DNA from: an uncultured bacterium | GTDB taxonomy: Bacteria; Krumholzibacteriota; Krumholzibacteriia; LZORAL124-64-63 | Reading direction: 5' to 3' | DNA: 62,138 bases | NCBI GenBank assembly: GCA_903912525.1 | Contig: CAIWHK010000014.1 | Span: 1 to 62,138, forward strand | Shown here: piece by piece, positions 1 through 62,138 of the stretch | Position numbering within the stretch: the first letter of the stretch is position 1 | Layout: each line of letters starts with the position of its first letter | Program-made: the position numbers and the translations under genes | The notes under the pieces: generated by a model | What the model was told of the DNA's origin: nothing | What the model saw: only the letters and a program-made list of their open reading frames with translations | Databases searched by the model: none

Positions 1-59
1 ACGAAAAATCCCGGACATCCGCAGCGCCAAAGGCGCGAGGACAGGCCGGGATTTTTCGT
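1..59. terminator. Nested hairpin, probable bidirectional terminator
   Basis: A perfect 14-base inverted repeat (1-14 with 46-59, ACGAAAAATCCCGG and its complement) encloses a second perfect stem of 5 bp at 24-28/32-36 with an AAA loop. The outer arms carry an A-tract on one side and a T-tract on the other, so a stem followed by U residues can form in either direction. It lies 27 bases past the stop of the minus-strand lipoprotein gene, so it most likely ends that transcript. Confidence 0.75.
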
Positions 60-86
60 TGTGCGGCGTTGCCTGTCGCCAAGCGC

Positions 87-1970
87 CTATTCGATGCCCC
101 CCCCGCCCCCGCCCGTATTGACGGCCTTCAAAAGGAGCAGGGCCGCCTCGATGTCGCTGGCGCGACTCTTTTCGGGGACCGCAGCCGCATCCGGGGCCGA
201 GGCGAGCAGGGCCTCCGACCACGCGGACAGCGCGCCCACCAGGGCGCCGTGCGCGACGATGCCGCGACCGGCCACGTAGTTCAGTTCGGTGACAAGCAAC
301 TCCTGCGCAAGCTTGTCTTCGTCGGTCGTGTAGTGGCGGGACAGGAAGCGGTAGGCTTCCTGCAATTCCCTGCCCTCGGTGAAGGTGAACGGCCCGGACA
401 AAAACAGCGTCTGGACGGTCGCCAGCAACCCGCGCAGTTCGTCTCCGTTGTATCGCAGCGAATCCGGATTGCAGTTGCAGCCGTCGTCGGGCGGGTGCTC
501 GCCGCCGTGGCCGTCACGATCGCGGATTCGGCTTCCGCCGCGACCATCCGGGCCGTCGTCGTCGTCGTCATCACCGCCGCCCTCCCCTTCGGGCTCGCGA
601 TCCTCCTCGTTCTGGATCGCGCAGCGGAACAAGCGGCGCCACGTCGTACGGGTGTAGCCGTCGGTCTGCAGGTCCCCGCTGCGGATCCGGTCGAGGATGC
701 CGGCGGCGTCGGGCACGAAACCGAAGAACTCCGTCGGCGTCTCGGGTCCGACGGTGACCACGCGCGAGAGCGCGCCGGTCGCCGTGAACGAGGCGGCCAA
801 CTCGGGATTGAAGGAACCGGAGGGGCCGTCGGACGGGATTTCCATCGTGTACGTGCCCGCCGGAACGTTGAACGTGAAGCGCCCGTCCGGACCGGAGATG
901 GCCGTGGCGCTTGTCTCGCTGCCGGGCTGCGACAGGAGCACCGTGACATCCGGCTGGCCGGGCTCGGTCGGGTCCTGGATGCCGTCGAGGTCGGCATCGA
1001 TGAACACGACCCCCGGGGCGTCGTAGCGAACGATTTCCACCCTCTGCCTCGGCACGGACAAGGCCGCGCAGGTCCAGCCCAGCGTCGCGCCGAGGGTTGC
1101 CTGCGCATAGGTCGAGACCAGTTCGACCGTCACGGACGTCTCGCCGGCAGGTACGTCCACCGGCAGCGAGAGCGAATCCCAGAGGTCGTTGCCGGTGCCC
1201 CCCAACACGTTGTCGAAATCCTGGATGCCGGCGCTGGTCGTCACGCGGACGCGGTTGGGGCGGTGGTCACCCACACTCGCGGCGAGGATCACGAGGTCGG
1301 CGACACGCGCGGCGGACGCAGGCTCGAAGGTGAACACCTGCGGCTCCGTTGGTTCGAGCACGCCGGTGTAGCCGAAGAACGCCGTGTCCATGCCGTCGCG
1401 GAGTGCGATGTCGGCGGGAGTCCCGTCGTCCCAGACGGCCACGACACTGATGCCGCCGTTCTTGTCGCCGGGCACGATCGTGTCGTTGAATTCCGAGACG
1501 GTCAGCGTGTTCGCGCCCGCATTGACGAGGTTCAGGTCGGTGACGTCGGCCCGGTACGCCGAGAAGTACCACGGCCCCAGCCACCAGATGAAGTCGATCG
1601 GGCCGCCGATGAGTTGCCCCTGCACCGGGATGCCGTTCAGTTTGATCTGGCCGTCGCCGGCTTCGGCCAGCGCGCCGCCCGCCCAGTAGGCGAAGACCTG
1701 CTTGACCTGGGCGCCCGCGGGCACATTCACGACCACCTCGGCCGATGTGACGCTGGCCAGGCAGGCGCCGCCCTGGGACAGCCCCGACCCGCCGAGCACG
1801 GGCACCGAAGGCGGGCCGAGCACCTCGCTCCCGTCCTTGTCGGCGCCAGGCAGGGCCGGTCCGGGCCTCCCTGGGGTGACGGGTGTCCCGACGTCCTGGT
1901 CGAGACTGCAGCCCGCGGCGATCAAAAGGCCGCCACAAAACATGGTCAAGATCAAATTACGTAACGACAT
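87..1970 (-). CDS. Secreted lipoprotein with SdrD-B-like domain
   Basis: 627 residues. The N-terminus is a lipoprotein signal peptide ending in a lipobox (LIAAGC, Cys at about residue 21), so the protein should be lipid-anchored in the envelope. Residues about 60-310 form a beta-rich domain of a kind seen in cell-surface proteins (VVVNVPAGAQVKQVFAYWAG at its start). Residues about 318-390 look like a carboxypeptidase-regulatory or SdrD-B fold (IDADLDGIQDPTEPGQPDV, then a GPDGRFTFNVPAGTY segment). A low-complexity acidic and glycine stretch follows (DDDDDDGPDGRGG, residues about 455-475), and the C-terminus is glycine rich. ATG at 1970 is preceded by GAGGAG at 6 bases. Function unknown; probably a surface protein. 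Confidence 0.8.
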   Translation of the reverse strand: MSLRNLILTMFCGGLLIAAGCSLDQDVGTPVTPGRPGPALPGADKDGSEVLGPPSVPVLGGSGLSQGGACLASVTSAEVVVNVPAGAQVKQVFAYWAGGALAEAGDGQIKLNGIPVQGQLIGGPIDFIWWLGPWYFSAYRADVTDLNLVNAGANTLTVSEFNDTIVPGDKNGGISVVAVWDDGTPADIALRDGMDTAFFGYTGVLEPTEPQVFTFEPASAARVADLVILAASVGDHRPNRVRVTTSAGIQDFDNVLGGTGNDLWDSLSLPVDVPAGETSVTVELVSTYAQATLGATLGWTCAALSVPRQRVEIVRYDAPGVVFIDADLDGIQDPTEPGQPDVTVLLSQPGSETSATAISGPDGRFTFNVPAGTYTMEIPSDGPSGSFNPELAASFTATGALSRVVTVGPETPTEFFGFVPDAAGILDRIRSGDLQTDGYTRTTWRRLFRCAIQNEEDREPEGEGGGDDDDDDGPDGRGGSRIRDRDGHGGEHPPDDGCNCNPDSLRYNGDELRGLLATVQTLFLSGPFTFTEGRELQEAYRFLSRHYTTDEDKLAQELLVTELNYVAGRGIVAHGALVGALSAWSEALLASAPDAAAVPEKSRASDIEAALLLLKAVNTGGGGGGIE

Positions 1971-2085
1971 AGGACACTCCTCGTCAGGAGGGAAAGCGCT
2001 GCCCGAAAACGGCCCCGATCAGGATGCCGACCTGCAATCCCGCTTCTCGAAAAGTAGACTAACATAATCCACAATGACGTTGTGA

Positions 2086-4614
2086 CTATTTTTGCGTGGA
2101 AGCCACAGCCTGCGGCCTGACCCGGTCGGCCCACCGACGGAGCGAATCAGCCGCCGTCGGGTGCCCGAGGTCCACCTGGACCCTCGCGTAATCGTCCAGC
2201 ACCTCGGCAAGGTCAGGATGGTCGGGGCCGAGGCTGGCCTTGAAGATCGCCAGCGCCCTGCGGAAATAGTCGTCCGCCTCCCGGGCCTGTCCCTGCTCGC
2301 GCAGCATCCGGCCCAGGTCGCGCAGGGTCCAGGCCACGTCCGAGTGCTCGGCCCCCAGCGCCGCAGTGCGGATCGCAAGCGCCCGCTCGTAGTCACGGCG
2401 CGCCTGGGTCCAGCGCCGCTGGTCGCGCCGCAGGTTGGCCAGGTTATTGAGCGTCTGCGCGACATCCGGGTGCGCAGGCCCGAGCGCCTTCTCGCGGATC
2501 GACAGCGCGCGCAGGTACAGGGGCTCCGCCTCGTGGAGATTCCCCTGCTCGTGGACGACCAGGGCCAGGTTGTTGATGGCGGTCGCCGTATTGGGGTGCT
2601 CGGGACCGAGGATGCGCTCGTAGATGCCCACCGCCCGCCGGTACATGGACTGGGCCTCGGCATAGCGCTTCTGGTGGTGGTAGAGCAGGCCCAGGTTGTT
2701 CAGCCCCTTGGCCACCTGCGTGTCGTCCGGGCCGTTGACTTCCTCCCAGATCGACAGCGCCTCCATGTAGAACCGCTCGGCCTCCGCGAAGCGGCCCTGG
2801 TTCCAGGCGAGCAGGCCCAGCGAATTGTCGCTGGCGGCGACCTCGGCGGACCGCGGGCCCAACTCGGTCACCCGGATGTCCAGCGCCTGCCGGTAGAGGG
2901 GCTCCGCTTCCGCGTACCGACCCTGCCGGCGGTAAACGCTGCCCAGATCGGCCAGGCCCCCGGCCAGCAGCAAGCGCCCATCGTGGTTGGCCTGGTCCAA
3001 CAGCGGCAGGGCCTCGTGCAGCGTGCGCTCGGCGTCGGCGTAACGCGCCTGCGCGATGTAGAGGCCCGCAAGTTCGCCAAGGGAGGCCGCCTTGTCCTGC
3101 GGCGGCACACCCGACGTCGTGCGCTGGATCCCGGTCGCGCGAAGCAGTTCGGGCTCGGCTTCCTCGTACAGGCCAAGCTTGCGGTACACGCTGCCGATGG
3201 TGCTCAGCAGGCGCGCCTGGGTCAACGGCTGCGCGCCCAGCTCGCGGTCGACGCGATCGCTGCCGGAGTCCAGAATCTCGCGCGCAGTAATCGTGCGGCC
3301 GCGCGCATGGTCGGGATCGGCCGCCTCGAACATCCCCACCAGGAAGCTCGACACCTGCCGCGAGCTTTCCGCTTCCAGGCGGGCGCGCTTCTCGGCGCGG
3401 ACAGCGCGAACCATGCCGGTTGTCGTGCCGGCGATGCCCAGGAGCACGGCCACCAGCACCAGCGCGCCGGCCAGCACCCCGGTGCGGTGTCGGCGCACGA
3501 ACTTGCGCGTGCGGTAGCGCCGGGACGGCGGGCCCACGCTGACCGGCTCATCACTGAGGTAGTGGCGGACGTCGTCCGCCAACGAGGCCGCGGACGCATA
3601 GCGGCGGTCACGGTCTTTCTCGAGCGCCTTCATCGTGACCCAGTCGAGGTCGCCACGTAGCGCACGCACGAGCGCGTCCGGGTCAAGGTCGCGGCAGTCG
3701 GCGCAACGGATGGCGGCGTCGGGATCCTGGCGGTCGATGTTCGCCAGGCGCACGCTCGGGCGCGGCGGCTCGACTTCGCGGATGGTCCGCAGCACCTCCA
3801 GGAAGTTCATCGCCGCCAGATCCTCGCGGCGGAACGGGCGCTGGCCCACCAGCAACTCGTAGAGCAGCACGCCCAGCGCATAGACGTCGGTACGCGTGTC
3901 GAGCCCGGCGTCGCTGAGCCCCGTCTGCTCGGGGCTCATGTACTCTGGCGTGCCGATGAGCTGCCCGGCGCCGGTCGTCAGCAGGTCGTCGAACTGCTCG
4001 GTGTCCAGGGCCTTGGCCACGCCGAAATCGATGATCTTCGGCATCGGCTGACCGTCGGTCTCGGTCACCAGCACGTTCGAGGGCTTGAGGTCGCGGTGGA
4101 TGATCGCCTTCTGGTGCGCGTGCTGGACGCCCTCGCAGATGTGGATGAAGAGCTCGAGCCGGCGGCGCAGGCTGAGCCGTTCCTCGTCGCAGTAGTCGTT
4201 CAGCGGCACGCCCTCGACGTACTCCATCACGAAGTACGGCCGGCCCTCCTCGGTGGCGCCGGCGTCGAGCACCTTGGCGATGGACGGGTGGTTCATCATC
4301 GCGAGCGCCTGCCGCTCCGACGTGAAACGGGCGATGAACTCGGCGGTGTCCATGCCGCGCTTGACCATCTTCAGGGCGACGCGGCGGCGGATGGGTTCCT
4401 GCTGGTCGGCCTCCCAGACCAGGCCCATGCCGCCCTCGCCGATGGGGCGCTTCAGCAGGTAGGGGCCGATGCGGCGGCCGGGGCCGATGGGGTCGGGCTT
4501 CAGGCCCGCCGGAACGCCGCCGCGTGGGCCCGGGTGCTCGAGGATGGTCGCGTCCGGATCGACGGGGTCCGGCTCGGGGCTCGGCAGGTTGATGGTCGGG
4601 TCGTCGTCGCGCAC
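2086..4614 (-). CDS. Membrane Ser/Thr protein kinase with C-terminal TPR array
   Basis: 842 residues from a GTG at 4614 preceded by GGCAGGAG at 7 bases; the longer frame from 4704 has no such site and begins with Arg/Pro-rich non-coding-like sequence. The PknB-type kinase domain (about 45-320) has the glycine loop GEGGMG, the ATP lysine in VALKMVK, HRDLKPSN, DFGVAK and GTPEYMSPEQ, so it should be active. One transmembrane helix at about 380-402 is followed by nine or ten tetratricopeptide repeats (about 470-830) with the usual NLAxLYxxQGRYAEAEPLY pattern. Topology suggests a cytoplasmic kinase and an extracytoplasmic or periplasmic TPR sensor or scaffold. The TPR repeats are near-identical in places and are prone to assembly collapse. 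Substrate unknown. Confidence 0.92.
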   Translation of the reverse strand: MRDDDPTINLPSPEPDPVDPDATILEHPGPRGGVPAGLKPDPIGPGRRIGPYLLKRPIGEGGMGLVWEADQQEPIRRRVALKMVKRGMDTAEFIARFTSERQALAMMNHPSIAKVLDAGATEEGRPYFVMEYVEGVPLNDYCDEERLSLRRRLELFIHICEGVQHAHQKAIIHRDLKPSNVLVTETDGQPMPKIIDFGVAKALDTEQFDDLLTTGAGQLIGTPEYMSPEQTGLSDAGLDTRTDVYALGVLLYELLVGQRPFRREDLAAMNFLEVLRTIREVEPPRPSVRLANIDRQDPDAAIRCADCRDLDPDALVRALRGDLDWVTMKALEKDRDRRYASAASLADDVRHYLSDEPVSVGPPSRRYRTRKFVRRHRTGVLAGALVLVAVLLGIAGTTTGMVRAVRAEKRARLEAESSRQVSSFLVGMFEAADPDHARGRTITAREILDSGSDRVDRELGAQPLTQARLLSTIGSVYRKLGLYEEAEPELLRATGIQRTTSGVPPQDKAASLGELAGLYIAQARYADAERTLHEALPLLDQANHDGRLLLAGGLADLGSVYRRQGRYAEAEPLYRQALDIRVTELGPRSAEVAASDNSLGLLAWNQGRFAEAERFYMEALSIWEEVNGPDDTQVAKGLNNLGLLYHHQKRYAEAQSMYRRAVGIYERILGPEHPNTATAINNLALVVHEQGNLHEAEPLYLRALSIREKALGPAHPDVAQTLNNLANLRRDQRRWTQARRDYERALAIRTAALGAEHSDVAWTLRDLGRMLREQGQAREADDYFRRALAIFKASLGPDHPDLAEVLDDYARVQVDLGHPTAADSLRRWADRVRPQAVASTQK

Positions 4615-4726
4615 GACGGGTCTCCTGCCGACAGGTACGCTCTGGCCGGGCCGGCAGGCATGCCGGGGACGGGCCGGCGCCGGGCGCCGACCGGGAAGGT
4701 ACACCGTATCACCGCGCCTCGCCCCC

Positions 4727-4758
4727 GGTCAACGTGGCCACTGGTCAACGTGGCCACT
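4727..4758. repeat. Perfect 16-bp tandem duplication
   Basis: GGTCAACGTGGCCACT occurs twice head to tail (4727-4742, 4743-4758), followed by GG of a third copy. Each unit contains the palindrome GTGGCCAC. It sits between the divergent kinase gene (start 4614) and the ABC-F gene (start 4874), about 110 bases upstream of either, so it could be a paired operator or just a slippage duplication. Confidence 0.8.
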
Positions 4759-4873
4759 GGCGTCCCGGCGGCCGGCGACCCACTATTACGGGCCCCGGCG
4801 CCCCGGCGCCGGTCACCGTCCCGCCCGCGACCCTGCGCGGCCGCCCCTGAACCGACCGCCCCTGGAGCCGCCG

Positions 4874-6517
4874 ATGATCGCCCTGGCCAGCATCTCCAAG
4901 CGCTACGGCAGCCAGATCCTGTTCGTGGAGACCTCGCTGCAGGTCAACCCGGGCGAGAAGATCGGGCTGGTCGGCCCCAACGGCTCCGGCAAGACGACGC
5001 TGCTGCGCATGCTCGTCGGCGAGGAGGCTCCGGACGAGGGCAACGTCTCGATCCCGCGAAACCTGACGGTGGGCTACTTCCGGCAGGACATCGGCGACAT
5101 GTCGGGCCGACCCGTACTGGACGAGGCCATCGCGGGCAGCGGCACCCTCGGCGACCTGCACCACGAACTCCACGACATCCAGCTGGCGCTGGCCGACCCC
5201 GACCAGGCCGACCACATGGAAGCGCTGCTCGAGCGCTACGCGGAGGTCCAGGACGCCTACCACCACGGCGGCGGCTACGAACTCGAGGCGCGCGCCCGCG
5301 AAGTGCTGCAGGGACTGGGACTGGACGACGCGCAGATCGACGGCGATGTCGGCGCGCTGTCGGGCGGCTGGAAGATGCGCGTCGGCATGGCGCGCGTGCT
5401 GCTGGGGCGGCCCGACATGCTGTTGATGGACGAGCCCACCAACCACCTGGACATCGAGTCCATCCTGTGGCTGGAGAAGTTCCTCAGGGGCTACCCGGGC
5501 GCGCTGCTGATGACCTGCCATGACCGCGACTTCATGAACCGCATCGTCGGGCGCGTGGTCGAGATCGACGCCGGCGAGTTCATCTCCTACACCGGCGACT
5601 ACGACTTCTTCGAGCGCCAACGCGCGGTGCAGGCGGCCAACCAGCAGGCCCAGTACGAACGACAGCAGTCGATGCTGGCCAAGGAACGCCGCTTCGTCGA
5701 GCGCTTCGCCTCGCACGCGGCCAAGGCGGCGCAGGTGCAGAGCCGGGTCAAGAAGCTGGAGAAGCTGGACCTGGTCTCCCCGCCGAAGCAGCGCCGCGTG
5801 GTCGAGTTCGACTTCCGGCAGCCACCGCGCTCGGGCGAGGATGTCGTCGAGCTGAAGGGCGTCGGCAAGGGCTACGGTGCGCGCGTCATCTACGACGGCT
5901 TCGACCTGGTGATCCGCCGCGGCGAGCGCTGGTGCGTGATGGGCCGCAACGGCGCCGGCAAGACGACGCTGCTGAAGCTGGTGGCGCAGGCCATCAAGCC
6001 GGACACGGGCACGGTACGGCTGGGCGCGTCGTTGAAGATGGGCTACTTCGCGCAGCAGGCGCTCGAGCAGCTCGACGGCGCGCTGACCGTGTACGGGCAG
6101 GCCGAGAAGGCCTTCCCCCTGGCCAACATCGGCACGCTGCGCAACCTCCTCGGCGCTTTCCAGTTCCAGGGCGACGATGTGGACAAGCCGGTGCGCATCC
6201 TGTCGGGCGGCGAGCGTTCGCGTCTGGTGCTGGCGCTGATGCTCTTCGATCCGCCGAACTTCCTGGTGCTGGACGAGCCCACCAACCACCTGGACCTGCA
6301 GACGAAGGACACGCTGGTGGCAGCGTTGCGCGAGTTCGAGGGCACGATGTTGTTCGTCAGCCACGACCGCACATTCCTGCGCGGACTGAGCAATCGCGTA
6401 CTGGAACTGCGTCCGGAGGGTGACGGCGAGCCGGCACGGCCGCCGTTGGTCTTCGAGGGCACCTATTCGGAGTTCGTGACCGCCACGGGCAGCGAGGCAG
6501 CCGGCGTCCACCGCTAG
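4874..6517 (+). CDS. ABC-F family ATPase
   Basis: 547 residues, two ABC cassettes and no membrane domain, as in ribosome-associated ABC-F proteins (EttA, Uup, YbiT). Cassette 1 has Walker A GPNGSGKTT and signature LSGGW with DEPTNHLD; cassette 2 has Walker A GRNGAGKTT, signature LSGGERSRL and a second DEPTNHLD. Between them (about 240-310) is the charged inter-domain linker with KERRFVERFASHAAKAAQVQSR, which in this family reaches towards the tRNA. ATG at 4874 follows GGAG at 8 bases; the reading frame is open far upstream but that part has no homology. The linker pattern is closest to YbiT-type members; the precise subfamily is not settled. Confidence 0.93.
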   Translation: MIALASISKRYGSQILFVETSLQVNPGEKIGLVGPNGSGKTTLLRMLVGEEAPDEGNVSIPRNLTVGYFRQDIGDMSGRPVLDEAIAGSGTLGDLHHELHDIQLALADPDQADHMEALLERYAEVQDAYHHGGGYELEARAREVLQGLGLDDAQIDGDVGALSGGWKMRVGMARVLLGRPDMLLMDEPTNHLDIESILWLEKFLRGYPGALLMTCHDRDFMNRIVGRVVEIDAGEFISYTGDYDFFERQRAVQAANQQAQYERQQSMLAKERRFVERFASHAAKAAQVQSRVKKLEKLDLVSPPKQRRVVEFDFRQPPRSGEDVVELKGVGKGYGARVIYDGFDLVIRRGERWCVMGRNGAGKTTLLKLVAQAIKPDTGTVRLGASLKMGYFAQQALEQLDGALTVYGQAEKAFPLANIGTLRNLLGAFQFQGDDVDKPVRILSGGERSRLVLALMLFDPPNFLVLDEPTNHLDLQTKDTLVAALREFEGTMLFVSHDRTFLRGLSNRVLELRPEGDGEPARPPLVFEGTYSEFVTATGSEAAGVHR

Positions 6518-6536
6518 CGCCGCACCCGGAAGGACA

Positions 6537-6573
6537 AGCCGCGCGGCGCCCGGGCGAGCGGCGCCGCGCGGCT
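6537..6573. terminator. 14-bp GC hairpin after the ABC-F gene
   Basis: Perfect inverted repeat AGCCGCGCGGCGCC at 6537-6550 paired with 6560-6573, 9-base loop, 20 bases after the ABC-F stop. There is no T-tract, so it may act as a transcript 3' end stabiliser or Rho-associated stop rather than a classic intrinsic terminator. The rest of 6574-6846 shows no gene I can support; the short frames there are antisense or out-of-frame and lack ribosome binding sites. Confidence 0.55.
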
Positions 6574-6846
6574 GGCGCCGCCTGACGGCGGCACCGGGGT
6601 CCAGGCGCCCCGAAGGGACGCGCGGGCGCCGGGCATTCCACCGGGAGCAGGCCGGCTCCCCGGGGTTCCGCGGGCATTCTGCAACGCCGGCGGCCTTCCA
6701 TGCGCACCCAGGCCCACAGGGGCAAGAACCGGTCCCGATCAGCGCCGACGCCGGCCACCCCCACCGCCTTGACGACCGTCCCGGCAGGGGCGATCATCCC
6801 CCGTTGACAGCGGTCAGCCAACATCATCCCAGATGCGAGGTCCGAC

Positions 6847-7821
6847 ATGTCCCGCCACATCGACACCCTGCTGCTGCTTGCCCTGCCGGCCAGCGGCAAG
6901 TCCGAAGCCCGTCGTTACCTGGCCAGCCTGACGCCCGAGCAGTGCCAGACCCAGTTCGGCATCGGCCAGACCGTGCAGCTGGACGACTTCCCCTACGTGC
7001 ACATCATGCGGCGCGTCAGCGACGAACTGACGGCGCGCGGCCACCAGGGGATCTTCTTCGTCTCGCCGGCGCTGCCCTTCCGCAGCCCGATCGACTGGCT
7101 GACCCTGATCGAGCTGATCAACGAGGACTACGACGACCTGGTGAACCGGAATCGCCCCGCGCCGGAATCGGCCGCGCTGTGGCTGTTCGATCGCATCGAC
7201 GCCGCGCGTGTCCGCGCCGGCGGCCAAGCCGTCATCGCCACGCTGGACTCGGCCCTGCGCCGCGAGATCGCCGGCCCGATCGAGAAGGAGGCCCGCACCC
7301 TCCTAGACGACAAGGTGGCCGGGGTCCCCGACTCGCTCGAGGGCAAGACGGTCGTCATCGAGTTCGCGCGCGGCTGCGCCGACGGCCAGACGATGCCGAT
7401 CCCCCACCCCTACGGCTACCGCGCCAGCCTGGCGCAACTGAGCCCGGCGATCCTCGACAAGTCGAGCATCCTCTACATCTGGGTGACGCCCGAGGAGTCG
7501 CGTCGCAAGAACGCCGCGCGCACCGACCCGAACGATCCCGGCAGCATCCTGCACCACGGGGTGCCGCTGGCCGTGATGTACGGCGATTACGGCTGCGACG
7601 ACATGGCCTGGCTGCTGGAGCATTCGGGGCGTCCCGACACCGTGCGCGTCGAGCGCGACGGCAAGGACTTCCATCTGGCGCTCGGCCGCTTCGACAACCG
7701 CGTCGACAAGACCTCGTTCATCCGCGAGGAGCCCTCGCAGTGGCCGGCCGCCGACGTGGCCGCGTTGCAGAAGGGCATGCGCGAGGCGTTCGACCAGATC
7801 GCGCACGGGCACGGCGCCTGA
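6847..7821 (+). CDS. Unrecognised P-loop protein
   Basis: 324 residues; I do not recognise the family. Residues 8-20 (TLLLLALPASGKS) form a Walker A-like P-loop directly after a hydrophobic strand, as in small kinases and nucleotidyl-binding proteins. Further on are VVIEFARGC (a Walker B-like strand), YGYRASLAQLSP and a conserved-looking region SSILYIWVTPEESRRKNAARTD reminiscent of a kinase lid rich in arginines. No membrane segment or signal peptide. It stands alone, transcribed towards mgtC, and ends at a strong shared terminator. A nucleotide- or polyphosphate-utilising kinase-like role is possible but is only inferred from the fold. Confidence 0.75.
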   Translation: MSRHIDTLLLLALPASGKSEARRYLASLTPEQCQTQFGIGQTVQLDDFPYVHIMRRVSDELTARGHQGIFFVSPALPFRSPIDWLTLIELINEDYDDLVNRNRPAPESAALWLFDRIDAARVRAGGQAVIATLDSALRREIAGPIEKEARTLLDDKVAGVPDSLEGKTVVIEFARGCADGQTMPIPHPYGYRASLAQLSPAILDKSSILYIWVTPEESRRKNAARTDPNDPGSILHHGVPLAVMYGDYGCDDMAWLLEHSGRPDTVRVERDGKDFHLALGRFDNRVDKTSFIREEPSQWPAADVAALQKGMREAFDQIAHGHGA

Positions 7822-7848
7822 GCGCCTGAGACGCCCGATCGAAAGACA

Positions 7849-7880
7849 ACGGCCGCCGCTCAGCGAGGAGCGGCGGCCGT
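7849..7880. terminator. Bidirectional intrinsic terminator
   Basis: Perfect 12-bp stem ACGGCCGCCGCT (7849-7860) with 7869-7880, 8-base loop, flanked by AAAGACA on the left and TTTGATT on the right. It separates the convergent P-loop gene and mgtC-like gene. Confidence 0.8.
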
Positions 7881-7904
7881 TTGATTGCCACCCGACCCGC
7901 GGGC

Positions 7905-8600
7905 TCAGGTGCGCCGCCATTCCACGCGGCGGATCTCGAGCCCGGACTTCTCGAGCATCTCGAAGATCGCGTGCGACCGCTTGTCGGTGACGCCCTTGTG
8001 GAAGAAGCGCAGGCCGAGCGTAATGCGCGCCGTGCCGGCGACGTAGTCGCGCGTGATGCCGCAGGAGAGGATGGCGAGGTTCTGCGACTTCAGCAGGGAG
8101 ATGACTTCCGAGGCGCTGGTCCCGATGCCCGTCGTGACCTCCAGCGTCCGGTAGAAGTCCTTCGGGTACAGCCGCTCGAACGACTTGAGGACGATCAGCC
8201 CCACCAGCGCGAACGCGGTGGTGATCACCGACACCAGCGGATAGCCGGCGCCGGCCGTCATGCCGACGGCCGCCACCAGCCACAGGCAGGCCGAGGTCGT
8301 CAGCCCGCGCACGGTGGCGCGCTCCTTGATGATCACGCCCGCGCCCAGGAAGCCGATGCCGGCAATGACCTGCGCCGCGATGCGGCCGGGGTCGGCGGTG
8401 TATGTGTCACCCTGGGCGGTGGCGGCCACGAAGATCGACAGCAGCATGAACACCGCCGAACCCAGGCTGACCAGCAGGTGCGTGCGCAGGCCCGCGGCGC
8501 GGCCGTGGATGTCGCGCTCAAGCCCGATCAGCCCGCCCAGCACCGCTGCCAGTCCCAGGCGCAGGACGATTTCCCCTATTTCCAGCGGCATCGGCAACAT
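7905..8600 (-). CDS. MgtC/SapB family membrane protein
   Basis: 231 residues. The N-terminal two thirds have four to five membrane helices and the family signature GGLIGLERDIHGRAAGLRTH with the conserved Asp of MgtC, followed by IAGIGFLGAGVIIK and VRGLTTSACLWLVAAVGM. Residues about 150-231 form the cytosolic ACT-like domain found in longer members. MgtC proteins act in Mg2+ homeostasis and modulate the F-type ATPase in some pathogens; the role here is unknown. It starts one base after the stop of the thioesterase gene with GGGGGAA as ribosome binding site, so the two are probably translationally coupled. Confidence 0.92.
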   Translation of the reverse strand: MLPMPLEIGEIVLRLGLAAVLGGLIGLERDIHGRAAGLRTHLLVSLGSAVFMLLSIFVAATAQGDTYTADPGRIAAQVIAGIGFLGAGVIIKERATVRGLTTSACLWLVAAVGMTAGAGYPLVSVITTAFALVGLIVLKSFERLYPKDFYRTLEVTTGIGTSASEVISLLKSQNLAILSCGITRDYVAGTARITLGLRFFHKGVTDKRSHAIFEMLEKSGLEIRRVEWRRT

Positions 8601-8601
8601 G

Positions 8602-9048
8602 TCATTCCCCCTTGTCCCGCTCGGGGGACGATGACGACGCCTGCTCCCGGCGCCAATCGGTGAACGGCGCGTCGGCCCGGCCCTGCAGCGGCAGCGCGCG
8701 GCCGTTCTTCACGTCGACGACGGCGAAGGTGATGTCGGCCTCGACCAGCAGGCGACCGTCATCGGCGCCGTGGATCTCCTGGCGGAACACGCCGAACTTC
8801 GCGTCAAGTCGCTTGATGTCGCTCGTGATGCGCAGCATGAGGCCCTCGGGAGCCGGTCGCTTGTAGCGGATGTCGATACCCGCGACGATGAACCCGAATC
8901 CCTCGGCCTGCCAGGCCGGGAGGTCGATGACGGTCTCGGCCCAGCGCCAGCGCGCCTCCTCGAACAGCTCAAGGAAGCGCGCATTGTTCACATGGCCGTA
9001 GAAATCGCAGTGGTAGCCGCGTACGCGGATGGTCATCTCGTGCGGCAT
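8602..9048 (-). CDS. Acyl-CoA thioesterase (hot-dog fold)
   Basis: 148 residues. The sequence YHCDFYGHVNNARFLELFEE holds the 4HBT active-site pattern (D-x-x-G-H-V-N-N-A), typical of YbgC/FadM-like thioesterases that hydrolyse acyl-CoA or acyl-ACP esters in the cytoplasm. ATG at 9048 has GGAGGG at 4 bases; the frame continues upstream but only as antisense-like sequence from the neighbouring cupin gene. The C-terminal 15 residues (SSSSPERDKGE) are a polar tail. It is followed by mgtC at a spacing of one base. Confidence 0.9.
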   Translation of the reverse strand: MPHEMTIRVRGYHCDFYGHVNNARFLELFEEARWRWAETVIDLPAWQAEGFGFIVAGIDIRYKRPAPEGLMLRITSDIKRLDAKFGVFRQEIHGADDGRLLVEADITFAVVDVKNGRALPLQGRADAPFTDWRREQASSSSPERDKGE

Positions 9049-9169
9049 CGCGCCCTCCGTGGTCGCCGCCGGGTCTTGGGGCGCGTCCGTCGCGCCCTTC
9101 CGGTGGGCCCCCATGATGGTCCCCGTTCGAACCCCGGTAAAGCTGAGAATGGCGCCACGGCGGGCAGGC

Positions 9170-9649
9170 TCAGCCCAGGCGCGCGATGACCTCGGCGCGC
9201 GCCGGATGGAGCCGGCGCAGGGCCTCCAGGTCGGCCCACGCGAAATCGACGAAGGAGAATCCCGGCGCCACCGTGCAGCCGAGCAGGGCCCACCCGCCGG
9301 GCACGGCCACTTCGGCGCCGAACGCGGTCCCGGTCGGCGCGACGGCCTGCCACGCGGGCTGTGACTCGGTCGCGTCGCCCAGCCTCGCCTCGCGGTAGCC
9401 GTCGATGCCGAACAGGTGCACGCTGACGGGATCGCCACGGTGGTGGTGCCAGACCTCGTCCGAGGCCAACGTGTGCAGGCGGCTGACGGCTCCGTCGGCC
9501 AGCAGGTAGTAGATCGAGGTGCCGGCGGCGCGCAGGCCGCGGCCGGTCTCGAACGTTGCCTCGGCACGCCACGTCTCGCGGTACCAGCCGCCCTCGGGGT
9601 GCGGCGCCAGCCCCAGCGCACGGATGAGCGCAGCCGCCTCGGCGTTCAT
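9170..9649 (-). CDS. DUF985 cupin-like protein
   Basis: 159 residues. It carries the cupin_5/DUF985 features: HPEGGWYRETW near the N-terminus, SIYYLLADGAVSRLHTLASD and EVWHHHRGDPVSVHLF, which supply the metal-binding His residues of the beta-barrel, and the closing segment GCTVAPGFSFVDFAWAD. Family members are small cytosolic metal-binding proteins of unsettled enzymatic role. ATG at 9649 has GGAGG at 6 bases and overlaps the upstream threonine dehydratase stop as ATGA, so it is probably co-translated with it. Confidence 0.9.
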   Translation of the reverse strand: MNAEAAALIRALGLAPHPEGGWYRETWRAEATFETGRGLRAAGTSIYYLLADGAVSRLHTLASDEVWHHHRGDPVSVHLFGIDGYREARLGDATESQPAWQAVAPTGTAFGAEVAVPGGWALLGCTVAPGFSFVDFAWADLEALRRLHPARAEVIARLG

Positions 9650-10611
9650 CGCGCGCCTCCGGCCGCCGGCAGCCACGGCAACCGGTCGAGATCGACATTG
9701 CCGCCCGAGAGGATGATGCCGACGCGCCCGCCCTCCAACTCTGCCACATGCGCCAGGGCGGCCGCCAGTCCGATGGCCCCCGAAGGTTCGACAACCAGCT
9801 TCATCCGCTCGAAGAGCAGGCGCATCGCGGCGATGACCCGTTCGTCAGGCACGGTCCAGACGGCGTGGACGAGCCGTTGGATGATGGGGAAATTGCGTTC
9901 GCCGACCGAAGTCAGCAGCCCGTCGCAAACCGAACGCGGGTTTTCCGCCGGCAGCCGCTGGCCCAGCGCCAGGGATCGCGCGGTGTCGTCGGCGCCCTCG
10001 GGCTCGGCCCCGACCACGCGCGCATCCGGCAGCAACCCCCGCGTCGCCAGCGCCGTGCCCGCCAGCAGGCCGCCCCCGCCCACCGGGCACAACACCCAAT
10101 CGAGCCCCGGGACCTCGCGCACCAGCTCGAGCGCAGCGGTGCCCTGCCCGGCGATGATGCGTTCGTCGTCGTACGGCGGGATGAAGACCGCGCCCGTGCG
10201 CGCCACGACCTCGCGCAATGTCGCCTCGCGCGCGGCCAGGGTCGGTTCACAGGTGATGATCTCGGCGCCGTAGCCGGCCACGGCGGCACGCTTGACGGCG
10301 GGCGCCGTGGTCGGCATCACGATCCAGGCCGGGATGCCGCGCGCCTTCGCTGCGCAGGCGAGGGCCTGCGCATGGTTGCCCGACGAATGCGTGGCCACGC
10401 CGTGGACGGCCTGCTGCGGCGCCAGCGAAAGCACGGCGTTCGCCGCGCCCCGCATCTTGAAGGCGCCCACCTTCTGCAGGTTCTCGCACTTGAAGAACAG
10501 GCTGGCGCCGACCATGCGGTCCAGCGTGGCGCAGGTCAGCACCGGGGTGTGGTGGATGTGCCCGTCGATGCGCGCGGCAGCGGCAACGATCGCCTCGAAA
10601 TCGACCGACAT
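9646..10611 (-). CDS. Threonine/serine dehydratase (PLP fold type II)
   Basis: 321 residues. The PLP lysine lies in QKVGAFKMRGA, the substrate-binding loop in SSGNHAQALA and the phosphate-binding glycines in PVGGGGLLAG. The length, with no C-terminal ACT domain, matches catabolic threonine dehydratases and serine racemases, which convert L-threonine or L-serine to 2-oxoacid and ammonia. The ATG at 10611 has GGGAGG at 7 bases. It overlaps the DUF985 gene downstream (ATGA). Dehydratase versus racemase cannot be decided from the sequence. Confidence 0.9.
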   Translation of the reverse strand: MSVDFEAIVAAAARIDGHIHHTPVLTCATLDRMVGASLFFKCENLQKVGAFKMRGAANAVLSLAPQQAVHGVATHSSGNHAQALACAAKARGIPAWIVMPTTAPAVKRAAVAGYGAEIITCEPTLAAREATLREVVARTGAVFIPPYDDERIIAGQGTAALELVREVPGLDWVLCPVGGGGLLAGTALATRGLLPDARVVGAEPEGADDTARSLALGQRLPAENPRSVCDGLLTSVGERNFPIIQRLVHAVWTVPDERVIAAMRLLFERMKLVVEPSGAIGLAAALAHVAELEGGRVGIILSGGNVDLDRLPWLPAAGGAR

Positions 10612-10646
10612 CGCGATCCTCCCGGCCGCCGCGCGTGGCGCCGCGC

Positions 10647-13058
10647 CTACTTCGCCAGCACCAGCTTCAGCACCGACTCGTGGCCGGCGGCCGACAGCCG
10701 CGCGAAGTAGACGCCGCTCGGCACCTGCCGCCCGTTGTCGTCGCGGCCGTTCCAGATCACGCTGAACGTCCCCGCGCTGCGGGATTCGTCCAGCAGGTTC
10801 CTGACGGCGTGCCCGCCCAGGTCGTAGACCGCCAGCGTCACCTGGCCATCGGCCGGCAGTTCGCAGTGGATCTCGGTGACCGGGTTGAACGGGTTGGGCG
10901 CGGCCGAACGCACGGCCAGCACGGCCGGGACGCCGTCCGGATCGACGGCCACCAGGCTGAGCATGCCGGCGACGTTGCTGGGGGCGCTCTCGTTGCCGTG
11001 GATGTCGACGGCCGTCACGCGGAAGTACCAGTGGCCCTGGGGCACGCGCACCTCGAAGTACGATGTCAGGGCGGCGTCCGACAGCAGCGAAACCTCGCCC
11101 TGCGGGAAGTCGGGATAGCGGCTGCGGTAGACGTTGTAGTGGTGCAGGTCCTCGTCGTCGACGCCCGACGGCTGCCAGGCCAGCAGCACGTCGAAGTGGT
11201 CGGTCTGCACCTGCAGGCCCGCCGGCGCGCCCGGCGAGAGGTTGTCCACGGAGTACCCCGAGAGCGTCCCGGATGGGAAGAGGTACGCGCCGGACTCGGC
11301 CACGACCATGAACTCGGTGAGTGGCTGCACGCTGGCGGTCCAGTCGCCGTAGGTGGGCGCGTTGCAGGCGTACTGCGAAAGTTGCAGGGGCGGCACCTGG
11401 CCGACCTCGGTCCAGCCGTCGGCGAGGAACGCCTTCAGCACGGCGGGACCGGTGCCAGGCGTGGCGTTCTTGACGCCCGGCCGACGGTTCAGCACGTGGT
11501 AGGCGGTCACGCCGGGCTGCCCCCAGGCGTCGAGCCAGCTCCCGTTCCAGCTCAGGCGCGCCTGGCCGCCCTGGTCCTCGGGGCGGTCGGTGACCGTCGC
11601 CAGCACCGGGGCGGGATCGCCCAGCCAGCCCGTGCGGTCGACGCGTTGCGCGTAGATGTCCTGACCCACCCGTTCGTCGTCCCACGCCACGAGCACTTCG
11701 CCCGCGGCGCCGGCCGCCAGGCGCGGACCCGCCTGGTCGAACGCCGCACCGGCCACCAGGAGCCCCGCAGCGGCCCACTGCGCCCCCCCGGCGTAATCGA
11801 ACCGCTGGCCGCGCACATCCCTCATCCCGGTTCGCTGGTCGACCCAGGCCAGCGACACGGAGCCGGCGTCGGTGGCCGCCATCGCAGGCGCCGCCTGGTT
11901 GCCGTCGGCTGGCCCGGCCGGCTGGCCGTTCGTCGCCAGGCGCGGCAGGCCGTCGCCGCCCAGGGCCTGCACATAGACCTGCTCGTCGCTCCAGGCATCA
12001 GCCCGGCCATCGGTCCAGGCAACCCAGGCGCCGCCATAGGGATCGGCCACCACGACCGGGTCGTACTGGGAACCGGACGCATCGCAAACGGGCCGCCCGC
12101 TGACGAACCAGCGCGCCGTGCCCGAGCTGTTCAGGCGCATCCCGTAGATGTCCAGGCCGAGGTTGCGCATGTCCTCCCAGACGACCAGGGCGCCGCCCGT
12201 GCCGTCCGCGGCGGCGGCGACGCCCGCCTGCGACCCGGTGGCGGTGCTGACCACGGCGCCGGCGGCGGTCCACTGCTGCGCCCCGGCCACCGACAGGTGC
12301 TGTCCGTAGATGTCCATGCCGGTCGTGCCGACGTCACGGCCGTCCTCCCAGAACACCAGCGCGCCGCCACTGCCGTCGGGAACGGCGACGGGCTCGGACT
12401 GGGCGCCGCCCAGCGCGCACACGGCGACCCCGCCCGAACCCCAGGTCAGCGCGCCGGCCGAGGTCATGCGCTGCGCATAGATGTCGCCGTCGGCTGCGCG
12501 CGAGTCCTGGAACGCGACCACGGCCACGCCAGGCTCGGAGTTCACCAGCGTGGGCATGACCTGGCCCGACGACGTGCCGGTCACGGCCGACACGCCGCCG
12601 GTGCCGAGGACGCGGACGCCCGCCGGGTTCACGCGTTGCAGGTAGACGTGATAGGCGAGCGCGTCGTGGCTGTCGACGGTCGCGACGAAGGCGCCGCCCT
12701 GGCCGTCGCCCGTCATCGTGAACTCGGTCAGGAAGCCGTAGCTCTGGAAAGCAAGGACGCCGTCGGTGGCCCAGAGTTTGGCGCCCGAGGCATTGAGCCG
12801 TTGGACATAAATCGCCGGCAGGCCACCGCCGCGCGCGTCGAGCCAGCCGACGATCCAGCCGCCGGCGCCATCGGGAGCCACCCGGGTGTCGCTCTGGGCG
12901 GAGTTCAGTGAGCAGATGGCGTCGTTGAGGAGAGGATCGTGCGTCCAGACGCCCACCGGCGGGGTCGCGAGTGCGGGCAGCGGCAGCGCAAGCAGCAGGG
13001 CGATCAGGAGACCCGGGAAACCGGCCATTCCCGGCCAAGTGCGATGTTTCCGCGACAT
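10647..13058 (-). CDS. Secreted repeat protein with FlgD-like C-terminal sorting domain
   Basis: 803 residues. A Sec signal peptide (about 1-32, LIALLLALPLPALATP) leads to about ten imperfect repeats of 45-50 residues with GGALVVWEDMRNLGLDIYGM-type strands and DGxGGxxVxW motifs, which should form a beta-propeller-like structure (about 40-480). A fibronectin III-like module follows at about 590-690 (DVLLAWQPSGVDDEDLHHYN). The last 85 residues are a FlgD Ig-like domain (APNPFNPVTEIHCELPADG, then VYDLGGHAVRNL and VPSGVYFARL), the type used as C-terminal sorting signal in Bacteroidetes-related lineages. ATG at 13058 has GGAGG at 9 bases. Ligand unknown. Confidence 0.88.
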   Translation of the reverse strand: MSRKHRTWPGMAGFPGLLIALLLALPLPALATPPVGVWTHDPLLNDAICSLNSAQSDTRVAPDGAGGWIVGWLDARGGGLPAIYVQRLNASGAKLWATDGVLAFQSYGFLTEFTMTGDGQGGAFVATVDSHDALAYHVYLQRVNPAGVRVLGTGGVSAVTGTSSGQVMPTLVNSEPGVAVVAFQDSRAADGDIYAQRMTSAGALTWGSGGVAVCALGGAQSEPVAVPDGSGGALVFWEDGRDVGTTGMDIYGQHLSVAGAQQWTAAGAVVSTATGSQAGVAAAADGTGGALVVWEDMRNLGLDIYGMRLNSSGTARWFVSGRPVCDASGSQYDPVVVADPYGGAWVAWTDGRADAWSDEQVYVQALGGDGLPRLATNGQPAGPADGNQAAPAMAATDAGSVSLAWVDQRTGMRDVRGQRFDYAGGAQWAAAGLLVAGAAFDQAGPRLAAGAAGEVLVAWDDERVGQDIYAQRVDRTGWLGDPAPVLATVTDRPEDQGGQARLSWNGSWLDAWGQPGVTAYHVLNRRPGVKNATPGTGPAVLKAFLADGWTEVGQVPPLQLSQYACNAPTYGDWTASVQPLTEFMVVAESGAYLFPSGTLSGYSVDNLSPGAPAGLQVQTDHFDVLLAWQPSGVDDEDLHHYNVYRSRYPDFPQGEVSLLSDAALTSYFEVRVPQGHWYFRVTAVDIHGNESAPSNVAGMLSLVAVDPDGVPAVLAVRSAAPNPFNPVTEIHCELPADGQVTLAVYDLGGHAVRNLLDESRSAGTFSVIWNGRDDNGRQVPSGVYFARLSAAGHESVLKLVLAK

Positions 13059-13211
13059 GGTGCCAGACCTCCGTGCCTGCCAACAGTGTGCAGCCCGGTG
13101 TTCAAGGCGATCCGGGTCACGCCCATCGTATCGCTCCCGCGGGAAAACGCCAAGCCCGATCCGCTTCCGTGCGGCCGGGCCCGGTCACCTGCAGGGAACT
13201 CCGAGGGTGTT

Positions 13212-13745
13212 TCAGAGGGTGATGCCGTAGCGGTCCCGCAGGATGTTCAGGTGGTGGCGCTCATGGCCGGCGATCAGCCAGGGCATGGCCGCCGCTGTCA
13301 GGTCGGCCCCGTTGGCCCGGCCCCGACGCGCACAGGCGGCCGCATCGAAGGTGCGCAGCAGGCGCAGGTGGTCGGTGCGGGCAACATGGTGCTCGCGCCA
13401 CAGCTGGTCCAGAGGCCGCTGCCCGGCGTTGGAGTTGGCCCCCCAGACCTGCTCGTCCATGCCGGGTTGCTCGTTGGGCTCGCCACGCGCGATCCACAGT
13501 GCGCGGAACACGAACACACGCTCAGTGTCGAGCAGGTGGCCGAGCACTTCCTTGACCGACCACTTGTCCGGCGCGTAGCGGTGGTCGCCGGCCGCGCCAT
13601 CGAGTTTCTTGAACCCCTCCATGACCGCCAGCCCCTGCTTCCGCAGGAAGCCCAGCACGTCCGTCACCTCGGCCGGGACGTGGTCAAGGTACTGCTGGTG
13701 GTATGGGTGGTAGTCGCCGGGGACCGGACGGCTGTAGTTCGGCAT
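13212..13745 (-). CDS. DinB-like metal-dependent protein
   Basis: 177 residues, a four-helix bundle of the DinB/YfiT class. The metal-binding pattern is visible as HLLDTERVFVFRALWIARGE (first His) and LIAGHERHHLNILRDRYG near the end (HxxxH pair). Relatives include bacillithiol and mycothiol transferases and damage-inducible proteins. ATG at 13745 has GGAGGG at 5 bases; the frame upstream of it is not supported. The specific thiol substrate, if any, cannot be inferred. Confidence 0.88.
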   Translation of the reverse strand: MPNYSRPVPGDYHPYHQQYLDHVPAEVTDVLGFLRKQGLAVMEGFKKLDGAAGDHRYAPDKWSVKEVLGHLLDTERVFVFRALWIARGEPNEQPGMDEQVWGANSNAGQRPLDQLWREHHVARTDHLRLLRTFDAAACARRGRANGADLTAAAMPWLIAGHERHHLNILRDRYGITL

Positions 13746-13798
13746 GGGATCCCTCCAGGGATGGCGGAGCAATGGGACGGGCGAGCGGGGCCGCCCGC

Positions 13799-14077
13799 TC
13801 ACCAGGAACGCCGCGGCGGCCGGGCCCCGCGGTCGTACGATTCGTTGACGCGCAGCGTGTGGCCGCGCCAGTCGCAGCCGTCCAGCTCGGCGATCGCCGG
13901 ACCGGCCTCGTCCGCTGCCATGGTCGCGAACCCGAAACCGCGCGGCTGCCCGGTCTGCGGGTCGGTGATCAGCTCGATGTCGGTGGCCGTCCCGTGCGGC
14001 GCGAACAGCCCGCGGATGTCGTCGGCGGTCACGTCCGGCGGCAGGTTACCCAGGTAGATCCGCAACGGCTCGCTCAC
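13799..14077 (-). CDS. Small RNA-recognition-motif (RRM) protein
   Basis: 92 residues, essentially one RRM domain. RNP2 is IYLGNL at residues 6-11 and RNP1 is RGFGFATM at about 46-53, with a short basic tail (RGARPPRRSW). Such single-RRM proteins occur in cyanobacteria and several uncultured phyla and bind single-stranded RNA. GTG at 14077 overlaps the upstream TGA (GTGA), and GGAG lies 10 bases before it; the longer frame to 14125 would only add Pro/Gly sequence read from inside the neighbouring gene. Confidence 0.9.
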   Translation of the reverse strand: MSEPLRIYLGNLPPDVTADDIRGLFAPHGTATDIELITDPQTGQPRGFGFATMAADEAGPAIAELDGCDWRGHTLRVNESYDRGARPPRRSW

Positions 14078-14547
14078 TTGACCGTGAGCTCCAACTCGAC
14101 CGGGACCAGGTCCGGGGCCAGGCACATCTTGTCGTCGCAGGCCTGCACCGTCAGCGCCAATCGCACCTTGTGCACACCCTTGGCCAGCTTCGGGGGCACC
14201 ATGGCCTCGGCGTTGATGACCTGCTTCCCGACGACGGTCATCACCGTCTCGCCGAAGAACTCGCCTGGCTGCCCGGCGGGGTACGTCGCCTCGTATTCCT
14301 CGAGCGGGAACGACTCGTCGGGATCGAGGTCGATGCCGATGAAGTTCGTGTCGCCATGCGCGTACAGGTGCCAGTGCGGCGCGATGTCCAGCGCCACCTG
14401 GAACGTGATCCGCTGTCCCGCCGCCGCCGTCAGCATCTTCTGGCGCAACGTCACCTTGACCACATCGGCCGAAGCCTTGGGGGCCGCCGAGGCGGGAGTC
14501 GCCGCAAACAGGGCCAGGCCGAGCAGGGCCACCAGCAGTCGCTTCAT
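14074..14547 (-). CDS. Periplasmic DsbD N-terminal-domain-like protein
   Basis: 157 residues. A signal peptide (about 1-22, LLVALLGLALFAATPASA) is followed by an immunoglobulin-like domain resembling the alpha domain of DsbD: HWHLYAHGDTNFIG early and VQACDDKMCLAPDLVPVELEL at the end, where the CxxxxC pair corresponds to the redox cysteines that pass electrons to periplasmic partners. The membrane and thioredoxin domains of DsbD are absent, so it would need a separate electron donor. ATG at 14547 has AAGGAG at 10 bases; it overlaps the RRM gene. Confidence 0.82.
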   Translation of the reverse strand: MKRLLVALLGLALFAATPASAAPKASADVVKVTLRQKMLTAAAGQRITFQVALDIAPHWHLYAHGDTNFIGIDLDPDESFPLEEYEATYPAGQPGEFFGETVMTVVGKQVINAEAMVPPKLAKGVHKVRLALTVQACDDKMCLAPDLVPVELELTVK

Positions 14548-14561
14548 CAGGGGACGCTCCT

Positions 14562-16211
14562 TCAGGATTCGGGCAGGTTGTTCTGTTCGAGCAGCCGATC
14601 GGCCGCGCGCCGGATCACCCCGACCAGGCGCTCGATGTCCTGCTGCTCCATATTCCGGTTCTCGACGTTCACGCGCAGCGCCACCAGGCCGTCCAGCACC
14701 GTGAAGCTGAACCACGCATCGCCCTCGCGCTCGACCAGGTCCTGCAACTGCCGGTTGAGCCGGTCGTTGTGGGCGTCAGAGAAGCGCAAACTACCGTCAG
14801 CGCGCTGCGGTTCCCAGCGGAAATTGCAGATACCCAGCGTGTTGGGCCCCAGGATGCGGAAATCAGGCTGCCGGCGCATGCGGGCGGCCATCACACGGGC
14901 CAGTTCGATGTCGTTCTCGACCCAGGCAGCGTACTGGCGGCGCCCCACGGAGCGAATGGCGAGCCACAGCTTGAGCGCGTTCAGCCGCCGGCTGCCCTGG
15001 ATGCCGTACTGGAAGAAGTTGACCTTGTCGCCGTGGTGGAAACCGCGCCGGTCCGGCGGCGTCGGCGCCGGCTCCTCCCCCGGGGCAGCCTCGCTGTCGC
15101 GCTGCACCTTCTCCATGTAATACTCGGGGTGCACCAGGAAGCTGCGGCGCAGGAAATCGCCGTCGCGCACGAGGATGCCGCCGCACGAGAACGGCATGTA
15201 GAACCACTTGTGCGGGTCGACCGTGATCGAATCGGCGCGGTCGATGCCCCGCAGCATCGTGCGGTACATCTCGCTGAGCATGACGGCGCCGCCATAGGCC
15301 GCATCGACGTGGAACCAGCAGTTGGCCTGCTGCGCCAGGGCCGCCAGCCGGTCCAGCTTGTCGATGCTGCCGGTATTCGTGGTGCCGGCGATGCCGATGA
15401 TGCAGGCCGGGCGCAGCCCCGCCGCCTTGTCGGCCGTGATGGCCGCCTCCAGCGCCACCAGGTCGATGCGGTAGAGTTCGTCGACGGGGATGCGCCGCAA
15501 CTGGCCGCGGCCGAGCCCGAGCAGGTCGATCGCCTTCTCGAAGCTGTAGTGCGCCTGCGCCGAGACGTAGAACGTCAACCGCGCCAGGTCGGGACCGGGC
15601 GCCGACGGGTCGTTCAGGCGTGACAGGTCGCGCCCGAGCACGCGGTTGATCGCGAGCTTGAGCCCCGTGATGTTGGCCAGCGAGCCGCCGTCGGTCATGG
15701 TGCCGAAGCTGCGCTCGGGCAGGCCGAACAGGTCGCACAGCCAGCGGATGACGCGCTTCTCGATGGCGGTGCCCGATGGCGCGTGCCGCCACGAGGCGGT
15801 GTTCTGGTTCATCGCCGCGCAGAGCGCCTCGCTGAAGATGGCCAGGGGCAGCGGCGCGGGGTTCATCATACCGAAGTAGCGGCGGCTGCCGATGGCCATC
15901 GTATTCGGGAAGACGCGGCTGCGGCAGTCCTGCACCAGCTCGGCGAATGGCGTGCCTTCCTCGGGCATCGGCTCGGCGAAGGTGTCGTCCAGGCCGGCTG
16001 GGGTCAGCGGCCCGTAGACACGCCTGCCCTCGAGCCCCTGGATGTATTCCACCACCAGGTCGACCATTGCGTAGCCCATCTCGCGCAGGCCGATGTCGTC
16101 GACCGGGCCCTCGACGGCAGCGCGCTCACGCTTGTCGACGATCGGATCCTCGGGCTTGCCTGCGGCGAAGGGCCGCCCCTGGCGCAGGTGCTCGTCGGCG
16201 CGGCCGGTCAT
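14562..16211 (-). CDS. Group II PLP-dependent amino acid decarboxylase
   Basis: 549 residues. This is an aromatic-L-amino-acid/tyrosine/glutamate decarboxylase-like enzyme; the PLP lysine is in DPHKWFYMPFSCG and the cofactor Asp in HVDAAYGGAV. Other family blocks are RRYFGMMNPAPLPLAIFSEA and FGTMTDGGSLANI. About 50 extra N-terminal residues precede the first family helix. It overlaps the upstream HAD gene as ATGA (16208-16211), with AAAGGGG at 5 bases. The amine product (from aromatic amino acid, glutamate or a related substrate) cannot be determined. Confidence 0.88.
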   Translation of the reverse strand: MTGRADEHLRQGRPFAAGKPEDPIVDKRERAAVEGPVDDIGLREMGYAMVDLVVEYIQGLEGRRVYGPLTPAGLDDTFAEPMPEEGTPFAELVQDCRSRVFPNTMAIGSRRYFGMMNPAPLPLAIFSEALCAAMNQNTASWRHAPSGTAIEKRVIRWLCDLFGLPERSFGTMTDGGSLANITGLKLAINRVLGRDLSRLNDPSAPGPDLARLTFYVSAQAHYSFEKAIDLLGLGRGQLRRIPVDELYRIDLVALEAAITADKAAGLRPACIIGIAGTTNTGSIDKLDRLAALAQQANCWFHVDAAYGGAVMLSEMYRTMLRGIDRADSITVDPHKWFYMPFSCGGILVRDGDFLRRSFLVHPEYYMEKVQRDSEAAPGEEPAPTPPDRRGFHHGDKVNFFQYGIQGSRRLNALKLWLAIRSVGRRQYAAWVENDIELARVMAARMRRQPDFRILGPNTLGICNFRWEPQRADGSLRFSDAHNDRLNRQLQDLVEREGDAWFSFTVLDGLVALRVNVENRNMEQQDIERLVGVIRRAADRLLEQNNLPES

Positions 16212-17131
16212 GGGCGCCCCTTTCGTGGAACGCGATCGACGTCGGGGAAGGTCCCGGCGGCGATGCGCTCGAGGATGTCTGCGGCGCCGCCGTCGGTCAC
16301 CGCGCCGGTGACGTAGTCGGCCTGCGCCGCCACGTCTTCGGGACTGCCCGCCATCGCGACGCTGACGCCGGCGTAGGCGAACATATCCAGGTCGTTGTAG
16401 TTGTCGCCGATCGCGACCGTGCACTCGCGCGCGATGCCGCAGTGCCCACCCAGCGTGCGCAGCCCGGCGCCCTTGTCGCTGCCGACGTGGAACGCCTCGG
16501 CCCAGTAGTAGGCGCCGCCGCCCATCAGCGACCGCGTGTTGATCACCTTGACGCGGCCGGGCAGCTCGCGCGCGATGGCGCGGCTGAGGTCGGCGATGCG
16601 CGCCTGTTCGTCGATGGTGCCCACTTCCAGCGCCTGTTCCCAGTCCAGGGCCAGCAGGTCGTCGACGACCTCGACCCCGCCGGTGTTGGCGCGCCGCCCG
16701 GCCAGGTAGCGGCCGAGCACGTCGTTGACCGGGCGCTCCTCGAAACGCAGCAGGCCACCGTCGTCGTCGGTACCATACACCATCGGCACCGTGCCGTGCT
16801 CCCGGAACAGGCGGACCAGGGCCCGCACCTCGTCACCGCCCAGCACATGGCAGGCGATGCGCCGGCGCGGTTGGTCGGCCCAGACCACGGCGCCGTTGAG
16901 CAGGACCAGCGGCAGGTCGTCAGGCGCCCAGCCCGAGCGCGCCAGGAGGCTGGTCGTGGAGTTCAGGTTGCGGCCCGTGCACAGGGCCACGACATGGCCC
17001 GCACTGCGCACGGCCTCAAGCGCGGCGATCTCGCGCGGCCGGAGCGCCTCGTCGAATTCGGTATCCAGCAGCGTGCCGTCGACATCGACCGCGACCAGCA
17101 ACCGCTGCCTGCCTGCGCGGGCGCCGCTCAC
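16208..17131 (-). CDS. HAD superfamily phosphatase (Cof-type, IIB)
   Basis: 307 residues. Motif I is DVDGTLLD near residue 15, motif II the CTGRN region, motif III the late Lys (GSDKGAGLRTL), and motif IV GDNYNDLDMF, as in Cof-type sugar or nucleotide phosphatases. The cap domain lies between about 85 and 200. GTG at 17131 overlaps the acylphosphatase stop (GTGA); its ribosome binding site is weak (GGGG), consistent with translational coupling. Substrate unknown. Confidence 0.9.
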   Translation of the reverse strand: MSGARAGRQRLLVAVDVDGTLLDTEFDEALRPREIAALEAVRSAGHVVALCTGRNLNSTTSLLARSGWAPDDLPLVLLNGAVVWADQPRRRIACHVLGGDEVRALVRLFREHGTVPMVYGTDDDGGLLRFEERPVNDVLGRYLAGRRANTGGVEVVDDLLALDWEQALEVGTIDEQARIADLSRAIARELPGRVKVINTRSLMGGGAYYWAEAFHVGSDKGAGLRTLGGHCGIARECTVAIGDNYNDLDMFAYAGVSVAMAGSPEDVAAQADYVTGAVTDGGAADILERIAAGTFPDVDRVPRKGRP

Positions 17132-17400
17132 CCGGTGACCCCGAACGTCGTCAGGGACCCGGCCGCAGCCGTCCAGGACGTCTCGCAGCCGTCGACGCGG
17201 GACCGCGCCGATCCCCTTGCGGCCCAGTCCGCCAAGGCCGCCAACGCCGCCCGCTCGCCCTCGGCGACGATCTGCACGGACCCGTCGGCGCGGTTGCGCG
17301 CCCAGCCGACCAGGCCCAGCCGCGTCGCCTCCTCGCGGGCGTGATAGCGGAAGCCGACGCCCTGTACACGGCCGGTGACGATGATCTCCAGGCGTTCCAC
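17128..17400 (-). CDS. acyP: Acylphosphatase
   Basis: 90 residues. It contains the family signature GRVQGVGFRYHAREEA (catalytic Arg) and GWARNRADGSVQIVAEG with the catalytic Asn, the usual fold for hydrolysing acyl phosphates. I chose GTG at 17400, which follows AAGGG at 6 bases and gives the usual start VERLEIIVTG. The alternative GTG at 17430, overlapping the upstream gene as GTGA, would add 10 residues. Confidence 0.9.
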   Translation of the reverse strand: MERLEIIVTGRVQGVGFRYHAREEATRLGLVGWARNRADGSVQIVAEGERAALAALADWAARGSARSRVDGCETSWTAAAGSLTTFGVTG

Positions 17401-17426
17401 GTCGATCCCTTCGTCGGGGCGCCGGG

Positions 17427-18278
17427 TCACTTCTCGACCCAGGGGTCCGGGAACAGCTCAAGCTCCGGGTCCAGCCAGCGGCGCGTGACGCCGGCCAGCG
17501 CCGAGGCCAGCGGGCGCCCGTTGGGCTCGATGCGGTCACGCGCGAAATCGAACTCCCCGTAGATCGACCGCAGGTCGCGGCCGACCATGATGCTCAGCCC
17601 CAGCAGCTGGTCACCGTCGCGCGCCGCGACGAAGCCGACCGTCCAGGCGTCGTCGAGCAGGTCGCCCAGCAAATGGTCGACCACCGCGTCGGCGTCCAGC
17701 AGCATGTACCCGCTCTCGCAGGTGAACACGCGGACCGTGCTGACGGGATGGCGCACGATCTCGCGCTTGGTGCGCCAGGCCAGCGTCATGTCCTGCGGCG
17801 CCAGTTCGACCAGTCGCAGCGCGGATGATACGCGCAGGCTGCCCGGATGGTAGCCGACGATGCTGTACGGCAGCGGGAAATCGAGCGCGCTGTCGAACGT
17901 GATGACCCACTCGGCGCGCACGATGGCGCCGGGATACCTCCCGCCGGAACCTGGCTCGGGGCGGCGACGCTCGATTGTCGCCAGGCGCTCCATCGGCAGG
18001 CGCGATTCCCGCCCCCGGTGCAAGGCGAAGGCCGAGACATCGCTGCCGCGCCAGGAGCCCAGCGAATCGGTCTCGGCCATGCCGATCACGAAGGCGAAGA
18101 ACGGTTCGAGGATCGTATCGGGCGCAGCGGTCACTTCCTTCGGCGCGAGGCCGAACTCGTCCCAGCCGGCGCTCGCATTGCCCGCAGCCAGGACCAGCAG
18201 CAGCACGGCCATCACGCAGGCCGACACGCCGCACTCGGCGGTTCCCGCGCCACCGGGGCTCCGAAACGCTTTTTTCAT
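17427..18278 (-). CDS. Secreted protein of unknown function
   Basis: 283 residues; family not recognised. A hydrophobic N-terminal signal segment (about 20-38, VMAVLLLVLAAGNASAG) ends in an Ala-x-Ala-like cleavage site. The mature part is a mix of beta strands and charged helices with no catalytic motif that I can see. Its ATG at 18278 shares one base with the stop of the upstream lipoprotein gene (TGATG), so the two are probably co-expressed and act together in the envelope. Confidence 0.72.
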   Translation of the reverse strand: MKKAFRSPGGAGTAECGVSACVMAVLLLVLAAGNASAGWDEFGLAPKEVTAAPDTILEPFFAFVIGMAETDSLGSWRGSDVSAFALHRGRESRLPMERLATIERRRPEPGSGGRYPGAIVRAEWVITFDSALDFPLPYSIVGYHPGSLRVSSALRLVELAPQDMTLAWRTKREIVRHPVSTVRVFTCESGYMLLDADAVVDHLLGDLLDDAWTVGFVAARDGDQLLGLSIMVGRDLRSIYGEFDFARDRIEPNGRPLASALAGVTRRWLDPELELFPDPWVEK

Positions 18279-19315
18279 CAGCGGATCGAGAAGACGTCGC
18301 TGATGCCCACACAGTAGCCGTCGGTTGCATCGATGGCCTTGACGTGGAACTTCGTGCGGTCGGCGCCCGTGTAGCCGTAGTCGCTGACCGCCCAATCCCA
18401 CGCCACCTCGACCGGGATGTCGACGACGATGGTCCCGCCGGGGACCGGCTCGGCGCCCGCCATCAGCTTCAGGATCACGAGCCCGTTGCCGTGCTCCTGG
18501 CTGACCGTCAGCGGCACGGTCTGGCCCAACGTGAAAGACGCGCTATCAGAGATACCGTAGATCGTACATGCGCAGTTGACGTTGTCGACCAGCCGGAAGA
18601 CGTCGCTCACGGCCTCGCAACCAGGCACCACCGCGTCGGCAATGTGCAGTTCGAACCAGTCGTTGGTGCCGAAATTGAAGCTGTCGATCGGATTCCAGGT
18701 GTACGAACCATCGTCCGGCGTGCCGGCGACGACAACGCCCACCAGCTGCGGCTCGCCCCCGAGGTCGTCCTGCCACAACTCGATGTCCACCGAGTCGCTG
18801 GTATTGCCGCCAGTCCAGGTCAGCACCGTCGACTGCCCGGCGGTGAGCGAATCGACCACCGTGCTCGTCCAGGCGAGGTTGCAGCCCGTGACGTCGGTCA
18901 GGGTCAGCCCGGTCTTCTCGCCCGCGCAGCCCGTCTCGCCGAGCGCGGTGACGCGCAGGCCGAAGTCGCTGCCGTTCGGCTGCCCGCCCGTTGCAGGCGT
19001 CCAGGCGTAGAAGCCGTCATTGGGCGTCGACGCGGCCACGGTCGCGACCACCACGCCGGCCTTCAGGAGCTCGATCCTGACCGCGGCCGCAGAGCCCGTG
19101 TGGCTCCAGCGCAGGTTGGCCGGGCCGTCGAGGCCGGCCAGCCAGGACGACTCCGTCCCGGTGCTGACGCCGGTGATCGAACACGGCTGCGGCTCGATCG
19201 GTTCGCCGCCGCTGCCCCCACCACCGCAACCGGCCATCAGGACGCCGATGACCATCAGGATGAGGATCGCCAGGAGGCGACCGGACCGGATGGAGCCTTC
19301 GTGGAACCCGCGCAT
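18278..19315 (-). CDS. Lipoprotein with Ig-like repeats
   Basis: 345 residues. A lipoprotein signal peptide ends in VLMAGC followed by a GGGG linker. The mature part has about three repeats of roughly 90 residues, each with a conserved Cys, a TWTGGNTSDSVDIELWQ-type strand pattern and a [SD]DGSYxWxP turn, as in bacterial Ig-like domains of Ser-Thr-rich GPI/Kre9 type that bind carbohydrate or wall material. ATG at 19315 has GAGG at 8 bases. It is probably in one operon with the secreted protein downstream. Confidence 0.78.
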   Translation of the reverse strand: MRGFHEGSIRSGRLLAILILMVIGVLMAGCGGGGSGGEPIEPQPCSITGVSTGTESSWLAGLDGPANLRWSHTGSAAAVRIELLKAGVVVATVAASTPNDGFYAWTPATGGQPNGSDFGLRVTALGETGCAGEKTGLTLTDVTGCNLAWTSTVVDSLTAGQSTVLTWTGGNTSDSVDIELWQDDLGGEPQLVGVVVAGTPDDGSYTWNPIDSFNFGTNDWFELHIADAVVPGCEAVSDVFRLVDNVNCACTIYGISDSASFTLGQTVPLTVSQEHGNGLVILKLMAGAEPVPGGTIVVDIPVEVAWDWAVSDYGYTGADRTKFHVKAIDATDGYCVGISDVFSIR

Positions 19316-19412
19316 GACCCTGACCTCGCTATGGGGTGAGAAACGCCGTTGTCCCTGATCGCCGCTGGTCAATATACGCCCCGGCCGCCGCCCGGGGAAT
19401 GCCCCAACCCCC

Positions 19413-20012
19413 TCAGGCGAGGTCCAGGAAGGCCCGGTGCAGGCGCAGGTCTTCGGTGAGTTCGGGGTGGAACGTCAGGCCCAGCAGGCGCCCCTGGCGA
19501 ATCGCGACCGGCTCGTCGCCGTGGCGACCGACGACCTCGACCCCGGGCCCGGTCCGGACGATCCGCGGCGCGCGGATGAAGACGGCCGGGTACGTGCCGT
19601 CGGCGCCGGGCAGGCCGCTGATGACCACCGGCGCGTCGAAGGAATCGACCTGGGTGCCGTAGCCGTTGCGGCGGACCGTGCAGTCGAGCAGCCCGAGCGG
19701 CTGAACGCCGTGCGCGGCCACCTCGTCGGCCAGGTCCCCCGCCAGCATGATCAGGCCGGCGCAGGTGCCCATCACCGGGTGGTGCGCCGCGAAGTCGCGC
19801 AGCGGGCCGCGCAGCCCGACCCGGTCGATCAGGCGCGTCATGGTCGTCGATTCGCCGCCGGGAATGACCAGGCCGCGCAGGCCCTCGAGCTCGGCCGGGC
19901 GCCGGACGTAGCGCGTGGCGCAGCCGAGCGCGCGAAACGCCGCCTCGTGTTTCGCGTAGTCGCCCTGCAGCGAGAGCAGGCCGACCGGCAGGTCTCGCGC
20001 GCCGTCGCTCAT
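19413..20012 (-). CDS. pdxT: Pyridoxal 5'-phosphate synthase glutaminase subunit PdxT
   Basis: 199 residues. A class I glutaminase that supplies ammonia to PdxS for ribose-phosphate-dependent PLP synthesis. Visible are GLLSLQGDYAKHEAA, IPGGESTTM, the nucleophile Cys in MGTCAGLIMLA and the triad residues His and Glu in LTFHPELTED. ATG at 20012 shares one base with the pdxS stop (TGATG), so the two subunits are translationally coupled. A small GC hairpin at 19379-19397 follows the gene. Confidence 0.96.
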   Translation of the reverse strand: MSDGARDLPVGLLSLQGDYAKHEAAFRALGCATRYVRRPAELEGLRGLVIPGGESTTMTRLIDRVGLRGPLRDFAAHHPVMGTCAGLIMLAGDLADEVAAHGVQPLGLLDCTVRRNGYGTQVDSFDAPVVISGLPGADGTYPAVFIRAPRIVRTGPGVEVVGRHGDEPVAIRQGRLLGLTFHPELTEDLRLHRAFLDLA

Positions 20013-20923
20013 CACCAGCCGCGGCCCGCCATCTTCTCGCCCTCGGCCATCTCGTTCACCGCGCGGCCGCGCATGGGCTCGCCGAGGTCCATCGAGACCT
20101 CGAGCAGCTTCTTCGGGTCGTCGAAGAAAACGGCGGCTTGGACAATCGCCTTGGCGCGCGGACCCGGGTCGTCGCTGGCAAAGATGCCGCTGCCGACGAA
20201 CACGGTCTCGGCGCCCAGCTGCCTCATCATCGCGGCGTCCGCCGGCGTGGCGATGCCGCCCGCGGCGAAATTGGGCACCGGCAGCTTGCCGTTCTGCGCG
20301 ACCCAGGCCACCAGGTCGTAAGGGGCGCGCATCTCGTCAGCTTCTCGCTGCAACGCTTCACTGTCGCCAACGAACTCGGCCAACCGCGCGATGTCGCCCA
20401 GCACCTCGCGCATGTGGCGCACGGCCTCGACGACGTCGCCGCTGCCGGCCTCGCCCTTGGTGCGGATCATGGCCGCGCCCTCGCTGATGCGACGCAGCGC
20501 TTCGCCCAGGTTCCGGCAGCCGCAGACGAACGGAACCTTGAACGGGTGCTTGATCACGTGGTTCACGTTGTCGGCGGGCGTCAGCACCTCGGACTCGTCG
20601 ATGAAATCCACACCGAGCGCCTCGAGAATCTGCGCCTCGACGAAGTGGCCGATGCGGACCTTCGCCATGACCGGGATCGACACGGCCTTCTGGATGTCGC
20701 GGATCATCGCCGGCTGCGACATGCGCGCGATGCCACCGGTCTTGCGGATCTCCGAGGGGATGCGTTCGAGCGCCATGACGGCGACCGCGCCCGCTTCCTG
20801 GGCGATGACGGCCTGCTCGGCGTTGGTCACGTCCATGATGACCCCGCCCTTGAGCATCTCGGCGAGGCCCACCTTGCGGCCGAATTCCGCATCGAGCCGG
20901 GGGTCGGTCCAGAACGTCTGCAT
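20012..20923 (-). CDS. pdxS: Pyridoxal 5'-phosphate synthase lyase subunit PdxS
   Basis: 303 residues, normal length. It uses ribose 5-phosphate, glyceraldehyde 3-phosphate and ammonia from PdxT to make PLP. Motifs: [20 protein letters not shown] with the Schiff-base Asp/Lys region, [10 protein letters not shown] with the catalytic Lys, and [16 protein letters not shown] for phosphate binding. There are two ATGs three codons apart: the one at 20932 abuts AGGAGG with no spacer, while ATG at 20923 lies 9 bases from it, so I chose 20923. Confidence 0.97.
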
Positions 20924-21045
20924 CGAAACCATCCTCCTGGAACTGGTCTGGGGTCGGAACGGGCCATGGCTGCCGCCGGGGGCGCCACCTGACCGGTAAC
21001 CGACAAGCTAATCACTGGAACGGCCTCTGGAAAGCCCATCCGGCC

Positions 21046-21063
21046 CCCGGAAGCGGTTCCGGG
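21046..21063. other. Small hairpin in the pdxS-pilin divergent region
   Basis: A perfect 7-bp stem (CCCGGAA with TTCCGGG, 4-base loop). It lies between divergent pdxS and the pilin-like gene and could be an operator. No promoter hexamers are convincing there. Confidence 0.35.
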
Positions 21064-21136
21064 CTACAGTTTTGCGGTTTGCTGCCGATCCAGCAAGGTC
21101 GCCCGAACCCAAGTTCCCGCAGGAGGGACGGTCCCC

Positions 21137-21547
21137 ATGCGCCATCGCCAAGGCTTTACGTTGATCGAACTGATGATCGTGGTCCTGATCATCGGGATCC
21201 TGGCCTCCATGGCCATCCCAAACTACATGAGCATGCAGAGCCAGGCGCGCGAAGCCAAGGTCAAGAGCCACGCCCACGCCCTGCAGCTGGCGGCCGAGGA
21301 CTTCGCGGTGCGCAGCGGCGGCATCTATTCGGCGGCCGGCGCCGACATCCTGCCCCTGCTGCCGGGAGCGGCCCTGCTGGAGAACGCCTTTACCGGCGCC
21401 AGCTCGGAACCCCAGTTCGGCGCCGCGGCCGCGACGCCCGGGCAGATCGGCATCATCCCGGTCCTGCAGGCAGGCACGCCCGTCGGCTACCAGATCAACG
21501 GCTGGGGGCGTACGCAGGAAGTCATCAGCTTCGCCAACGGCAGTTGA
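21137..21547 (+). CDS. Type IV pilin / pseudopilin-like protein
   Basis: 136 residues. A very short leader is followed by the prepilin cleavage site (RQG, then FTLIELMIVVLIIGILASMA with Glu at mature position 5) and one hydrophobic helix. The remaining 100 residues form a small soluble domain with two GAA-rich segments and no Cys pair. It could be a major or minor pilin or a type II secretion pseudopilin; no assembly genes are adjacent. ATG at 21137 has AGGAGG at 10 bases. Confidence 0.88.
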   Translation: MRHRQGFTLIELMIVVLIIGILASMAIPNYMSMQSQAREAKVKSHAHALQLAAEDFAVRSGGIYSAAGADILPLLPGAALLENAFTGASSEPQFGAAAATPGQIGIIPVLQAGTPVGYQINGWGRTQEVISFANGS

Positions 21548-21589
21548 TCCATTGACAACAGTTTAGCACTGCCGAACAATGCCCGGACG

Positions 21590-21637
21590 GCGGCGCACGT
21601 CGAGCCCGGCCCCGATCCGGGCGGCGACGTGCGCCGC
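21590..21637. terminator. Strong GC hairpin after the pilin gene
   Basis: Arms of 13 bases (21590-21602 with 21625-21637) and a smaller inner stem GCCCGG/CCGGGC inside the 22-base loop, 42 bases after the pilin stop. It lacks a T-tract. The following region to 22033 contains only the repeat, palindrome and AT-rich promoter entries below, and no gene that I can support. Confidence 0.5.
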
Positions 21638-21639
21638 AG

Positions 21640-21665
21640 CCGCCTGCCGCCTGCCGCCTGCCGCC
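21640..21665. repeat. Heptamer microsatellite (CCGCCTG)x3.7
   Basis: CCGCCTG occurs three times in tandem followed by CCGCC, directly beside the hairpin at 21590-21637. A slippage-prone array in a non-coding stretch upstream of the two-component genes. Confidence 0.85.
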
Positions 21666-21683
21666 CCGAATTGGGCGCCCCGT

Positions 21684-21698
21684 TGGGAAATATTCCCA
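21684..21698. promoter_or_regulatory. Palindrome TGGGAA-ATA-TTCCCA
   Basis: A perfect 6-3-6 inverted repeat about 335 bases before the sensor kinase start, in a locally AT-richer segment. It looks like a dimeric regulator site; nothing identifies the regulator. Confidence 0.35.
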
Positions 21699-21957
21699 TC
21701 TCCCGCAGAATCTTACCCATTGGGGTTCCCGCCCCAAACACCGATCATTATTGAGGCTACGGAATCATCGCCATCGTTCCTGTCCTGGGCGATCCGAAGC
21801 CACCCTGTCTGCCGGTCACCGCAATTCCCACCATCCCCCGGGAGGTGGCAGGCAGCTAGGGAAGGCGAGCCGGTTCTCACGAGCCGTCTCGCCCCAATCT
21901 TCAGGAACGGGGGCGGCATCGCCCGCTGGCTTCATGGAGCCTGCCGCCCCCGATCCT

Positions 21958-22010
21958 GTCCAAAGATTTATTCCATATGTTCTATTTTTTGCTATATAGT
22001 TATTTTTGGT
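21958..22010 (+). promoter_or_regulatory. AT-rich promoter region of the two-component operon
   Basis: An island of about 75% A+T in an otherwise 68-70% GC sequence, with overlapping -10-like hexamers TATATA (21993-21998) and TATAGT (21995-22000), about 35 bases before the start codon. No -35 matches well. It fits a promoter driving the downstream kinase-regulator pair, possibly needing an activator. Confidence 0.5.
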
Positions 22011-22033
22011 AACACGTCTTTCCGAGGAGGACC

Positions 22034-23647
22034 ATGAATCCGAACATCGGGACACGGCCGGAGCAATTGGTCGAGGACCTCGCCCGCCGCAGCGAACTCG
22101 AACAGCTGGTGGCTCGCGTCTCACGCTCGTTCGTCGGCATCGCTCCCGGCGAACTCGGCACCGTGATCGACCGGACGCTGGAGCAGATCGGCGCCTTCGT
22201 GGCCGCCGACCGCAGCTACCTGTTCCAGTTCGACGCGCCCAGCGCGACCATGGCCAACACCCACGAGTGGTGCGCCGACGGTATCGAGCCCCAGCAGCAC
22301 ATCCTGCAGGACCTGCCCCTGGCCATCTTCCCCTATACGCTCGCGGTCCTCGCCACCGAACCCTACATCGACACGCCACTGGTCGATGAACTGCCCGATG
22401 CTGCCGCTGCCGAAAAGGCCATCCTCAAGGAACAGGGCATCCAGTCCGTCCTGCTGGTGCGCCTGTGCCAACGCTCAGGCGAGCTGGTGGGCTTCCTGGG
22501 CTTCGACGCAGTGCGCGCCGTGCGGCCATGGCGGACCGAAGATATCCAGCTGCTGACGGTCATCAGCGACCTCGTGGCGGCGGCCCTCGAACACGACGCC
22601 CTCCTGCTGCGGCTGAGCGAGAGTGAAGGCCGCCAGCGCGCCACCCTCGAAGCCCTGCCGGATGTGCTCGTCGTGCTCGATGTCCAGGGCCGGATCCTTG
22701 AATTCAGCGCGCCCGAGGGCATGGCGCTGCCTGCAGCCGCGCGCCGGCCGGTGGGCGTGAACATCTGGCGCGTGATGGACAGGGAGGATCGCGCGAGCGC
22801 CCGCGCTGCCGTGTCGCTCCTGGACGAAGGGCATCTTTTCGGCGAGTTCGGCTTCGCCCTCGGCGAAGGCAGGTCCCGCTACCACTACGAAGGGCGGCTG
22901 ACCAGGCACGGCGAGGACCGTTTCCTGGCTGTGGTCCGGGATGTCACCAGCCGCCACCACGCGGAAACGGCCCTGCGCGAACTGGCGCTGGAGCTCACAT
23001 CGGCCGAGGAAGTCCAGCGGCGCGACCTGGCGCTCCAGTTGCACGACGGGATCGGCCAGGAACTCACGGCTGTCAACCTGCGCCTGCAGGCCCTGCAGCG
23101 GCGAACCGGCCAGGACGAGCCCGAACTGGCGCAGGCGATCGGCATCCTCCAGGACACGATGCGCAAGACCCAGGACCTGACATTCGACCTGAGCCCGACG
23201 GTCCTGTACGAATTGGGCCTGGGACCGGCACTGGCCGGCCTGGCGCGCCGCTACAGCAGTGCTGAAGGCCCGGCGATCGAGGTCGATATAAGTGGTGGCA
23301 GTCCGGCGCTGCCGACCGACGCGGCGGTGCTCCTGTTCCGGATCGCGCGCGAGCTGCTGGCCAACGCCGTCAAGCACGCGCAGGCCGGGCGTATCGCGCT
23401 GCGACTGGCGATGTTGCGTGGCGCCGTCCAGATGACGGTCGCGGACGACGGCCGCGGCATGTCCGACGATCCGCGACACCTTACCCAGGCCGGCCACAGC
23501 GGCGGCTTCGGCCTGTTCAGCATCCGACAGCGTATCGAGCCGCTGGGCGGGCGCATGGAGATTGCGACGGGACGCGGCACGATGGTGACCATCACGTTGC
23601 CACTGGACGAGCAGTCCCTCAACAGGAGCAGGAGCGAAACGGCATGA
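22034..23647 (+). CDS. GAF-PAS sensor histidine kinase (NarL/DegS type)
   Basis: 537 residues, soluble. A GAF domain (about 20-185) and a PAS domain (about 195-310) precede a HisKA_3 domain whose phospho-acceptor His is in ALQLHDGIGQELTAV (about residue 337) and an HATPase_c domain with ARELLANAVKHAQ and VADDGRGM. It should phosphorylate the LuxR-type regulator encoded next to it, to which it is joined by an ATGA overlap. ATG at 22034 follows GAGGAGG at 4 bases. The GAF and PAS ligands are not deducible. Confidence 0.93.
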   Translation: MNPNIGTRPEQLVEDLARRSELEQLVARVSRSFVGIAPGELGTVIDRTLEQIGAFVAADRSYLFQFDAPSATMANTHEWCADGIEPQQHILQDLPLAIFPYTLAVLATEPYIDTPLVDELPDAAAAEKAILKEQGIQSVLLVRLCQRSGELVGFLGFDAVRAVRPWRTEDIQLLTVISDLVAAALEHDALLLRLSESEGRQRATLEALPDVLVVLDVQGRILEFSAPEGMALPAAARRPVGVNIWRVMDREDRASARAAVSLLDEGHLFGEFGFALGEGRSRYHYEGRLTRHGEDRFLAVVRDVTSRHHAETALRELALELTSAEEVQRRDLALQLHDGIGQELTAVNLRLQALQRRTGQDEPELAQAIGILQDTMRKTQDLTFDLSPTVLYELGLGPALAGLARRYSSAEGPAIEVDISGGSPALPTDAAVLLFRIARELLANAVKHAQAGRIALRLAMLRGAVQMTVADDGRGMSDDPRHLTQAGHSGGFGLFSIRQRIEPLGGRMEIATGRGTMVTITLPLDEQSLNRSRSETA

Positions 23648-24291
23648 GAATCGTCATCGCGGATGACCATGCGCTGGTGGTCGAAGGCCTGAGGCTCTGC
23701 TTCGGCACCGATCCGGATTTCGAGGTCGTGGCGGTCGCCGAGAACGGCGACCAGCTGCTCGAAGCCGTGCGCCGCGAAAATCCTGACCTGGCGGTCGTCG
23801 ACATCTCCATGCCGGGACTCAACGGCATTGACGCCGTCCGCGCCATCCGTTGCCTGCCCGGCATCGTGACGCGCTGCCTGATCATGTCCATGCACCGCGA
23901 GGCTGAATTCGTGCGCGAGGCATTTCGCGCCGGCGCCGGCGCCTACATCGTCAAGTCGAGCTCGTTCGACGAACTGCGGATCGCCGCACGCACGGTCATG
24001 TCCGGCCGCAACTACCTGAGCCCGGAGATCGCCGACCTGCTCGCCTCGTCGCTGGCCGAGACCGGCACCGGCCCCGTCCGTTCCGGCATCAGCACGCTGA
24101 CCCCGCGCGAGCGCCAGACGTTCCAGCTGCTGGCCGAGGGACTCAGCGTGAAGGGCATCGGCTTCAAGCTGGGCGTCAGCCACAAGACGGTGCACACATA
24201 CCGCACCGTGCTGATGCAGAAGCTCGGCTGCGAGAGCATCGCCGAACTGACGAAGATGGCCATCCGCCACGGGCTGACCGAGGTCGACTGA
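23644..24291 (+). CDS. LuxR-family response regulator
   Basis: 215 residues. A receiver domain (DD at 7-8, phosphorylated Asp53 in VVDISMPG, Lys at about 104) is followed by a LuxR-type helix-turn-helix (about 150-210: STLTPRERQTFQLLAEG, VKGIGFKLGVSHKTVHTYRT). It is the output partner of the kinase upstream and should control promoters directly. The operon ends at a strong terminator. Confidence 0.94.
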   Translation: MRIVIADDHALVVEGLRLCFGTDPDFEVVAVAENGDQLLEAVRRENPDLAVVDISMPGLNGIDAVRAIRCLPGIVTRCLIMSMHREAEFVREAFRAGAGAYIVKSSSFDELRIAARTVMSGRNYLSPEIADLLASSLAETGTGPVRSGISTLTPRERQTFQLLAEGLSVKGIGFKLGVSHKTVHTYRTVLMQKLGCESIAELTKMAIRHGLTEVD

Positions 24292-24321
24292 ACCTCCGTC
24301 CGGCGGCTCCCCATAAATGCG

Positions 24322-24354
24322 AAGCGGCCGGGCGCTGTCATCGCCCGGCCGCTT
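24322..24354. terminator. Bidirectional terminator between response regulator and proS
   Basis: A 13-bp perfect stem, AAGCGGCCGGGCG paired with its complement, 7-base loop, and the pairing extends outward by a further 3-4 weaker pairs. It sits in the 96-base gap of the convergent genes. Confidence 0.75.
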
Positions 24355-24387
24355 TGCGTGCCCCCGTCGCCGCCGCAGCGGCGCCCG

Positions 24388-25866
24388 CTAGTAGGACTGC
24401 GCGAACACCACCCGCCCGATGGACGGCTTGCCGCAGTGCACGCAGGCGCCCGGCGTCTCGTCCCGCTGGAGCGGCAGGTTGCGGATGGTGACCTTCGTCT
24501 TTTCCTGCACGGCCTTTTCGCAATCGCCGTCGCCGCACCAGTGGCATTCGGCGAAGCCGCCGGGGCCATCAAACAGCTGCGTGAATGCGTCCCAGCTGTC
24601 GATGATGTGCGTGTTCTCGCGGCGGCGCTGCACCGCGCGATCGAACAGGTCCTGCTGGATACGGGCCAGTTCGTTCGTGACGACCTCGGCAAGCTGCTGG
24701 AAGCCGACGGCCTCCTTCTTCCGGTCGTGGCGGGCCACCATCATCACCTGCTGGCCGGCCAGGTCGCGGGGCCCGAGCTCGATGCGCAGGGGCACGCCCT
24801 TGCGCTCCCACTCGGCGTACTTCCAGCCCGGCCGCATGTTGTCGCGCTTGTCGACGTGGACGTTGCCGACCGTGGCGCGCAGCTGGGCAGCGAGACCCTC
24901 GGCCGCCGCGCAGACCTGCTCCATTTCCTCGGCGTTCTTCCAGATCGGCACGATGACGGCCTTCGTACCGGCGATGCGCGGCGGCAGCACCAGGCCATCG
25001 TCGTCGCTGTGCGTCATGATCAGGGCGCCGATGATGCGGGTGCTCATGCCCCAGCTGGTGGCCCAGACGTACTCGACCTTGCCCTCGGCGTCCTGGTACT
25101 TCACGTCGAAGGCCTTGGCGAAGTTCTGGCCCAGGTCGTGGCTGGTGCCGGCCTGCAGCGCCTTGCAGTCCTGCATCATCGCCTCGATGGAGAACGTCTC
25201 CACGGCGCCGGCGAAGCGTTCATTCGCGGTCTTGATACCCGTGATCACCGGCATGGCGAGGATCTCCTCGGCGAACCAGCGGTAGACCTCGAGCATCTGC
25301 AGCGTCTCGGCGCGACCCTCGGCGGCGGTCGCGTGCGCGGTGTGGCCTTCCTGCCAGAGGAACTCGGTCGTGCGCAGGAACATGCGCGTGCGCATCTCCC
25401 AGCGCATCACGTTCGCCCACTGGTTGATCAGGATGGGCAGGTCGCGGTAGCTCTGGATCCACTTGCGGTACATGTCCCAGATGACCGTCTCGCTGGTGGG
25501 GCGGATGACGTACTCCTCCTCCAGCTTGCTGTCGGGATCGGGAACCACCGTCGTCTTGCCGTTCACCGTGACCTGCTTGAGCCGGTGGTGCGTGACGATC
25601 GCGCACTCCTTGGCGAAGCCCTCCACGTGCTGGGCCTCACGGGCCAGGAAGCTCTTCGGGATCAGCAGCGGGAAGTACGCGTTGACGTGCCCGAGCTCCT
25701 TGAACTTCGCGTCCAGGATCTTCTGGATGTTCTCCCAGATGGCGTAGCCGTTGGGCCGGATGACCATGCAGCCCCGCACCGGGCTGTTGTCGGCCAGCTC
25801 GGCCGCCGCGATCACGTCCTGGTACCAGCGGCTGTAGTCGTCCGCGCGCTTGGCGATGTCGGCCAT
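24388..25866 (-). CDS. proS: Prolyl-tRNA synthetase, short archaeal/eukaryal-like type
   Basis: 492 residues. Class IIa synthetase motifs are visible: motif 2 region with YVIRPTSETVIWDMYRKW and FLRTTEFLWQEGHTAHAT, motif 3 in LGPRDLAGQQVM. It lacks the large editing domain of bacterial ProRS and has the C-terminal zinc-type module (CHWCGDGDC ... CVHCGK). ATG at 25866 has GAGGG at 7 bases; the frame upstream is not supported. This type is common in Bacteroidetes, Deinococcus and many uncultured lineages. Confidence 0.95.
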   Translation of the reverse strand: MADIAKRADDYSRWYQDVIAAAELADNSPVRGCMVIRPNGYAIWENIQKILDAKFKELGHVNAYFPLLIPKSFLAREAQHVEGFAKECAIVTHHRLKQVTVNGKTTVVPDPDSKLEEEYVIRPTSETVIWDMYRKWIQSYRDLPILINQWANVMRWEMRTRMFLRTTEFLWQEGHTAHATAAEGRAETLQMLEVYRWFAEEILAMPVITGIKTANERFAGAVETFSIEAMMQDCKALQAGTSHDLGQNFAKAFDVKYQDAEGKVEYVWATSWGMSTRIIGALIMTHSDDDGLVLPPRIAGTKAVIVPIWKNAEEMEQVCAAAEGLAAQLRATVGNVHVDKRDNMRPGWKYAEWERKGVPLRIELGPRDLAGQQVMMVARHDRKKEAVGFQQLAEVVTNELARIQQDLFDRAVQRRRENTHIIDSWDAFTQLFDGPGGFAECHWCGDGDCEKAVQEKTKVTIRNLPLQRDETPGACVHCGKPSIGRVVFAQSY

Positions 25867-25987
25867 GCCGATCCCTCTTTCCGGATGGGTGTGGAAGCCG
25901 CGTCGTCGCGGCCGGCGGGGAAAGATAGCACGCCCTGCGCAGGGAGGAAAGCCACGGGCGGGAACGATAGGCGGGACAAGCCCCGGC

Positions 25988-27454
25988 TCAGGGCTGCAGC
26001 GCCATGCGCCGGGCCCCCATGACCAGGGCCGCCTGGGTAGCCAGGCCGGCCAGTTCGGTGGCCTGCTCGGCGACGACGTCGCCGCCGTCAGGCCCGCCGT
26101 CACCGTAGATGACCGCCATCACGGCCCCGCCCATCATGACGGGAGCCACGGCATAGCCGGCGCAGCGGGCGATCGCCAGCAGGTCACAGCCGGCCAGACC
26201 CTGGTACGCGGGGCTGGCGGCCATCGGTACGTGGAAGGCGCGGTGCTCCAGGACGGCCTGGGCCAGGGCGCCGCTTTCACGCGTCAGGGGCAGGTTCATT
26301 CGCTCACCCAGTTCGACCGCGCCTTCGCCCGCGCACAGGCGCGGCACCAGGGTCCGGCTGGCCTGGTCGATTTCGAGCAGCACGACGCGCCTGAAGCCGA
26401 GCACACCCACGGCGCCGTCCAGGATGCCCGCCAGCAGGTCGTCGGGCTCGGTCCCGGCGGCGATACCCTCGCCCACGTGCCGATACAATTCGAGCTGCAG
26501 CGCCGTACGGCGCGCCAGTTCCTCGGCGGAGATGGCCGCCGGCGCAACGAGCGCGCCATTGCTGTTGACCAGCTGCCCGTAGTCGAGCAGGTCGCCGACC
26601 CCGTGACCGATGCAGGCCGCCAGCTGGGCGATCTCGTCGTTCGCCTTGACGTAGATCCCCTCCATGCGGGCCGGCGGGATGCCCAGCGCCAGCGCGGCGC
26701 AGCGGCCGATCGCCAGCTCACGCGCATGCTGCTCTGGCGCACACGTGAAATTGCTGATGGCGTCGGCATACACGATCACCGCGAGCAGCGGGTCGAGGTC
26801 GCGGGGCGGCCGCAGGGGGTCGATGTCGTGGTGGTCGCCGATGGCGTTCTGCAGGTCGAGTGGCAGCTTCCAGCGCGCCGCCAGGCGCCGCCCGGCGCGG
26901 TCGTGCGTGATGCCGAAGTGCCGACGCTCCGACTCCAGGACAGACAGCCCATCCTGACAATCGTGCAGCACCCGGTCCATGTGCGTCGGCGAGCATTCCA
27001 CCAGCACCACCTTGCCGATGTCGTGGACCAGGGCCGTAACGAACGCCTCCTCGGGCGCCACGCGACGCCCGGACTCGGCCAGCACCTGCGCAAAGCCCGC
27101 ACAGACCAGCGAGTGGCGCGTGATCGTCCCGAGGTACGGTGAACGGGAGAGCTTGCTCATCATGTCGAACACGGACAGGCCCAGCGCCAGTTTGCGCACG
27201 GCCTCGAAGCCCATCACGATGACCGCGCGCCGCACGGTCCGGATCCGCTCGTGGTCGCTGCGCTGGTAGAGCGCGCTGTTGACCACCTTGAGCACGCGCA
27301 TGGTCAACGCCTGGTCGCGCAGGATGCAGGCCGCGAGGTCGTCGGCGCACGACTTGCCGTCGGTGGCCACTTTCTGGATGTGGAGCAGCGTCTGGGGCAG
27401 GCTCGGCAGCGTGCCCATCTTCTCGACCTGCTCGAACACGTCGTACGAATTCAT
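25988..27454 (-). CDS. HDOD domain protein with C-terminal GAF-like domain
   Basis: 488 residues. Residues about 5-205 are an HDOD domain (MGTLPSLPQTLLHIQKVA, VMGFEAVRKLALGLSVFDMM, LVHDIGKVVLVE), as in bacterial signalling proteins that regulate motility, cell cycle or stress responses. Residues about 325-480 look GAF-like (ILDGAVGVLGFRRVVLLEID). ATG at 27454 is the first Met with homology; its ribosome binding site is weak. No partner enzyme is fused. Confidence 0.85.
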   Translation of the reverse strand: MNSYDVFEQVEKMGTLPSLPQTLLHIQKVATDGKSCADDLAACILRDQALTMRVLKVVNSALYQRSDHERIRTVRRAVIVMGFEAVRKLALGLSVFDMMSKLSRSPYLGTITRHSLVCAGFAQVLAESGRRVAPEEAFVTALVHDIGKVVLVECSPTHMDRVLHDCQDGLSVLESERRHFGITHDRAGRRLAARWKLPLDLQNAIGDHHDIDPLRPPRDLDPLLAVIVYADAISNFTCAPEQHARELAIGRCAALALGIPPARMEGIYVKANDEIAQLAACIGHGVGDLLDYGQLVNSNGALVAPAAISAEELARRTALQLELYRHVGEGIAAGTEPDDLLAGILDGAVGVLGFRRVVLLEIDQASRTLVPRLCAGEGAVELGERMNLPLTRESGALAQAVLEHRAFHVPMAASPAYQGLAGCDLLAIARCAGYAVAPVMMGGAVMAVIYGDGGPDGGDVVAEQATELAGLATQAALVMGARRMALQP

Positions 27455-27583
27455 CCCGACCGTCCCGGTCCGCGCCCTGCATGAGGTTCCCCCATGGGGA
27501 TCGGCCGCGCGCGGCCTTCCTTGACCAACGCAAGGGGCGACCCACTGCGGATCGCCCCAGTTGACATGCAAATTATTACGGGG

Positions 27584-28390
27584 TCACGGCTTACGAACGA
27601 GCCAATACCGTTCGTCGGGGTCGATTCCGAAGCGCGAGCGCTCCGCGGCGCTGACCGCATCACGGGCGATGACCTCCGTCACCGTCCAGCCCTGGCGCTC
27701 GAGCAGCGTGCTGAAATCGGGCGCGAACTGCCACGCGTGCGCGTGGGCCCGGAACGGGTCGATGGGGATGCGACGACTGTGGGCCAGGCCCGCCTCGAAG
27801 GGCACCTGCAACCAGGCGATGCCGCCGCTGCGCAGGATGCGGTGGATCTCGTCGAGGCACAGGTCCAGTTCTGCGATGTGCTCGAGGACGTGGCTGCAGA
27901 ACACCCAGTCGACGATGCCGTCCCGCAGCGGCGTCCGGCGCAGGTCGGCGGCGAAGTCCGGCGCGAAGCGAGGGTCGCCCGCGTCGATGTCGCTGCGGAA
28001 GCAGCGGGCCAGGCCCTCATGCTCGAGCAGGAAGCGCAACGCCGGCGACAGCGAGAACCCGACCATGACCGAGGGATTGCCCTTGCGCCCGCGCAACTCA
28101 GCGCGCACGCCCAGCACCAGCAGTCGCTGCCGGTCGAAGGCGCCGCAGCCGGGGCAGATGCAGTGGGGGATGACCTCATCGCCGGAGAGGAAGCTGCGGA
28201 AGCGACGACCGCGCCAGCCGCAAACCGTGCATTCGCGCGCGGACGGGTGCGTGATCTTCTCGTCGATGGCCAGCAGGGCGTTCCCGGCGGCGCCGGCCAC
28301 CACCCGCAACGCCATCAACGGATGCCGCCACCAGCACGCCGGCGAGCGGGAATCCAGCAGGGTCTCGCGTACGAAGTGGATTGCGGGCAC
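27584..28390 (-). CDS. Class I SAM-dependent methyltransferase with zinc ribbon
   Basis: 268 residues. An N-terminal zinc ribbon (CTVCGWRG ... CPGCGAFDRQR, about 54-88) precedes a methyltransferase-11 type domain with WVFCSHVLEHIAELDLCLDE as the characteristic late strand and the IHRILRSGGIAWLQVP motif. GTG at 28390 with AGAGG at 9 bases. The substrate is unknown; zinc-ribbon forms of this family are often associated with cell-surface sugar or glycolipid modification. It is close to, and oriented like, lipA. Confidence 0.82.
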   Translation of the reverse strand: MPAIHFVRETLLDSRSPACWWRHPLMALRVVAGAAGNALLAIDEKITHPSARECTVCGWRGRRFRSFLSGDEVIPHCICPGCGAFDRQRLLVLGVRAELRGRKGNPSVMVGFSLSPALRFLLEHEGLARCFRSDIDAGDPRFAPDFAADLRRTPLRDGIVDWVFCSHVLEHIAELDLCLDEIHRILRSGGIAWLQVPFEAGLAHSRRIPIDPFRAHAHAWQFAPDFSTLLERQGWTVTEVIARDAVSAAERSRFGIDPDERYWLVRKP

Positions 28391-28486
28391 AGTGCCAACC
28401 TCTCGACGACGACCGACGCTTGCGGAAGCGCCGCATGATAGCAGTGGTACCGCGTCCGGGAAAGCGCGTGCTTGCGCCGGCGGCGA

Positions 28487-29461
28487 TCAGTCCGCCGTCG
28501 CGGGGCCGGCTGCGGCCGCCCGGGCGTCCGCGGTCCCGGCGCCGGCCTGCTCGCGGGCATGGTAGCTCGACCGGACCAGCGGTCCGGACTCGACCCAATC
28601 GATTCCCAGGGCCCGCCCGACCTCCGCAAAGCGATCGAATTCCGCGGGTTCAACCCAGCGCTCCACCGGGTGATGGGCTGCCGTCGGTTGCAGGTACTGG
28701 CCGATGGTCAGTGTCTGCGCGCGGTGCGCTGCCGCGTCCCGCATGAGATCCACGACCTCGTCGAACGTTTCGCCCACGCCCACCATGATGCCCGTCTTCA
28801 CCCGTACGGCGGCGCTGAACCCGTCGGCCCACTGGCGCGCGCGACTGAGCACCTGCAATGACCGCCGGTAGTCCGCCTGCGGCCGCAACGCCGGGTACAG
28901 GCGGGGAACGGTCTCGAGGTTGTGGTTGAGCACCTCGGGCCGCGCCTCGAGCACTGTCTCGAGCGCCAGCGGGTCGCCCAGGAAATCGGGGATCAGCACC
29001 TCGACGCCGCAACCGGGGTTCAGCCGCCGCACCTGGCGGATGGTCGAGGCGAAATGGGCGGCGCCGCCGTCGGGCAGGTCGTCGCGGTTGACCGAGGTCA
29101 CGACAGCGAACTTCAGGGCCAGTTCGCGCACGGCCTCGGCCACGCGCCGGGGTTCGTCAGCGTCGACAGCGGCCACGCGACCGCCCGGGATGTTGCAAAA
29201 CGTGCAGTGCCGCGTGCAGACGTCACCGAGCAGCATGAAGGTGGCCGTGCGGTTGCTGAAGCACTCGCCGCGGTTCGGGCAGTTGGCGCTCTCGCAGACG
29301 GTATTCAGGCGCGAGGTGCGCAGCAGGCGCTTGACGTCGTTGTAGTCGGCGCCGCCCTGGCGCTTCATGCGCAGCCATTCCGGCTTGCGCAGCCGCGCGG
29401 CGTCCGCTGCGGGCGCCGGCGGCGCCAGCGGGAATGCCTCGTCGGGGTGCTGGTCGCTCAC
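28487..29461 (-). CDS. lipA: Lipoyl synthase
   Basis: 324 residues. A radical SAM enzyme that inserts two sulfurs into protein-bound octanoyl groups. Cluster 1 (auxiliary) is CESANCPNRGEC and the SAM cluster CTRHCTFC, with VTSVNRDDLPDGGA, VKTGIMVGVGET and IGQYLQPTAAHHPV typical of the family. The last 20 residues are Ala-rich. GTG at 29461 overlaps the upstream MBL gene stop (GTGA), GGAG at 7 bases. No lipB lies in the window. Confidence 0.97.
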   Translation of the reverse strand: MSDQHPDEAFPLAPPAPAADAARLRKPEWLRMKRQGGADYNDVKRLLRTSRLNTVCESANCPNRGECFSNRTATFMLLGDVCTRHCTFCNIPGGRVAAVDADEPRRVAEAVRELALKFAVVTSVNRDDLPDGGAAHFASTIRQVRRLNPGCGVEVLIPDFLGDPLALETVLEARPEVLNHNLETVPRLYPALRPQADYRRSLQVLSRARQWADGFSAAVRVKTGIMVGVGETFDEVVDLMRDAAAHRAQTLTIGQYLQPTAAHHPVERWVEPAEFDRFAEVGRALGIDWVESGPLVRSSYHAREQAGAGTADARAAAAGPATAD

Positions 29462-30333
29462 GAGGCATCTCCAGTCGCCGGGCGGCCGGCCGCCAGCGTG
29501 AAGACGTCGCCGGGCCGGAATCGACCGCCCTCGAAGCGCACCGTGGCGGCCTCGAACCGCGTGTCGTGCTCAAAGACCAGGATGTAGTCGTCCTCGACCG
29601 CGCGGGTCAGGAACTGCTTCTTCTCGGTGACGGTCAAAAGCGGGTGGATGTCGAAGCCCATGACCCAGGGCACGTGCAACTGGCTCAGGTAGGGGATCAG
29701 GTCGCCGACATACGCCAGCACGCCGCCACCGGTGTGGAACTCGACCACCTGCTGACCAGGCGTGTGGCCGTTGACGGGGGTGACGCGGACACCCGGCATG
29801 ATTTCCGAAACGCCATCGACCAGTTTCAGCAGGCCGGCGGATTCGAGCGCGGCAAAGTCCTCGCGGCGGAAACTGGCCCGGTCGCGCTCGCTGGGATCAT
29901 GGGCCCAGCCCCAGTGCCGCTTCTGCACCCAGTGGCGCGCGTTCGGGAACACCGGCTCGAGCCCGTGCTCGCCCTGCCGGAACACGCCCCCCGCGTGGTC
30001 GAAGTGCAGGTGGGTCAGCACGACGTCGGTGACCGACTCGCGCGTGATGCCGGCCTCGGCCAGTTCGGCGATCAGCTGCCGCGGCCGCCGTTCGATGACG
30101 AAGATCCCCAGTTGCTTCTCGGTCCAGCGATCCCCCATCCCGGTGTCGACCAGCACGCGGCGGTCGCCGCTGTCGGCCAGCAGGCAGCGCAGGTCCAGGT
30201 CGATGCGGTTGTACGCATCGGCCGGGTGCTCCTTCTCCCAGTACACCTTGGGCACCACGCCGAACATGGCCCCGCCGTCCAGCTTGAAGCGGCCGTCGTG
30301 GAAGGCCTGGAATGTCCATTCACCCAGCTTCAT
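29458..30333 (-). CDS. Metallo-beta-lactamase fold hydrolase
   Basis: 291 residues. The metal motif is TDVVLTHLHFDHAGG with a later NGHTPGQQV, GDLIPY and a terminal His region, as in AHL-lactonase or paraoxonase-like MBL hydrolases. ATG at 30333 has AGGAGG at 3 bases. It overlaps lipA by GTGA. The substrate is not inferable; an AHL-lactonase role is possible but not shown. Confidence 0.9.
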   Translation of the reverse strand: MKLGEWTFQAFHDGRFKLDGGAMFGVVPKVYWEKEHPADAYNRIDLDLRCLLADSGDRRVLVDTGMGDRWTEKQLGIFVIERRPRQLIAELAEAGITRESVTDVVLTHLHFDHAGGVFRQGEHGLEPVFPNARHWVQKRHWGWAHDPSERDRASFRREDFAALESAGLLKLVDGVSEIMPGVRVTPVNGHTPGQQVVEFHTGGGVLAYVGDLIPYLSQLHVPWVMGFDIHPLLTVTEKKQFLTRAVEDDYILVFEHDTRFEAATVRFEGGRFRPGDVFTLAAGRPATGDAS

Positions 30334-30430
30334 GGTCCTCCTGCGGGCCGCGGATCCCGCCGCGCCCGACCGCAAGCATAACCCCGCGCCCGGACGGCGG
30401 CAACGACCGCCCTGCATCCCCCCGGACAAC

Positions 30431-30460
30431 GGAAACGCCGCCCCGGGGGGCGGCGCTTCC
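30431..30460. terminator. Hairpin after korB
   Basis: Arms 30431-30444 and 30447-30460 pair with 13 of 14 bases, 2-base loop. Located 21 bases past the korB stop; followed on the minus strand by GTTTCCGTTGT. Confidence 0.6.
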
Positions 30461-30481
30461 CTGACGAATCCCGATCGCGGT

Positions 30482-31480
30482 CTAGTCGACCGTCCAGCAG
30501 TCCGGCGTGTACAGCAGGTCCTTCAGGGCGCCCGGGCCACGCTTGGTGGTCACGGTGTTGATCTGCTCGTGCACCAGCTCGTCCAGCGTCGGCTTCCGAA
30601 CCGAACGGAAGACGCCGAACGGGCGCGGCATGGTCGGGTCATTGTCGAGCTGCGTCATGACGAACGCCGGCCCGGCCGAGTCCACCGTCGGGTCCCAGGT
30701 CGAGGCCTCGGCCGCCGGGACGATCTTCAGCGCGAAGCCGTCGATCTTCAGGCCCTTGTCCTGGTCCTTGCCGTAGACCATCGGCTGGCCCGGCTGCAGC
30801 ATGATCGTCTGCTCGTCGCGCATGGTTTTGTCGGTCCAGTCCTTGAAGCAGCCGTCATTGAAGATGACGCAGTTCTGCCAGACCTCGACGAAGGCCGAGC
30901 CCTTGTGGGCCGCGGCGGCCGCCAGGACTTCCTTCATGTGCTTCGGCTGGGTGTCCAGCGTACGCGCCACGAAGGTCGCGCCCGAACCGAGGGCCAGCTG
31001 CAGCGGGTTGAACGGCGCGTCGACCGAGCCGAAAGGGGACGTCTTGGTCTTGAGGCCCTGCGGCGACGTCGGCGAGTACTGGCCCTTGGTCAGGCCATAG
31101 ATCTCGTTGTTGAACAGGATGATCTTCAGGTCCACGTTGCGCCGCAGCGAGTGGATCATGTGGTTGCCGCCGATCGACAGTCCGTCACCGTCGCCGGTGA
31201 TGACCCAGACCTGCAGGTCGGGGTTGGCCACCTTCACGCCCGTGGCGATCGCGTTCGCGCGGCCGTGGATCCCGTGGAACCCATAGGTCTCCATGTAGTA
31301 GGGGAAGCGGCTGGAGCAGCCGATGCCCGACACCATGACGACGTTCTCGCGCACGGCGCCGATATCGGCCAGCACGGCCTGCACGCTGGCGATGATCGAG
31401 TAGTCGCCGCAGCCCGGGCACCACCGGATCTCCTGGTTGGACTTGTAGTCCTTGGCCTTCAGTTGCTGGAGCTCGCTCAT
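30482..31480 (-). CDS. korB: 2-oxoacid:ferredoxin oxidoreductase, beta subunit
   Basis: 332 residues. This subunit binds thiamine diphosphate: CPGCGDYSI, GDGDGLSIGGNHMIHSLR and LFNNEIYGLTKGQ (with the conserved Asp/Asn of the Mg-TPP site). It pairs with the alpha-gamma subunit encoded upstream to oxidise a 2-oxoacid (most likely 2-oxoglutarate, as in the KorAB type) with reduced ferredoxin as product. Its ATG overlaps the korA stop as ATGA. Confidence 0.92.
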   Translation of the reverse strand: MSELQQLKAKDYKSNQEIRWCPGCGDYSIIASVQAVLADIGAVRENVVMVSGIGCSSRFPYYMETYGFHGIHGRANAIATGVKVANPDLQVWVITGDGDGLSIGGNHMIHSLRRNVDLKIILFNNEIYGLTKGQYSPTSPQGLKTKTSPFGSVDAPFNPLQLALGSGATFVARTLDTQPKHMKEVLAAAAAHKGSAFVEVWQNCVIFNDGCFKDWTDKTMRDEQTIMLQPGQPMVYGKDQDKGLKIDGFALKIVPAAEASTWDPTVDSAGPAFVMTQLDNDPTMPRPFGVFRSVRKPTLDELVHEQINTVTTKRGPGALKDLLYTPDCWTVD

Positions 31481-33327
31481 GCCATCTCCTCCAGGATCTT
31501 GCGGAAGTGCGCCTTGAGTTCGGGCGCGAAGAAGGGCTTACCCTTGACCTTGTAGTGCTGTTCGAACTTGAACTGCGGGTATTCGCTGGTCAGAAGCCGC
31601 GCCAACTGCCCGAAGTTCATCTCGGGCAGGACGATGCGGCGCGCGCTGGCGAAGATCTCCGGCAGGCCGTACGGCAGGGGGTACATGTGACGCATGTGCA
31701 GGCGGCCGATGCGGCAGCCTTCCTTCTGGAGCGCCTCGACCGCACTGCGTGTCGCGCCGTACGTCGAGCCCCATGACACGACCAGCAGGTCCGGGGCATC
31801 CGGGCCGTAGTAGGTCGGCGTCGGGATCGAGTCGCGAATCCCCATCACCTTGGCCAGGCGCGTTTCGCACATGATCTGGTGGTTCTCGGGATCGTAGGAA
31901 ACGTTGCCCGTTCGTGCATCCTTCTCGAGGCCACCGATGCGATGCATGAGGTCCGGCGTGCCGGGCTTGGCCCAGGCCCGCGCGAGCTTCGCGTCACGCG
32001 TGTACGGCGTGTAGCCCTCGGGATCGGTGACGAACTTCACCTCGAAATGCGGCAGGCTCTCCATGGTCGGCAGTTTCCAGGGCTCGGCGCCGTTGGCGAT
32101 GTAGTTGTCGCTCAGCAGGATCACCGGCGTCATGTACTCCACGGCGATCCGGCACGCCTCGACCGCGCACTCAAACGCGTCGGCCGGGCTGGAACACGAC
32201 ACCACCGGGATGGGCGCCTCGCCGTTGCGGCCGAAGATGCACTGCAGCAGGTCGGCCTGCTCCACCTTCGTCGGCAGGCCCGTCGACGGCCCGCCGCGCT
32301 GGACGTTGACGATGACCAGCGGCAGCTCGGTGATGACCGCCAGGCCCATGGCTTCGGTCTTCAGCGCCAGGCCCGGGCCCGACGTGGTCGTGATGCCGAG
32401 GTGACCGGCGAAGGAGGCGCCGATCGCCGTGCAGATGCCGGCGATTTCGTCCTCCATCTGGCAGGTGATGACGCCGTGGTTCTTCATCACCGACATGTAC
32501 TGCAGGATGTCGGTGGCCGGCGTGATCGGGTACGAGCCCAGGAACGCCTTGAGGCCCGCCAGGTCGGCGCCCGCGACCAGGCCCAGGGCAACCGCCTGGT
32601 TGCCGTTGATGTTGCGGTAGGTGCCGGGCTCGACATTGTCGACCTTCGGCACCTCGTAGCGGCCCTGGAACAACCGCAGCAACTCGCCGTGGTTGTAGCC
32701 GGCCTTCAGCGCGCGCGTGTTGGCGTCGAACAGGTCCGGCTTCTTGCCGAACTTCTCCTCGAGCCACACCAGCGTCGGCTCGATGGGCCGGCTGAACAGC
32801 CAGTACATCATGCCGAGCGTGAAGAAGTTCTTGCAGCGCAGCACGTCCTTCTTGCCCAGGGGGGAACCGGCCAGCGCCTCGATGGTGCGCTGGTTGATGT
32901 CCTCCTGGATGACCCGGAAGCCCGACAGCGAGCCGTCGGTCAGCGGGTTGGTCTTGCAGTCGGCGCGCTCGAGATCCTTGTCGGTGAAGGCCCCGGTGTT
33001 GACCAGGATGATGCCGCCCGGCTTGAGGTCCTTGTAGTTGATGATCAGCGCGGCCGGGTTCATCGCCACCAGCACGTCCGGCGCATCGCCCGGCGTGTAG
33101 ATGTCCGCCGAGCTGAAGTGGATCTGGAAACCCGAGACGCCGGCGCGCGTGCCGGCCGGGGCCCGGATCTCGGCCGGGAAGTCGGGGAACGTCGCCAGGT
33201 CGTTGCCGACGAGCGCGGTCGTTTCGGTGAACTGGGTGCCGGTCAGCTGCATGCCGTCGCCGGAGTCGCCGGCGAAACGGATGGTGACGTCATCCTGCCG
33301 GATGATTTCGCTGGTGTCGGAAGACAT
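31477..33327 (-). CDS. korA: 2-oxoacid:ferredoxin oxidoreductase, fused gamma-alpha subunit
   Basis: 616 residues. An N-terminal gamma domain (IRFAGDSGDGMQLTGTQFTE, about 15-190) is fused to the alpha domain (about 200-590: GSYPITPATDILQYM, ITTTSGPGLALKTEAMG, VQRGGPSTGLPTKVEQADLL), the arrangement of two-subunit KorAB/OorAB enzymes. ATG at 33327 has AGGAGG about 12 bases upstream. With korB it forms an operon preceded by a promoter-like region at 33482-33512. Confidence 0.92.
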   Translation of the reverse strand: MSSDTSEIIRQDDVTIRFAGDSGDGMQLTGTQFTETTALVGNDLATFPDFPAEIRAPAGTRAGVSGFQIHFSSADIYTPGDAPDVLVAMNPAALIINYKDLKPGGIILVNTGAFTDKDLERADCKTNPLTDGSLSGFRVIQEDINQRTIEALAGSPLGKKDVLRCKNFFTLGMMYWLFSRPIEPTLVWLEEKFGKKPDLFDANTRALKAGYNHGELLRLFQGRYEVPKVDNVEPGTYRNINGNQAVALGLVAGADLAGLKAFLGSYPITPATDILQYMSVMKNHGVITCQMEDEIAGICTAIGASFAGHLGITTTSGPGLALKTEAMGLAVITELPLVIVNVQRGGPSTGLPTKVEQADLLQCIFGRNGEAPIPVVSCSSPADAFECAVEACRIAVEYMTPVILLSDNYIANGAEPWKLPTMESLPHFEVKFVTDPEGYTPYTRDAKLARAWAKPGTPDLMHRIGGLEKDARTGNVSYDPENHQIMCETRLAKVMGIRDSIPTPTYYGPDAPDLLVVSWGSTYGATRSAVEALQKEGCRIGRLHMRHMYPLPYGLPEIFASARRIVLPEMNFGQLARLLTSEYPQFKFEQHYKVKGKPFFAPELKAHFRKILEEMA

Positions 33328-33481
33328 GAGGTCGGGTCGCCTCCTCGCTCCGTGACCTGCGCGACCAGCGGGCAGGGCGGAGCGTTCGGGTCCGGTAGGA
33401 GCCCGGCGAATGGCCAGGCACGGGCCGGCCTCGGGACCGCTCACGCAAAAGGGCGTCCCGGCACCGGAAAGATGCGGCAAA

Positions 33482-33512
33482 TCTATATTCCTTGGTGCCC
33501 ACGCGCCAGCAA
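33482..33512 (-). promoter_or_regulatory. Probable korAB promoter
   Basis: On the minus strand TTGCTG (33507-33512), then 19 bases to TATAGA (33482-33487) or 17 bases to the overlapping AATATA. It lies about 150 bases upstream of korA in an AT-richer patch. The region 33328-33744 otherwise contains no gene; at 33517-33530 and 33558-33570 are two short CCCCCGACGGGG palindromic copies 41 bases apart, possible regulator sites. Confidence 0.45.
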
Positions 33513-33744
33513 ATCACCCCCGACGGGGGGAATATTGCCGCCCTGCCCGCCCCGCTGCCCCCCGACGGGGCGGACTTGACCCGAAGGGGGCGTGCCGCAA
33601 GGGTCCAACCCGACCATTCCGCTGGCGACCAGGGGACCCGGACGCGGGGCGATCGCCTCCCGACCGGTTCGTTGACGCCGTCCCGGCACTGACTTACGGT
33701 TGGGTCCCGGTCCCACTCCCAAGCCCGGCATCGGAAAGGACCCC

Positions 33745-35160
33745 ATGTCACTGCCGATCCCACCGCACGGCGCCACGCACGCCGGCCCCGTTGGCCTGCT
33801 CCCCCTGTGGTCCGCCATACCGTTCGCCTGCACGCTGCTCTCGATCGCGCTCTTCCCCCTTCTGGCACCGCACTTCTGGCACCGCCACTTCGCCAAGGTG
33901 GCCGCGTTCTGGGCGCTCTGCTTCGCCGTGCCGTTCATCCTCTGGAACCCGGCCGAGGCGACGCGCGAGATCGTCCACATCATGGTGATCGACTACGTGC
34001 CGTTCCTGATCCTGCTGTGGGGCCTGTACACGATCGCCGGCGGCATCTACATCGGCGGCGACCTGCGCGGCCGGCCGGCGGTCAACGTCGTGATGCTGCT
34101 GGTCGGCACGTTCCTGGCCTCGTTCATCGGCACGACCGGCGCGGCGATGGTGCTCATCCGCCCGCTGCTGCGGGCCAACGCCTGGCGCCGCTCGCAGGTC
34201 CACGTCGTGATCTTCTTCATCTTCCTGATCGCCAACATCGGCGGCTCGCTGACGCCGCTCGGCGACCCGCCGCTGTTCCTGGGCTTCCTGCACGGCGTCC
34301 CGTTCTTCTGGGTGACGAAGGGCCTGCTGCCGCACATGCTGACCGCGTCGCTGCTGGTGCTGGCGGTCTTTGCGGTCGTCGACACGGTGCTCTACCGGCG
34401 CGAGAAGACGAAACCCGCGGCCACCGGCAAGGGCGGCATCCGCATCGAGGGCCTGCACAACGGACTGTTCCTGCTGGGCGTGATGGGCGCGGTCGTCCTG
34501 TCCGGCTCGCTGAAGCTGCCGGAAGTCACCGTGCTGCGGCTGGGCAGCCACCCGGTGGTCGTGCCGCTGCAGAACTGGCTGAAGGACGCGATCATCCTCC
34601 TGATGGGCTTCCTGTCGCTGCGGACCACGAAGCGCGCGCTGCGCGAAAGCAACGGCTTCTCGTGGGCTCCCATCCAGGAGGTGGCCTACCTGTTCGCGGG
34701 CATCTTCGTGACGATCATCCCGGCGCTGGCGATCCTCAAGGCCGGCAGCGAGGGCGCCCTGGCCGGGCTGGTCGGCGCCGTGCACGGGCCGGTGCGGTTC
34801 TTCTGGGCCACCGGCGCCCTTTCGGCCTTCCTGGACAACGCACCCACGTACCTGACGTTCTTCAACGCCGCCCTCGGCGACCTGGGCGTGACCGAGGCGA
34901 TGGTGCCGGGCCTGCTCGGCTATCCGTCCACGCTGGCATCGCTCAACCCCGAGTTCGTCCACGACCTGCAGGCGATCTCGGCCGGCGCGGTGTTCATGGG
35001 CGCGATGACCTACATCGGCAACGCGCCGAACTTCATGGTCAAGTCGATCGCCGAGGAGGCCGGCATCCGCATGCCAAGCTTCTTCGGTTACCTTGTCAAG
35101 TGGTCGGCGCCGGTGCTGCTGCCGGTCTTCGTCGTCGTGACATTGCTGTTTTTCAGGTAG
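33745..35160 (+). CDS. Ion-transporter superfamily protein (CitMHS/NhaD-like)
   Basis: 471 residues, about 12 predicted helices. The N-half has HFWHRHFAKVAAFWALCFAV and SFIGTTGAAMVLIRPLL; the pseudo-symmetric C-half has ALSAFLDNAPTYLTFFNA and GAMTYIGNAPNFMVKSIAEE, which together are the substrate-binding reentrant motifs of Na+/H+ antiporters and citrate/Mg transporters of the IT superfamily. ATG at 33745 has AAAGGA at 4 bases. Substrate probably Na+ or a carboxylate. It forms a two-gene unit with the unknown protein downstream. Confidence 0.88.
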   Translation: MSLPIPPHGATHAGPVGLLPLWSAIPFACTLLSIALFPLLAPHFWHRHFAKVAAFWALCFAVPFILWNPAEATREIVHIMVIDYVPFLILLWGLYTIAGGIYIGGDLRGRPAVNVVMLLVGTFLASFIGTTGAAMVLIRPLLRANAWRRSQVHVVIFFIFLIANIGGSLTPLGDPPLFLGFLHGVPFFWVTKGLLPHMLTASLLVLAVFAVVDTVLYRREKTKPAATGKGGIRIEGLHNGLFLLGVMGAVVLSGSLKLPEVTVLRLGSHPVVVPLQNWLKDAIILLMGFLSLRTTKRALRESNGFSWAPIQEVAYLFAGIFVTIIPALAILKAGSEGALAGLVGAVHGPVRFFWATGALSAFLDNAPTYLTFFNAALGDLGVTEAMVPGLLGYPSTLASLNPEFVHDLQAISAGAVFMGAMTYIGNAPNFMVKSIAEEAGIRMPSFFGYLVKWSAPVLLPVFVVVTLLFFR

Positions 35161-35171
35161 GAGGAACCGGA

Positions 35172-35768
35172 ATGACCACCACGCGCAAGGCCGGCGAACC
35201 GACGTTCAACGAGGTCGTCATCCAGGGCAAGGCGAAGGTCGTGCGGGCATTCCTCAGCGGCCTGGTGCTGGGCTCAGGGCGTCAGGCAGCCGTCTACTAC
35301 AGCTATCTGGACGGCGTGCACCACGAGGGCAAGGCCGAAAAACTGGCCGAACTGGTGGGCGTGCGCGAAAGCGATTGCCATGTGATCGTCGACGCCGACA
35401 CCGCAACCTGGCTGCGCGGGCTCGCGAAGTCGATCACCGCCGAGACGGGGCTCGTGGTGGCTGCCAACCGCCGCATCCGCGGCGCCTCGATGGCGATCCG
35501 CTACGAAGCCTTCGGCCAGCGCTACGACGACGAGATCCTCAGCGTCCTGCGCAACCTGCCGGCCGGGCTGAAGCTGGTCGACTTCACGCGCGACGTGCGC
35601 ACGGACCCGGCCGCGACCGGCGCCACCGTGTACACGCCCGTACACGCGTTCGAGGCGCGGGGCCGTGGCGCGGTGACCGGCCGGATCGACCAGCTGATCG
35701 CCTTCCGGCGTCGCCTGTCCGACTACCCGCTGCTGATTGCCGAGGACATCGAGCTGAAGCTGGCCTGA
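35172..35768 (+). CDS. Conserved-looking protein of unknown function
   Basis: 198 residues; family not recognised. It begins eleven bases after the transporter stop, with AGGAGG at 7 bases. The segment GKAKVVRAFLSGLVLGSG reads like an Arg/Lys-bearing helix followed by a Gly turn, and HVIVDADTATWLRGL contains an Asp pair. No membrane helix or signal peptide. Given the tight spacing it may regulate or assist the transporter, but that is only an inference from adjacency. Confidence 0.7.
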   Translation: MTTTRKAGEPTFNEVVIQGKAKVVRAFLSGLVLGSGRQAAVYYSYLDGVHHEGKAEKLAELVGVRESDCHVIVDADTATWLRGLAKSITAETGLVVAANRRIRGASMAIRYEAFGQRYDDEILSVLRNLPAGLKLVDFTRDVRTDPAATGATVYTPVHAFEARGRGAVTGRIDQLIAFRRRLSDYPLLIAEDIELKLA

Positions 35769-35786
35769 TGACGGCCGGGCCGCCCG

Positions 35787-36245
35787 TCACGACGCGGAGC
35801 GGCCCTGCACCTTGCGCTTGAGCGCCATCAGGTCCTCGAGCCGGATCCCGAGCAGGTTCCCCACCTTGTGCATGAGTGCGTCCTCGTGCGCCTCGAGCAT
35901 TCCGTCGCTGTACACGATTTCCCAGAGCAGTTCCACCACCGCCAGCTTGCGGGGCAGCGGGAAGCTCTCGTTCAGCGTGCGCGCGAAGCGGTAGAGGTCG
36001 CCGCTCTCCCAGCGCGCCTGCTGCGCGGCCGCCAGCAGTTCGGCCGCATCGGCTTCGTCCAGCCCGAAACGCGCCCGCACCACGGCATGGATGGCGGTGC
36101 GCTCGGCGTCACTGAACTCGCTGTCGGCGTGGGCCGTCTCCAGCAGCAGCACGGCCGTGGCCAGGCGCAGGCGCGCCGCCTCGTCCACCGGCTCAGGTGA
36201 GGCATTCATGGCGCCCTGGAGCATTTTCTGGAGATGGCCGAACAC
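35787..36245 (-). CDS. TerB-like protein
   Basis: 152 residues, all-helical. The pattern LRLATAVLLLETAHADSEFSDAERTAI and VELLWEIVYSDGMLEAHEDALMHKV matches the TerB/DjlA N-domain family (paired acidic motifs that bind metal). TerB proteins are linked to tellurite resistance and stress; members with this short length are often single-domain. GTG at 36245 has GGAGG at 6 bases. Confidence 0.88.
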   Translation of the reverse strand: MFGHLQKMLQGAMNASPEPVDEAARLRLATAVLLLETAHADSEFSDAERTAIHAVVRARFGLDEADAAELLAAAQQARWESGDLYRFARTLNESFPLPRKLAVVELLWEIVYSDGMLEAHEDALMHKVGNLLGIRLEDLMALKRKVQGRSAS

Positions 36246-36299
36246 GGTATTCCTCCGGCGGGCGTCGCCGCGCCGGCGCGCCCCGTCAGCGGGTCAGGG

Positions 36300-37448
36300 T
36301 CAGACGCCCACGCGCACCCAGGCGGGGCCCGGCAGCGTGAGCACTTCGTAGGGAATGGTGCCGAGCAGGTCCGCGAGCATCTCGGCGCTGATGAGTTCGT
36401 CGCCCTGGCGACCGAGCAGCACGGCGTGGTCGCCGGCGGCGGCCGTCGGCACGTGTGTCACGTCGACCATGCAGAGGTTCATGCAGATGCGCCCGACCAG
36501 GGGCGCACGACGGCCGCCGACCAGCACGTGCCCGCGCCCCGACAGCGCCCGCGGCCAGCCGTCGGCGTACCCGACCGGCAGCACGGCGATGCGGCTGTCG
36601 GTCATCGCTTTCCAGGTGCGCCCGTAGCCCACCGTCTGCCCGGCCGGCACGTCGCGCACCTGCGAGATCATCACCTTCCAGGTCAGAGCGGACCGCAGCA
36701 CCAGCTCGGGCCTCCCCTGCTGGCGCACGGAAACGCGCGTTTCCCTGGACGGCCAGACACCGTAGGCGCCGATGCCCACGCGCACGATGGCGCGGTGGCT
36801 GCGCTCCCACAACAACGCCGCGGCGCTGCAGCTCATGTGCTCGCGCAGTCCCGTCACGCCGGCATCGGCCAGCGCAACGCGCATCGCCTCGAAGCGGCGC
36901 GTCTGCAGCTCGGCGAACGAATGGTCGGTGGTGTCCTCGATGTCGGCGTAGTGGCTCGACAGGCCCACCAGCCGCAGGCCCGGGGCGGCGCGCAGCGCAG
37001 CCAGCGCCTCGACGATCTCGGCCTCGACGAGGCCCTGGCGATTGACGCCGGTCTCGACCTTCAAGTGGACGGACAGGGGATGTTCCGCAGTGGCGCCGGC
37101 GACGGCCGCGCGCACGCCGGGCAGCGAAGCCACGGTGATTTCGGCGCCGAGCCGCGCGGCTTCCGCGGCCTCGGCCGCGGTCGACGGTCCGAGCACGATG
37201 ATCGGCGCGGTGATCCCCGCCTGTCGCAGCGAGCGGGCCTCGTGCAGCGCATGCACGCCGAGCAATTCGGCGCCGCCATCGAGAAAAGCGGACGCCGCCA
37301 GGCACAATCCGTGCCCGTAGGCGTCCGCCTTCACGACGGCCAGCAGCGCCGATGTCGGCGCGGTATGGCGGCGGAAGGCGCGGAGGTTGTCCGCGAGCGC
37401 CGCCCGATCGACTTCGATGGCCAGCCAGGGGCCGGCCGGATCCTGCAT
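36300..37448 (-). CDS. alr: Alanine racemase
   Basis: 382 residues. The PLP Lys is in AVVKADAYGHGL, substrate tyrosine region at VGIGAYGVWPS and the catalytic Tyr/Cys-containing segment VGRICMNLCMVDVTH. It makes D-alanine for peptidoglycan. ATG at 37448 lies 4 bases after the fur-family gene stop, so the two form an operon. The ribosome binding site is weak (GAG). Confidence 0.95.
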   Translation of the reverse strand: MQDPAGPWLAIEVDRAALADNLRAFRRHTAPTSALLAVVKADAYGHGLCLAASAFLDGGAELLGVHALHEARSLRQAGITAPIIVLGPSTAAEAAEAARLGAEITVASLPGVRAAVAGATAEHPLSVHLKVETGVNRQGLVEAEIVEALAALRAAPGLRLVGLSSHYADIEDTTDHSFAELQTRRFEAMRVALADAGVTGLREHMSCSAAALLWERSHRAIVRVGIGAYGVWPSRETRVSVRQQGRPELVLRSALTWKVMISQVRDVPAGQTVGYGRTWKAMTDSRIAVLPVGYADGWPRALSGRGHVLVGGRRAPLVGRICMNLCMVDVTHVPTAAAGDHAVLLGRQGDELISAEMLADLLGTIPYEVLTLPGPAWVRVGV

Positions 37449-37452
37449 CGCG

Positions 37453-37968
37453 CTACTCGGCGCCGGCTGCGGTGTTGCCGCGGGCCTTGCGCTTCTGGCA
37501 GGCGTCCTTGTCCTTGCAGGCACCGTACAACTCCAGCCGATGGCGGAAGATCTGGAAGTTGTTCTCCTCGGCAAGGCTCTCCTGCAGAGCCTCGAGCCGC
37601 GGGTTGAAGAACTCGAAGATCTCGCCGCATTCGAGGCAGATCATATGGTCGTGGTGCTCGACGTCCGAGTGGCCCTCGTAGCGCGCCAGCCCGTCGCCGA
37701 AACGACGCTCCTCGACCAGGGCGCTCTCGACCAGCAGGTGCAGCGTCCGGTACACCGTGGCATACCCGATGCGCGGATTGACCTGCTTGACCTGATTGAG
37801 CAGTTCCTCGACCGAAATATGGCCCCGCAGGCGGAAGAACGTCGCGATGATCGTGTTCCGCTGCCGGGTCGTCTTCAGGCCCTTCCTCTGGATGAAGTCG
37901 GCAAAAGCCGCTTCCTTCTGGCGAACCAGGTTCTCGTCGAGCTCCCGGAACTTCTTCACTGGCACCAT
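37453..37968 (-). CDS. Fur family metal-dependent repressor
   Basis: 171 residues. An N-terminal winged helix (about 30-95: KTTRQRNTIIATFF, IGYATVYRTLHLLVE) is followed by the dimerisation/metal domain with GHSDVEHHDHMICLECGEIFEF, i.e. the HHDH iron site and a CxxC structural zinc site; a second Cys pair (CKDKDAC) is near the C-terminus. Length and motifs fit Fur more than Zur or PerR, but the metal specificity is not certain. It is followed by alr, and a palindrome at 38070-38082 lies about 100 bases upstream. Confidence 0.92.
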   Translation of the reverse strand: MVPVKKFRELDENLVRQKEAAFADFIQRKGLKTTRQRNTIIATFFRLRGHISVEELLNQVKQVNPRIGYATVYRTLHLLVESALVEERRFGDGLARYEGHSDVEHHDHMICLECGEIFEFFNPRLEALQESLAEENNFQIFRHRLELYGACKDKDACQKRKARGNTAAGAE

Positions 37969-38069
37969 GCCGGACCTCTTGTTGGCTGGGCGGAAACCGT
38001 CGGGGCGAAAATCCCCGGGACGGGTACTGCGTCAAACGCCACCACATCCTAAGGGATCCCGCCGAAAAT

Positions 38070-38082
38070 GAAAACAGTTTTC
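38070..38082. promoter_or_regulatory. Palindrome GAAAACaGTTTTC, candidate Fur-family operator
   Basis: A perfect 6-1-6 inverted repeat in the 159-base gap between the fur-family start (37968) and the beta-propeller protein stop (38128), in an AT-rich patch (AATGAAAACAGTTTTCGTAA). Fur-type boxes are palindromic, AT-rich and autoregulatory sites are common. The match to any known box is loose. Confidence 0.4.
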
Positions 38083-38127
38083 GTAATCCAGACTAAGTCC
38101 GGCCGGCCAGCCTGTCAAGGCCACCCG

Positions 38128-38895
38128 TCACGAAATCCGCACCCGCACCAGCCAGTCAGTGCCCTCCTCCAGCAACCACAGGTCCCGGCCGTCATGAGCC
38201 AACAGGACCGGCCGCCCGCGCGACAGGAAATCGCGGGATTCAACCGTCCCGCTCCAGGCCCGCCGCGAACCGGACAGGCGGTAAAGGCGCCCCGTCCCCA
38301 CGTCCGTCAACCACAGGTTCCGCCCGTCCCAGGCCAGGCCGCAGGGCGAAAAGCCGGGGGTCGAGGTGACCCGGGTGAATTCGCTGAGGGCCGGGTCGAA
38401 CCGCGCCAGCCGCCCGGCATCGCGGTCGGCCAGCCACAGGAAGCGGCCGTCCGAACACATCCCGGCCGGGCGATGCCCGGGCGTCGGGTACGAACCGCGC
38501 ACCGTCAGCAGCGCCGGGTCCAGCCGATAGAGCTGCGAGCCGCCGCCCTCCACGTCGCCGCAGGACCAGAGTTCACGCCCGTCCCAGGCCAGCGTGCGAT
38601 CCAGCACCCCGGACACATCCTCGCGGCGCCACACGCGGCCCGACCGGCTCTGCAGCACCAGCTGCGCCGGGGCGCGCCCACCCTCGATCGGCTCGTCGCC
38701 GACCACGAGCACCGCCAGCGTGTCGGCGCTCAGCCAGGCGAGTCCGGTCACCCGTCCTGCCACGGCGATGTGCACCGAGTCCACGCGCGCCATCGCCAGC
38801 GGCGTCGACGGCGAAGGCTCCTCGGCGTGCGCACCGGTCGCGACGACCGCCGCGCACGCGAGGAACACAATCCCGTACTTCCAGAACCGGCTCAT
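38128..38895 (-). CDS. Secreted beta-propeller-like protein
   Basis: 255 residues. Signal peptide (about 1-24, GIVFLACAAVVATGAHA). The mature chain has about five 40-residue repeats of the type LAWDGRELWSCGDVEGGGSQLYRLDP and GLAWDGRNLWLTDVGTGRLYRL, with conserved WDGR and D residues: a PQQ/YVTN-like or vgb lyase-like propeller. Its ATG overlaps the stop of the upstream sensor kinase gene (ATGA). Ligand unknown. Confidence 0.82.
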   Translation of the reverse strand: MSRFWKYGIVFLACAAVVATGAHAEEPSPSTPLAMARVDSVHIAVAGRVTGLAWLSADTLAVLVVGDEPIEGGRAPAQLVLQSRSGRVWRREDVSGVLDRTLAWDGRELWSCGDVEGGGSQLYRLDPALLTVRGSYPTPGHRPAGMCSDGRFLWLADRDAGRLARFDPALSEFTRVTSTPGFSPCGLAWDGRNLWLTDVGTGRLYRLSGSRRAWSGTVESRDFLSRGRPVLLAHDGRDLWLLEEGTDWLVRVRIS

Positions 38896-40058
38896 GATCC
38901 CAACTCCTGCCGCGCGCGTTGCTGATGCAGGGCCGCCGCGCGGGACAGCAGGTCCTGCAGGTTGTCCAGGCCGAGCGGCTTGCGCACGGTGAAATCGACC
39001 AGCCCGTCGGGGGCCGGCAGTTCATCCCGGTCCCAGCCCGACATCAGGACGATGACGAGCCGACCATCACGCTCCCGCAGGCGCGCCGCCACCTCGAGGC
39101 CATCCTGGCCGGGCAGGCGCCGGTCCACGAGCGCCACCGCGGCTCCTGCCGTCCGGTCGTCGGCCAGCGCCGCGGCGCCGTCGCGGTGGCAGCAGACCCG
39201 GCAGCCGAGTTCGCCGAGCACGTCCTGCAGCATGCCGCGCATGGCGGCCTCGTCGTCGATGACCACGACCGGCAGCGACGCCAGGCCCGGTCCCGCCGCA
39301 GCGGCGGGCCCTGCGATCGACGCCGCGCCGACGGCGCTGGCCGCCGCGCGCGCCGCACCGATCAAGAAGGTCGCGCCGCGGGCCTCGCCCACCCCCAGTT
39401 CCAGCGTGGCCCCGTGGGCAGCGAGCAGTTGCCGACACGCTGCAAGCCCGATGCCGTGTCCGGCGCCCCGATTCGTGGTCGCGCCGGCTTCGAAAAGCGT
39501 CTGCGCCACGGCCGGGGCAATGCCCGGGCCGTCGTCGGCAAGGCGCACCCGCACGAAATCGTCGCCGGCCTGCGCATCGGCGACAACCCGCCCGCCTTCC
39601 GGCATCGCCCCCACGGCGTTCCGGAGCAGGTTCACCAGGACCTCGCGCAGCACGGGCGCCGGCACGCGCACGGCCAGCGCGGCAGCGAGCCGGTTGTCCA
39701 GGACCCAGGCGCCATCGCCGCGCCCAGACGAGCCGTCGGCCCACGCGCCCGAAGGCGGCAGCACCAGAAGCGCCGCGTCGTCCAGCGCCTGCCGCGGGGA
39801 CGAAGCCGCGCCCGCACCGTCCGGCGTCACGCCGTCGCCGCCGAGGCGCTCGAGCATCGCGGAAGCGTCGCGCGCGGCGAGCGCGATCGCCTGCAGGTGG
39901 GATTGCTCGCCCGGCAGCCGGCGCAACAGCAGTTCGGCGCGGCCGCGGATGACGGCGAGCATCTGATTGACGTCGTGTGCGACGCCGGCCACGCGCAACC
40001 GGGCATCGGCGTCGCTCTCGGGCACGGCCTGTTTCGGGCGGGCGTCGCTGGCGCTCAA
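38892..40058 (-). CDS. Hybrid histidine kinase with C-terminal receiver
   Basis: 388 residues from a TTG at 40058 with GGAAGGAA at 6 bases; the GTG at 40106 has no ribosome binding site and would add 16 residues. HisKA-like helix with the phospho-acceptor in GVAHDVNQMLAVIRG, HATPase_c (about 130-245: NLLRNAVGAMPEGG, DDGPGIAPAV, GHGIGLAAC), an Ala-rich linker, then a receiver domain (about 265-375) with phospho-acceptor in ALVDRRLPGQDG. There is no sensory domain. It may form a phosphorelay with the orphan HisKA protein upstream (40201-40872). Confidence 0.85.
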   Translation of the reverse strand: MSASDARPKQAVPESDADARLRVAGVAHDVNQMLAVIRGRAELLLRRLPGEQSHLQAIALAARDASAMLERLGGDGVTPDGAGAASSPRQALDDAALLVLPPSGAWADGSSGRGDGAWVLDNRLAAALAVRVPAPVLREVLVNLLRNAVGAMPEGGRVVADAQAGDDFVRVRLADDGPGIAPAVAQTLFEAGATTNRGAGHGIGLAACRQLLAAHGATLELGVGEARGATFLIGAARAAASAVGAASIAGPAAAAGPGLASLPVVVIDDEAAMRGMLQDVLGELGCRVCCHRDGAAALADDRTAGAAVALVDRRLPGQDGLEVAARLRERDGRLVIVLMSGWDRDELPAPDGLVDFTVRKPLGLDNLQDLLSRAAALHQQRARQELGS

Positions 40059-40136
40059 AGGGGATTCCTTCCGGACATCGGGTCGAGGTGCCCGCGCATC
40101 ATACACCGCCGCCGCCGCCGCGCAACGACCGGAATG

Positions 40137-40170
40137 GCGATGCGGCCGGGTCCAGGCCCGGCCGCATCGC
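40137..40170. terminator. 14-bp hairpin between the HisKA protein and hybrid kinase
   Basis: GCGATGCGGCCGGG (40137-40150) pairs perfectly with 40157-40170, 6-base loop. It lies 30 bases after the HisKA protein stop. It could terminate that transcript or reduce read-through into the hybrid kinase gene. Confidence 0.65.
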
Positions 40171-40200
40171 GGTCACCGTCGTGTCGGTCCTGTCTTGGCC

Positions 40201-40872
40201 TCAGGCCGCCGACGACTCGCGGTCGCGCAGGCAGGACCCGGCTTCGACCAGCGCGGGAAGCGGCATGGGCGCGTAATCCTCGGCGGTCAGCGGGTCGGCA
40301 TCCGCGCGCGGACCCGCCAACAGCATCTGGCTCCATTCGATCGCCCGGTGCAAGCGCCGGACATTGCGCAGCGCGATCTGAAGCATCTTGAGCTGCGCCT
40401 CGACATCGGCAGAGTCGGCCTGCCACCGCCCGAGATCGCTTTCCATCAGTTCGAGCGCCGTCTTGATCGCGGTCAGGGGACTCCGCAGTTCGTGGCCGAT
40501 CCGGTGGACGTCGTCACCGGCGCCCAGCGCGGCGCCGCCGAGCGCCGCGCGCCAGTCACCGGCAAGGCGGCTGGCATCGAGCAACCGCGGCAGCAACGAC
40601 CGGGGACACCCTTCGGCAAGGTCCTCGTCCGACAGGTAAAAACGGGGAGCGGCCGGCGCCGCCCCCCGCCCACCATCGGACACGGCGTCCGGACCAGGAA
40701 GACCGGCAGCGGTGCCACCGACCACGAGCACCACATCGCACGCGTCGACACCGACGCCCTCGGGCGCGGGATCGCCTGCGGCAGGCGAACCGACGGTCAG
40801 GCCCCACCGCACGAGCTGCGCGCGGATGGGAGCGCACCGGGATTCGTCGCCGTACAGAATGATGTGAGCCAT
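40201..40872 (-). CDS. Orphan HisKA protein without ATPase domain
   Basis: 223 residues. The last 110 residues contain a clear HisKA dimerisation helix pair with the phospho-acceptor His in RIGHELRSPLTAIKTALELM, but the protein ends before any HATPase_c domain (no N-box, no G-boxes). The first 100 residues resemble a receiver-like alpha/beta fold (MAHIILYGDE, VVLVVGGTAAG) with no convincing phospho-Asp. It could be a histidine phosphotransfer-like relay element for the hybrid kinase downstream, or a shortened kinase. ATG at 40872 has GGAG at 5 bases. Confidence 0.8.
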   Translation of the reverse strand: MAHIILYGDESRCAPIRAQLVRWGLTVGSPAAGDPAPEGVGVDACDVVLVVGGTAAGLPGPDAVSDGGRGAAPAAPRFYLSDEDLAEGCPRSLLPRLLDASRLAGDWRAALGGAALGAGDDVHRIGHELRSPLTAIKTALELMESDLGRWQADSADVEAQLKMLQIALRNVRRLHRAIEWSQMLLAGPRADADPLTAEDYAPMPLPALVEAGSCLRDRESSAA

Positions 40873-41117
40873 GGTTGCTGCTCCGCTGCTGGTTTGGTCC
40901 GGCCACTCGGGAGCAAAAGGGCAATCAGCGTGCCATCAGCCGGGAAGCGGTTCCGCGGCGGATCGACAAGGGATCCGCGGGTGCGGGCAGGCGTCAGCGG
41001 CAACCATGGGGAATCAGAGGGAGCAGGCGAAGGACCAACGGAAAGCGCGGGTCATCACGGGGAAGTCGCGTCAATCGCATCGGACTGTGAGGTCTCACAA
41101 GGCAACTTGCAACGCGA

Positions 41118-42005
41118 TCATCTTGCCGCCGGCTTCGGCCCGGCAGCGGTCTTTCCGACCGGCCTCGGCCCCAGCCGCCAGAACACGCCGGCCGACCAGG
41201 CAGCCGCACGGTCGGACGAGCCGGAGATCTCGCGTTCGGCCCGAAGGCCCACGCGTTCCGCGGCGCCCCAGGCCAGGCTGCCCTCGACCGATACAAGCTG
41301 CTCGCGTCTCCCGGCGCGATGACGCGCTTCCCAGCCGGCGCGCAGGGACGGGCTCGCCACGGTCAGCGCCAGATGCCGGCCGTCGGGAAATGCCGAGGTG
41401 TCGAGCACGTCGTCGCCCTGGCCTCCGTGCAACACCAGGACGCCGCCGGCGCCGAACCACCACGGGCCCGCCAGCGGCAGCCAGCGCGTGAGCCCCACGC
41501 GAAGCGGCAGCCCTGACGTCGAGAACGGGTAGAACCGCCCGTGCCCCAAGGGCACACCGCAGGCGACGGCCCCCTGCCAGGACCCGAGGCCCGGCAGCGC
41601 GAGCGGCCCCGCGGCGCCGATCTCCAGCTGCCCGACTCCGGTGACGACGCTCTCGCCCGGCCAACCCTCGCCCGCCTTGGGGCCCGTGATGCCCGGCCAG
41701 CGCACCGCCGCCGGCAGCGAGGCCGCGTCGAAACGCAGGCAGGGCAGCCGCAGGAAGAAGCAGCCGTGCCGGCCGAACGGCAGGCGCGCATCCACCAGCA
41801 GGCGGTCGGCAGTCCAGCCCGAGCGGCCGTCGCCGAAACGGTCCAGGGCGACGTGGGTGTCCAGGCGCGCGGTGGTGTCGGCGGGAGACCAGGACGGCAG
41901 CGGTTCAAAGCGGGGCAACTGGGCGGCCGCCGGGCCGCACCAGGACAGCAGCGCGGCCGCAGCCAGGCCGGCGGTCGTAAAGCGGCGAAGGGCCGCCGCG
42001 ATCAT
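41118..42005 (-). CDS. Secreted protein, possible outer-membrane beta-barrel
   Basis: 295 residues; family not recognised. Signal peptide (about 1-28, GLAAAALLSWCGPAAAQ). The rest alternates polar and hydrophobic residues with frequent aromatic belts and ends in FWRLGPRPVG..., suggesting a transmembrane beta-barrel or a jelly-roll. The ATG at 42005 overlaps the zinc-ribbon gene stop (ATGA). No partner of known function is in the operon. Confidence 0.65.
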   Translation of the reverse strand: MIAAALRRFTTAGLAAAALLSWCGPAAAQLPRFEPLPSWSPADTTARLDTHVALDRFGDGRSGWTADRLLVDARLPFGRHGCFFLRLPCLRFDAASLPAAVRWPGITGPKAGEGWPGESVVTGVGQLEIGAAGPLALPGLGSWQGAVACGVPLGHGRFYPFSTSGLPLRVGLTRWLPLAGPWWFGAGGVLVLHGGQGDDVLDTSAFPDGRHLALTVASPSLRAGWEARHRAGRREQLVSVEGSLAWGAAERVGLRAEREISGSSDRAAAWSAGVFWRLGPRPVGKTAAGPKPAAR

Positions 42006-42631
42006 CGCGGCGCGTTCTCGATGAGGCGGACCACGCCGGCGCCCTGGAACCAGCACTTCACGACGCGGCGCCCACCCGGCAACTGTTCCTTGGCGACCAC
42101 GACGCCGCAGTCGTTCCAGGCCAGGTGCAGGATGCACTGCCCGACCTCGTAGGATTCCCACGGGCGGTAGGGCACGGACTGCTCCGGGTCGACTTCGGCG
42201 AGCATGGCGGCGTATTCGTGCACGGGTTCGGGCGCGGGCCCGGGCGGCAGGGGCGGACGGCCGATGTTCTCATCGTCGTCATCACCACCGGGCGCGACCA
42301 CGACCGGTTCATCGTCCGCGGACTCGTCATCGTCGCCGTCGGCAAGGACAACGACACCGCCGTCGTCCAACGCCAGTTCGTCAAGATCGAGGCCGGGGAT
42401 GTCGTCGAGGTCGTCAGGTTCGCCATGGCCCCCATCACGCCCGGCAGGCGCCGCCGAGGCCTCGACATCCCCGCCCGTCTCCACGGCAGTCGGGACGCCC
42501 AGCTTGGGCAGGAAACCCTGGCACTGGGGACAGCGAAACCAGACGACGCCGTCGTCGTCGCCGTCGCCCGTGGGAACGACTTCCATGTCGAGCCACTGCT
42601 TGCAGACGGAACAGAATTGTCGGGACTTCAT
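42002..42631 (-). CDS. Zinc-ribbon protein with acidic linker
   Basis: 209 residues. An N-terminal zinc ribbon with CSVCKQWLD and CPQCQGFL, a long acidic and Gly-rich linker (about 65-125, many Asp), then a compact C-terminal domain (about 145-209: YEVGQCILHLAWNDCGVVVAK). The C-terminal domain resembles a small beta-barrel seen in transcription-associated proteins. Probably a protein- or RNA-binding factor. Its start lies 15 bases downstream of the 59-residue Cys protein, with which it forms an operon. Confidence 0.72.
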   Translation of the reverse strand: MKSRQFCSVCKQWLDMEVVPTGDGDDDGVVWFRCPQCQGFLPKLGVPTAVETGGDVEASAAPAGRDGGHGEPDDLDDIPGLDLDELALDDGGVVVLADGDDDESADDEPVVVAPGGDDDDENIGRPPLPPGPAPEPVHEYAAMLAEVDPEQSVPYRPWESYEVGQCILHLAWNDCGVVVAKEQLPGGRRVVKCWFQGAGVVRLIENAPR

Positions 42632-42646
42632 GGTGATGGCGAAAAC

Positions 42647-42826
42647 CTAGGTGGAAATCCTGCAGCAGCCGTCCGCTTCGTCCTTGTTCAAATAGCGCAT
42701 GCCACACACCAGGCACTTGTTCGGCCCGTCGATGCGCCCCTCACTCTCGGCCTTGGACAGCAACCTTTCGTACTTCACGAAGCTCTCGTCGCGGACAAGC
42801 ACATCATCTTCCTTGACGCCGGCCAT
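42647..42826 (-). CDS. 59-residue Cys-rich small protein
   Basis: A short gene, MAGVKEDDVLVRDESFVKYE at its N-terminus, with AAGGAGG at 6 bases before ATG 42826 and a TAG stop at 42647. The C-terminal half has CLVCGMRYLNKDEADGCC, i.e. a CxxC plus CC set of four cysteines likely to bind zinc. It is highly charged. It is preceded by a good promoter and followed by the zinc-ribbon gene. Function unknown; the strong ribosome binding site, the codon use and the Cys pattern support a real gene. Confidence 0.78.
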   Translation of the reverse strand: MAGVKEDDVLVRDESFVKYERLLSKAESEGRIDGPNKCLVCGMRYLNKDEADGCCRIST

Positions 42827-42906
42827 TGGCTCCTCCTTGGCTCCGGTTCCGCGTCCGCGCCCGGGGGCCGTCGCGCGTGGCGACGGCGCCTGGTGGCGCT
42901 CGGCGC

Positions 42907-42935
42907 ATGGTACGACACGAGAACGGTGGCGTCAA
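42907..42935 (-). promoter_or_regulatory. Promoter of the small Cys protein operon
   Basis: Minus strand: TTGACG (42930-42935), 17 bases, TACCAT (42907-42912). The predicted start is near 42900, giving a leader of about 74 bases to ATG 42826. Confidence 0.6.
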
Positions 42936-43005
42936 CCGATCTTGTCACAGCGGCATAAAAGTTGAAACCCCTTGCGGGGGCCAGGGCACGGGCGAATCCG
43001 CGGGA

Positions 43006-43854
43006 TCAGGATTCAGCGACGCGCGAAGCCAGCGACGGCGGGGCTGGTTCGGTGCGGGAGGCCATGATGCCATCGAACCGGTACAGGTCGCCGAGGTCGA
43101 CGAGGCCGAGTTCGCCAGCGCGGGCAAGCGCCTCGGACAGCACGCCGGCCGTGGCCAATGCGTCAGCGGCGGCGCGATGCGGGTTGTCGTGGACGATGTT
43201 GAACCGGCGCGCGAGATCCGGCAGGCTGCGGCTGGCCAGTTCCGGCCACATCTGCCGCGACAGTTGCAGCGTGCACAGGCCGGTCACCGCCGGGTGGGCG
43301 ATGCCGCGCCGCGCGAACTCCCAGCGCAGGAACGGCAGGTCGAACCGGATGTCGTGCGCGACGAAGACGCGGCCGTCCAGCAGGCCGGCCAGGCGCTCGG
43401 CGATGTCCGAGAAGGTCGGTGCGCCCTCGAGGTGCTCGTTGCGGATGCCCGTCAGCCGGGCCACCCAGGGCGGGATCGGGCGATCGCTCCAGACCAGCGT
43501 CGAGAACGACTCCACGACGCGCCCCCCGCGCACGATGCACAGGCCGATCTCGATGATTTCGTCGACGCCGATGACGCTGCCGGTGGTCTCGAGGTCGACG
43601 ACCGCGAACTCGGCCGTCTCGAGCGCCTGCGTCATCAGCGGCGAGGCGAAGACGGTCCAGGAGTGGTCGTGGGTCTCGACGAACCGGGGATCGCTTGCCA
43701 GCAGGGCCCGCACCACGACCTGCGTCTCGGGCATCTCATGCCGACGCGCCCCGAACAGGCGTCGGGCGATGGCGGGCGTAGGCAAAGGTTTCTGCTGCCC
43801 AAGCAGGAAGTCGTGTGCTTCCGCCCGGAAAGCGCTCAGGTCATTGGTGTGCAT
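43006..43854 (-). CDS. DnaQ-like 3'-5' exonuclease
   Basis: 282 residues. DEDDh exonuclease: motif I VDLETTG (DxE), motif II VAHDIRFDLPFLRWE, and motif III with HRAAADALATAG (His and Asp). The family includes the proofreading subunit of DNA polymerase III and RNase T. About 85 N-terminal residues form a helix-turn-helix-like segment (PAIARRLFGARRHEM, ALLASDPRFVETHDHSW). It is not fused to a polymerase or UvrC-like domain. It appears to be read from a leaderless mRNA (see promoter). Confidence 0.9.
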   Translation of the reverse strand: MHTNDLSAFRAEAHDFLLGQQKPLPTPAIARRLFGARRHEMPETQVVVRALLASDPRFVETHDHSWTVFASPLMTQALETAEFAVVDLETTGSVIGVDEIIEIGLCIVRGGRVVESFSTLVWSDRPIPPWVARLTGIRNEHLEGAPTFSDIAERLAGLLDGRVFVAHDIRFDLPFLRWEFARRGIAHPAVTGLCTLQLSRQMWPELASRSLPDLARRFNIVHDNPHRAAADALATAGVLSEALARAGELGLVDLGDLYRFDGIMASRTEPAPPSLASRVAES

Positions 43855-43860
43855 GGGTTA

Positions 43861-43890
43861 ATCATACCACACCCGCGCGAACGCGGTCAA
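43861..43890 (-). promoter_or_regulatory. Strong promoter of the exonuclease gene, leaderless mRNA
   Basis: On the minus strand TTGACC (43885-43890), an 18-base spacer, then TATGAT (43861-43866) with a TGG just upstream (extended -10). Transcription should start about 7 bases after the -10, at or within a base or two of the A of the ATG (43854). No ribosome binding site precedes this ATG. Confidence 0.7.
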
Positions 43891-43892
43891 TC

Positions 43893-44720
43893 TCAACGAC
43901 CGAGGACCGGCCGCGCACCCCTGCCGTGGGCCACCAACTCCATGATCTCGACCCGGACCCGTGCCGGAGGCGGCCGCAGACGGCCCCCGGGGCGGTCCAG
44001 GGACGAGTCGGCGCGCACCCGCTCGGTGGCGTAGGCCAGGCCCAGGAAGGGCAGGTCGGGGTTCGTCGCGGCCGTCAGTTCCCGGGTCGTCACCTGGCGG
44101 AGGTTGCCGGCAGGCAGGGACACCGTCTGGGTGTCGGCGGCCGCCATCACCGACTGGTCGCAGAGGTATTGCACGCCCCCGACGACCCGCGTGGTCGCCT
44201 GGCCGGCCGTCACGACCGCCGCCAGGAAGTCCTCGCGGAAGGAATCGGCCACCAGGGGGTCCTCGCGCAGCTGGGTCGCCGACATCTCGGTCACCCGGCC
44301 GCCGGTCCACTGCCGGGCGCCCAGCACGTGGTCCAGCAGGTTGCCGGTGCGCGTGAGCACCTTGCGGGACAGCCGCAACTGCAGGCCCTCGCCCGGCACC
44401 GGCACCAGGCGCCCGCCGGGTTCCTCGCTGAGCGGCAGCACCTCGACGACCCAGGCCTGGTCGTCGGTGCCCGCCGCACGGTCGAGGCAGGCGACACGCG
44501 TCAGGCTCTGCTCCTGCTTCCCGCCGGCCGTGACCTGGAAGCGGTAGTCGGCCCAGTCACCCTCGGTCAGCCGCAACGGCACGTTGGGCTGGCGCCAGAG
44601 CGTGAAAACATCGAGGGCGCGGACCGGCCGCACCCCCGACGTCACGAGCAGGACAGCCAGGGTGATGGCGCGCGCGGCGCCACCAGCCCTAGTGCTTGAT
44701 CTTCTCCCAGTAGGTCGCAT
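43893..44720 (-). CDS. Secreted protein of unknown function
   Basis: 275 residues if started at ATG 44720; family not recognised. Arg-rich N-terminus and a hydrophobic stretch (about 17-33, AITLAVLLVTSGVRPVRA) make a signal peptide. The mature part is beta-rich with two Cys (about residues 78 and 187). The ATG overlaps the cytochrome stop (44689) by 32 bases, so translation is probably coupled. No good ribosome binding site is visible. Given its position it may serve the cytochrome in the envelope, which is inference. Confidence 0.65.
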   Translation of the reverse strand: MRPTGRRSSTRAGGAARAITLAVLLVTSGVRPVRALDVFTLWRQPNVPLRLTEGDWADYRFQVTAGGKQEQSLTRVACLDRAAGTDDQAWVVEVLPLSEEPGGRLVPVPGEGLQLRLSRKVLTRTGNLLDHVLGARQWTGGRVTEMSATQLREDPLVADSFREDFLAAVVTAGQATTRVVGGVQYLCDQSVMAAADTQTVSLPAGNLRQVTTRELTAATNPDLPFLGLAYATERVRADSSLDRPGGRLRPPPARVRVEIMELVAHGRGARPVLGR

Positions 44721-46056
44721 AGTCGAACTCGGGGCTGTTGGCCTTGTCGTGGCAGGTCACGCACGAATTGCGCGCCTGCAACCGCCACTTGCCGTCGCGG
44801 GCGTGCGATGTGCCGTAGCTGTGGCACGCCTCGCACTGCACGTTCACCAGGCTGTTGAACGGGCGCTCGTCCGAGTAGCCGTTCTTGTACTGGTAGCCCG
44901 TCGTGTGGCAAACCAGGCAATCGGGCTCGGTGCTCTGGCCATCGCCGCGCAGGCTCGTGAAAGCCCGCCGGTGGCCCGACTCCGCGTACTTCTTCCAGGC
45001 GCCCTCGTGGCAGTTGAAGCAGGTCCGGTCGCCCAGGAACTGCTCCTTTTCCGAACCGTACACGCGCGGGTACGAGGCACGCTTGGCGTCCTTGAACGCC
45101 GACAGGTCGGTCTTGAACTTCTCGACCTTGGCCAACATCTCGGCGTCGTCCGCCATCTTCTCGTCGAAGTCGATCATGCCGACATCGATCGCCATCACGC
45201 GCCCGGTCTGCACCTCGATGAAGAGGTCGGCCTTGCCGATGAACCGGCCCTCGTAGGACGAACCGAACACGGCCGTGTCGTTGATGATGCGCTCGGTCTC
45301 GATGTTCCGGAACGTGTGGCCGACGACGCAGATGTCGACGCCCTTGAGATCCTTGAGCAGCGTCTCGGTGCCCGTCTCGCCCAGGTGGGACAACAGCACG
45401 ACCGACTCGCACTCCTTGCGCAGGCGCGGCAGCAGTTCGTTCAGCGTCGCGGCCGGGTCGTCCACCTTGAACAGGCCGTCGCCGCCGGTCAGCGTCATGA
45501 TCTGCTCTGCCGGGTCGAGCACGCTGGTGATGCCGTACTTGACGCCGCCCCGCTCGACGATCCGGTACGGGGGCAGCAGCAACGCGCCGGTCTTCGCGTC
45601 GCGCACGTTGGCGTTGACGAAAGGCAGGCTGTTCTTCGTCATCATCTCGCGCAGAAAATCGACTCCGTAGTTCAGGTCCTGCTCGCCGAGACCGATCCCG
45701 TCGAGCCCGAGCGTGCCGAGCATCTCGCACAGGAAGCGCGTCTGCTCACGTTCGTTCTGGTTGCGCGGCCCGAACACGTCACCCGCGTCGACCTGCAACA
45801 GCGACTTGTTCTCCTGCCACACCTTGTCCATAAAGGCAGCCCGCCGGGCCAGCCCACCACGCTGGTGGGTTTTTCAGCCACAGGGCTCGATCTTGCCCTT
45901 GATGTCGCTCAGGTAGAGCAGGCTGATGTTCTTCCAATCCCGGTGCGGCCCCGGTGCGGCCTTGGGAGGCGTCCCGGCGCCGGCCGCGAACGCGGCAGCG
46001 GCGGCGAGCATCAACCCCGCGCCCACCAGTGCGAGCCAACCCTTCTTCGGGTGCAT
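44689..46056 (-). CDS. Multiheme cytochrome c with metallophosphoesterase-like domain; predicted selenoprotein
   Basis: 455 residues if the UGA at 45874-45876 (codon 61) is read as selenocysteine. A signal peptide (about 1-28) is followed by ISLLYLSDIKGKIEPCG, then Sec, then KTHQRGGLARRAAFMDKVW and a UshA/5'-nucleotidase-like domain (VDAGDVFG, LLSHLGETGTE, VVGHTF). The C-terminal part has four CxxCH heme sites (CFNCH, CLVCH, CEACH, CVTCH). Relatives have a Cys at the position of Sec, in a conserved P-C-G-[CU]-K motif. I recall the Geobacter ExtKL selenite/tellurite-operon cytochrome as such a split-annotated selenoprotein, but I cannot verify that here. ATG at 46056 has AGAGG at 9 bases; without Sec the gene would be called as two fragments. 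Confidence 0.78.
45837..45869 (-). promoter_or_regulatory. Candidate bacterial SECIS hairpins after the UGA codon
   Basis: On the minus strand, four bases after UGA comes CCCACCA-GCG-TGGTGGG (45853-45869, 7-bp perfect stem, 3-base loop), directly followed by TGGCCC-GGC-GGGCTG (45837-45851, 6-bp stem including two G-U pairs) whose loop starts 28 bases past the UGA and begins with G. Bacterial SECIS elements typically have the apical loop 16-37 bases after UGA with a G in its first two bases, so the second hairpin fits better. Confidence 0.5.
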
Positions 46057-46070
46057 CGGCAAAACCTCTT

Positions 46071-46101
46071 GTGTCGACGTTCGTTTTAGTCTCGACGTTC
46101 G
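46071..46101 (-). repeat. Direct repeat in the leader of the cytochrome gene
   Basis: GT[G/C]TCGACGTTCG occurs at 46071-46083 and 46089-46101 (12 of 13 identical), period 18 bases, starting 15 bases upstream of the cytochrome ATG. Two turns apart on the same face of DNA, it resembles a tandem operator. Confidence 0.45.
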
Positions 46102-46179
46102 AAGGCGAACGGAAAACCTACGCGCGCCGGGGCGCGCCGCCAATCGACGTCCAACCCCCTGCGAAGCGATGAGTTCCTA

Positions 46180-46208
46180 ATTCTACGCGCGGCGGCGGGC
46201 AGTGGCAA
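46180..46208 (-). promoter_or_regulatory. Promoter of the multiheme cytochrome gene
   Basis: Minus strand TTGCCA (46203-46208), 17 bases, TAGAAT (46180-46185), five of six matches to each sigma-70 hexamer. Start expected near 46173, leaving a leader of about 117 bases that contains the direct repeat. Confidence 0.6.
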
Positions 46209-46304
46209 CCGGGCAGTGCCGGGCCAGGGGGGAAACAGGCCGGGAGGCGGCCCACCGGGCCGCCCCCCGCCAACGACGCCGCACGCCCGCGGGGGCGATC
46301 GGGG

Positions 46305-46598
46305 CTATTTGTCGATCCGGTCCTTCAGGCTCTTGCCGGCCGAGAAAGCCGGGTAGTTGGCGCTCGGGATGATGATCTCGTCGCCGGTCTGGGGATTGCG
46401 CCCTGTCCGCTTCTTGCGGCGGCGCCGCTCGAAAGTCCCAAATCCGGTGATCTGCACCCTGTCGCCCTTGGCCACGGCGTTGGCAATGATGCCTTCGCGC
46501 GGGGCGGTGGAGAACAGGGCGTCGACGGTGCGGCGCGCGGCCGCCACGCTCGTACCGGTGCGTCGGGCCACTTCTTCGATGAGCTCAGTCTTGTTCAT
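46305..46598 (-). CDS. HU/IHF family DNA-binding protein
   Basis: 97 residues. MNKTELIEEVARRTGTSVAAA and VQITGFGTFERRRRKKRTGRNP, with the arm tip GRNPQTGDEIIIP and the intercalating Pro, are the HU/IHF signature. A bacterial nucleoid protein that bends DNA. The arm is rich in Arg. ATG at 46598 with a GGGGG site about 8 bases upstream. Confidence 0.93.
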   Translation of the reverse strand: MNKTELIEEVARRTGTSVAAARRTVDALFSTAPREGIIANAVAKGDRVQITGFGTFERRRRKKRTGRNPQTGDEIIIPSANYPAFSAGKSLKDRIDK

Positions 46599-46622
46599 GC
46601 CTGTCGCCCCCTTTCAGGGGCC

Positions 46623-46651
46623 ATCACAACGCTATAAAGAAATCCTGTCAA
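46623..46651 (-). promoter_or_regulatory. Promoter of the HU-like gene
   Basis: Minus strand TTGACA (46646-46651), perfect -35, 17 bases, TGTGAT (46623-46628). Start expected near 46616, which leaves a leader of about 18 bases. Confidence 0.6.
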
Positions 46652-46672
46652 TATAAAAGGGGTTTCCCGTGC

Positions 46673-49600
46673 CTAGAAGTATCCGCCGCCGACACCGTCT
46701 CCCAGCGAGCCCATGTAGTCCTCGCGGCCCCGCGTGAACTTGAGGCTGGGAATGGCCTTGAGGTAGACGCGGAAGCCGAACTGGCTGTCGACGGCACTGA
46801 CGGTGCGGTTGAACTCGAGTCGCCAGCAGTGGAGGTCGCGACCGAGCGTGTACTGCTGGCGCAAGGCCGCCCCCGTCACGAGGTCGAACGACGTCTGGTA
46901 GTTGAATTCCCAGTAGCGACTCAGGTTCGCGCGCAGCGAGACGCTGGCGCTGGCGCGGCGGTCCCCGGTGGCGTTCAGGTACGAATACGAGAGCGAGCCA
47001 CTGGTCTGGAACGGCAGGTAGCGACCGCCTTCGGTCAGGTCGCGCGCACCCTGCCCCCCCGCGCGCCCGGCGGCATCGTCGGCTGCCTCGGCCTCGAAGT
47101 CGGCGTCGGACCCCGAGAAGACGCCATTGGGCCCGTTCAGGTCACGGCCGTCCGGCGCCTTGCCCTCGTTCTTCAGGGCGGCACTGGTCGAATCGGTCCC
47201 GGCCGGCGGCAGGCCCAACCGCTCGATCGCGGCGTTTCGCTTGCGCTCGGCCACCGCCTCGACCTTGCCCAGGTCCAGGCGCCCGCTGAAGTTCACACCG
47301 TAACTGAAGCGCGTGTCGCGCAGCGCAAGCTTCCGCGCGTCGATCGTGTTGCTCACCTTCAGCTGCAGGTAGCGGCTCTGCCCCGGCTTGATCGTCAGCC
47401 CGCTGGAGATGTCGCTCCAGCGCTGGCCCGCGGGGCGCCGGGGGCTGTAGCTGGTGTTCAGGGTCCAGTCGAGCACGCCGTCCAGCTTCTTGTCGGTGGC
47501 CGTCGTGTCGGCGCCCCCCGGCCGGTACTTCACGTCGAAGCGCTGGTCCAGCGAAAGGCTGAGCGACGTGCTGTACGGCTGCTTGTCGCCCAGGGCCGGC
47601 GAGACGTTCCAGCTGCTGGCCATGCGCACGGTGTGGCGGATCGCGCGCAGCCGGCCGATCTCCGCCGGGAACAGGCCGTACAACGTCGTGCCCAGCGAGG
47701 CGCCGAACGAGACCGCGGGGCTGGTCGTCTCCGTGCGCCCGGAAAGCACCTGCCAGTCGCCCCCGCCGGCGCCGTCGGACAGCCAGCTGCGACCGGCGGA
47801 CGTCTCGCGCTGCCAACTCTGCCGGGCCGTGGCGTTGAACCCGAAGTTGAAGATGCCCAGCCGCGGCGGCTGCACGCGCAGCGACCAGTTGCCCGAGGCC
47901 CCGGTCGTGCGGACGTCGTGTTCCTCGTAGCCGCGGCGATCCTGCTTGAAGGTGTAGCCCTGCTGGAAGTAGGTGGCGCGCAGCAGGTCGCCCAGGGCGT
48001 TGCCCTGTCGGCCGGCCGGCAGCGCGGGCTTCAGCGCCAGCTGGCGGAAATTGAAAGACAGCGACGGCAGCGTCAGGTTGTAGATCAGGTTGTCGGTCGT
48101 GTTCAGCGTGTCGGTGGCGTTGACGCGCCCGTCGCGACCGGCGTTGAGGCTGGCGCTCACCAGCGACCAGTTGCGGCTCACGTAGGCGCTCGACTTGAAC
48201 TGGCCGCTGACGATGTCGCGGGAGCCCGCTCCCGCCAGGTCGTTCCGGCTGAGCGTGTTCGAGGCCAGGCGGACATCGGCGCGGAACTGGTAGTCGTCCA
48301 GGAGCGCCGGCTGGTTGTGGTACCACGACAGCTGCCATTGGCGTGATTTGTCCTGGTCCAGCCCGTCCCGGCGCGACCAGTCGAGGCCGCCGGTCCAGCC
48401 GTAGCGCTTGACGTACCGCGTCGACGACCGCAGCGCGACGTCACTGTTCTCGTTGTAGTCGCCCTGTATCAGGAAGTCCAGGTAGTCACTGAGCGCGAAG
48501 TAGTAGCCCAGGTCGCGGATGTAGCGGCCCTCGCGGCTGGACCAGCCGAAGTCGAACGTCGGGAACAGTACCCCCGAACGCCGCCCCTCCTGCAGGTTCT
48601 TGAAGTAGAACGGCAGCGCGAAGATCGGGACGTTGCCGATCTTCAGGACGATCGGCGCCGCGACCACCTTGTCGCCCGGCTTCATCTTCATGCGCCGCGA
48701 CCAGAAGTGGTAGTGCGGCTCGTCGAGATCGCACGACGTCATGCGACCGCCCTCGATCTTCATCGTCTGGTCGCCGAAGCGGCGGATGCCCTCGCCCACG
48801 TAGTAGTAGTCGTCGAACGAGGTCACGCCCGAGTCGACAACGGCCGTGCGGTTGCGGAAGTTGTAGCCCATGCGCTGGCCCGTGACCTTGTCGTCGTCCT
48901 CGGCGATGGGCTCGCCCGCGGCGTAGAGTTCGCGCGTGTTCATCGCCAGCCGCACCTGGCGGGCCTTCAGCTTCGTCTTGCCGTAGTCCAGGCGCCCATG
49001 GCCGTCGATGGCCATCGATCGTTCGCGCAGTTCGAAGGTGACGCGGTCGCCGCCGTAATCGACCAGCTCGGCCTCGGACTCGAAGGACGGGCCATTGGCG
49101 CGGGGCGTGACAGCGACGGTGGAATCGCCGGCCGCAGCGGCGGGCAAGGGCGCGGCGGCGGTGTCGCCGAGCGCAGCGGCGACGACCGACGCGCCCCCCG
49201 AAGCGGCCGAATCCGCGACAGCGGCAAGCGAGTCGTCCCCGGTTGCCGCGACGCGAGGCGCCCAGGCCGAGACCTGGGCGAAGCGGTACTTGCCGGCGGC
49301 CTTGCCCAGGACGCGGACCCGCCGCACTTCCTGCTCCCGGAAATAGACGAGGATGGTGTCGCCCGAGACGTCGTTGGTGACGACTTCGGTGCCGACGTCG
49401 AGCGGCGTGTAGACGCTTCGCGCGTTGCCGATGACCTCGGTGCGCCGGATCTCCTCGTCCTCGAAATCGATGGTGATGACGTCGCCCTCGAGCATGTCCT
49501 CTCGCGGCAGGCCCGCGTACAGGTTCGCCAGCGAGTCGGGACTGTCGTCCGTCGTCCGCGCCGTGCCGGTCAGGATGATGCGCCGCAACTGGTCGCCGGT

Positions 49601-50455
49601 GTACTCGAACTCGATGCGCTCACCAACGAGCACGGTGCCCCGGTTCAGCTTCACCCGCGGCGACCCGGTCAGCACCAGGCGCTCATGCCCGTAGGACACG
49701 GCGGTGTCCGCGCGCGCCACGCCGAGCGCCTGCCGGATGCGCACCGAATCGACCATCACGACGCGATCCTCGGCGCGGAACAGCCGCATCAGGCGCGACT
49801 CGGCCACCAGCAGTCCGCCGCGCTTGTCGCGGCTGGTCAGTTCGGGGGCACGGTCGACGACCGCCGCGTCGGCGCGCCGGTCGAAGAAGGCGTGGCCGCC
49901 GGTGACGAGGTTGGTCGATCCCGGCTCGACGATGCGCACGTGGCCGAACGCCTCGCCGGTTTCCGTCTGGCGGTCCTGCGTGATCGTGTCCCCGCGCACG
50001 GTGTATTCCGGCGCCACCAGCAGCGCGTTCCCGCGCAGGCTCATCCAGCGCCCGGCTCCGTTGCTGCTGCCGGCCGCGCCGGTCGCCGTGATGCCGTCCT
50101 CGGTGATGCGCACGTCGCCCGCGAAGTCGCCCGCGTCGGCGCGCTGGTCGTAGTGCGCGCGGCGGCAGGTCAGCACCGAGTTCCCGCGCGTCAGGCGGAC
50201 GTTGCCCTGCAGGTCGTAGATCTCGGTGTCGCGCTGGATATAGGCGGTGTCCGCGGCGGCCGTCACGCTGTCGCGGTCGATGAACGCGTTGCCGAACAGG
50301 CACATCACCGGGCGGCCGTCGACGACACGGTCGATCAGCTTGTCGGCGTTCACGCGCGAGCCGGGAAGCTGCGCCCGCACCGACGGCGCGGCCAGCAGCG
50401 CGAGCGCCGCGACGCCGAGCGCGAAACCGGCCGTTGTGCGCCCGCCGCGGTGCAT
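46673..50455 (-). CDS. lptD: LPS-assembly protein LptD
   Basis: 1260 residues, larger than the usual 750-950. Signal peptide (about 1-30). The N-terminal half (about 35-400) contains extended LptA/OstA-like repeats (LQGNVRLTRGNSVLTCRRAHYD, MLEGDVITIDFEDEEIRRTE), then an Ala-rich linker, another OstA-like stretch and the beta-barrel domain from about 570 with the LptD hallmark MTSCDLDEPHYHFWSRRMK and the barrel strands to the C-terminal FRVYLKAIPSLKF. LptD inserts LPS into the outer membrane. The ATG at 50455 overlaps the ROK stop by one base (TGATG). The Cys pairs of Proteobacteria are not apparent. Confidence 0.9.
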   Translation of the reverse strand: MHRGGRTTAGFALGVAALALLAAPSVRAQLPGSRVNADKLIDRVVDGRPVMCLFGNAFIDRDSVTAAADTAYIQRDTEIYDLQGNVRLTRGNSVLTCRRAHYDQRADAGDFAGDVRITEDGITATGAAGSSNGAGRWMSLRGNALLVAPEYTVRGDTITQDRQTETGEAFGHVRIVEPGSTNLVTGGHAFFDRRADAAVVDRAPELTSRDKRGGLLVAESRLMRLFRAEDRVVMVDSVRIRQALGVARADTAVSYGHERLVLTGSPRVKLNRGTVLVGERIEFEYTGDQLRRIILTGTARTTDDSPDSLANLYAGLPREDMLEGDVITIDFEDEEIRRTEVIGNARSVYTPLDVGTEVVTNDVSGDTILVYFREQEVRRVRVLGKAAGKYRFAQVSAWAPRVAATGDDSLAAVADSAASGGASVVAAALGDTAAAPLPAAAAGDSTVAVTPRANGPSFESEAELVDYGGDRVTFELRERSMAIDGHGRLDYGKTKLKARQVRLAMNTRELYAAGEPIAEDDDKVTGQRMGYNFRNRTAVVDSGVTSFDDYYYVGEGIRRFGDQTMKIEGGRMTSCDLDEPHYHFWSRRMKMKPGDKVVAAPIVLKIGNVPIFALPFYFKNLQEGRRSGVLFPTFDFGWSSREGRYIRDLGYYFALSDYLDFLIQGDYNENSDVALRSSTRYVKRYGWTGGLDWSRRDGLDQDKSRQWQLSWYHNQPALLDDYQFRADVRLASNTLSRNDLAGAGSRDIVSGQFKSSAYVSRNWSLVSASLNAGRDGRVNATDTLNTTDNLIYNLTLPSLSFNFRQLALKPALPAGRQGNALGDLLRATYFQQGYTFKQDRRGYEEHDVRTTGASGNWSLRVQPPRLGIFNFGFNATARQSWQRETSAGRSWLSDGAGGGDWQVLSGRTETTSPAVSFGASLGTTLYGLFPAEIGRLRAIRHTVRMASSWNVSPALGDKQPYSTSLSLSLDQRFDVKYRPGGADTTATDKKLDGVLDWTLNTSYSPRRPAGQRWSDISSGLTIKPGQSRYLQLKVSNTIDARKLALRDTRFSYGVNFSGRLDLGKVEAVAERKRNAAIERLGLPPAGTDSTSAALKNEGKAPDGRDLNGPNGVFSGSDADFEAEAADDAAGRAGGQGARDLTEGGRYLPFQTSGSLSYSYLNATGDRRASASVSLRANLSRYWEFNYQTSFDLVTGAALRQQYTLGRDLHCWRLEFNRTVSAVDSQFGFRVYLKAIPSLKFTRGREDYMGSLGDGVGGGYF

Positions 50456-51429
50456 CAGGCGCCTTCCCGCGCCTTCTCGCGCGCCAGGCTCGCGGCCCCG
50501 ACCGCGGCCGCCCGGGGGCCCAGTTCGGCCGGAACGATGGGCAGGTGGCGGGCCTCGGTCGCCAGGATGAGCCGCGAAGCGACCTCGCGGCACGGCGCCA
50601 GGATCAGGTCGCCCGCGCGGGCCACCCCGCCGCCGATGATGACCCGGTCGGGATCCAGCACGTTGACGAGGTTGCCCACGGCCTGACCCAGCTTGCGCCC
50701 GGCCGCGGCAAATACGCCGATGGCCGCGGGATCGCCCGCCTCGGCCAGTTCCGCGAGGTCGCGCGTCGTCAGTTCGGCGCCGCGCGAGGCGGCCAGCCCC
50801 GCGAGCGCCGCCGAAGCGCCGCCGGCGGCGACGAGTTCGCGCGTGGCGCGCAGCAGGCCGGTGCTGCCTGCCCAGGCCTCGAGGCAGCCGCGACTGCCGC
50901 AGGTGCAGGGCGGCCCGTCGCCGTCCAGGACCATGTGCCCGATTTCGCCGGCGCCGAAGTGGGAACCGATCAGCAGCTTCCCGTCGACGACAACGCCGCC
51001 GCCCACGCCGGTGCCGAGCGCAATCATGACGACGTCGCGGCAACCGCGCCCGGCGCCGTGCCGGTACTCTCCGTACAGCGCGCCGTTGACATCGTTGGCC
51101 AGCGCCGACGGAACGCCGCCGAACGCCGCCGACACGGCGCCGCCGAGATCCGAGTTCTCCCAGCCGGGCAGGTTCGGCGAACGCCCGAGGTGGCCGGTGA
51201 CGGGATTGACGATGCCGGCACAGGCCATGCCGACCGCTGCCAGGCGCGGCAGCGCGGCGCCACCCAGCAGGGGAGCGGCATCGGCCGCCAGGGCGCGCAG
51301 CGTGGCCGCGACATCGCCCGGATCGGTCGGCACCTCGCCGCCGCCGAGCGTACCGCCGTCGGCCGCGGCCACCTCGTACTTGACGGCTGTGCCGCCGGTG
51401 TCGATGCCCAGGTACAGGTCCCTCGTCAC
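50455..51429 (-). CDS. ROK family sugar kinase
   Basis: 324 residues. LGIDTGGTAVKYEVA (phosphate binding), IALGTGVGGGVVVDGKL, and the zinc-binding ROK signature GHMVLDGDGPPCTCGSRGCLE. Probably glucokinase-like, transferring phosphate from ATP to glucose or another hexose. GTG at 51429 overlaps the folC stop (GTGA), with GGGAG at 6 bases. Confidence 0.93.
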   Translation of the reverse strand: MTRDLYLGIDTGGTAVKYEVAAADGGTLGGGEVPTDPGDVAATLRALAADAAPLLGGAALPRLAAVGMACAGIVNPVTGHLGRSPNLPGWENSDLGGAVSAAFGGVPSALANDVNGALYGEYRHGAGRGCRDVVMIALGTGVGGGVVVDGKLLIGSHFGAGEIGHMVLDGDGPPCTCGSRGCLEAWAGSTGLLRATRELVAAGGASAALAGLAASRGAELTTRDLAELAEAGDPAAIGVFAAAGRKLGQAVGNLVNVLDPDRVIIGGGVARAGDLILAPCREVASRLILATEARHLPIVPAELGPRAAAVGAASLAREKAREGA

Positions 51430-52883
51430 GTGTTCTCCCTTCCCCACGTCGCCAGGACGGGGCCGGCCTCCCGCGGTTGCCGGGAGTCGGCCAGCCGCGC
51501 ATAACCCAGGTGATGCAGCGCCTCGGCCACCATGAAACAGCTGCCGGTCACCAGCACGGCGTCGGCAGGCCCCAGTTCGCGCGCCAGCCGCCGCAGCGCG
51601 CCCGGCACGTCGTCGGCGAGCGCGTAGCTCCCCGGCGCCGGCAGCCCCGTAGCCGCCGTCGCGGCGTGCAGGTTCCAGCTGTCGAGCAGCAAGCCAAGTT
51701 CGTCGCGGTTGCGCGAGCGCGGCAGCGCCACCGGCGCCGCCAGCACGCCGCCGCAGGCGCGCAGCGCGCGGCCGATCTCGACCGGCAGTTCCTTGTCGAA
51801 CATCGAACCCAGGACGACGACGCGACGGCCGCCGCACGGGCGCGCCGTGAACGCCGCCAGCGCCTCGGTCAACGCTTGTTCGTTGTGCGCCGTGTCGAAG
51901 ACCCAGTCCGGCTCGCGCAGGACGAGTTGGAACCGCCCGGGCAGGAAAAGGTCCCGCAATGCGGCGCCCGGATCGGTCGGCAGCAACTGCTCGCCCGCGT
52001 TGCCCTGCAGTTTCGCCAGTGCGAGCAGCGCCAGCGCCACGTTGCGCCGCAGCACCGGGGCGCCCGGATCAGGCAGACCGCCGAAAACGCGGTCACGCAG
52101 GGCCAGGCGCCAGGTCCCGGAGCCGCCTTCTTCGTCCTCCCAGCGCGCCACTTCGTCCAGGAAGTGGCAGGGGCTGCCGGCCTTGACCGCGGCCTCGAAG
52201 ACCTGAGGCCGCAGTTCCTGGTCGACGCCGCAGAACAGCGGCATGCCGCGCTTGAGCAGGCCGAGCTTCTCGGCGGCGATGGCCTCGCGCGTCGGCCCGA
52301 GGATGGCCTGGTGGTCCAGCCCGACCGAGGTGAGCAGGACCGCGCGCGCCGGCAGGGCGTTGCTGGCATCGAGTCGCCCGCCGAGCCCCGCCTCGCAGCA
52401 CAGGAAGTCGACGCCGGCGTCGCGCGCGATGGCCACGGACATCGCCGTCAGGACCTCGAACCAGCTGGCGCCGTGACGGTCGGCCAGCGGCCGCATGCGG
52501 TCGACGTAGTCGGAAAACACATCCGGCGGCAGCGCGTGGTCGTCGATGAGGATGCGCTCGTAGACCTGCAGCAGGTGCGGGCTGGTGTAGGTGGCGACGC
52601 GGTGCCCGGCCGCCTGGAGCAGGCGGGCCAGTGCGCGCGTCGTCGAGCCCTTGCCGTTCGTGCCGGCGACGACCAGGGTCGGCAGCCCCTGCTCGGGGTG
52701 CCCGAGGTCGGCCAGCACGGCGCTGACCCGGTCGAGCCCGGGGCGGATGCCGAACCGGTTGAGCGCGAAGAGCCAGCGCGTGGCCTCGTCCGGCGGCTGG
52801 AACGGCGGCGGCAAATCGGGGGCGATGGCCGGCTCACCGGGGTGGGCCGCACCGGCGGATCCCGGCAGTCTCTCGAGGCTCAT
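51426..52883 (-). CDS. folC: Folylpolyglutamate/dihydrofolate synthase
   Basis: 485 residues. Mur-ligase-like enzyme that adds glutamates to folate. Motifs: VVAGTNGKGSTTRALARLL, TSPHLLQVYERI, VDFLCCEAGLGGRLDASNAL, LDHQAILGPT and FDTAHNEQAL. The C-terminal domain is of usual size. ATG at 52883, six bases after the accD stop, with AAGG. Confidence 0.95.
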   Translation of the reverse strand: MSLERLPGSAGAAHPGEPAIAPDLPPPFQPPDEATRWLFALNRFGIRPGLDRVSAVLADLGHPEQGLPTLVVAGTNGKGSTTRALARLLQAAGHRVATYTSPHLLQVYERILIDDHALPPDVFSDYVDRMRPLADRHGASWFEVLTAMSVAIARDAGVDFLCCEAGLGGRLDASNALPARAVLLTSVGLDHQAILGPTREAIAAEKLGLLKRGMPLFCGVDQELRPQVFEAAVKAGSPCHFLDEVARWEDEEGGSGTWRLALRDRVFGGLPDPGAPVLRRNVALALLALAKLQGNAGEQLLPTDPGAALRDLFLPGRFQLVLREPDWVFDTAHNEQALTEALAAFTARPCGGRRVVVLGSMFDKELPVEIGRALRACGGVLAAPVALPRSRNRDELGLLLDSWNLHAATAATGLPAPGSYALADDVPGALRRLARELGPADAVLVTGSCFMVAEALHHLGYARLADSRQPREAGPVLATWGRENT

Positions 52884-52889
52884 GCGGCC

Positions 52890-53771
52890 TTACCCCCGCG
52901 GCGGCCGCCGCACCGAAACGTCACGCCCGTCGGTGAACCAATCGAGCGCCGACTCGATCGTCTGCTTGAGGTTCTTGCGCTCGCAGATGATGTCGACCAT
53001 CCCGTGCTCGAGCAGGAACTCCGAAGACTGGAAACCGGGCGGCAGGTCACCGCCGATGGTCTGCTTGATCACGCGCGGGCCGGCGAAGCAGATGAGGGCG
53101 CCCGGCTCGGCGATGTTCAGGTCGCCCAGGGTGGCGTAGCTGGCCGTGACGCCGCCGGTGGTCGGATTCGTCAGGATGGAGATGAAGGGGATGCCTTCCT
53201 TGCGCAGGCGGGCCAGCACCGCGCTGGTCTTGGCCATCTGCATCAGCGACAGCAGCGATTCCTGCATGCGCGCGCCGCCGCTCTGGCTCAGGATGATGGC
53301 GGCCTCCCGGTAGCGCAGGCTGTCCAGCAGCGCGCGGGCGATCTTCTCGCCCACCACCGAGCCCATGCTGCCGCCCATGAACGAAAAGTCCATGATGGAG
53401 GCGGAAACCGGGATACGCCCGATCTCGCCGCGGCCGGTGATGACCGCGTCTTCCTTGCCCGTCTTCAGGCGGGTGGCGCGGATGCGGTCGCGGTAGCGCT
53501 TCACGTCGCGGAAGTCGAGGGCGTCCTTGCTGACGATGCCCCGATGCGTCTCGGTCCAGCTGCCGTCGTCGAACAGCAACTCGAGATACTGTTCGGTGGT
53601 GAACTGCAGGTGGTGGCCGCAGGCGCCGCAGACCCACAGGTTGCGGTCCAGCTCGCGGTGGTAAAGGATCTCCGAGCACTGCGGGCACTTGCGCCACAGG
53701 TTGTCGGGGATGTCCTTCTTCTGCGTGCTCAGGACCTTGATGCCCTTGGCCGCCTCGTTCAACCAGGACAC
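52890..53771 (-). CDS. accD: Acetyl-CoA carboxylase carboxyltransferase beta subunit
   Basis: 293 residues. An N-terminal zinc finger (CPQC ... CGAC, about 29-51) and the crotonase-like carboxyltransferase core (FMGGSMGSVVGEKI, QSGGARMQESLLSLMQMAKT, PTTGGVTASYATLGD, GPRVIKQTIG). Part of the biotin-dependent enzyme that makes malonyl-CoA. GTG at 53771 with GGGAGG at 5 bases. accA is not in the window. A short hairpin (53798-53805 with 53816-53823) lies upstream. Confidence 0.96.
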   Translation of the reverse strand: MSWLNEAAKGIKVLSTQKKDIPDNLWRKCPQCSEILYHRELDRNLWVCGACGHHLQFTTEQYLELLFDDGSWTETHRGIVSKDALDFRDVKRYRDRIRATRLKTGKEDAVITGRGEIGRIPVSASIMDFSFMGGSMGSVVGEKIARALLDSLRYREAAIILSQSGGARMQESLLSLMQMAKTSAVLARLRKEGIPFISILTNPTTGGVTASYATLGDLNIAEPGALICFAGPRVIKQTIGGDLPPGFQSSEFLLEHGMVDIICERKNLKQTIESALDWFTDGRDVSVRRPPRG

Positions 53772-53893
53772 GGATGCCTCCCGGGAAAAGCCAGCAACGC
53801 CGGCGACGGTCCCGCCGCCGGCGCTAGTTTCGCAGAAAGGTAGCGCCCGGGACCGGGGCGTTACAACCCCTCAATTGCCCCCCGGGGCCTGTC

Positions 53894-54370
53894 TTAACCT
53901 TCGGCCAGGGTGTCCAGGTCGCAGTCCAGGATGATGGCATCCTCGCCGTTGTCGGCGTAATACCGCTTCCTGACGCCGGTTTCGTGGAAACCGTGGCGCT
54001 GGTAGAAGGCCCGGCCGGCGACATTGCCCCGCCGCACCTCCAGCGTGGCTTCGACCAGTCCCAGGGCCCGCCCGCGGCGGGCCGCCTCCCGCAGGAGGGC
54101 GGTGCCGATGCCTTGTCGCCGCCAGTGGGGATCGGCCGCGATGTTCAGCACGTGCAACTGGTCGGTCACCAGCCAGGCCATCAGGAACCCGACGACCTGC
54201 CCGTCCGCCTCGGCCGCGAGCGGCAGTCGCATGGGGTCGGGCTCCAGTTCGGACAGCAGCGCCGGCAGCGACCACGGGTCGCCGAAGCAGAGGTTCTCGA
54301 TGATGGCGACGGCGGCGAGATCCCCCGCGTCCGCCGTGCGCACGGTCACCCTGGGATGCGCTGCGGTCAC
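53894..54370 (-). CDS. rimI: Ribosomal protein alanine acetyltransferase RimI-like
   Basis: 158 residues. GNAT fold with the acetyl-CoA binding loop RRQGIGTALLREAARRG and EVRRGNVAGRAFYQRHGF, plus LCFGDPWS near the start, as in RimI. Located directly after tsaB, a frequent arrangement. GTG at 54370 overlaps the tsaB stop (GTGA), with GGGAG at 5 bases. Confidence 0.92.
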   Translation of the reverse strand: MTAAHPRVTVRTADAGDLAAVAIIENLCFGDPWSLPALLSELEPDPMRLPLAAEADGQVVGFLMAWLVTDQLHVLNIAADPHWRRQGIGTALLREAARRGRALGLVEATLEVRRGNVAGRAFYQRHGFHETGVRKRYYADNGEDAIILDCDLDTLAEG

Positions 54371-55152
54371 GTCGGCTCCCGGCGGCTCTCGTGGCCGGAC
54401 GGCGAGGCGTCGGCCATCCGCGGCGTGCAGTCGAGGTGGCGGTTGAGTTCCGCATCGGAGGCGCGCAGGTATTCCGGAAGCGCCGCGAAGACGTCGATCG
54501 CGGGCACACACCCGCGGGCCACCGCCAGCGCCAGGTCGCGCGCCGTCGCCGGATGGGCCGACGACCAGCGACGCAGGACAGGCGCCCCGCGCGCCGTCAG
54601 TTCCGGGCGCAGCGCGTCATTCGGTCCCAGCAGCAGGGAGGCACCCTCGCCGCCGTAGACCGGCAGGTCAGGATCGCTCACGACCGCACACGCCCGCTCC
54701 CACCAGGCGTCCGGCGTGGCAGCGGCCGGCTCGGCAAGCGCCTCCACCCAGCCGCCCTGCCGCCGGTAGACGGCCGCGAAGATCTCGCCGCGCCGGGCGT
54801 CCAGCGCGGGTACGGCCAGTTCGGCCTCCGGGTGTTCGGCCAGGAGCGCCGCGGCCATCGCCGCCAGGGTCGAGACCGGGTACAGCGGGCGCCCCAGCGC
54901 CCAGGCCAGCGCCTTGGCCGTGGCCACGCCGATCCGTACGCCGGTGAAGCTGCCCGGGCCGACAGTGACCGCCACGGCCGCGACCTCGCCGCGCTCGCGA
55001 CCGGCGTCGGCCAGGACATCGCCAATCACCGCCAGCAGCGCGTCGGCATAGGTGCCACCCACGTTCAGCGGCCGGTAGGCCAGCACGCCGTCGGCGTCGG
55101 CCAGCGCGAAGCGGCCCCAGCGCGTGGCGGTGTCGAGCGCCAGGGTCAGCAT
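54367..55152 (-). CDS. tsaB: tRNA threonylcarbamoyladenosine synthesis protein TsaB
   Basis: 261 residues. ASKHA-fold regulatory partner of TsaD in t6A synthesis: LTLALDTATRWGRFAL, VGPGSFTGVRIGVATAKALAWA and PALDARRGEIFAAVY. It overlaps the tsaE stop by 7 bases (55146-55152). It is in one chain with tsaE upstream and rimI downstream. Confidence 0.94.
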   Translation of the reverse strand: MLTLALDTATRWGRFALADADGVLAYRPLNVGGTYADALLAVIGDVLADAGRERGEVAAVAVTVGPGSFTGVRIGVATAKALAWALGRPLYPVSTLAAMAAALLAEHPEAELAVPALDARRGEIFAAVYRRQGGWVEALAEPAAATPDAWWERACAVVSDPDLPVYGGEGASLLLGPNDALRPELTARGAPVLRRWSSAHPATARDLALAVARGCVPAIDVFAALPEYLRASDAELNRHLDCTPRMADASPSGHESRREPT

Positions 55153-55673
55153 GCCGGGTCGCCCCCGGAAAACAGCGAGCGCCAGGGCGCCGCGGGCTCG
55201 GGCTGCCCGCGCAACTGCCAGCGACGCAGGTCCGGACCGCTGCCGGCGGTCGCCAGCAACTCCAGGCGCGGCAGCGTCCCGAGGACCGCCGTCAGCGGGC
55301 CCGGCCACTCGGCCACGACGACGGCCCCGCCGTCCTCCACCTCGTCCAGGAGGTCGGGCACGCCGATGTCCGGCAGGTCGGCCGGCGATTCGATGCGGTA
55401 GAAGTCGAGGTGGTGCACGCGCAGGCGGCCCTCGTAGGTGTTGACCAGCGTGAAGGTCGGGGACACGACCTCCGCCGTGACGCCCAGGCCGCGGCACAGG
55501 CCCTGCACGAAGCACGTCTTGCCGGCGCCCAGCCCGCCGTGCAGCAGCAGGACCTCGCCGCCGCGCAGCAAAGCGGAGGCGCGCTCACCCAGGGCTGCGG
55601 TGTCCTCGGCTCCCGTAGTCTCCACGCCGCAGGGGAACGTGGCGGCGTCGGGCACGACGTGTCCGGTGTCCAT
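55146..55673 (-). CDS. tsaE: tRNA threonylcarbamoyladenosine synthesis ATPase TsaE
   Basis: 175 residues. The P-loop (HGGLGAGKTCFVQGL) is followed by SPTFTLVNTYEG and HHLDFYRIESPADL, the family signature, and a VAEWPGP segment. It powers the TsaBD complex in making t6A37 of tRNAs. ATG at 55673 with GGAG at 5 bases; it starts 14 bases after the stop of the PorX-like gene. The C-terminal 25 residues are longer than in many homologues. Confidence 0.94.
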   Translation of the reverse strand: MDTGHVVPDAATFPCGVETTGAEDTAALGERASALLRGGEVLLLHGGLGAGKTCFVQGLCRGLGVTAEVVSPTFTLVNTYEGRLRVHHLDFYRIESPADLPDIGVPDLLDEVEDGGAVVVAEWPGPLTAVLGTLPRLELLATAGSGPDLRRWQLRGQPEPAAPWRSLFSGGDPAC

Positions 55674-55687
55674 CAACGCTCCGTGGT

Positions 55688-57247
55688 TCAGCGCGGCGTC
55701 ATGACCAGGAAGGGACAGATCATCTCTTCGAGGCTGATGCCGCCGTGCTGGAAACTGTCGCGGTACAGGCGCTCGTATTCGTGGAAATTGGTCGGGTAGA
55801 CCAGGTAGTTGCTCTCGGTCGTGACCGCGTAGTTCTCGATCGAGGTCTGCGGAGGCAACCGGTAGGCCTCGGGGTTCTTCATCAGCATGACCTTCTCTTC
55901 GTCCACGCCGAGATTGTCCCCGAACTTGTAGCGCACGTTGCTGCTCGTGTCGCGGTTGCCGCGGATCTGGATCGCACGGCGGCACAGCTTGGAGCCGTGG
56001 TCGGTCGTCAGGATGACCGTGCAGTCGCGCCGCGCCAGCGTCTTGAACACGTCGTAAAGATTCGAGTGCTCGAACCACGAGCGCATCAACGTGCGGAACG
56101 CGGCTTCATCCGGCGCCAGTTCCTTCAGGATGCGGTTCTGGCTGCGGCCGTGGGCCATCATGTCCAGGAAGTTGTAGACGCCGGCGACCAGGTGGGCGTC
56201 GCCGAGCGACCCCAGGTTGCGGTAGAGGTGATCGGTGTCGCGCGCGTCGGAAACCTTGTAGTAGCGGCTCTTGCCTGCAGCGGAGCTGCCGATGCGCTTG
56301 AGCTGCTCCTCGAGCAGGTCCGCCTCGTGGGCGTTACGGCTGCCCTCGTGGTCGGCGGCGCCGATCCACCACTGCGGGTACTTCCGCGCAATGTCCAGCG
56401 GGTAGAGCCCGGCGAACAGGGCGTTACGCGCGTACGGCGTGGCCGTCGGCAGGATCGACCAGTAGTGCCGGCGGTCCAGGTGGTAGAACGTCTCGAGCAG
56501 CGGCTCGATCATCCGCAACTGGTCCAGCCGCATGCAGTCGATCACGATCCAGAAGACCTGCTTCTTCCGCTCGATCTCGGGGGCGACCCAGGTGGCGAAG
56601 ACGTCGGGGCTCAGCAGGGGCGCGGCGCCGCCCGGCGCGGCGTTGACCCACTCGCGGTAGTTCTTGCGGACGAATTTCGCGAAGGCAAGGTTCGCCGCGG
56701 TGTACTGCTCCTCGAGCGTCTGCAGCAGCCCGTGGTCGCTGTACGCGAACAGGTCCAGGCTCCAGGTGACCAGGTCGCCGTAGATGGCCAGCCAGTCGTC
56801 GGGCGTCGAGGCCGTGGCGAAGCGATCGCCCAGCGCCATGAAGATGCTCATGTAGCTGCGCGCCACTTCCTCGCCCGCCAGCTTGCGGGCCTCGAGTTGG
56901 CGCTTCAGCGCCGAGAGGATCTGCAGCGGCGAGACGGGCTTGACCAGGTAGTCGTCGATGCGCTTGCCGATCGCGCGCGTGACCAGGTCCTCGGCCTCGC
57001 TCTTGGTGATCATGATGACCGGCACGTGCTCGTTGATCTTCCGGATCCCCTCGAGCGTCTCGAGCCCCCCCATGCCGGGCATCATCTCGTCGAGCAGGAT
57101 GGCGTCGTAGGGCGTCTCGCGCAGCATGGCCAGGGCGTCGATGCCGTTGGTCACGCCCTCGACGGCATAGCCCTTCTCGCCGAGGTAGACCACGTGCGAG
57201 CGCAGTTCCTCGATATTGTCGTCGACCCACAGGATGCGGAAGGCCAC
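55688..57247 (-). CDS. porX: PorX-like response regulator (receiver + PglZ-like domain)
   Basis: 519 residues. The receiver domain (about 1-120) has DD at 9-10, phospho-Asp53 in ILLDEMMPG and Lys in YLVKPVSP. The rest (about 160-510) is a PglZ/alkaline-phosphatase superfamily domain (VFWIVIDCMRLDQLRM, TATPYARNALFAGLYP, VILTTDHGSKL). In Bacteroidetes PorX controls type IX secretion genes. GTG at 57247 has AAAGGAG at 6 bases; a GTG at 57271, overlapping the kinase stop, would add 8 residues. Assignment of T9SS control here is by homology only. Confidence 0.88.
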   Translation of the reverse strand: MAFRILWVDDNIEELRSHVVYLGEKGYAVEGVTNGIDALAMLRETPYDAILLDEMMPGMGGLETLEGIRKINEHVPVIMITKSEAEDLVTRAIGKRIDDYLVKPVSPLQILSALKRQLEARKLAGEEVARSYMSIFMALGDRFATASTPDDWLAIYGDLVTWSLDLFAYSDHGLLQTLEEQYTAANLAFAKFVRKNYREWVNAAPGGAAPLLSPDVFATWVAPEIERKKQVFWIVIDCMRLDQLRMIEPLLETFYHLDRRHYWSILPTATPYARNALFAGLYPLDIARKYPQWWIGAADHEGSRNAHEADLLEEQLKRIGSSAAGKSRYYKVSDARDTDHLYRNLGSLGDAHLVAGVYNFLDMMAHGRSQNRILKELAPDEAAFRTLMRSWFEHSNLYDVFKTLARRDCTVILTTDHGSKLCRRAIQIRGNRDTSSNVRYKFGDNLGVDEEKVMLMKNPEAYRLPPQTSIENYAVTTESNYLVYPTNFHEYERLYRDSFQHGGISLEEMICPFLVMTPR

Positions 57248-57267
57248 AGGGACTCCTTTGCCGGCGT

Positions 57268-58518
57268 TCACGCCGGGCCGGACGGGGGCAGGGTCACCAG
57301 GAAGGTGGTGCCGTGCTGGCTGGTCGATTCGACCCTGATCTTGCCACCATGGTACTGCGTAACGATGCGCATGACGAGCGCCAGGCCCATCCCCCAGCCG
57401 CGCTTCTTGGTGGTGAAGCCGGGCTCGAAGATCTTGCGGACGTCGCGCTGCGGAATACCGCGGCCGGTATCGGCCACGTACAGGCGGATGCCGCCGTCGG
57501 GTTCATCCTCCAGCCGCACGGTGAGGGTGCCCTTGCCGTCGACGAGCGCGTCGATCCCGTTCTTGATCAGGTTCTCCAGGACCCAGCCGAGCAGGTCCCG
57601 GTTGAACAGCACGGGGTTGGTGACGGTTCCCTCGCGCCTGAGCTGCACACGGCCGCCAAGGTGGGGCAAGCGCCGCCGGAAGTACTCGATGGTGTCGTCG
57701 GCCACCCCGTTGAGGTCGGTGTCCTCGAGCTTCGGGTTCGAGCCGATCTGGCTGAACCGCGCCGACACCATGCTCAGGCGGTCGACGTCGCGGTTCAGTT
57801 CGGAGACCACGTCGTCGTTCCTGCCCAGGCGGTCCTCGAGCAGCGCCACCCAGCCCATGATCGAGGTCAGCGGCGTCCCCATCTGGTGCGCCGTCTCCTT
57901 GGCCATGCCGGCGAAAAGCGCCTTCTGCTGCGCGTCCTTCTTGCTCTGCAGCGCCCAGAGGATGACCAGGAAGAACAGGGCCATCACCATGAGCTCGAGG
58001 TACGGCATGACGCGCAATCGCTGGCTGAGCGCCGAGCGTCCGTAGTGCAGCGTGCCGAGACGCTGTCCCGTCGCATCGACGATCGCGAACGGATCCTGCT
58101 CCTGATCGTAGCTCGCCGCCAGCGAGAGGATCTCCTGGATGACGGGGTTGCTGGGATTCGACATGTTCTCGCGCAGCAGGATCTGGTAGTCGGGAACCGG
58201 GATGCCGATCACCGGCTCGTTCCACATCAGCGGACGGCCGGCGTTGTCCGTCAGGATGAACGGCACTTCGTTCTCGTTGATGATCTCGATCAGCGGTTCG
58301 ATGCCCTCGACCGACTCGGCCTTGAACAGACGGCTGGCCACGCCCGACAAGAGCCGCGTGGTCAGGAAGCTCTGCCGCTCGACGCTCTTGGAGACGCGGA
58401 AGGTGAACACCGTCGTGGCCACGACGATGCTGACGCTGCCGAGGATCAGGTACGTGTTGAACAGGTAGCGTCGCCGCAGCCACGAAGTGCCGAGCCGCGG
58501 CTTCCGTACCCTGATCAT
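57268..58518 (-). CDS. Membrane histidine kinase beside the porX-like gene
   Basis: 416 residues. Transmembrane helix at about 22-42 (YLFNTYLILGSVSIVVATTV), an extracytoplasmic domain (about 45-185), a second helix at about 188-208, then HisKA with ETAHQMGTPLTSIMGW and HATPase_c (LENLIKNGIDAL, VADTGRGIPQRD, GWGMGLALVM). The His box with QMGTPL is characteristic of FCB-type kinases such as PorY-like proteins. It is the natural partner of the PorX-like protein, and its stop overlaps an in-frame GTG upstream of it. Its ATG overlaps the serS stop (ATGA). Confidence 0.88.
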   Translation of the reverse strand: MIRVRKPRLGTSWLRRRYLFNTYLILGSVSIVVATTVFTFRVSKSVERQSFLTTRLLSGVASRLFKAESVEGIEPLIEIINENEVPFILTDNAGRPLMWNEPVIGIPVPDYQILLRENMSNPSNPVIQEILSLAASYDQEQDPFAIVDATGQRLGTLHYGRSALSQRLRVMPYLELMVMALFFLVILWALQSKKDAQQKALFAGMAKETAHQMGTPLTSIMGWVALLEDRLGRNDDVVSELNRDVDRLSMVSARFSQIGSNPKLEDTDLNGVADDTIEYFRRRLPHLGGRVQLRREGTVTNPVLFNRDLLGWVLENLIKNGIDALVDGKGTLTVRLEDEPDGGIRLYVADTGRGIPQRDVRKIFEPGFTTKKRGWGMGLALVMRIVTQYHGGKIRVESTSQHGTTFLVTLPPSGPA

Positions 58519-59774
58519 CCGATGTACTCCAGCCCGCCCATGTACGGCCGCAGCACGTCGGGCACCCGGATGCGCCCATCGCCGGTCTGGTAGTTCTCCA
58601 TGATGGCCACCAGCACGCGCGGCAGGGCCAGGCCCGAGCCGTTGATCGTGTGCACGTAGCCCTTGTCGCTGCCGCCCTTGAAGCGAATGCCGGCGCGGCG
58701 CGCCTGGAAGTCCGTGAAGTTGCTGCACGAAGACACTTCCAGCCACTTGCCGACGCCCTGCGCCCAGACCTCGAGATCGTAGCACTTGGAGGCAGCAAAG
58801 CTGAGGTCGCCGGTGGCCAGCGCCAGGACGCGGTACGGCAGATCCAGCTTCTGCAGCAGTTCCTCGGCATCGGCGGTCAGTTTCTCCAGTTCCTCCCACG
58901 ACGTCTCGGGGGCGACGAATTTCACCATCTCCACCTTGTGGAACTGGTGCACGCGCAGCAGGCCGCGCGTGTCTTTTCCCGCTGCTCCGGCTTCGCGGCG
59001 GAAGCAGGGCGAGAACGCGCAGTACTTCAGCGGCAGCTGCGCGGCATCGATGGTCTCCTGCATGTGCACGTTGGTGACCGAGACCTCGGCGGTCGGGATC
59101 AGGTACAGGTTGTCGACCTGGCAGTGGTACATGTCCTCGGCCAGCTTCGGCAGCTGGCCGGTGCCCTGCATCGCCTCGGGGTTCACCAGGTACGGGATGT
59201 TGAACTCGGTGTAGCCCTGCTCCAGGTGCACGTCGAGGAACCAGTTGATGAGCGCGCGCTCGAGGCGGGCGCCCTGGCCCGACAGCACGGTGAAGCCGCT
59301 GCCGCTCATGCGGACGGCGCGCTCGGGATGGAAGATGCCCAGCTCGGCGGCCAGGTCCCAGTGCGGCACGACCGGGTGCTTCGGCTCGGTGACCTCGCCC
59401 CAGGTGCGCACGATGACGTTGTTCTCCTCGCCGCCCTCGGGGACCGACTCGTGCGGCAGGTTGGGGATGCGCAGGTAGAGCTGCTCGACCTCGGCCTCGA
59501 GTGCGACGGCATCGTCCTTCAGCTGCTTGAGGCGGTCGGAGACGGCCTTCATCTCGTTGATGGCGGCCGTGGCGTCGCCCCCGGCCTTCTTGACGTCACT
59601 GATGGCGCGGTTGGCGCGGTTGGCCTCGGCCTGCAGGGACTCGGTCTCCTGCAGCGCGGCGCGGCGGGCGGCGTCCTTGTCGTAGTAGGATTGGATGTCG
59701 ACGGACTCGCGCTTGAGGGCGACGGCGCGCACCACCTGGTCGCGGTTCTCTCGCAGGAACTTGCGGTCGAGCAA
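58515..59774 (-). CDS. serS: Seryl-tRNA synthetase
   Basis: 419 residues. Starting with LLDRKFLRENRDQVVRAV, it has the N-terminal coiled-coil arm (about 30-105) and class II motifs: FSPCFRREAGAAGKDTRGLL (motif 2), and NGSGLALPRVLVAIMENYQ (motif 3). TTG at 59774 has GAGGTG at 6 bases; no ATG or GTG fits, and the longer frame does not match the family. It charges tRNA-Ser (and tRNA-Sec, if selenocysteine is used here). Confidence 0.95.
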   Translation of the reverse strand: MLDRKFLRENRDQVVRAVALKRESVDIQSYYDKDAARRAALQETESLQAEANRANRAISDVKKAGGDATAAINEMKAVSDRLKQLKDDAVALEAEVEQLYLRIPNLPHESVPEGGEENNVIVRTWGEVTEPKHPVVPHWDLAAELGIFHPERAVRMSGSGFTVLSGQGARLERALINWFLDVHLEQGYTEFNIPYLVNPEAMQGTGQLPKLAEDMYHCQVDNLYLIPTAEVSVTNVHMQETIDAAQLPLKYCAFSPCFRREAGAAGKDTRGLLRVHQFHKVEMVKFVAPETSWEELEKLTADAEELLQKLDLPYRVLALATGDLSFAASKCYDLEVWAQGVGKWLEVSSCSNFTDFQARRAGIRFKGGSDKGYVHTINGSGLALPRVLVAIMENYQTGDGRIRVPDVLRPYMGGLEYIG

Positions 59775-59882
59775 CGGGACACCTCGCAGGGAAGCGGACG
59801 GATGCCGGCAGCCGGCCTGCCAAAGAGGCCGGAAGACGCAATAAACGCGCCCCGCGCCACGGGTTCCGGCGGGAAAATGGTT

Positions 59883-59911
59883 TTGCATTCCGCGGCGGCG
59901 ACTGCTAAGAA
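59883..59911 (+). promoter_or_regulatory. Possible pyrF promoter
   Basis: TTGCAT (59883-59888), 17 bases, TAAGAA (59906-59911), about 140 bases upstream of the pyrF start. Moderate match only; the divergent serS promoter is not recognisable. Confidence 0.3.
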
Positions 59912-60050
59912 GGTTAGTCACAGGAACAAGGCGGCGGCAAGGCAAATCAGGGCCTTCCGCGCCCGTTCAGCCGCCGCCTGCGCCCCGCGGGCGCGCCCCC
60001 TGACTGCCCTGCCGGAGCCGTGCCGGCAGCGGCCTTCCGAACGAGGCACG

Positions 60051-60800
60051 ATGCAGCGAAGCGAACTCATCGGGCGCCTGCGGGCCCTGCCCCCCGGCCG
60101 CCGCCTGATCACCGCCCTGGATGTCCCCGATGCCGATCGCGCCCTGGCCCTGGCGGGCCTGCTCGGGCCGTCGGGCGGCTTCGTGAAGGTGGGCCTGGAG
60201 CTGTTCTCGGCGGCCGGCCCGGCGGTGGTCGCCGGGCTGCGGGACCTGGGCCGTGACGTCTTCCTGGACCTCAAGTACCACGACATCCCCAACACGGTGG
60301 CGTCGGCGGCGCGCCAGGCGGCCCGGATGGGCGCCTCGCTGTGCACCATCCACGCCGGCAACGGGCGCGCGGCCCTCGAAGCCGCGGCCGCCGCGCTGGC
60401 CGAGGCCCCGGCCGGGCCCGGGGCCCAGCGCCCCGCCCTGCTGGCGGTCACGGTGCTCACGAGCCTGTCGGCGGCTGACCTCGAGGAAGTGGCCCCGGGT
60501 GGCGGCACGCTGGCCGACCGCGTGGCCCGCCTGGCGACACTGGCCTGGGAGAGCGGCTGCGACGGCCTGGTCTGTTCGGCCGCCGACCTGCCGGAACTGC
60601 GCCGCGTCGTGGGCCCGGGACCGCTGGTCGTCACACCGGGCATCCGCCTCGCCTCCGGGACAGCGGACGACCAGAAGCGCATTGCGACGCCGCGACAGGC
60701 GGCCGAGGCGGGCGCCGACTTCCTGGTGATCGGCCGACCGGTCACCGGCGCCGCGGACCCGGCGGCGGCGCTGGCGGCCATCGCGGCCGAGTTCGCGTGA
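60051..60800 (+). CDS. pyrF: Orotidine 5'-phosphate decarboxylase
   Basis: 249 residues. The catalytic tetrad region is FLDLKYHDIPNTVAS (DxKxxD), with ITALDVPDAD at the start and VVTPGIRLASG for phosphate binding. Converts OMP to UMP. ATG at 60051 has GAGG at 4 bases; the long upstream frame is antisense to serS and non-coding. Followed by pyrE 65 bases later. Confidence 0.95.
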   Translation: MQRSELIGRLRALPPGRRLITALDVPDADRALALAGLLGPSGGFVKVGLELFSAAGPAVVAGLRDLGRDVFLDLKYHDIPNTVASAARQAARMGASLCTIHAGNGRAALEAAAAALAEAPAGPGAQRPALLAVTVLTSLSAADLEEVAPGGGTLADRVARLATLAWESGCDGLVCSAADLPELRRVVGPGPLVVTPGIRLASGTADDQKRIATPRQAAEAGADFLVIGRPVTGAADPAAALAAIAAEFA

Positions 60801-60865
60801 GCCTGATTCAACGGACCTGATTGCCTGGATAACGCCGACAACGACCTGCGCGGAAAGGCCATCCC

Positions 60866-61438
60866 ATGAACGAGAGCAGCCTGTTGACGTTGATGGAAGA
60901 GCTCGGCGCGCTGCACCGGGGCCACTTCCTGCTGAGCAGCGGACGCCACAGCCACACCTACTTCCAGTGCGCGCGGCTGCTGATGTACCCGGAGCTGGCG
61001 CGCGAACTGGGCGCGGCGCTGGCCGTGAACTTCGCCGACACGCCCCACGACGCCGTCGTGAGCCCCGCGCTCGGCGGCATCCTCGTCGGCCACGAAGTGG
61101 CCCGCGCGACGGGCCGGCGGTTCATCTTCACCGAGCGCAAGGACAGCGCGATGGAGATGCGGCGCGGCTTCTCGCTCGAGACGCGCGAGAAGGTCGTCAT
61201 CGTCGAGGACGTGGTCACCCGCGGCACCAGCCTGCTGGAGGTGGCCCGCGTCGTCGAGGAGCACGGCGGCGTTGTCGTCGGCCTCGCCTGCATCATCGAC
61301 CGCACCGGCGGTGACGTCGACCTGCCCCTGCCGCTGCACGCGCTCGCGCGCGTCGCCGTCGAGACCTGGGAGCCGGCCGACTGCCCGCTGTGCCGCGCCG
61401 GCCAGCCGGTGATCAAGCCCGGCAGCCGCGGGAACTGA
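60866..61438 (+). CDS. pyrE: Orotate phosphoribosyltransferase
   Basis: 190 residues. PRPP-binding signature VVIVEDVVTRGTSLLEV, plus FIFTERKDSAMEMRRGF and SPALGGILVGHEVARA. Converts orotate and PRPP to OMP, upstream of PyrF. ATG at 60866 with GGAAAGG at 8 bases. The C-terminus has a CPLC pair. Confidence 0.95.
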   Translation: MNESSLLTLMEELGALHRGHFLLSSGRHSHTYFQCARLLMYPELARELGAALAVNFADTPHDAVVSPALGGILVGHEVARATGRRFIFTERKDSAMEMRRGFSLETREKVVIVEDVVTRGTSLLEVARVVEEHGGVVVGLACIIDRTGGDVDLPLPLHALARVAVETWEPADCPLCRAGQPVIKPGSRGN

Positions 61439-61448
61439 GGCCACCACC

Positions 61449-62138
61449 GTGACGGGGCGCGAACAGGCCGACCGACGCGCCCCGTCTTCCCGACCGGCGG
61501 GCGCCCTGCTTGCCGGGTGCGCCGTGGCCCTGCTGGTCGCCGTCATCTGGCCTCTGGCCCGGCCGGCGCTGCCGCTGCTGCCGACCGACGACCTCTACAC
61601 CCACCTGAGCGTGACGCGGCACCTCGCCCGCGGCGACGGCTTCCGCTGCGATATCGCCTACCCCCTCTCGTTCGCCTGGCCGTTCGCGCGCGAGCTGCCG
61701 CAACCGCTGGTGCACCGCCCGCCCGCGTGGCCGGTGGCGCTGCTGCTGCCCTATGCCGTCGCGGGCGGCGACCCCCAGGCGACGATCGGTGCCGTGCGCG
61801 TCCTGCAGGCGCTGCTGCTGGCTGCCATCCTCGGCCTGGGCACGGCCGCCTGGTGGCGGCGCGGTCGCCCCGGCGCGGCGACGGCCTGGCTGGCTGCGGC
61901 GCTCGCCTGCCCGCTGTGGCGCTACGCCGTCGACTGGGGCCTGACCGAGCTGCCGGCGGCGCTGCTGCTGCTGGTGCTGTGGCTGCGGCATCGCGACGGT
62001 GCGCGCACGCCGGGCGCCGCCGACGGCGCGCTGCTCGGCGCCCTGGCCCTGCTGCGGCCGGAGCTGGCGTGGCTGCCGGTCGCCTGGTGGTTCGCGTGGC
62101 GGGATCGTCGGGCCGGGGCGACCCGGACGGCGACGGCC
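61449..62138 (+). CDS. Membrane protein, possible GT-C glycosyltransferase (partial)
   Basis: The frame from GTG 61449 (GAGG at 8 bases, 10 bases after pyrE stop) is open for 230 codons to the end of the window. It encodes a hydrophobic protein with several predicted helices (GALLAGCAVALLVAVIWPLA, then LQALLLAAILGLGTAAWW and AALLLLVLWLRHRD) and a LPTDDLYTHLSVTRHLARG loop with a DD pair after helix 1, a position that in GT-C (ArnT/PMT-like) glycosyltransferases carries catalytic Asp. The rest lies outside the window. Confidence 0.6.
   Translation, partial: MTGREQADRRAPSSRPAGALLAGCAVALLVAVIWPLARPALPLLPTDDLYTHLSVTRHLARGDGFRCDIAYPLSFAWPFARELPQPLVHRPPAWPVALLLPYAVAGGDPQATIGAVRVLQALLLAAILGLGTAAWWRRGRPGAATAWLAAALACPLWRYAVDWGLTELPAALLLLVLWLRHRDGARTPGAADGALLGALALLRPELAWLPVAWWFAWRDRRAGATRTATA

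Follow-up and report, generated by a model that had tools for sequence, protein, structure and literature searches.

A predicted UshA-like selenoprotein with a tetraheme cytochrome domain in Krumholzibacteriia

The UshA-like selenoprotein family and the locus studied

Selenoproteins related to UshA have been on record since a 2008 ocean survey, in which the family was entered as COG0737 UshA-like with the motif CxU (PMC2398784), and they are also included in reviews of 2022 and 2026 (PMC9312934 and PMC13188914); the available passages of these three papers give no function for the family. The selenocysteine predicted by the initial annotation of the locus described here is thus right but not new, since the selenoprotein family is already catalogued as NF041198 with its PCGU motif, and the finding is both correct and ordinary for the field.

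The window, that is, the whole 62,138-nucleotide stretch of DNA analysed, is contig 14 of a 4.29-Mb assembly (97.75% complete). On its minus strand, at 44689..46056, lies a gene for an UshA-like/tetraheme protein of 455 aa with Sec61, the terminal stop being included in the coordinates, as defined by translation with TGA as U and by full-length orthologues. Translation of 46056-44689 in this way gives a single 455-aa frame with U61, followed by a stop, and places the one TGA at codon 61 (45876-45874) exactly where the initial annotation had put it. The codon stands in the context TGT GGC TGA (C-G-U), within the motif P-C-G-U-K. Under table 11 the gene is split into ORFs of 89 aa and 380 aa, and a stop at the UGA would leave only a 60-residue fragment; the full-length reading is therefore confirmed for a gene that ordinary gene calling breaks at the UGA. 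The proposal that a signal peptide, a phosphoesterase-like domain and four CxxCH sites share one frame also held, as judged from the N-terminal helix, the domain matches and the CxxCH sites. The signal peptide or N-terminal hydrophobic helix covers about residues 1-25 (45982..46056, minus strand), of which residues 6-25 are helical in the AlphaFold2 model.

Among NCBIfam models the best match is NF041198, 'UshA-like (seleno)protein' (UshA_like_PCGU), with 3e-77 and 260.2 bits, 15 bits short of its curated cutoff of 275 bits, which is passed by 14 of 80 genomes from the phylum. Among those above it are orthologues that match over the full length with about 60% identity (279.5 bits in G010 and 288.8 in G066). 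Both halves of the 519-position model are matched (positions 21-268 and about 350-519), and the PCG[U/C] motif stands before GGLARR as in the model. The window protein is thus an orthologue of the passing members that falls just outside the automatic naming threshold. We consider it very probable that the UGA is read as selenocysteine and that the protein belongs to the UshA-like selenoprotein family of the NF041198 kind.

The gene has an HU/IHF-type DNA-binding protein as its upstream neighbour (46305..46598, minus strand, PF00216), and eight distant loci have the same gene order, LptD-like, HU, selenoprotein, the name LptD-like coming from reading of the sequence with no model search behind it. 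The other neighbours, an exonuclease-domain protein and a secreted protein without assigned family, likewise keep their order; the conserved secreted neighbour of 275 aa (43893-44720, minus strand) had no match in Pfam. Neighbouring genes gave no functional or substrate clue. The gene for this predicted Sec/heme protein holds a fixed position throughout the class, beside LptD-like and HU genes.

The phosphoesterase-like and tetraheme domains

The region of about residues 41-284 (45205..45936, minus strand) is a 5'-nucleotidase/SoxB-like, degenerate metallophosphoesterase domain, as indicated by NF041198 positions 21-268, by PDB matches and by Foldseek matches to 2z1a, 3ive and CD73. The AlphaFold2 model of the protein has a mean pLDDT of 87.8, and its Foldseek matches to 5'-nucleotidases have E values of about 1e-21 to 1e-23; the similarity to SoxB and cytochrome c554 was found by sequence, that to 5'-nucleotidases both by sequence and by the PDB and Foldseek comparisons, and these sequence matches confirm the presence of both domains. 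When aligned to the Thermus 5'-nucleotidase, the protein retains D51, D93, H224 and H247 and has K53, E125, Q126 and F249 where H, N, H and H are usual, so that the full dinuclear-metal and catalytic set (DxH, GD, GNH(E/D), H, GHxH) is not present in the window protein. In a 42-row alignment the invariant positions include G60, U/C61, G67, G68, R71 and N150; the constancy of U/C61 contrasts with the variation at positions 53, 125, 126 and 249.

The cytochrome c554-like tetraheme domain occupies about residues 341-455 (44692..45036, minus strand), with CxxCH at 346, 380, 408 and 432, and is supported by PF13435 (3e-11), by the c-554 structure 1bvb and by column counts. All four CxxCH sites, the number expected of a c-type tetraheme cytochrome, are invariant in 35 members, and the tetraheme members have further invariant His residues at 362, 418 and 455, the latter being the last residue. 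Since the four hemes are matched by just three spare His that are conserved, one heme would be without a conserved His as sixth ligand, which may parallel the situation in cytochrome c554.

Because the metal ligands are degenerate while U/C61 is invariant, we infer a heme-linked Cys-Gly-Sec redox enzyme. The product would be an exported UshA-like selenoprotein of a Candidatus Krumholzibacteriia-type bacterium, in which the Cys-Gly-Sec motif is kept in the loop after the first metal-ligand strand of a 5'-nucleotidase/SoxB-like fold that has lost parts of its metal and catalytic set, and to which the c554-like domain is fused C-terminally. Electrons would pass between the hemes and the Cys59/Sec61 pair, and this pair may act in the former phosphoesterase pocket to reduce or oxidise a small substrate of the periplasm. 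Such a periplasmic oxidoreductase is suggested by the retained C-x-U, the lost phosphoesterase residues and the fused heme wire, and we give it slightly less than an even chance of being right. Electron transfer, as proposed by the initial annotation, is plausible, whereas the selenite/tellurite role proposed along with it found no specific support.

The main competitor keeps the selenocysteine and disputes the reaction: the protein would still be a hydrolase, either nucleotidase-like or a SoxB-like thiosulfohydrolase, with Sec acting as metal ligand or substrate carrier and the hemes serving another step. The similarity to SoxB and 5'-nucleotidases speaks for it, as does the retention of D51, D93, H224 and H247, each in 29 of 35 tetraheme members; however, the canonical H of DxH is replaced by K, R or another residue, the N of GNH is mostly E, and the catalytic H and the last H are variable, and we regard hydrolysis as unlikely. 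Strict retention of U/C together with loss of metal ligands predicts redox chemistry rather than hydrolysis. Returning to the oxidoreductase, it is possible, although we lean slightly against so broad a claim, that the hydrolytic site has been lost and the phosphoesterase fold turned into a heme-wired selenoenzyme with Cys-Gly-Sec as a new active site, carrying out periplasmic redox chemistry in most of one phylum.

Decoding of UGA codon 61

One TGA inside the matching frame was found in all 22 other searched genomes of the same family and in most others of the class. It lies at exactly codon 61 in 33 loci read in detail, with L038 as an additional locus, and wider sampling of the same column gave at least 44 distinct Sec loci (TGA) and 14 Cys loci, so that the cysteine expected in relatives by the initial annotation is seen, as CGC in the 14 loci. 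Relatives read at this column have only TGA or, where the homologues are diverged, a codon for Cys, with neither deletion nor frameshift; every close orthologue has the TGA, and it is kept by orthologues down to about 30% identity. A UGA that aligns with Cys in homologues and is conserved as UGA is the pattern used to recognise bacterial selenoproteins.

Of the 14 Cys loci, two (L088 and L089) carry the tetraheme tail; the remaining Cys forms are heme-less, about 330 aa long and mostly SCGC. The genomes of the two tetraheme Cys forms (SCGC in L088), G075 and G077, still have selA, and loss of the Sec machinery was for this reason rejected as the cause of the Sec-to-Cys exchange. Heme-less SCGC paralogues of about 330 aa with a lipoprotein-like N-terminus (L059, L062, L063, L066, L070, L075 and others) are frequent in two of the families within the class. 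An in-frame TAG in the homologues L075 and L085 was considered as pyrrolysine and rejected, the TAG being the terminal stop. One Sec form has PAGU (L103 of G042, 958-2334), with the partner Cys replaced by Ala and Sec retained, which suggests that Sec alone may be essential.

A search of the assembly for selA, selB, selC and selD found selA (449 bits), selB (319 bits, above cutoff), selD (353 bits) and tRNA-Sec (one match above cutoff, 67.5 bits; anticodon UCA according to ARAGORN). The selD gene (L010, G000:C49:3567-4481) has an in-frame TGA of its own, in the SGU motif, and so likewise codes for a selenoprotein, and selA was detected in 78 of the 80 genomes of the phylum. Very probably the UGA at codon 61 is decoded as selenocysteine by the SelA, SelB, SelD and tRNA-Sec of the cell, with a SECIS hairpin just downstream directing this decoding.

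Such a hairpin of bacterial type lies at 45837..45851 (minus strand), with UGGCCC as 5' arm (45851-45846), GGC as loop (45845-45843) and GGGCUG as 3' arm (45842-45837), the loop beginning 29 nt past the UGA (28 nt between). The bSECIS model, as outlined in the available part of PMC13188914, has a loop of 3-9 nt, a stem of 4-16 bp, a G in the first two loop positions and a distance of 16-37 nt from the UGA, and the window hairpin, with 6 bp, the loop GGC and 28 nt, agrees with it. A loop of GGA or GGC is kept behind the UGA across the family. Over nine pairs and 30 distinct sequences, 91.5% of the cells are paired, against 34-56% in slid versions, two-sided changes occur in 20 cells and four of the nine pairs, and none of 500 shuffles equalled the hairpin in percentage of paired cells or in covariation score. 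Because the hairpin shares codons with the conserved GGLARRA, its conservation is partly protein-driven, a point addressed by recoding and Cys controls: six or more contiguous pairs are present in 42 of the 44 Sec loci and in none of the 14 Cys loci (0-2 pairs), and synonymous recodings that preserve the amino acids reach at least six pairs in 18%. Within the gene, excess codon identity peaks around codons 57-72, and Arg72 is AGG in 22 of 35 cases, although AGG accounts for 73 of 1013 Arg codons.

The two Sec loci without the standard 6-bp triloop hairpin are L038 and L048; in L038 a possible alternative stem of 5 bp (CGGGG/UCCCG, loop CGGUCUG) was read by eye and is unlike the GGA/GGC triloop. 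A genus-specific second hairpin right after the UGA, CCCACCA-GCG-UGGUGGG, was not accepted as the principal SECIS, since only the later GGCCC-GGN-GGGCC hairpin persists in distant orthologues. An Rfam search of the window returned nothing, and SECIS_1 did not match it, the controls being equally silent.

That the UGA is a true stop, in a gene cut short or decayed to a pseudogene, or that it is a TGT/TGC misread in sequencing, is highly improbable. A UGA is normally a stop, and the folding energy of the hairpin region in this single genome is ordinary compared with synonymous recodings (z -0.08), so that the support for the SECIS rests on the family and not on one sequence. Against a stop or an error, however, the same codon is TGA in independent genomes, by which orthologues this explanation is already refuted, the hairpin covaries, the Sec machinery is complete, and the sequence 3' of the UGA shows 61 synonymous versus 26 replacement differences relative to L022, a pattern of purifying selection. 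The depth to which the TGA is conserved and the SECIS-like hairpin behind it argue that the open frame through the UGA is not due to chance. Recoding of the UGA to Trp or another residue (a reassignment like that of codes 4/25), or readthrough without Sec, would also leave the frame open and is the least probable explanation of all, given that this is the sole UGA within 455 codons and lies on the invariant Cys/Sec column, that the genes for Sec decoding are in the genome, that the hairpin accompanies UGA versions only, and that no in-frame UGA at Trp columns was seen among the genes examined. Selenocysteine at codon 61 thus agrees with the machinery, the conserved TGA, the Cys homologues and the covarying hairpin, as the initial annotation had predicted.

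Comparison with known systems

The window protein has the PCGU motif, the phosphoesterase-like part and the cytochrome part in common with NF041198, the model itself already including the cytochrome part, and it differs from what is described in its lineage, Krumholzibacteriia, which is not named for the family in the available passages of PMC2398784, PMC9312934 and PMC13188914. The UshA-like (seleno)protein family 2 (NF049981) has a related fold, but its motif is CxxU instead of CxU, and the score of 35.5 bits is far under its cutoff of 140. The multiheme selenoprotein ExtKL (NF040886) is likewise a selenoprotein with c-type hemes, according to the available part of PMC13188914, and its model gave no match to the window protein in the NCBIfam profile search.

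The tetraheme C-terminal domain is shared with cytochrome c554 (PF13435; PDB 1bvb), whereas in the window protein it is fused to an UshA-like domain and ends in an invariant His. Similarly, the fold is common to the SoxB thiosulfohydrolase and the UshA 5'-nucleotidases, from which the window protein differs in the partial replacement of metal and catalytic residues, in its predicted selenocysteine and in the fused hemes.
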